Shown here: positions 1 through 20,907 of the stretch, piece by piece
Layout: every line of letters begins with the position of its first letter
How positions within the stretch are numbered: the stretch's first letter is position 1
Source: a virus
Strand: one strand, 5' to 3'
Length of the DNA: 20,907 bases
IMG/VR virus record: IMGVR_UViG_3300008267_000495
Span: 1-20,907 of that record
Translations under genes and position numbers: made by a program
Notes under the pieces: model-generated
The model's database searches: none
What the model was told of the DNA's origin: nothing
What the model saw: the letters and a program-made list of their open reading frames with translations, nothing else

Positions 1-216
1 TAGATGTTTAAATAAACGAGTTAATTTTTTACCTTTAGCATTACATACCCAACAATGCCAAGGATTGTCACCTTTAGCATTTGTATCCATGTTAACTTCA
101 AGTTTAGGTTTATGATGTTTACAAAATGGACAGTGATATGCTCTGTTATTTTTAGAGGTATTTTTACCTTTACCTAAAACAGAGTCTACTAATGTTATTA
201 ATAGTTGATTCACCAT
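1..216 (-). CDS. DNA primase zinc-binding domain (partial, N-terminus)
   Basis: This is the first 72 codons of a gene whose 3' part lies beyond the left edge. The translation holds two CxxC pairs, Cys29/Cys32 in AYHCPFCKHHKPKLEVN and Cys55/Cys58 in WHCWVC. This is the spacing of the zinc ribbon found at the N-terminus of bacterial and phage DNA primases (CHC2/gp61-like), where it helps choose the priming site on single-stranded DNA. An ATG at 216-214 is followed directly by GTG; I chose the ATG because it lies three bases after the TGA of the gene before it and the frame is closed just upstream by that same TGA. No Shine-Dalgarno is visible. The catalytic TOPRIM part would be outside the window, so a stand-alone zinc-ribbon protein remains possible. 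Confidence 0.72.
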   Translation of the reverse strand, partial: MVNQLLITLVDSVLGKGKNTSKNNRAYHCPFCKHHKPKLEVNMDTNAKGDNPWHCWVCNAKGKKLTRLFKHL

Positions 217-219
217 ACA

Positions 220-696
220 TCACAATGTATGAAGAAGAGCATTAGGGGCAAAGTCTTTCTTAAAAAACTTGCCTAATACATTATCATTGTAGCTGTTTAC
301 AAATAAGACATTATACTTGCACTGGTAAGCTGTTTCCCAGTATGTAAGTTCTTTTTTAGTTCTTACTAATTTAATGATTTTTCTAGTGAATGCTAAATCA
401 CCTTTGGATTTTATTTCTTCTAATATTTCTTTATTAGAACCCCAATATGTAGCCCAATCTGATTCTTTTTGTATTCTTTTAGTAGTTGCTTTCCTACCAG
501 GACCTGATTGTTCAGCTAGTTCTTTTTTAGTAAGTTTTTTCTTTATATTATGATAAAGACTTTTTTTACCAATGTAAAATTTACCTGTTATTGTATTTTT
601 GATTTCATAAATAAAACCAAAACAATCTTGTGGGAAATCTTCTATTGTTTTAAATTCTCTGACTTCTACATTTTCATACCAAAACCAATTATTCAT
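220..696 (-). CDS. GIY-YIG family endonuclease (Seg-like)
   Basis: The 158-residue protein contains GFIYEI (residues 27-32) followed nine residues later by YIGKKS (41-46), the two halves of the GIY-YIG nuclease core. Arg105 and Glu121 (in YWETAYQ) are candidates for the conserved Arg and metal-binding Glu. A DWATYWGSNKE segment (80-90) and the ending SYNDNVLGKFF fit the small free-standing nucleases seen in many T4-like phages. Such enzymes cut double-stranded DNA, either as homing enzymes or in DNA processing. No separate DNA-binding region is obvious; the basic stretch around 51-78 could serve. It lies between the structural genes and the primase, with only three bases to the primase start. 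I see no intron or split gene nearby that it would home into. The family call is fairly sure; the biological role is not. Confidence 0.65.
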   Translation of the reverse strand: MNNWFWYENVEVREFKTIEDFPQDCFGFIYEIKNTITGKFYIGKKSLYHNIKKKLTKKELAEQSGPGRKATTKRIQKESDWATYWGSNKEILEEIKSKGDLAFTRKIIKLVRTKKELTYWETAYQCKYNVLFVNSYNDNVLGKFFKKDFAPNALLHTL

Positions 697-699
697 ATT

Positions 700-1554
700 T
701 TAAAAGTTTAAGCCTACTTGTATTAATAACTCGTTATTAAAGTTTTTATTATATGGTCTAGGGAGTTTAGCCGTTGCCATTAACTCGTTATTATCATTAT
801 ATAAACCAACAGTTGTAATATAAGTTTGAGGATTATTATACCAACTTTGATGAATTATTTTTCCTGAACTACCTGAAATGAAACTTGGGTTCATAGAGTA
901 GTTATATTGATTGTTTCGGGCTCTTATAAAAACGTAATTTGTTGAAGTTAGATTTTCAGTACTAAGAGCAAAATCAACACTGAAAAAACTAGAAAGTAAA
1001 ATTAATCCAACATCTGGGAGGAAAAGACCAAATGATGTTCCTGTGCCATATCCTAATGCGTAACCACCTCCTGTTAAATTAGGGGCAGGTTTTAATTCAT
1101 AGGCTCTACCACAATTTAAAATTCTAGGGGGAGTTATATGACTATTATCTGTAATATTTGCTATTTTTATACTACCAGGGAGAAGTGGGAGAGAAGTATT
1201 TTTAGATACAGATATAACAGTAAACTGAGGTTGAGATGCTCCTCCCCATGTAATATCAGCATTGACATCTCCAACTACTATATTACGAATAGCTCCATAA
1301 ACTGTCTTTTGGTAATCATCACCATTTTTATTAGCACTAGTTCTACTAAATTGTAAATTAGCTGGGGTTCCAATATAGTAATTTGTTACAGTTCCAGTAG
1401 CAGTATCAACAGTATATGATACATTTTGAGTTTCAAAAGAAGGTGCAGTATTAGGAGTTCCTACAGGATTGCCATTCTCATCTTTCCAACATGATATGGA
1501 ATTACCATCATTGTTAAAAACAAAATCTTCGGGTGCTATTCTTGTTAGTGGCAT
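700..1554 (-). CDS. Virion structural protein, paralogue 3 of a tandem family
   Basis: This 284-residue protein is the last of three related proteins encoded side by side. It shares with the first (2439-3422) an N-terminal PEDF motif near residue 10, a central LLPGS, an LNCGRAYEL segment, FGLFLPDVGLILL, then RARNNQYNYSMNPSF (about 211-225) and the C-terminal module from about residue 245, YITTVGLYNDNNEL, with ATAKLPRP. The same C-terminal pattern is familiar from structural proteins of large marine and T4-like phages. There is no signal peptide or membrane segment. I infer a baseplate-peripheral or fibre-anchoring role from its place after the baseplate genes; no enzyme motif is visible. The start (ATG 1554-1552) lies one base past the stop of the gene upstream, and that short spacing suggests translational coupling. 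Confidence 0.7.
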   Translation of the reverse strand: MPLTRIAPEDFVFNNDGNSISCWKDENGNPVGTPNTAPSFETQNVSYTVDTATGTVTNYYIGTPANLQFSRTSANKNGDDYQKTVYGAIRNIVVGDVNADITWGGASQPQFTVISVSKNTSLPLLPGSIKIANITDNSHITPPRILNCGRAYELKPAPNLTGGGYALGYGTGTSFGLFLPDVGLILLSSFFSVDFALSTENLTSTNYVFIRARNNQYNYSMNPSFISGSSGKIIHQSWYNNPQTYITTVGLYNDNNELMATAKLPRPYNKNFNNELLIQVGLNF

Positions 1555-1555
1555 A

Positions 1556-2434
1556 TTATTTATCCATATTAATAACTATATTCATATCAACTGTTCTACT
1601 TGTAGGTATAGGTTGACTTAATTTTGCTATAGCTAACAATTCATTATTTGTATTATAAAGACCAACTGAAGTTATGTATGGAGCAAAAGATGATCCTGTT
1701 ACAAAATCAACTACATCTCCACTAACATTAACAGGCAACCCGTTAGAATTTACAGGATTTATATATTCAGACCCTGATAGTAAAGTTGGATTTAATGAGT
1801 AATTAAATTCATCTGGTCTAATAGTACATTTATATTGGGTTTCATAAACTGTTCTTGCAGGGCGATAAGAAACCTCTTGATCACCTATAAAAGAACTTAC
1901 TACAGTTTGATCAGTAATAATTATCATACCATGAGTATAAATAACATTTCCAATATATTCTGCATTAGAATTATATAAATTACCTTGACCATCATCTATA
2001 CATCCTGGTAAAAGTATGGTTGATGGTTTAATATAATCTCCAAATAAAGATTGGGGCACAATACCTACAGCTATTATATCATTTGCTCCGGTTGGAAAAT
2101 TTTTAATAGGGTAAAGACCACTTTGTAAATAATTATCATACCTACTATTAACATTAGCTGTTTGGCTACCCTCAACAACAACTCCTTGATTATCAACTAT
2201 AATATAAGGTTGAGGATCATTAGGTAAAGTATTACTATAATATAGTTGTTTTATAGAAGAATATACTAATGAAGCTGAAGGCCAAGGGGATGGGTTTTCT
2301 TCATCATCATCAGATCCAAATGTAGTATTCTTTCCTTTAAGAAAAGTAATAGTTGGAGAGCTTTTAAAGTCTCCATATACAACTAATGGAGATACAATTA
2401 TATCCTGTGATGTTAATGATTTGAAGGCACCCAT
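1556..2434 (-). CDS. Virion structural protein, paralogue 2 of a tandem family
   Basis: A 292-residue protein, the most divergent of the three tandem paralogues. It keeps EFNYSLNPTLLSG (about 209-221) and the C-terminal module starting at about residue 253, YITSVGLYNTNNELLAIAKL, plus an ILLPGC segment and an HGMIIIT strand where its neighbours have LLPGS and PDxGxILL. The N-terminal half otherwise differs and contains an acidic patch, GSDDDEENP, near residue 40. The conserved C-terminus with a variable front suggests a common docking module carrying different outer parts, but that is inference. It starts four bases after the preceding gene and lacks a Shine-Dalgarno sequence. The function is unknown beyond a probable place in the virion. 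Confidence 0.68.
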   Translation of the reverse strand: MGAFKSLTSQDIIVSPLVVYGDFKSSPTITFLKGKNTTFGSDDDEENPSPWPSASLVYSSIKQLYYSNTLPNDPQPYIIVDNQGVVVEGSQTANVNSRYDNYLQSGLYPIKNFPTGANDIIAVGIVPQSLFGDYIKPSTILLPGCIDDGQGNLYNSNAEYIGNVIYTHGMIIITDQTVVSSFIGDQEVSYRPARTVYETQYKCTIRPDEFNYSLNPTLLSGSEYINPVNSNGLPVNVSGDVVDFVTGSSFAPYITSVGLYNTNNELLAIAKLSQPIPTSRTVDMNIVINMDK

Positions 2435-2438
2435 TCAT

Positions 2439-3422
2439 TTAGAAATCTAACTTAACACGTATTAAAGCTTCTTTAGTAAAGTCTTTTTTAAGTGGTTTTG
2501 ATAATTTAGCTACAGCTAATAATTCGTTATTATCATTATACATTCCTACAGATGTAATATATGTAGATGGATTTTGAACCCAAATGTTTTGTAAAATAGA
2601 ACCAGCACTAGCAGAAACTGAGAAGCTTGGGTTTACTGAATAGTTAAATTCAGCATTTCGAGCTCTACAAAATATAAAATCTGATGTTACTGTTTCTTCA
2701 CTCTGAAGAGCAAATGTATCTAAATCAGTAATTAAAGTATTAGGCCAATTAGTAGCATTAGTATTTGATCCAGCAGATGTTGTAGGACCACCAGCAACTG
2801 TTATAGCAGATGGGTTTAAAAGTATAACTCCTATATCTGGGAGGAATAAACCAAATGATCCATTAGTTGATCCAGCAGGCATTCTTCCATTTCCTCTACT
2901 ACCTGATCCAAGATTAAATACTCTACCACAATTTAAGTAATTCACAACTGGGGTTATTGCACTGTCATCTGTTATAGAATAAGAACCACCACTAAATTTT
3001 AATTCAAGACTTCCGGGGAGTAAAGCTTGTTTATAACGTGCCCTATTAAAAACTATAGCATAAAAATTATTTTTAGAAACTCCTCCAAAATTAAAATTTG
3101 CTCCTTCATCTTCACCATATACTAAATTAAGGAATTGTCCATAAACAGTTCGGGTAGGTGATAAACCTGGGACTCCGGAGTTATACCATAATGATCCAGA
3201 TCCGTTTGAATCTCCATACGCAACTGCGAATTGAACTTGGGATGAAGGGGTACTAAAAGTTTGGTCGTAAACATTAATATAATAATCACCACTTTGTCCA
3301 TCAATTTGAGAAGGATTTGTAAAAAAATCATTTAATGAAGCTGAAAAGTTTGACCATATTGGGGCAGCTATAGAATCAGCACTTATTAAAAAATCTTCAG
3401 GGTCTAGTCTTTTAAATGACAT
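2439..3422 (-). CDS. Virion structural protein, paralogue 1 of a tandem family
   Basis: At 327 residues this is the longest of the three paralogues. In order it shows FKRLDPEDF at the N-terminus, a VYGQFLNLVYG stretch, ALLPGSLEL, SAITPVVNYLNCGRVF, a Gly/Ser-rich turn, SFGLFLPDIGVILL, then a Ser/Thr/Asn-rich insert of about 30 residues absent from paralogue 3, then RARNAEFNYSVNPSF and the C-terminal YITSVGMYNDNNELLAVAKL module from about residue 288. Paralogues 1 and 3 look collinear over most of their length, so they probably arose by duplication. There are no membrane segments. The eleven-base gap to the gene before contains only A and T apart from one G or C, with no Shine-Dalgarno. The likely role is in the baseplate periphery or tail fibre; I cannot say which. 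Confidence 0.7.
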   Translation of the reverse strand: MSFKRLDPEDFLISADSIAAPIWSNFSASLNDFFTNPSQIDGQSGDYYINVYDQTFSTPSSQVQFAVAYGDSNGSGSLWYNSGVPGLSPTRTVYGQFLNLVYGEDEGANFNFGGVSKNNFYAIVFNRARYKQALLPGSLELKFSGGSYSITDDSAITPVVNYLNCGRVFNLGSGSRGNGRMPAGSTNGSFGLFLPDIGVILLNPSAITVAGGPTTSAGSNTNATNWPNTLITDLDTFALQSEETVTSDFIFCRARNAEFNYSVNPSFSVSASAGSILQNIWVQNPSTYITSVGMYNDNNELLAVAKLSKPLKKDFTKEALIRVKLDF

Positions 3423-3433
3423 ATTTTAATATA

Positions 3434-4099
3434 TTAACAATTTGTATTTTTATTTAATTGAATAGGTACTGTTATTCTAGCACCACTATCTCTACCTATA
3501 ACTGTTAAAGAAGTAGATAATTGAGTCACACCTTCAGGGAATAACACATTTACTGTTGTAGCAGTCATATTAATAGTTGTACCAACAACTGTTTTAGAGA
3601 CAGCAGCTCCTAAAGTTGTTGTAGAATTTAAAGCAGTAGCTTGAGCTGTATTAATACCAACACCATTAAAACTACTCATTAATCGGACATCTCCAATAGT
3701 AGCAACATATCCAGATGATTCATAAGTTTGAGTACCACCTAAATAATTAAGTGTTTGAGGTGTGATAGCGATTGAAGCACCTTGATATAAAGATATAACT
3801 TGGTAACCAACATCTAAAATAGGTAATTTAGAAGTACCTCTTGGGAGAGTAGTAAGCAAATATTTCATTGCTTGTGTTTCATTAGGAAATGCTTCTAATA
3901 AAGGCATATTATCAATTGCTCTTCCATAGAATGATGATCCTTGAGGGTCATTAGGATTCCATAAAGTATAATCAATTTCATCATCTGCTAAAGCAAATTG
4001 TGTAATTCTAAAAGAACCATCATTTCTAGCTAACAATTCTCTACCTTTTCTTGTTAGAATAGCATCAACTGTAACTATTGAATTATTAAGATATCCCAT
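3434..4099 (-). CDS. Conserved T4-like phage virion protein of unknown function
   Basis: The 221-residue protein begins MGYLNNSIVTVDAILTRKGR, followed by ELLARNDGSFRITQFALADD and IDYTLWNP. This opening is familiar to me from conserved structural proteins of marine T4-like phages, where it sits in the tail or baseplate cluster. The middle holds PRGTSKLPILDVGYQ and the C-terminal half is rich in Thr, Val and Ala with alternating polar residues, as in beta-rich virion proteins. No catalytic motif, signal or membrane segment is visible. It is preceded by a 27-base gap that carries one of the recurring TATAAATA/TATTTATA elements (4119-4126), so transcription could be boosted here. The assignment as a virion protein is by family memory and context; the exact location in the particle is unknown. 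Confidence 0.65.
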   Translation of the reverse strand: MGYLNNSIVTVDAILTRKGRELLARNDGSFRITQFALADDEIDYTLWNPNDPQGSSFYGRAIDNMPLLEAFPNETQAMKYLLTTLPRGTSKLPILDVGYQVISLYQGASIAITPQTLNYLGGTQTYESSGYVATIGDVRLMSSFNGVGINTAQATALNSTTTLGAAVSKTVVGTTINMTATTVNVLFPEGVTQLSTSLTVIGRDSGARITVPIQLNKNTNC

Positions 4100-4118
4100 T
4101 TTATATAGATTATTTTAT

Positions 4119-4126
4119 TATAAATA
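4119..4126. promoter_or_regulatory. TATAAATA-type gap element
   Basis: The octamer reads TATAAATA on the plus strand and TATTTATA on the coding strand. It sits directly after the stop codon of the 526-residue gene and 20-27 bases ahead of the ATG at 4099. TATAAATA is the T4 late promoter core, but here it points away from the genes. It is listed because the same element recurs in other gaps of this window. Confidence 0.25.
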
Positions 4127-5707
4127 TTATTGAATTATTTCTTTATCAGTTAAATCAACGATTATTTTATCATATTTTTCTACTAATTCTTTAGATATAA
4201 ATTCAGGTTGAAGAATTCCTGAATAAGCACCGCCTGGGGCATCTTTAGCTACATCTAAAACTACATATGTTCCATCATTTATTACTCGATAAATTATAAA
4301 TTGATTTAAAGTTGAAACATTAATATCAATACCATCTAAATTACTTATAGCGGGGGTGACAAATAAGGCTAATGTTGAAATTTCTCCATAATCTAATATT
4401 CTAACTCTAAATATAGTGTGGATTTTAGTTTTATCATGATTAAATCTTATAAAATCTCCAGGTTTAATATCACTAAAAGGAATTTTAATTTCAGAAAAAC
4501 CAAATGTAGCTGAGGTTGGGTCAAGATTTTGGGCGAGATCAGATTCATATACAGGATAAAAAGGTGGAGTCATAGTTAAAGTAGTATAACCACCATTATC
4601 AAGATTATAAAAATTACTAACCCCATCAAAATAATCAGAATAAACAGCGTTTACTCCTTCAGTTAAAAGTACTTGCTGTTCACCTTCAAAAACTGTACCA
4701 GCTGGAATATCTTGATATACATAAAAAATTGAGTTAGTTCTGTCATCAGCATTACCTTTGATTCTAATCTGGTTATCCTCACTACCATTAGCAACTTTAG
4801 CTTGAACTTTAAAAATGTCATTTTGGTTATAATCAAGCCATCCACTAAAACCTGATGACCATGTTCCTGAAGCTCCATTAGATATAGTACTGATTCCACT
4901 AGAATTAGCCATACCTGATTCAAAAACTACTTCTGTGTTATTTCTTACAACTCTAACAGTTATGTAATTTTCACGATAAGTACCACTAGCTTCCCATCCT
5001 GCTTCAATATATAATCCAATTTTAAATCTTATACGAGTAGCAGTTTCTAAAGAACTACTTTGGATGAGTTTATTAATTGAATCAGTATTATCCCAAACAT
5101 CAGGATCACCTCCGGATAAAAAATTGAAAAAAGCAAGATTGGAATATGTAGTTTGATTAAAAGTATCTTCTGAACTTTGTTTTTGAAATTGAGCTGTTGC
5201 GTTAGATACAGATACATTGGTATTATATGTTGTTAATGGTCCAAAACTCATAGTGGTAATATAATTTTGAACATTTTCTCCATTTTCAGTTACTAAAATA
5301 GGTACTATTCTTCCAACATGAGCTATTCTATGAGTACCTGTTAATATTTCAGAATTAGGTATTTCATCATATAATGGATTAGGTTCTATTAATTTAACAG
5401 TAGCATTTTTACCAACTTCAAAATTGTCAGTTAAGTTATATAATCCTACAGCTTGGGGACTATCAGCTACAGTAAAAGGTTCAGGATTAACAACATTACC
5501 TTCAGTATCAATCAAATACTTTATAAAATAACCTGTTCCATCTATATATTCAGGACCTGTTCCTCCTACACCATCAAAATAAGCAAAATATGTTTGATTT
5601 TGTTCTGCTACAGAAAATTTAGGTGTAGTGCCATAATTATATCTTTGGCTATTTAAAACGTCTAAATTACCTGGGTTTTGTTGAGCATAAACATTAAATG
5701 AAGGCAT
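4127..5707 (-). CDS. Large virion structural protein (baseplate/fibre-associated)
   Basis: A 526-residue protein that I recognise only as a likely phage structural component. The sequence is rich in Tyr, Asn, Thr and Gly and looks beta-rich throughout. The middle part (roughly residues 215-340) has alternating strands such as RIRFKIGLYIEAGWE, YITVRVVRN and DIFKVQAKVANG, and resembles a jelly-roll-like region by pattern alone. The last 150 residues contain KPGDFIRFNHDKTKIHTI, FIIYRVINDGTYVVLDV and a charged helical tail, VEKYDKIIVDLTDKE. The tail and the DGTYVVLDV stretch feel familiar from other T4-like structural proteins. There is no signal peptide or transmembrane helix. It lies between the 198-residue and 221-residue structural genes, which supports a virion role. 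A receptor-binding or spacer protein is possible but not shown. Confidence 0.6.
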   Translation of the reverse strand: MPSFNVYAQQNPGNLDVLNSQRYNYGTTPKFSVAEQNQTYFAYFDGVGGTGPEYIDGTGYFIKYLIDTEGNVVNPEPFTVADSPQAVGLYNLTDNFEVGKNATVKLIEPNPLYDEIPNSEILTGTHRIAHVGRIVPILVTENGENVQNYITTMSFGPLTTYNTNVSVSNATAQFQKQSSEDTFNQTTYSNLAFFNFLSGGDPDVWDNTDSINKLIQSSSLETATRIRFKIGLYIEAGWEASGTYRENYITVRVVRNNTEVVFESGMANSSGISTISNGASGTWSSGFSGWLDYNQNDIFKVQAKVANGSEDNQIRIKGNADDRTNSIFYVYQDIPAGTVFEGEQQVLLTEGVNAVYSDYFDGVSNFYNLDNGGYTTLTMTPPFYPVYESDLAQNLDPTSATFGFSEIKIPFSDIKPGDFIRFNHDKTKIHTIFRVRILDYGEISTLALFVTPAISNLDGIDINVSTLNQFIIYRVINDGTYVVLDVAKDAPGGAYSGILQPEFISKELVEKYDKIIVDLTDKEIIQ

Positions 5708-5718
5708 AATCTTTATTT

Positions 5719-6315
5719 TTAGTAGGGTATATTAAAATCACGTGAACTTTGTCTTGATCCATCATATCTAATATTAGACCAAGCTGCTGAAGCATAATTT
5801 GTATCTTGAACTGGGGCTCTATCTGCTGTTCCGGATACAAGTAATTCAAAATTATATGGTGTTGTTATACCAATTGAATAATCAACATCCATAAATTTAG
5901 CTGAAAATTGAGGGTTTATAGCATTATTCATGAGAGCATCATAATTACCATTAGTAAATGGTATATTATATCGACGAGTTGTTACTCCTTGAGAAGTGTA
6001 AGTACCATATGTAGTATATGTTGTAGATATTCCAGGATCAAATATTGGAGAAATAACTTCAGTTAAAGTACTATTATTTGGAGATAAGGGTTGAGGATAA
6101 ATCCAAAGTAAAAAATAATTGCCTTGAAATTGACGGTCTAAAATAATATATTCAATAGGTCCACCAAAAGCATCACTCCAAGGTACAACAAATGATTGAA
6201 TAGTAGCTAAATAATCAGATATATTAGTACCATCATTATCATTAGCTCTAATATGGATTTTAGCTAATTTAACACCATTATTAAAAGTATAATTCCAATT
6301 TATATTAGTAGGCAT
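5719..6315 (-). CDS. Probable virion structural protein
   Basis: This 198-residue product has no motif that I recognise. It starts MPTNINWNYTFNNGVKLAKI, is rich in aromatic and small polar residues, and is low in Lys and Glu in its second half, as expected for a folded beta-rich capsid or tail component. A PFTNGNYDALMNNAINPQFS stretch near residue 125 vaguely recalls the NPSF motif of the three paralogues further downstream, but the similarity is too short to claim common origin. It starts 18 bases after the 927-residue baseplate protein and ends 11 bases before the 526-residue protein. Context within the late tail cluster is the only real evidence for its role. Confidence 0.55.
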   Translation of the reverse strand: MPTNINWNYTFNNGVKLAKIHIRANDNDGTNISDYLATIQSFVVPWSDAFGGPIEYIILDRQFQGNYFLLWIYPQPLSPNNSTLTEVISPIFDPGISTTYTTYGTYTSQGVTTRRYNIPFTNGNYDALMNNAINPQFSAKFMDVDYSIGITTPYNFELLVSGTADRAPVQDTNYASAAWSNIRYDGSRQSSRDFNIPY

Positions 6316-6333
6316 ATTTTTTAGTCTTTAAGT

Positions 6334-9117
6334 TTATCCACCAAATCGATCATCAATTAGAGGAGGTGGTGGAGAAGGATTTACTGTGTTGTCACCAATT
6401 GTAGGTCCACCAGGTGGGGTTAAAATATCTGGGGGTAATAAAATATCTGTAGAATTAAATGTACTTCCTTCATCATACCAAAGTAAAAGTTCACCATTGC
6501 CTGGGTCAGTATTTAAAAAAGAAGCACTAGTCATATTTCTAAAATGAACAACAGTATATCGAAATGCGGTAGAAGAAGCATATTTCCAATCATTATCTGA
6601 ATTTAACTCACCCTTAGTAACTATAGTTGGGAAATATGGTAATTCTCCATTGTAAAATTCAGCTTGATCATTATGGATTGATTGGGTTAAACCTATGGGG
6701 GTTACGATTGTTTCAGTCCATACTTGAGAATTTGATGGATTTGTTAAAGTGTTAAATTCATCAAATGTACCTCCTGTTCCTCCTTCAATAAAAGCTGTAT
6801 CAATTAATCCATTATATATACTACTAGTTATAAAAGCTTGAGGTTGAACAATTTTACTTCTTTCTAACAAATGCGGTTTAATAGTAATACCTGATTTTAG
6901 ATTAGTCCTTGCAGGAATAAAATCTTTAATCATATTAAACAATGAATTATCAAAATACTTTATTAAACGAATATAAGCTATTGGATTAAGATTATTATTA
7001 GTTAATAAACTAGTAGCTTCAATTTGTAAATCCGGGTAGTAAGGTAAAAACGTTTGTGATGGATCACCAATATATGCTCCTATATCAAAATTACCTTGTG
7101 ATTTAATATAATCATCTACATCATTTTGAGGTGAAAAGGTTATTTCTACAGCATTAACACTAGGAGATAAACTATTACCAACGGCCGAATATTCATTATA
7201 ATTTTGTAAAATACTTTTTTGAGATGATAAAACAAATTTAGGAGTAAAAGCATAAGTAGCATCTATAGTATTTGGAGGAACAATAGGAGGAAATGATTGA
7301 GACATTTGAGTACTGGTTAAAATTTGGATATTGTCAGTAACAATATCTCGTATACCAGTAATTGGCATTCCAGGATTCCATACTCCTCCAAATTCTTTTA
7401 CACTTAATATAGAACTAGTTATACCAAACATACTAATGATGTTTTGCAAACCAGCTACTGTTCCTTTGGATTTTAATAAATAAGGTAAATTATGATAAAT
7501 ACGTTTATACATTTCCTTATTAACATCATCTATAGGTGTATAAAGTGATTCTTGAGAAGCAAATTTATAATCATCTATAAATTCTCCATCATAATATGGT
7601 GGAAGGGGATCGGGGGAAATTGTTCGAGAATAACTCCCAGAATTAAACCCAGTAAAAGCATCAAATAAATCACTTACTGAAAAATTATTTTGGTAAATTT
7701 TTAATCCAAAGGATCTAATAGCATCTGCTACTAAATCTTTAGATATACCAAATTCTAATCTGTTATCTCCACTATAACGATTTGAAACATCTTTATAATA
7801 AATCCATATGTTATCATAATATTGACCAATCATATCAATGAACACTTTATAAGGTTCATTTTGAGGATCATCTGTTAGATAAGAAGGTATAGTATTAATT
7901 AAATAATCTTTATTAAGGGCATCATAAAGTGAAGCATTTTTTACCGATGATGAGTACCATGTTTGTACTATAGCATCTTCAGTAGAGTAAAGAGCATATG
8001 GTGGGGGTGTGTCTTTTTTAGGATAAGAATTTGATCCGGAACTATAATAAAGATAATAATCAAATCCATCAAAATTTTTAATTATATCAGATATTTTATC
8101 TTGCAATATAATTGTACTTGATGTAATAGCAGTATCAGCTGCATCTACTATCATTAAACTAGCACTATATTGTTCAATTAATTGAACTTTATAAAAGAAA
8201 TTTTTAACTCTTGATTCAGCAGATGAAAAATGAACAAAATTTGAAAAATCAGTATAATCAATTCCTACACTAACACTTTTATCTTCTAAATAAGATAGAA
8301 TTTGATCATATGAAGATACTAAACTTGTGTTTAATAACTGTTCATAATTAATATAATTAGTTGAATTATTAGTTCTATTTTTAACAGGTAAATCAAAATT
8401 GGGTCCTTTTATAGTAGGAGTAGTAATTCTAGGAGTTATAACATCTGGTTGGAATTTAACATTAAATGCTAAAGAATCAGCTGTTTTAGTTACAATCCAT
8501 AATGTATCTTTTAGTCTAAGCTGTGTTGGTAATGGTTCATATAGATTAACTAATATTTCATATGTTGGTTTTGTATTATCAACTAATATATTATTAGCTA
8601 TAACTAAATTATTACCACCAAAATTTAAATAAAAATCCTGAAAATATGTAGAATCAGAAGTAAGGGTTGATTTAAAATCATCAATTAATATTTCTAAAGT
8701 AGTATTAGAAAATTCATTAGTGCCTAATTTTAATTCGGTTCTGTCTCCTGATATTTCTTTTACATAAAAAATTCTTTCATCAGGGGATGAATTTAATTCT
8801 TTTCGTAAGAAATTATAAATAACATTATACTCACCATTAGTAAAACCTTTATCTTTTAAATCTTTTTCAGGGTCTAAATTAACATTAAAAGTAGCTCCAT
8901 TAACAGCATCAGTACTAGTTACTGTTACATTATCAAGAATTTGATCTGTTATTTGAAAATCTTGATTTGGAGATTTAATAGTAAATTCAATGTAATCTCC
9001 CCTATTAAAATCAAAAATAGAACTAACTAATTCAGGTGATAAAATAGATATATCTTGAGGAGAATAGGTTTGAAGTTCTAGTGTTACTGGATTTATAGGG
9101 TTTACAATAGTAGCCAT
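6334..9117 (-). CDS. Baseplate protein, P2 gpI / T4 gp7-like by motif and position
   Basis: At 927 residues this is the largest protein here. Residues about 534-577 contain YKRIYHNLPYLLKSKGT, then a helix AGLQNIISMFGI and KEFGG. This LPYLLKxKGT-x-GLxxxxxxxGI pattern is typical of phage tail protein I (P2 gpI family) and the matching core of larger wedge proteins. The first 250 residues are strand-rich (FDFNRGDYIEFTI, EYNVIYNFLRKEL), the centre has long helical parts, and the end is a Pro/Gly-rich tail (PPDILTPPGGP, PSPPPPL). In contractile tails the I-like protein joins gp6-like J and gp25-like W in the wedge, and gp7 is the large T4 counterpart. The order gp25, gp6, then this gene agrees. 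Equivalence to gp7 is inference from size and position, not from sequence identity. Confidence 0.6.
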   Translation of the reverse strand: MATIVNPINPVTLELQTYSPQDISILSPELVSSIFDFNRGDYIEFTIKSPNQDFQITDQILDNVTVTSTDAVNGATFNVNLDPEKDLKDKGFTNGEYNVIYNFLRKELNSSPDERIFYVKEISGDRTELKLGTNEFSNTTLEILIDDFKSTLTSDSTYFQDFYLNFGGNNLVIANNILVDNTKPTYEILVNLYEPLPTQLRLKDTLWIVTKTADSLAFNVKFQPDVITPRITTPTIKGPNFDLPVKNRTNNSTNYINYEQLLNTSLVSSYDQILSYLEDKSVSVGIDYTDFSNFVHFSSAESRVKNFFYKVQLIEQYSASLMIVDAADTAITSSTIILQDKISDIIKNFDGFDYYLYYSSGSNSYPKKDTPPPYALYSTEDAIVQTWYSSSVKNASLYDALNKDYLINTIPSYLTDDPQNEPYKVFIDMIGQYYDNIWIYYKDVSNRYSGDNRLEFGISKDLVADAIRSFGLKIYQNNFSVSDLFDAFTGFNSGSYSRTISPDPLPPYYDGEFIDDYKFASQESLYTPIDDVNKEMYKRIYHNLPYLLKSKGTVAGLQNIISMFGITSSILSVKEFGGVWNPGMPITGIRDIVTDNIQILTSTQMSQSFPPIVPPNTIDATYAFTPKFVLSSQKSILQNYNEYSAVGNSLSPSVNAVEITFSPQNDVDDYIKSQGNFDIGAYIGDPSQTFLPYYPDLQIEATSLLTNNNLNPIAYIRLIKYFDNSLFNMIKDFIPARTNLKSGITIKPHLLERSKIVQPQAFITSSIYNGLIDTAFIEGGTGGTFDEFNTLTNPSNSQVWTETIVTPIGLTQSIHNDQAEFYNGELPYFPTIVTKGELNSDNDWKYASSTAFRYTVVHFRNMTSASFLNTDPGNGELLLWYDEGSTFNSTDILLPPDILTPPGGPTIGDNTVNPSPPPPLIDDRFGG

Positions 9118-9123
9118 TTTTTA

Positions 9124-9492
9124 TTATAATATTGGAACATTTATTGAAGTTGGAACACTAGCTGATATTTGGAGAGTAAGTATTTGTTGGTTAGCTGCTA
9201 ATAAATCTTGTCGTAAAATTGTTATTTCATCTAACAATGCTTGAACATCTTCATTAGTCTGGTCAGCATTTATATAATCTCCACTTTTAGCTACTAAATA
9301 AGTATGTGAATTTACATCTCCTTCAGCAGGTATATCATAAAAAAGAGTATTATAAATATTAAAAAATTCAGTAACAGTTACAGTATCAACTAATGGAGAA
9401 GGAGGGATAGGAACCTGTGAGAATGAAGTATTAATTGTATTCTCATAAGCTTCTTTTTTAAAAACTGTTCTATTTAAGGAGTAATTAGCCAT
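9124..9492 (-). CDS. Small virion protein with C-terminal coiled coil
   Basis: The 122-residue protein begins MANYSLNRTVFKKEAYENTI, has a central proline patch (PIPPSPLVDTV), and then a probable helical coiled coil at about 80-108 with the pattern LLDEITILRQDLLAANQQIL, followed by a short hydrophobic tail. Coiled coils of this sort often trimerise fibre or baseplate parts. It overlaps the end of the DNRLRE-like gene by eight bases and ends six bases before the 927-residue baseplate gene, so translation of the three is probably linked. I recognise no domain. Its place between baseplate genes is the main ground for calling it a virion protein. Confidence 0.6.
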   Translation of the reverse strand: MANYSLNRTVFKKEAYENTINTSFSQVPIPPSPLVDTVTVTEFFNIYNTLFYDIPAEGDVNSHTYLVAKSGDYINADQTNEDVQALLDEITILRQDLLAANQQILTLQISASVPTSINVPIL

Positions 9493-10606
9493 TTATTACT
9501 TTAAAATAATAATTATCATCAAAAATTAATGTTGAACCATCAATGATAGTTTTAATTAAAATTTTATAATATCGTTCAGGTTCTAAACCATTCATATAAA
9601 GTGTAAAATAACTACTCTGCCCATCAGCACTTAATTGAGTATATTGATCATCGAAATCTACAACAACTTCATTAGTATCCAAGTCTTTTATTGAAAAATA
9701 TGAAGAAGTTGGTAAATAATAATTTTGAGTGTAAAAAGAAGATGTTTGGAACGATCTAGCTGGGTATGTTGGGCGGCTATTTACTCTAAATTTATTTATA
9801 CTTTCAGGGTAAAATATACCTGAGTTTTCATCTAGGGCAATAGTAGCATTAGAAGTATTCAGTATAATATTAGTAGAAGAACCTGTATTCCAAATATAGT
9901 CTCTCCACCTAAATTCTAATTGTGGTGGATAAATAGTACTAGTATCTCTAGAAAAGAACTGCATTTTAATTTGGTAATTCTCATCATCAATAAATTCAAC
10001 AGCTTGTTTAGCTATTAAACCATTATTCTCTATAGTACCACTATACCATGCCTTAACCATATTAGTAATATCAGTATTGATATCACCAGTTTCAGTATAA
10101 ACAAAACTTTGAGTTGAATAAATAGGTAATACTGTAGCATTTGAAGAGTTATAATACCAATTACCTCCACCTAAAGTACCACTATATGAAGCAGTTACAT
10201 TAGCAGGATAACCACCTGTTATCCAAGCATTACTACCAGAATACGATTTCCAACCCCAACTAACACCATTTTGAATTTCAGGATTATAATTATATTTTCC
10301 TGTACCCATATTCCAAGAACCAAAGATAGGATAAAATTCAAGTTGGGTATCTAAATTTAATCCTTCTAAATCGGCTAAAAATCCTCTAAAATAAGCCTTC
10401 CAGTTAGACCCACTAATTTTATTAGTAATGATATCATTAATTTCAGTATCTGAAAATTGTATTAAAAATCTACTAGTTTGAGGGGTTGCAGAAGCATCAA
10501 TAACTGAAGTAGATGTCTCTATTATTTCATCTAACCCTGTGTTTTTACTAGGGTATAGTGAATATATAGTAGCATCTTTGGTAGGAAAAATTTTATATAC
10601 AGCCAT
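9485..10606 (-). CDS. Baseplate-region protein with DNRLRE-like N-terminal domain
   Basis: The 373-residue protein starts MAVYKIFPTKDATIYSLYPS and continues with KNTGLDEIIE and, near residue 45, RFLIQFSDTEIN. The order D-A-T-I-Y-S, then N-x-G, then R-x-L-I-Q-F is the signature of DNRLRE (CBM96-like) beta-sandwich domains, which occur on secreted and polysaccharide-binding proteins. Later parts, such as GWKSYSGSNAWITGG, TDITNMVKAWYSG and DENYQIKMQFFSRDT, continue that fold as far as about residue 230. The remaining 140 residues are a second beta-rich region ending in YYKILIKTIIDGSTLIFDD. It overlaps its upstream neighbour by one base (TAATG). Carbohydrate or cell-surface binding is inferred from the family, and a purely architectural role is equally possible. 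Confidence 0.6.
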   Translation of the reverse strand: MAVYKIFPTKDATIYSLYPSKNTGLDEIIETSTSVIDASATPQTSRFLIQFSDTEINDIITNKISGSNWKAYFRGFLADLEGLNLDTQLEFYPIFGSWNMGTGKYNYNPEIQNGVSWGWKSYSGSNAWITGGYPANVTASYSGTLGGGNWYYNSSNATVLPIYSTQSFVYTETGDINTDITNMVKAWYSGTIENNGLIAKQAVEFIDDENYQIKMQFFSRDTSTIYPPQLEFRWRDYIWNTGSSTNIILNTSNATIALDENSGIFYPESINKFRVNSRPTYPARSFQTSSFYTQNYYLPTSSYFSIKDLDTNEVVVDFDDQYTQLSADGQSSYFTLYMNGLEPERYYKILIKTIIDGSTLIFDDNYYFKVING

Positions 10607-11034
10607 TATTTATAAGGATCAATAGTTCTATTTAATAAATCTTTATTTCCTTGAGCTCTAAATTGTTCAGAGTAAGTATTTTTTGAATCATATGGGGTTG
10701 AAGTACTAATCTGTACTACTTCAGATCCAATTAAAGTTGTATATTGTGTTGAAGGCAGATTTAATAAACCTTCATTTTTCATAGTTTTATATAATTCTAA
10801 AAGATTACCTTGTCCTCTAATAGCCCCTTCAGGGGTTTTAGTATATTGGTTTAAAGCATCATACTGTCTAGTAGATGTAACTTTATTAGATATAGCATTA
10901 TTATATCTTCCGGGTGATCCGTCTAAATATGTGTCATCTAATTTGTTTACTAATCCTTTCATATTATTATTTTTAATTGAAGAATTAGGGTTACCTAAAT
11001 TTGTTTCATTTAGTTTATTTTTTAATCCTTCCAT
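10606..11034 (-). CDS. Small baseplate-cluster protein with duplicated N-terminal motif
   Basis: This 142-residue hydrophilic protein has no recognised domain. Its N-terminus contains an internal repeat with a 24-residue period: MEGLKNKLNETNLGNPNSS (1-19) and MKGLVNKLDDTYLDGSPGR (25-43). The rest is polar, with few hydrophobic stretches, and resembles an extended or clamp-like linker rather than a globular enzyme. It follows the gp6-like wedge gene after a 29-base gap containing a TATAAATA-type element, and its stop shares a base with the start of the DNRLRE-like gene. Met25 could be an alternative start, but the first repeat then would be untranslated, and the frame is open and repeat-like from Met1, so I keep Met1. 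Confidence 0.6.
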   Translation of the reverse strand: MEGLKNKLNETNLGNPNSSIKNNNMKGLVNKLDDTYLDGSPGRYNNAISNKVTSTRQYDALNQYTKTPEGAIRGQGNLLELYKTMKNEGLLNLPSTQYTTLIGSEVVQISTSTPYDSKNTYSEQFRAQGNKDLLNRTIDPYK

Positions 11035-11049
11035 AGTAATTATTTTTAT

Positions 11050-11057
11050 TATAAATA
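11050..11057. promoter_or_regulatory. TATAAATA-type gap element
   Basis: The octamer is TATAAATA on the plus strand (TATTTATA on the coding strand), 16-23 bases ahead of the ATG at 11034 in a 29-base gap. It is the same element as at 4119 and 13762. A sense-strand promoter role would need a consensus reversed from that of T4. Confidence 0.25.
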
Positions 11058-11063
11058 TAAAAA

Positions 11064-12911
11064 CTATAAAGATACAACACGTCCTTTGATGTCACTATCA
11101 GGATATTTAACTTCAAATATCATTGGGTCTACAGAAGGATAAATAACATTATTTTGAGTAGCTCCAGGTATATCATAAGCATAAATAGAATAATTAGGAC
11201 CATATTTATTAGTTATACTAATATTTTTAACTGTTTGAACACCATCTATTCTATCAAGCATAACATATATATCTTTTAATATAATTGGTTCATTTATTTG
11301 CCATTTATCAATATTAAAATAATCTTTAACAGCAGTTATACATTTAAATAAAATATCATTATTATTATAATTAGGTAAAACTATAATGTCAAAATCAACA
11401 CCTATATTAATAACAAAACCATCTCTAATTTTAATAGAATCATTAACTATTCTATATTGAGATAAATATGTTTTTAAATTATCTTTTAATGAAGTAGAAG
11501 CATTTTTTAATTTTTTATTATTATCATATGCTAAAACATATAAATTTATTGATGATAAAGATTCACCTGGGAGAAGATTTTCTAATCTTTCAGGTTCAGC
11601 ATATATTTGAGCTAAAGAACCATACTGAGAAGGTAAACTCATAGCTCTAACTAAATAATCATCTTGGGTAACTGTTCTTAATTGAGCACCAAAAGCAGCT
11701 AAAGAATTTTGTTTTATTTCCTCTGTTGTATCACCATCTGATCCACCTGTAGCTGCTGTTGGATTTTGAACTGTTACTGATTTTATAATATCTCCAGCTA
11801 AATTATTATCCGGGACAGCAGATGGAATAGATATGTTGTCTGGGTTGGATATACCATTAAAAGCATTAGATGGTATATTGGATGCTACTCCCCCACCTGT
11901 TAGGTATCTAACTCTTAATGTTACACCAGAAGGAGCTATACCATAAGTACCTGTATATAAAAAATTAGCTGGGTCGTAAGCTGTGGTTAGATTATTATTT
12001 ACAGGGTCTAAATTATTTCCAACATTAGTAGGATTAGGGATGATTTCTTCTTCAACATTAGCAGTTGTAGTGCCAGCACCAAATTGAATTTGAAGGGTAG
12101 TAGGTGAGGTAAAACGAGTTACAAATCGTTTAGGAGTTTTTTTAAGTTGTAATAAATAAGGAACTTCTCCTTTATCAGAGCCATTATTTTTTATATTATC
12201 ATAAACCATTTCTTGGGCTAAATATGGTACTTCATACCATTTATCTCCATTACTACCTGTTATATCTAATATTCCTACTATATCCGCACTATTTATTTCT
12301 ATTGTTTGAAAACGTTGGGGTGCACCAAAAGTAAAAGTAGTAGTTTGTATGTTAGCGGATATAGCTTTACGTGTTTTTTTAAGAAGATAAAACTCGGGTT
12401 GATTTGTAATTGTATCTATAGTTAGAATACTAACTTGAGTAGGGTCTAAAGAGCTAGAAAAAGAAAAATCAACAGTATCTTGAATTACAAAATTAGTAGT
12501 TCCAACTAAGCTTGACTTTAAAACTGTATTATTATTAATAAAAGTAGCATACCTATAGTCAGGAGCATAACCATTTGGAGTTGAAATTGAAGGGATTTGT
12601 TGATATATATCTACATCAACTACTGCTACACCAGTTACTTTAGGTTTATAACCTAACATATAAGCTAAGGTATATAAATTATTTTGTTGACGAGCAAATT
12701 GAACAAAATTTTCTTGAATTTGATTATCAAGATAAAATGATAAAACATCTCCTACATACGCTGACATTTCTAAGAATAACATACCTGGGGATGAGGGTGA
12801 AAAGTCATTGTATGTTGAAGGAAAATAAGTTTTAGTATACTCAATAAGAGAATTTCTTAAATCCCCAAAATCTTTATTTACATATTTTATATCTCTATTT
12901 TCAGCGGCCAT
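11064..12911 (-). CDS. 6: Baseplate wedge protein gp6-like (Baseplate_J family)
   Basis: The 615-residue protein opens with KYVNKDFGDLRNSLIEYTKT (9-28) and a nearby SPGMLFLEMSAYVGDVLSFY, followed by helices including FARQQNNLYTLAYMLGY. This start is strongly conserved in gp6-like baseplate wedge proteins of T4-like phages. The centre, around TTEEIKQNSLAAFGAQLRTV and TQDDYLVRAMSLPSQYGSL, matches the Baseplate_J core. The C-terminal part, IKIRDGFVINIGVDFDIIVL and WQINEPIILKDIYVMLDRI, fits the last domain, which in T4 gp6 makes the dimer contacts of the inner baseplate ring. Its length is close to that of T4 gp6. It follows the gp25-like gene by two bases, the usual neighbour order. Among the calls in this window this is one of the safest. 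Confidence 0.88.
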   Translation of the reverse strand: MAAENRDIKYVNKDFGDLRNSLIEYTKTYFPSTYNDFSPSSPGMLFLEMSAYVGDVLSFYLDNQIQENFVQFARQQNNLYTLAYMLGYKPKVTGVAVVDVDIYQQIPSISTPNGYAPDYRYATFINNNTVLKSSLVGTTNFVIQDTVDFSFSSSLDPTQVSILTIDTITNQPEFYLLKKTRKAISANIQTTTFTFGAPQRFQTIEINSADIVGILDITGSNGDKWYEVPYLAQEMVYDNIKNNGSDKGEVPYLLQLKKTPKRFVTRFTSPTTLQIQFGAGTTTANVEEEIIPNPTNVGNNLDPVNNNLTTAYDPANFLYTGTYGIAPSGVTLRVRYLTGGGVASNIPSNAFNGISNPDNISIPSAVPDNNLAGDIIKSVTVQNPTAATGGSDGDTTEEIKQNSLAAFGAQLRTVTQDDYLVRAMSLPSQYGSLAQIYAEPERLENLLPGESLSSINLYVLAYDNNKKLKNASTSLKDNLKTYLSQYRIVNDSIKIRDGFVINIGVDFDIIVLPNYNNNDILFKCITAVKDYFNIDKWQINEPIILKDIYVMLDRIDGVQTVKNISITNKYGPNYSIYAYDIPGATQNNVIYPSVDPMIFEVKYPDSDIKGRVVSL

Positions 12912-12913
12912 AT

Positions 12914-13414
12914 TTAAAATATTATTTGTATATTTTGAGCTGTACTACCATAAATTGAATATATAATATCCAACTGAACAGCATTTGATTCATAAGCAGG
13001 TGTTAATGTTATAGAAATAACATCTACACTAGGAAAATTATTTTTAATATCATTAGTAAGCTTTATTTCTAAAGCTCTTAAATTTGATTCTGTTATGTTT
13101 TCAAATATAAAAGCTCTTAAATTTGATCCAAAATTAGGATTTAATACACGTTCACCTTTGTTTGTCAAAATATAATTAATCATATTTGACTTAATTTGGT
13201 CTATAGTAGTATATGTTAAACTAAATACAGAATTACCTGTTGAATAAGTAGGGGATTGATTATCAACTCCTGATGGGAGTGTTGGAGAATCAGCAGATGA
13301 TGTATATAAAAGATTATTAAATGTAGTTCCTTTACCATTAAAAGGAATAGATATTCCAACAGCTACTCGCTTATTGATATCTAAAGGATGCTTATTTGGT
13401 AATCTAACTGCCAT
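12914..13414 (-). CDS. 25: Baseplate wedge protein gp25-like (GPW/gp25 family)
   Basis: This 166-residue protein carries the GPW_gp25 core: IDQIKSNMINYILTNKGERV (71-90) continuing with LNPNFGSNLRAFIFE (91-105). The KGER-x-LNPNFGS motif corresponds to the conserved EPR-type loop of gp25 through which it contacts sheath and gp6. Strands VDVISITLTPAYES and AVQLDIIYSIYG complete the fold. A roughly 60-residue N-terminal extension rich in Ser, Thr and Pro precedes the core, making it a little longer than T4 gp25. gp25 belongs to the wedge and probably helps start sheath assembly. The ATG overlaps the stop of the previous gene by one base (TAATG), and the gp6-like gene follows two bases later. Confidence 0.88.
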   Translation of the reverse strand: MAVRLPNKHPLDINKRVAVGISIPFNGKGTTFNNLLYTSSADSPTLPSGVDNQSPTYSTGNSVFSLTYTTIDQIKSNMINYILTNKGERVLNPNFGSNLRAFIFENITESNLRALEIKLTNDIKNNFPSVDVISITLTPAYESNAVQLDIIYSIYGSTAQNIQIIF

Positions 13415-13758
13415 TATTTAGTCATTAATCCCATTATTTGATCTAAACTTACTTCACCACCAGGCAAACTTGAACCTTCACCTACTGTACTAACAGGAGG
13501 TGGAGTATAAGCTGGTTGAGAATGTGATGAATTAGCAGTTATAGTAGCATCAAATTCACCTCCAATCATACTACGTAAATTACGTTTGATATCTGGGTTA
13601 ATTGGGGTAATTTTTGTAGTGTAAGGAATAGGATTAGCATTTTCATTAACTACAGTTTTAGGAAAACGTACTGCTTCAAGAAGTATATCTTTAATTTCTT
13701 CTTGAATTGCTTCACGGACTGCTTCTTTAATTAACTTTTTTAACATATCTGTTTTCAT
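13414..13758 (-). CDS. Small conserved phage protein with charged N-terminal helix
   Basis: The 114-residue product begins with a strongly helical, charged segment, MLKKLIKEAVREAIQEEIKD (5-24), then ILLEAVRF. The rest is a Pro/Ser/Thr/Gly-rich, probably disordered middle and a short C-terminal helix, SLDQIMGLMTK. The helical start is familiar from small hypothetical proteins next to baseplate genes of marine phages, but I know of no function. It could be a chaperone, linker or minor baseplate component. It is preceded by a 16-base gap with a TATAAATA-type element at 13762-13769, and its stop shares a base with the gp25-like start. Confidence 0.6.
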   Translation of the reverse strand: MKTDMLKKLIKEAVREAIQEEIKDILLEAVRFPKTVVNENANPIPYTTKITPINPDIKRNLRSMIGGEFDATITANSSHSQPAYTPPPVSTVGEGSSLPGGEVSLDQIMGLMTK

Positions 13759-13761
13759 GGA

Positions 13762-13769
13762 TATAAATA
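13762..13769. promoter_or_regulatory. TATAAATA-type gap element
   Basis: TATAAATA on the plus strand (TATTTATA on the coding strand), 4-11 bases ahead of the ATG at 13758. This is too close to the start codon to act as a sense promoter for that gene unless the transcript begins inside it, so a role in translation initiation or chance A/T richness must be considered. Confidence 0.22.
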
Positions 13770-13774
13770 TTTGA

Positions 13775-16240
13775 TTATTCAGCTGTTAACTGAGGGTTTG
13801 AGTCTATAATAAATTTTAGTTGATCAAGTAAAACTTGAGCATCAGATGCAAATGAGGAATCGGTTTTTAATACGGGGATACCGGTTTTAGTTAATGCTTG
13901 AGCAAAACGTCGAGGATATTTATTAGAATTAGTTTCGTCTAATTTTATTTCTAATTTAAATCCTCTATAAGTATTATTTTCTTGAGTTGATTGTATAACA
14001 GCACTATTACTTATTCCTGTTGATTGATTAACAAAACTATTTAATTCATCATTAATTTCTTCAAAAGGTACATTTTGTTCTTGAGAACATTGTTGAAGTA
14101 AAAAATCTAAATTATTTAAGAGTCTTAATATTATACCTAATACAACTCCAAAAGAAGCTAAAGCTAAAGTAGAAACACTAATAACAACTTGTGCTTTTTT
14201 TAATGCTTCTTTTAATTTATCTTTACCACTACCTGTTATTTCTATAACACCTGAAGTTAATGGAGGTAAACCAAGAGGAATAACACCAGTAGCTGGGTAG
14301 GGTAAAGCTTCTATAGCGGCTATACCTGCTTGTAATGCTGTAATAGTACCACTAACCCCAGTTAATATTTTAGAAGTAGTAGTTACAGTTTTGTAAGCGG
14401 CATTTATTTGTTTAGCTAATTTATTTCGTTTTCTTATTATTTCTGGTATTGCATTTGAACTAGGGCATTGAATTTGATTTTTTAATTGGTCTAAAGGTAT
14501 TTTAGATACAACCGCTTGTAAAGCTATAGCTCCAAATGGAGCTAATAATTTTATTATAAAAGGAATAAGAGTTTTTTTAAGCTCCTCTTTTTGGTTATTT
14601 GTTTTATTAGCAAATTTTTCTTGAAAAGAAAGTTGAGAATCACCTTCTTTTTGTATTAATTTTTTTTCTTCATTTAATATTTCTTGGTTTATTTTACTAT
14701 TTGCAGTAGATGTAACATCTGGGGTTTGAGACATCTGTATGCGTGGGACATCATATGTTTTAGAATTAATATCTGGGTTCCCACCAGTTTGTTGAACATT
14801 GGTTATTTCTCTTAATTCAAGACCTTCTTTAGAAAAAGTAATAGTAGTAGTAGTAGGATCAAATCCTGTAGTAGGGGATTCTAATTCCCAATTACCATCT
14901 TTATCAGTAACAACAGTTACAGGTTCAATAACACCATCAGGTATTTCTTTAGAACTATCAAATTTAAGATTAGCAATATTATATTCTGTACCTCTTTCAC
15001 TCCATGCTTTTTTTAAAGCTTCTGTGTTTGTGTATTTAGGTTGAGGAGGGGGATCAATTTTATATTTACCTGTTTGAGTACCATAACTAGGATATTTACT
15101 TAATAACCATTTTCTAAATTCATCACTTTCTGTTGAGTTTTTAAAGGGAGTATCTGGATAACCTTGAGGATTTACAGGAAAAGGTTCTGATGTAGTGGTA
15201 GTAGTTGGGGTGGTTGGGGTAGATAAAGAAGAAGTAGTAGATACAGGTGGTGTTAATGGAGTTGAGGGGGTAACAACTTGTTTTAATTTAGCTTGAGCAG
15301 TTAATATTTCAGTTGCTTGTCGTCTAGCTTTTTCAGGGTTAGTAGATTTAGCTAAGATGTTACCATTTTTATCTTTAGCTTCATATTCAGCTGTAGTTGT
15401 ATTAAGTGTAACAGTAGGAGGATCAATTATAATTGGAGTAACTTTAACAGTAACTCCAGCTACAGGAGTACCTGATTCATTTGTTACTTTTCCTTTAACT
15501 ATAGTCTTATCTGAAGTAGTTGTTGGTGAGGAAGATGAGGAGGTGGATTTTGGTGTTTCTTTAGTATCAATATATGATGGTATATAAGCAGGGGGATTTT
15601 CAGAATATAATAACCTAGCTTCATATAATTTTTTAACAACATCTTTAATTGTATATTTTGATTTATCAGGATTAGGACCTGATCCACCATAAAATGCTTT
15701 GTTTCCCTCTCCAGTTTTTACATCCCCATGTACTTTTTTATCTCTAGTTATTATAGGAAAAGAAGCAAATTCTTGACCTAAACTTTGAACAGCATCTTCT
15801 AAATCTCTTTGAGATCCTTTATTTATACCTTTAATATATCTACCTGTATCTGATCGTTTTTCTAATATTAAATAATCTCCTAGTTTTTCTTGAGTAGCTT
15901 CATCAAATAAACTATCTAATAATTTTAATTTTGAAGCTACTGAATATAATGTACCGGGTATTAATTGGAATTTACCAACAGCAAATATATCTCCTTTTCC
16001 TAAAGGATTTGCAGCATTTCCTTTACTATCTGTAGAACTTCTTTGTAAAACTAAAATTTGTCTTATAGTTTTATTAGTTAAAGATACAGCATTTTTTTTA
16101 TAATATTTAGATGTTGGGGTAGAAGAACGTATACCACTTCCACCACTGTTTCCAAAGTTGTAAATATTATAATCCCCAAAACTTTCAACTGAGGCTATAA
16201 GTTTTTTTATATTTTCTAAATCTTTTTGTGACTTAGCCAT
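13775..16240 (-). CDS. Multidomain tail lysozyme with split carboxypeptidase-regulatory-like domain
   Basis: The 821-residue protein starts with a muramidase-like domain (about 8-215). IASVESFGDYNIYNFG places Glu19 where the catalytic Glu of lysozyme or transglycosylase folds is expected, and IFAVGKFQLIPGTL (85-98) matches the GxYQ-x-P turn. Next comes a beta-strand pair, TIVKGKVTNESGTPVAGVTV (246-265), typical of CarboxypepD_reg domains. Its partner strands, TDKDGNWELESPTTG and TITFSKEGLELREI, appear only at about 445-479. The insert between them holds a Ser/Thr/Pro linker and a small module, PFKNSTESDEFRKWLLSKYP (365-384), with KAWSERGTEY. The C-terminal part has hydrophobic stretches at about 557-585 and 685-706 and a closing domain, YRGFKLEIKLDE. 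It follows the spike gene by five bases, so it probably loosens peptidoglycan during injection. The lytic activity is inferred, not shown. Confidence 0.62.
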   Translation of the reverse strand: MAKSQKDLENIKKLIASVESFGDYNIYNFGNSGGSGIRSSTPTSKYYKKNAVSLTNKTIRQILVLQRSSTDSKGNAANPLGKGDIFAVGKFQLIPGTLYSVASKLKLLDSLFDEATQEKLGDYLILEKRSDTGRYIKGINKGSQRDLEDAVQSLGQEFASFPIITRDKKVHGDVKTGEGNKAFYGGSGPNPDKSKYTIKDVVKKLYEARLLYSENPPAYIPSYIDTKETPKSTSSSSSPTTTSDKTIVKGKVTNESGTPVAGVTVKVTPIIIDPPTVTLNTTTAEYEAKDKNGNILAKSTNPEKARRQATEILTAQAKLKQVVTPSTPLTPPVSTTSSLSTPTTPTTTTTSEPFPVNPQGYPDTPFKNSTESDEFRKWLLSKYPSYGTQTGKYKIDPPPQPKYTNTEALKKAWSERGTEYNIANLKFDSSKEIPDGVIEPVTVVTDKDGNWELESPTTGFDPTTTTITFSKEGLELREITNVQQTGGNPDINSKTYDVPRIQMSQTPDVTSTANSKINQEILNEEKKLIQKEGDSQLSFQEKFANKTNNQKEELKKTLIPFIIKLLAPFGAIALQAVVSKIPLDQLKNQIQCPSSNAIPEIIRKRNKLAKQINAAYKTVTTTSKILTGVSGTITALQAGIAAIEALPYPATGVIPLGLPPLTSGVIEITGSGKDKLKEALKKAQVVISVSTLALASFGVVLGIILRLLNNLDFLLQQCSQEQNVPFEEINDELNSFVNQSTGISNSAVIQSTQENNTYRGFKLEIKLDETNSNKYPRRFAQALTKTGIPVLKTDSSFASDAQVLLDQLKFIIDSNPQLTAE

Positions 16241-16245
16241 AAATT

Positions 16246-17562
16246 TTATCTTTTATTACCTTGGTTTATAAAAACTTGATTAGATAAAATATCTTTACTT
16301 TTAAGAATATTTTGAAATTTTTTACAAGCTTCTTTTATTAAAGGACCAACAGATTGCAATGTAGATACAGGTCCAACGATAGCTACATTTGTTTCCATAG
16401 CTATACCTATAGTTTCTAAACTAGAAGCAAATTCTAAAAGATGTTCAATTAATTTATCACCTAACACAGCAGATTGCAATTGTACTCCTTCATTACCAAA
16501 TGATGAACCAAGATATACTTTAGAAGCTGCTAATGTAATTTTATCAGGAGCATCAAAATTAAGAGTAGTTTCAGCTGAAAGATGGATTGATTTATTAGAG
16601 CTTAAAATTATATCATCATCTTTAGAATTAAATACTAATTGTCCTGAGTTGAGTAGAATTTGATCTCCTGTATAATATTGAGTATTAGGTACTTCATTAA
16701 TATCAGCTCCATATGAATCAGGGATGTTACTAGCTAATGTTAAAGGTATTTTTTGTCCTGCAGTTAAATAAATAGAGGATTTATCTGTATTTATATTTTC
16801 TAAAGTAGGTACCCAAGGCTCAGTTGATTCTAAAATATTTCTTCCTATACTGGATTGTCCATTTCTTAATATCATTATGGGACTACCAAAATTTTCTTTT
16901 TCAGCATCTAGTGACCAAACATTAAAATATCTAGCTTTATCGGTATCAACAGTAGAACCTAATCTTATAGAATTACTAAAACGTCCTTCATATATTATAT
17001 CTCCTTCATATGGTAAAAGAGGATAATTATTTAAAACATTATTTTCGTTAAAATAATTCCCTAAATTTATTTCAGTATCTTGATCTGTTATTCTTCTAAC
17101 AGATCCTGCTTCCACTAATGGATATTCTTTATCTTCTAACTCAGGAATAACATCAGTTGAAGGTACAGCGTTGTGTACTTGACTATTCCAAACATTTATT
17201 GGGGGTAAATAATAAGCTGCTACAGCTGAAGTATTTTCAACTATATTAGGATCTGCTAAATAAATTATAGGTACTAATTCATTTATTAAAGGATATTGTT
17301 TAATATTAGAAAAAGCAGGATAAGCAGGTATAAGAGGAATTTCATCTCTACGATTAGGTTGTTTTGTAGGTTCAATAAAAATTGTTCCTATACCATTCCA
17401 CTGCCCAAATTCATCAAAACGAGGATGTTTATTATCTAATATAATATCTCTAACTCTACTAGAAATAACAACATCCGATACTATTGAAGAATTAACATTT
17501 AATTTAGGGACAGCATGATTAACTGTACTCCCAAAACCATACTTTACTTTAGTATTACTCAT
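16246..17562 (-). CDS. Baseplate hub/spike protein, gp5-like with C-terminal beta-helix
   Basis: At 438 residues, this protein shows an early segment, RVRDIILDNKHPRFDEFGQW (36-55), leading to a GIGTIFIEP strand, consistent with the OB-fold of gp5-like and VgrG-like proteins. A middle part, PYEGDIIYEGRFSNSIRLGS (184-203), followed by SPIMILRNGQ, resembles the conserved core of these spikes. Residues 299-352, running from GDQILLNSGQLVFNSKDDD through ILSSNKSIHLSAETTLNF to ITLAASKVYLGS, give the alternating short-strand rhythm of a trimeric beta-helix needle. The helical tail (from about 370) may cap or bind partners. There is no lysozyme domain in it, unlike T4 gp5; the enzyme is the next gene. 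The ATG shares a base with the previous stop, and an AAGGAGG sequence lies six bases upstream. Confidence 0.62.
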   Translation of the reverse strand: MSNTKVKYGFGSTVNHAVPKLNVNSSIVSDVVISSRVRDIILDNKHPRFDEFGQWNGIGTIFIEPTKQPNRRDEIPLIPAYPAFSNIKQYPLINELVPIIYLADPNIVENTSAVAAYYLPPINVWNSQVHNAVPSTDVIPELEDKEYPLVEAGSVRRITDQDTEINLGNYFNENNVLNNYPLLPYEGDIIYEGRFSNSIRLGSTVDTDKARYFNVWSLDAEKENFGSPIMILRNGQSSIGRNILESTEPWVPTLENINTDKSSIYLTAGQKIPLTLASNIPDSYGADINEVPNTQYYTGDQILLNSGQLVFNSKDDDIILSSNKSIHLSAETTLNFDAPDKITLAASKVYLGSSFGNEGVQLQSAVLGDKLIEHLLEFASSLETIGIAMETNVAIVGPVSTLQSVGPLIKEACKKFQNILKSKDILSNQVFINQGNKR

Positions 17563-17903
17563 TATTCTCCTCCTTCTTTAAACTTGTCTAATTCAGCAAG
17601 TAATTGAGCTTTTTCTTCTTCAGAAATACCAAAACCACCTTCAGCGGTTCCGTTATTATTCATAATACGTTGAATAATAGTAGCCATTTTAATTAATTGC
17701 TCATCATTTTTAACACTTATTTCTAAGTATTCTTTAATTAAGGGAACAATTAAAGTAGCATCTCCTATTTCATTCACTAATGGTTTTAGTTCTGATATAA
17801 GAGCAGAGATTTGTTTATCTTTTTTCTTTTGATTGTTATATATCTCCTCTAGTATATCAGAAAATTTTTTACCACCAAATACAACATTGTCTAAACCATT
17901 CAT
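17562..17903 (-). CDS. Conserved helical phage protein of unknown function
   Basis: The 113-residue protein is almost wholly helical by composition. It opens MNGLDNVVFGGKKFSDILEE, followed by NQKKKDKQISALISELKPLV and a hydrophobic segment, IVPLIKEYLEISVKNDEQLI. Its C-terminus is acidic and polar (EEEKAQLLAELDKFKEGGE). I recall similar small proteins beside the late sigma factor in marine T4-like phages, but no function is known to me. Position alone could suggest a transcription co-factor (like T4 gp33) or a baseplate chaperone; I see no motif to decide. Its last codons, KEGGE, also provide the only strong Shine-Dalgarno sequence for the downstream spike gene. A TATAAATA-like element lies in the 25-base gap before it. 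Confidence 0.6.
   Translation of the reverse strand: MNGLDNVVFGGKKFSDILEEIYNNQKKKDKQISALISELKPLVNEIGDATLIVPLIKEYLEISVKNDEQLIKMATIIQRIMNNNGTAEGGFGISEEEKAQLLAELDKFKEGGE
17569..17575 (-). promoter_or_regulatory. Strong Shine-Dalgarno-like site for the spike gene
   Basis: The coding strand reads AAGGAGG here, six bases ahead of the ATG at 17562. It lies inside the last codons of the 113-residue gene, where it encodes Glu-Gly-Gly. It stands out because nearly all other starts in the window lack such a sequence. It may be functional or a by-product of the protein sequence. Confidence 0.4.
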
Positions 17904-17917
17904 GATATATGTTTAAT

Positions 17918-17925
17918 AATAAATA
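17918..17925. promoter_or_regulatory. TATAAATA-like gap element (one mismatch)
   Basis: The plus strand reads AATAAATA, one base off the element found at 4119, 11050, 13762 and 20415. It lies 15-22 bases ahead of the ATG at 17903 in a 25-base gap, immediately before the tail module. Confidence 0.18.
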
Positions 17926-17928
17926 TAA

Positions 17929-18639
17929 TTATGGGAAATTTGTATACCCATTTTCCAAATAGAAATAATAGTGTTCTTTAAATATATCGTAAAGTTTATT
18001 TGCTATTTTAGTGATCTTAGGTGTTTTAGCATCAATAATTTCTCGAATGTATATATATAATGCTTTTTTATTAAAGATTTCTATACTTTCTCGTTTACGG
18101 AATAACTCTAAAATGGCATCCGCTATTTTAGCATCTCCATCTTTAGAAAATAACGTATGAATATTTTTAGTACAATAGTCAACATATTGATCCATAAACA
18201 TATTTAATTTTTGATTAGCAGGAGTATCATCAATATTATAGCTATATCTTTCATCTGATTCTAATTCTTCAACTGGGGCTTTATCTACTCGTTTTTTATA
18301 ATTTTTAGTATTTGAAATAATCAAATAACGTTTAGCTATGGTTCCAAAATATGAATATGCTTTAGCTCCTTTTTCTGGGTTGAATAAATGGATTTTAGAA
18401 AGTAAAAATGAAATTACTTCGTGTTGTAAATCTTGAATATTATCAACTTCAGTGTAGTAGAATTTAAAAGTATGGATAATATTTTCTGTTAACTTAAAGA
18501 AAGCATAATGGATACGATCACTATAAATTCTACTCCTTACTTCAAAATCTAAAGTATTATTATATTCAATAATAGCATTTTCTGTTTCTTGAGTGAAATA
18601 CATTCCACTTGTTTTAGGCTTAATTACTACTTCACTCAT
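17929..18639 (-). CDS. 55: RNA polymerase sigma factor for late genes, gp55-like
   Basis: The 236-residue protein contains a sigma-70 region 2 core: NIQDLQHEVISFLLSKIHLF (67-86) continuing with NPEKGAKAYSYFGTIAKRYL (87-106). The FNPEKG-x-x-AYSYFGTIAKR pattern is characteristic of gp55-like late sigma factors of T4-like phages. These replace the host sigma on the host RNA polymerase and recognise late promoters. Residues 150-230 are helical and end in an aromatic tail, YYFYLENGYTNF, which might correspond to the clamp-binding end of gp55, though I see no clear match. The length is a little above T4 gp55. It overlaps the preceding small membrane gene by four bases (ATGA) and comes just ahead of the tail genes it probably controls. 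Confidence 0.82.
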   Translation of the reverse strand: MSEVVIKPKTSGMYFTQETENAIIEYNNTLDFEVRSRIYSDRIHYAFFKLTENIIHTFKFYYTEVDNIQDLQHEVISFLLSKIHLFNPEKGAKAYSYFGTIAKRYLIISNTKNYKKRVDKAPVEELESDERYSYNIDDTPANQKLNMFMDQYVDYCTKNIHTLFSKDGDAKIADAILELFRKRESIEIFNKKALYIYIREIIDAKTPKITKIANKLYDIFKEHYYFYLENGYTNFP

Positions 18640-18911
18640 AAATTTTTAATATTGAATTGGTTTAAAACACTTTGAATTTGTTTAATAGATTCAAAAAAGA
18701 AACCAACCTCATCATCTGATTTAAATGATTCTTTTGCGTCTACTTCTTTAAGTTTTTTATCTGACATTTCAATTATATCAGAAACTTTATTCAAATAAGA
18801 CATATATCCCATTAGGATATCTTCTTGTTTTTCATTTTTTCTAAGTAAGTTAAAGGTCGTGTATCCTAAGATCACGACCATTAAACTTAATATAACAATT
18901 GCTACAATCAT
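18636..18911 (-). CDS. Small membrane-anchored phage protein
   Basis: The 91-residue protein starts with a clear transmembrane helix, MIVAIVILSLMVVILGYTTF (1-20), followed by the positive residues RK, so the rest probably lies in the cytoplasm. The soluble part is helical (MGYMSYLNKVSDIIEMSDKK) and ends with SDDEVGFFFESIKQIQSVLN. I know similar proteins as hypotheticals next to the late sigma gene in T4-like marine phages. It overlaps both neighbours by four bases (ATGA), giving tight coupling with the HD-domain and sigma genes. No enzymatic motif is visible. The function is unknown. Confidence 0.68.
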   Translation of the reverse strand: MIVAIVILSLMVVILGYTTFNLLRKNEKQEDILMGYMSYLNKVSDIIEMSDKKLKEVDAKESFKSDDEVGFFFESIKQIQSVLNQFNIKNL

Positions 18912-19675
18912 ATATTATCTAATAAACTTTTTAATCCTTCACTTTTAATACTACTTAAAGCTTTAGTTTTAGTTGTTTTTTCTTTAATAGTGAAGTTTGA
19001 TGAATTATTTTGAGTTACTTCACCTTTAAGTTTAGGCATCCATACTTGTTCGAACTCAATACGTGCTGCCATTAAATCCGCTTGATGCACAATAAATACT
19101 AACGCAGTACGTGGTTTTGTTTCTGGTGACCAAGACATTAGATATGGCTTGTTAGCATCATCATATAAACCATCATGTAACTTAATTGATAACATTTCAT
19201 TTCTAGAAAATGTAACACCATGAGACATGAGTAAATGCAATCCACGATCTGGTACTGACATATATTCGAGTCGGTCGTTGAATTTATAATCTTCACCTAG
19301 TTTCTCTTTACGCCATTGGTCTGTCTGAGGGATGTATGATTCATTTTGTTCATCACCCATTTTACCTAAGTCATGATTTAAAGAAGCAAACACTAATTCT
19401 TCAACTGTATATGTTGAAGTGTCTACTCCCATTTCAACCCAAACTTTATTTAATTTAAGAGCACATTGTACTACTCGTAATACGTGATCTACATAACCGC
19501 CTGGGAATGCATTGTGATATTCTTTTTTGTGAGAAGCAGGCATGAGCATAATACGTTCAGCATATGTTTCATAAAATGCTTTTAATTCAGAACATCTAGG
19601 TTCAGAGATATGTTCATCAATGATAGATAAAAATTTATTCCAATTATCTTGGATTTGTTCTGCTGTTAATTTCAT
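18908..19675 (-). CDS. HD-domain phosphohydrolase
   Basis: The 255-residue protein shows the HD metal-binding pattern: His64 in GGYVDHVLRVV, the paired His101-Asp102 in SLNHDLGKMGD, His152 in LMSHGVTFS, His167 in IKLHDGLYDD, and Asp200 in VHQADLMAARIE. HD proteins of this type hydrolyse phosphate esters such as nucleotides, (p)ppGpp or cyclic nucleotides. Homologous small HD enzymes accompany T4-like replication and late genes in marine phages. The substrate cannot be told from sequence. Residues 215-240 are a polar, Lys/Thr-rich linker leading to a short C-terminal helix. It overlaps genes on both sides by four bases, so it is made together with the sigma factor block. Possible roles are nucleotide-pool or host-signal control. 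Confidence 0.82.
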   Translation of the reverse strand: MKLTAEQIQDNWNKFLSIIDEHISEPRCSELKAFYETYAERIMLMPASHKKEYHNAFPGGYVDHVLRVVQCALKLNKVWVEMGVDTSTYTVEELVFASLNHDLGKMGDEQNESYIPQTDQWRKEKLGEDYKFNDRLEYMSVPDRGLHLLMSHGVTFSRNEMLSIKLHDGLYDDANKPYLMSWSPETKPRTALVFIVHQADLMAARIEFEQVWMPKLKGEVTQNNSSNFTIKEKTTKTKALSSIKSEGLKSLLDNI

Positions 19676-19875
19676 CGTGCGGCAACATTTAATTCATAAC
19701 CATCAACCGGCTCACTTTCAACATATGCTCTAGCTTGTTCAATTGATTCTCTAATACGTTCTAAAGCAGCTCGGTATTCTTCAATTGGTTGTTGTTGGTT
19801 AACAATAAAGTTAAGTTGATTAGTTAAACCTTCGATTCGGTTTAGTTCACGTAAAATACTGTCTCTATGTTTCAT
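19672..19875 (-). CDS. Small helical phage protein of unknown function
   Basis: A 67-residue protein, mostly alpha-helical with heptad-like spacing: MKHRDSILRELNRIEGLTNQ followed by PIEEYRAALERIRESIEQAR. It is rich in Arg, Glu and Gln and probably forms a helical hairpin. I have seen the same layout among small hypotheticals of T4-like phages next to HD and sigma genes, but no function is known. The stop overlaps the HD start by four bases. Upstream lies a 107-base gap with the shared motif at 19938-19954 and a possible nine-codon leader reading frame. Confidence 0.62.
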   Translation of the reverse strand: MKHRDSILRELNRIEGLTNQLNFIVNQQQPIEEYRAALERIRESIEQARAYVESEPVDGYELNVAAR

Positions 19876-19881
19876 AATTGT

Positions 19882-19908
19882 TTATTTTATTAATAACCGA
19901 GGATACAT
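19882..19908 (-). other. Possible eight-residue leader reading frame
   Basis: An ATG at 19908-19906 opens eight codons (MYPRLLIK) ending in TAA, with GAGGTG a few bases upstream (19917-19912). The stop is two codons ahead of, and in frame with, the ATG of the 67-residue gene. It could couple or attenuate translation, or be chance. Confidence 0.2.
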
Positions 19909-19937
19909 TTACACCTCTTTTTTCTTATTCTATTTTC

Positions 19938-19954
19938 AAAACCCGTACTTATAC
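19938..19954. repeat. Shared gap motif, copy 1 (possible promoter element)
   Basis: The plus strand AAAACCCGTACTTATAC closely matches AAACCACGTACTCATAC at 20450-20466, with one insertion and one substitution. Read on the coding strand it gives GTATAAGTACGGGTTT, 63 bases ahead of the start at 19875. Both copies lie in the only two long gaps of the window, which suggests a phage promoter or operator. The -10/-35 layout is not clear. Confidence 0.4.
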
Positions 19955-19982
19955 TATACTAAATAAAGTTCTGTATTCCAAG

Positions 19983-20411
19983 TTACTTTGAAAAAGAGTT
20001 TGTTAAATCCTGAATTTGTTTCAAAAACAAGCATTTTTCATATTCTTCTACACTTTCAAAATATATTAAAGCTTTATTTAAAACGAAACTAAATGTTTCA
20101 TCTGAGTATAATTGTAGACTATCAAGATGTGTTTTGTCAGTTAAGTCTAGTTTAATTAAATGGTTATACGCCTTATCATAAACCATATAACTACTAGCCC
20201 TTTCTATTTCATCTACATCCAGGGAAGGTTCTGATGATTTAAAGAATTGGATTAGTTGTTTAGCAAATGTTTCATAATTAGTAATCATTCGTTTAAACAT
20301 ACCAATCCACATCATTGGACTTTCAGATAAATCTATCTGTTCAACTACTTCTTTATGTTCTTCTTCTTTATCGGAAGAACCAAATAACTTAAATATTTTG
20401 TTTAAATCCAT
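19983..20411 (-). CDS. Phage protein of unknown function
   Basis: The 142-residue acidic protein begins MDLNKIFKLFGSSDKEEEHK, with a hydrophobic first helix and an acidic linker. A helical body follows (MMWIGMFKRMITNYETFAKQ, then IERASSYMVYDKAYNHLIKL), and the end is SVEEYEKCLFLKQIQDLTNS. The EEYEKCxxLKxIQD ending resembles UvrB/UvrC-type UVR helical motifs, but one short match is not enough for a call. I do not recognise the family. The gene stands alone between two longer gaps, with a terminator, a palindrome and a shared motif upstream, so it probably has its own promoter. Confidence 0.6.
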   Translation of the reverse strand: MDLNKIFKLFGSSDKEEEHKEVVEQIDLSESPMMWIGMFKRMITNYETFAKQLIQFFKSSEPSLDVDEIERASSYMVYDKAYNHLIKLDLTDKTHLDSLQLYSDETFSFVLNKALIYFESVEEYEKCLFLKQIQDLTNSFSK

Positions 20412-20414
20412 ACT

Positions 20415-20422
20415 TATAAATA
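20415..20422. promoter_or_regulatory. TATAAATA-type gap element
   Basis: TATAAATA on the plus strand (TATTTATA on the coding strand), 4-11 bases ahead of the ATG at 20411, the same spacing as at 13762. Its closeness to the start codon argues against a sense promoter for this gene. Confidence 0.22.
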
Positions 20423-20442
20423 TTGAAATAAGCGAATTTTAG

Positions 20443-20456
20443 GTGGTTTAAACCAC
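20443..20456. repeat. 14-base perfect palindrome
   Basis: GTGGTTTAAACCAC is a perfect inverted repeat without a loop, in the gap between the 105- and 142-residue genes, 32 bases ahead of the start at 20411. It overlaps copy 2 of the shared gap motif. Its lack of a loop favours a dimeric protein-binding site over an RNA hairpin. Confidence 0.45.
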
Positions 20457-20466
20457 GTACTCATAC
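20450..20466. repeat. Shared gap motif, copy 2 (possible promoter element)
   Basis: AAACCACGTACTCATAC on the plus strand is the second copy of the motif at 19938-19954. On the coding strand it lies after an AT-rich stretch containing TATAAT and TATAAG (20467-20490), 38 bases ahead of the ATG at 20411. A promoter for the 142-residue gene is likely in this region, but I cannot fix its boxes. Confidence 0.4.
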
Positions 20467-20491
20467 CTTATACATATTATAATATAACAAG

Positions 20492-20516
20492 AAAAAAAGC
20501 GGCTAAAAGCCGCTTT
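20492..20516 (-). terminator. Rho-independent terminator after the 105-residue gene
   Basis: On the minus strand a nine-pair stem, AAAGCGGCT and AGCCGCTTT around a TTT loop, runs into a T tract (down to 20492). The stem is much richer in G and C than its surroundings. It lies 21 bases after the stop at 20538 and ends the transcript of the 105-residue gene. The plus-strand side has no T tract, so it acts in one direction. Confidence 0.85.
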
Positions 20517-20537
20517 AAAAAGTAAGTTTAATTATTA

Positions 20538-20855
20538 TTATCCTTTAATTAATTGTTTAGCCCCAGTTGATCCTGTTGCTTTATCAAATCGCGAGTCTGT
20601 ATATGAACGACATTCAGCTATTTGGTTATAAACTCGTTCAAATTCATAAGATACTTGACGATCTGTATCTTCAAATTTTTTATAAACTTGTTGAAGATTA
20701 TAATCCCTATCTCTAGTACCATTATCTATCCACTCATGGGTGGCTTTTAATCCAAATGTTAACTTGTTAATCTTAACTATACCCCAAACAATTACAGCCA
20801 TAAAAGCAACTGCAATAATCGAGAGCATACCTAAAACGAAAGATGTTGTTTCCAT
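20538..20855 (-). CDS. Membrane-anchored protein with coiled-coil tail
   Basis: The 105-residue protein has an N-terminal transmembrane helix (about 5-28, SFVLGMLSIIAVAFMAVIVW), followed by a positive residue and then a hydrophilic helical part, LQQVYKKFEDTDRQVSYEFE, that looks like a coiled coil. The end is polar (TGSTGAKQLIKG). Such proteins are known only as hypotheticals. It differs from its neighbours in having a good Shine-Dalgarno sequence (AAAGGAG, 20871-20865, nine bases before the ATG), its own terminator, and a 13-base inverted repeat around it. It may be expressed at another time or level than the tail block, for example early at the host membrane; that is inference. Confidence 0.7.
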   Translation of the reverse strand: METTSFVLGMLSIIAVAFMAVIVWGIVKINKLTFGLKATHEWIDNGTRDRDYNLQQVYKKFEDTDRQVSYEFERVYNQIAECRSYTDSRFDKATGSTGAKQLIKG

Positions 20856-20864
20856 AATTTGTTT

Positions 20865-20871
20865 CTCCTTT
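20865..20871 (-). promoter_or_regulatory. Shine-Dalgarno site of the 105-residue gene
   Basis: The coding strand reads AAAGGAG nine bases ahead of the ATG at 20855. It is the only such site in the window that is not part of an upstream coding sequence, and it fixes the start of this gene. Confidence 0.6.
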
Positions 20872-20907
20872 ATTTCAAATAACTTACTTTTTAGTGCACC
20901 TTACAGG

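Follow-up and report, generated by a model that had tools for sequence, protein, structure and literature searches.

An 821-residue protein encoded among the tail genes of an uncultured contractile-tailed phage, in a viral DNA record of 20,907 bases (hereafter the window, possibly a fragment), carries a carboxypeptidase-regulatory-like (CarboxypepD_reg-like) domain that is split by a long insert between strands B and C. The open reading frame starts with ATG and occupies positions 13775-16240 on the minus strand, as do all segments of the protein given below. From the N-terminus, these are a lambda-lysozyme-like domain (residues 9-220; 15581-16216), a Ser/Thr-rich linker recognised in the sequence and modelled with low confidence (228-243; 15512-15559), the first half of the split domain with strands A and B (244-269; 15434-15511), the insert (270-434; 14939-15433), the second half with strands C to G (435-505; 14726-14938) and a helical core conserved among relatives and recovered in the model, which is the probable baseplate anchor (506-821; 13778-14725). 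We consider it probable that the protein is associated with the baseplate and that its CarboxypepD_reg (transthyretin-like) domain serves as a spacer, with an insert of ~165 residues in the B-C loop that ends in a compact module, here called FRxWL. The C-terminal core would anchor the protein in the baseplate, given the neighbouring spike, gp25 and gp6 genes, and the CarboxypepD_reg-like domain would act as a stable spacer setting the enzyme outward. The N-terminal lambda-type lytic transglycosylase would then, as the tail penetrates, cut the peptidoglycan of a host belonging to the Bacteroidota, while the inserted module would hold the enzyme at the wall beside the spike. The core contains hydrophobic stretches at residues 556-579 and 682-711, which may contact a membrane. 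An antisense frame within the gene (14799-15044, plus strand, 81 aa, TTG start) was dismissed as spurious.

The split is well supported by profile comparisons and is confirmed at this level. Pfam CarboxypepD_reg matched residues 248-269 with positions 2-23 of its 82, and CarbopepD_reg_2 matched residues 443-492 with positions 28-73 of its 88, such that the two halves correspond to complementary parts of these prealbumin-like families (PF13620 and PF13715), from which the window domain differs in its interruption by about 165 residues between strands B and C. When residues 244-270 were joined to 439-503, PF13620 scored 40.4 bits (E 3.7e-10, profile 2-73 of 82), compared with 18.5 and 16.8 bits for the separate halves and 25 bits for the intact protein; thus, the curated cut-off of 32.3 bits was passed only with the insert removed. 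A profile of length 93 built from 17 relatives in this protein family whose domain is uninterrupted aligned its positions 2-27 with residues 244-269 and 36-90 with residues 435-487, scoring 62.7 bits for the joined halves and 21.8 bits for the N-terminal half alone. As controls, the halves in reversed order gave 40.5 bits, the N-terminal half joined to any of 118 other stretches reached no more than 22.9 bits, and 121 other stretches joined to the C-terminal half reached no more than 48.9 bits. Scans of viral contigs recovered the same split in eight further distinct proteins, with the near-identical locus pairs L001/L002, L004/L005 and L007/L008 each counted once; the additive pattern of the halves was clear in six of the eight and weak in L015 and L075. 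Because many contigs carry the split, a chance or misassembled origin was rejected. At the position of the insert, the alignment shows a shorter loop, variable in length, in the uninterrupted relatives. The parts themselves are known; their arrangement here is an uncommon variant.

These results bear out the sequence-only reading, which had proposed a CarboxypepD_reg-like sequence divided by a long insert, and refine its boundaries. The first half had been placed correctly at residues 246-269, but the second is longer than the proposed 445-481, with the profile covering 435-487 and predicted strands reaching 503; since the second half starts earlier and extends further (435-505), the insert measures ~165 residues (270-434) rather than about 175. 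All of the proposed contents were present in the insert, namely a Ser/Thr/Pro linker, an EYEAKDKNGN...ARRQATE segment and an FRKWL...KAWSERG module, the last being strongly conserved. They form three parts: a beta-beta-alpha segment (residues 276-322; 15275-15415) defined by the models and resembling a segment that relatives carry in other loops (HHalign 88.7%, 21 columns), a Ser/Thr/Pro linker predicted by the models to be disordered (323-358; 15167-15274) and the compact FRxWL module (359-424; 14969-15166). The idea of a domain inserted in a domain is favoured by the complementary profile halves, the uninterrupted homologues, the differing inserts in relatives and the strand order in the models; the insert itself, however, is not a single domain but consists of three parts, one of them predicted to be disordered.

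Structure prediction, which had been suggested for residues 230-500, was run on residues 228-512 with an alignment of the nine split members only, and on the full-length protein with 35 alignment rows. The AlphaFold2 model of 228-512 (mean pLDDT 65.9, pTM 0.41), read here as strand order and confidence, placed strands at 245-254 and 264-269 before the insert, strands at 276-299, a helix at 302-322, a low-confidence stretch at 321-362 and the two module helices at 369-382 and 406-423 within it, and further strands from 441 to 503 after it. The full-length model was in agreement (mean pLDDT 70.5, pTM 0.43). The order of the strands around the insert fits the CarboxypepD_reg fold. A PDB fold search with the 228-512 model gave no match at E 1e-3 or better (best E 2.3e-3), the list consisting mostly of pilin CnaB-type, intradiol dioxygenase, SusC N-terminal and carboxypeptidase D transthyretin-like domains, with prealbumin-like and CnaB-like folds among the top matches and many alignments spanning about 300 columns. 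From the profile matches, residues 244-269 and 435-505 may be expected to pack into one sandwich. The halves could instead be separate small domains, with 244-269 pairing with the inserted strands 276-299 and 435-505 forming a sandwich of its own, so that no domain would be inserted in another. Such an arrangement would make use of the three strands that the insert supplies directly after the first half, and the second half alone does keep most of the score of the 17-relative profile (41.9 of 62.7 bits). Nevertheless, the two halves complement each other, in the correct order, within a single profile and are adjacent in relatives, and L007, L015 and L075 lack the inserted strands yet have both halves, which makes two separate domains very improbable.

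The FRxWL module, previously delimited as residues 360-425, is the best defined and best conserved of the three parts of the insert and is retained where the rest of the insert changes. It had no Pfam, PHROG or convincing PDB match, narrow patterns yielded no cellular match, and phage records gave no significant match; relatives were found only by a looser motif scan. The scan with FRxWVNxxYP recovered 31 phage stretches. Because such a scan selects on part of the motif, shuffling of the flanks was used as a control, and most real FRxWVN copies scored far above their own shuffled-flank versions. HHalign of the FRxWL against the FRxWVN family gave 98.1% (E 8e-14). Judged by these sequence comparisons, the FRxWL module belongs, as a divergent member, to a so far unnamed phage module defined here as FRxWVN. 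A genome search added eight FRxWVN loci, mostly labelled Bacteroidota, with Pfam YkuD matches that were weak and below the cut-off in two of them and a SPOR match above the cut-off in one. Seven of these are MAG-contig proteins with Flavobacteriales, Saprospirales or Bacteroidetes labels (L149, L150 and L152-L156), in which the FRxWVN module comes after a YkuD-like motif; a SPOR-like C-terminus is present in two.

Targeting of the cell wall, a putative function of the FRxWL module, is likely because FRxWVN adjoins an amidase in one carrier and, in seven of the eight genome loci, lies C-terminal to a region whose H...S-[LI]-G-C-x-R motif resembles that of YkuD. The split could be real and the module unrelated to the wall, serving as a protein-protein or assembly module or recognising another surface ligand. 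Among ten phage carriers of FRxWVN compared with Pfam, only two had a match, one to an amidase and one to a SET domain. Most carriers lack a recognised wall domain, and several are very long, with the module adjoining no known enzyme. We nonetheless regard a role away from the wall as rather unlikely, given the YkuD-motif regions that precede FRxWVN, the position of the module C-terminal to the amidase in L126, which is the usual place of the binding domain in an endolysin, and the wall-cutting enzyme carried by the window protein itself. A passive spacer, left by recombination in a permissive loop and having no function of its own, would be compatible with the predicted disorder of part of the insert, with the variation of inserts between close relatives and with their interleaved distribution on the core tree, but it would not account for the conservation of the FRxWL module when its surroundings change, and we judge it improbable. 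A small module that occurs beside wall enzymes in phages and Bacteroidota is now defined, and its binding is directly testable.

Relatives of the protein have exchanged both inserts and N-terminal domains. A scan with the gp6-like neighbour gave 80 loci, many with a homologue of the target gene upstream. The C-terminal core is the part common to all homologues, many of which have an uninterrupted CarboxypepD_reg-like domain, whereas others consist of the core only. The lambda-type enzyme occurs together with the three-part insert in the window, L001, L003, L004, L006 and L019. In L015, the same type of enzyme accompanies a different insert, composed of the FRxWL module and a long further stretch; this second insert type recurs in L007 with another N-terminus, and L075 combines another endolysin-like N-terminus (phrog_90) with an insert that is little more than the FRxWL module. 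In a tree of the core, the window, L001, L003, L004, L006, L019, L015 and L007 form a supported clade (100/99), within which L015 and L007, although both have the second insert type, do not pair as sisters. L075 lies outside this clade and groups with L073 and L054, in which the domain is uninterrupted (96/86); its placement is uncertain because of a long branch. The ~130-residue N-terminal domain that replaces the lambda-type enzyme in L007 (3470-5917) had no convincing family match. In L081 (3055-5232), the CarboxypepD_reg-like domain has a long stretch in a later loop with the HGGANESHSEGC motif (HGG...SEGC), reminiscent of YkuD or DUF5675; the stretch had no Pfam match.

Given the relatives in which the domain is uninterrupted or carries other inserts, it looks like a swap site for cell-wall-targeting modules, and with the uninterrupted relatives as the before-state, the case illustrates how new parts can enter a tail protein by way of a loop in a stable beta-sandwich, in addition to its ends. 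As a tentative generalisation, the CarboxypepD_reg-like domain of a conserved baseplate protein could be a plug-in platform in a large group of uncultured contractile-tailed phages, with wall-targeting or enzymatic modules exchanged in its loops (B-C here, later ones in L081 and others) and at the N-terminus; FRxWVN would then be an undescribed peptidoglycan-targeting domain common to phages and Bacteroidota wall enzymes.

The N-terminal enzyme (residues 1-227) resembles cyanophage proteins annotated as endolysin or lambda lysozyme, and its domain was modelled with pLDDT mostly 75-95. BFVD fold matches below E 1e-3 included a Rhizobium phage endolysin transglycosylase (E 7.5e-6), and the PDB fold list contained lambda lysozyme (1am7, TMt 0.56, E 0.59). 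HHalign of the enzyme domain to lambda R gave 74%, and Glu19 (codon 16184-16186), the putative catalytic residue, is invariant and aligned with Glu19 of lambda lysozyme, the catalytic residue of that lytic transglycosylase (PMC6916166). A profile search of PDB sequences with this part found no lysozyme, and the assignment therefore rests on the fold search, HHalign and the alignment. The earlier designation as a muramidase calls for refinement: fold and alignment point to the lambda type (GH104-like), and the enzyme is probably a lytic transglycosylase rather than a hydrolysing muramidase. It differs from lambda gpR in its larger domain, an identity of 18% and its location within an 821-residue protein among baseplate genes. 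A protein of Synechococcus phage S-SZBM1, among those annotated as endolysin or lambda lysozyme, shares this enzyme domain, with 35% identity across residues 14-173, and the cyanophage ACG-2014d protein, in its sequence as read, lacks the CarboxypepD_reg-like domain and the FRxWL module.

The gene lies among baseplate genes on the same strand. A probable central spike protein with a weak DUF2345/VgrG-like match (Pfam E 0.0079, below the cut-off) is encoded at 16246-17562, a gp25-like baseplate wedge protein at 12914-13414 (phrog_261, E 6e-18) and a gp6-like baseplate wedge protein at 11064-12911 (phrog_10646, E 8e-17). This gene order is conserved in the Flavobacterium phage immuto, where the homologous core gene (L115:5581-6696; MW353176.1 80348-81463) is annotated as 'DNA repair ATPase, RecN'. 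Its product, QQO92073.1, occupies the same slot before gp25 and gp6 and has a related C-terminal core, but is only 371 aa long, with no apparent enzyme or CarboxypepD_reg-like domain. Its position in the gene order and the similarity of its core indicate a baseplate protein rather than a DNA repair ATPase, which corrects the reading of that annotation in a cultured phage. T4 gp5 is a baseplate protein with a lysozyme for penetration, but T4 has that lysozyme within its spike protein, whereas the enzyme of the window is carried by a protein whose gene adjoins the spike gene. Searches of the literature on CarboxypepD_reg domains in baseplates gave nothing useful.

In Microcystis phage Mel-JY01, whose gp6 homologue is 43% identical to that of the window, the corresponding slot holds a chitinase-like gene (COG3179; L116:5930-6961), which fits a wall-cutting role. 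Elsewhere in the window, three adjacent minus-strand genes (700-1554, 1556-2434 and 2439-3422) encode proteins with similar C-terminal ends and look like tandem paralogues, perhaps for receptor-binding or fibre proteins, and the product of a further minus-strand gene (17929-18639) weakly matches phrog_234, a family of late sigma transcription factors (E 0.0096).
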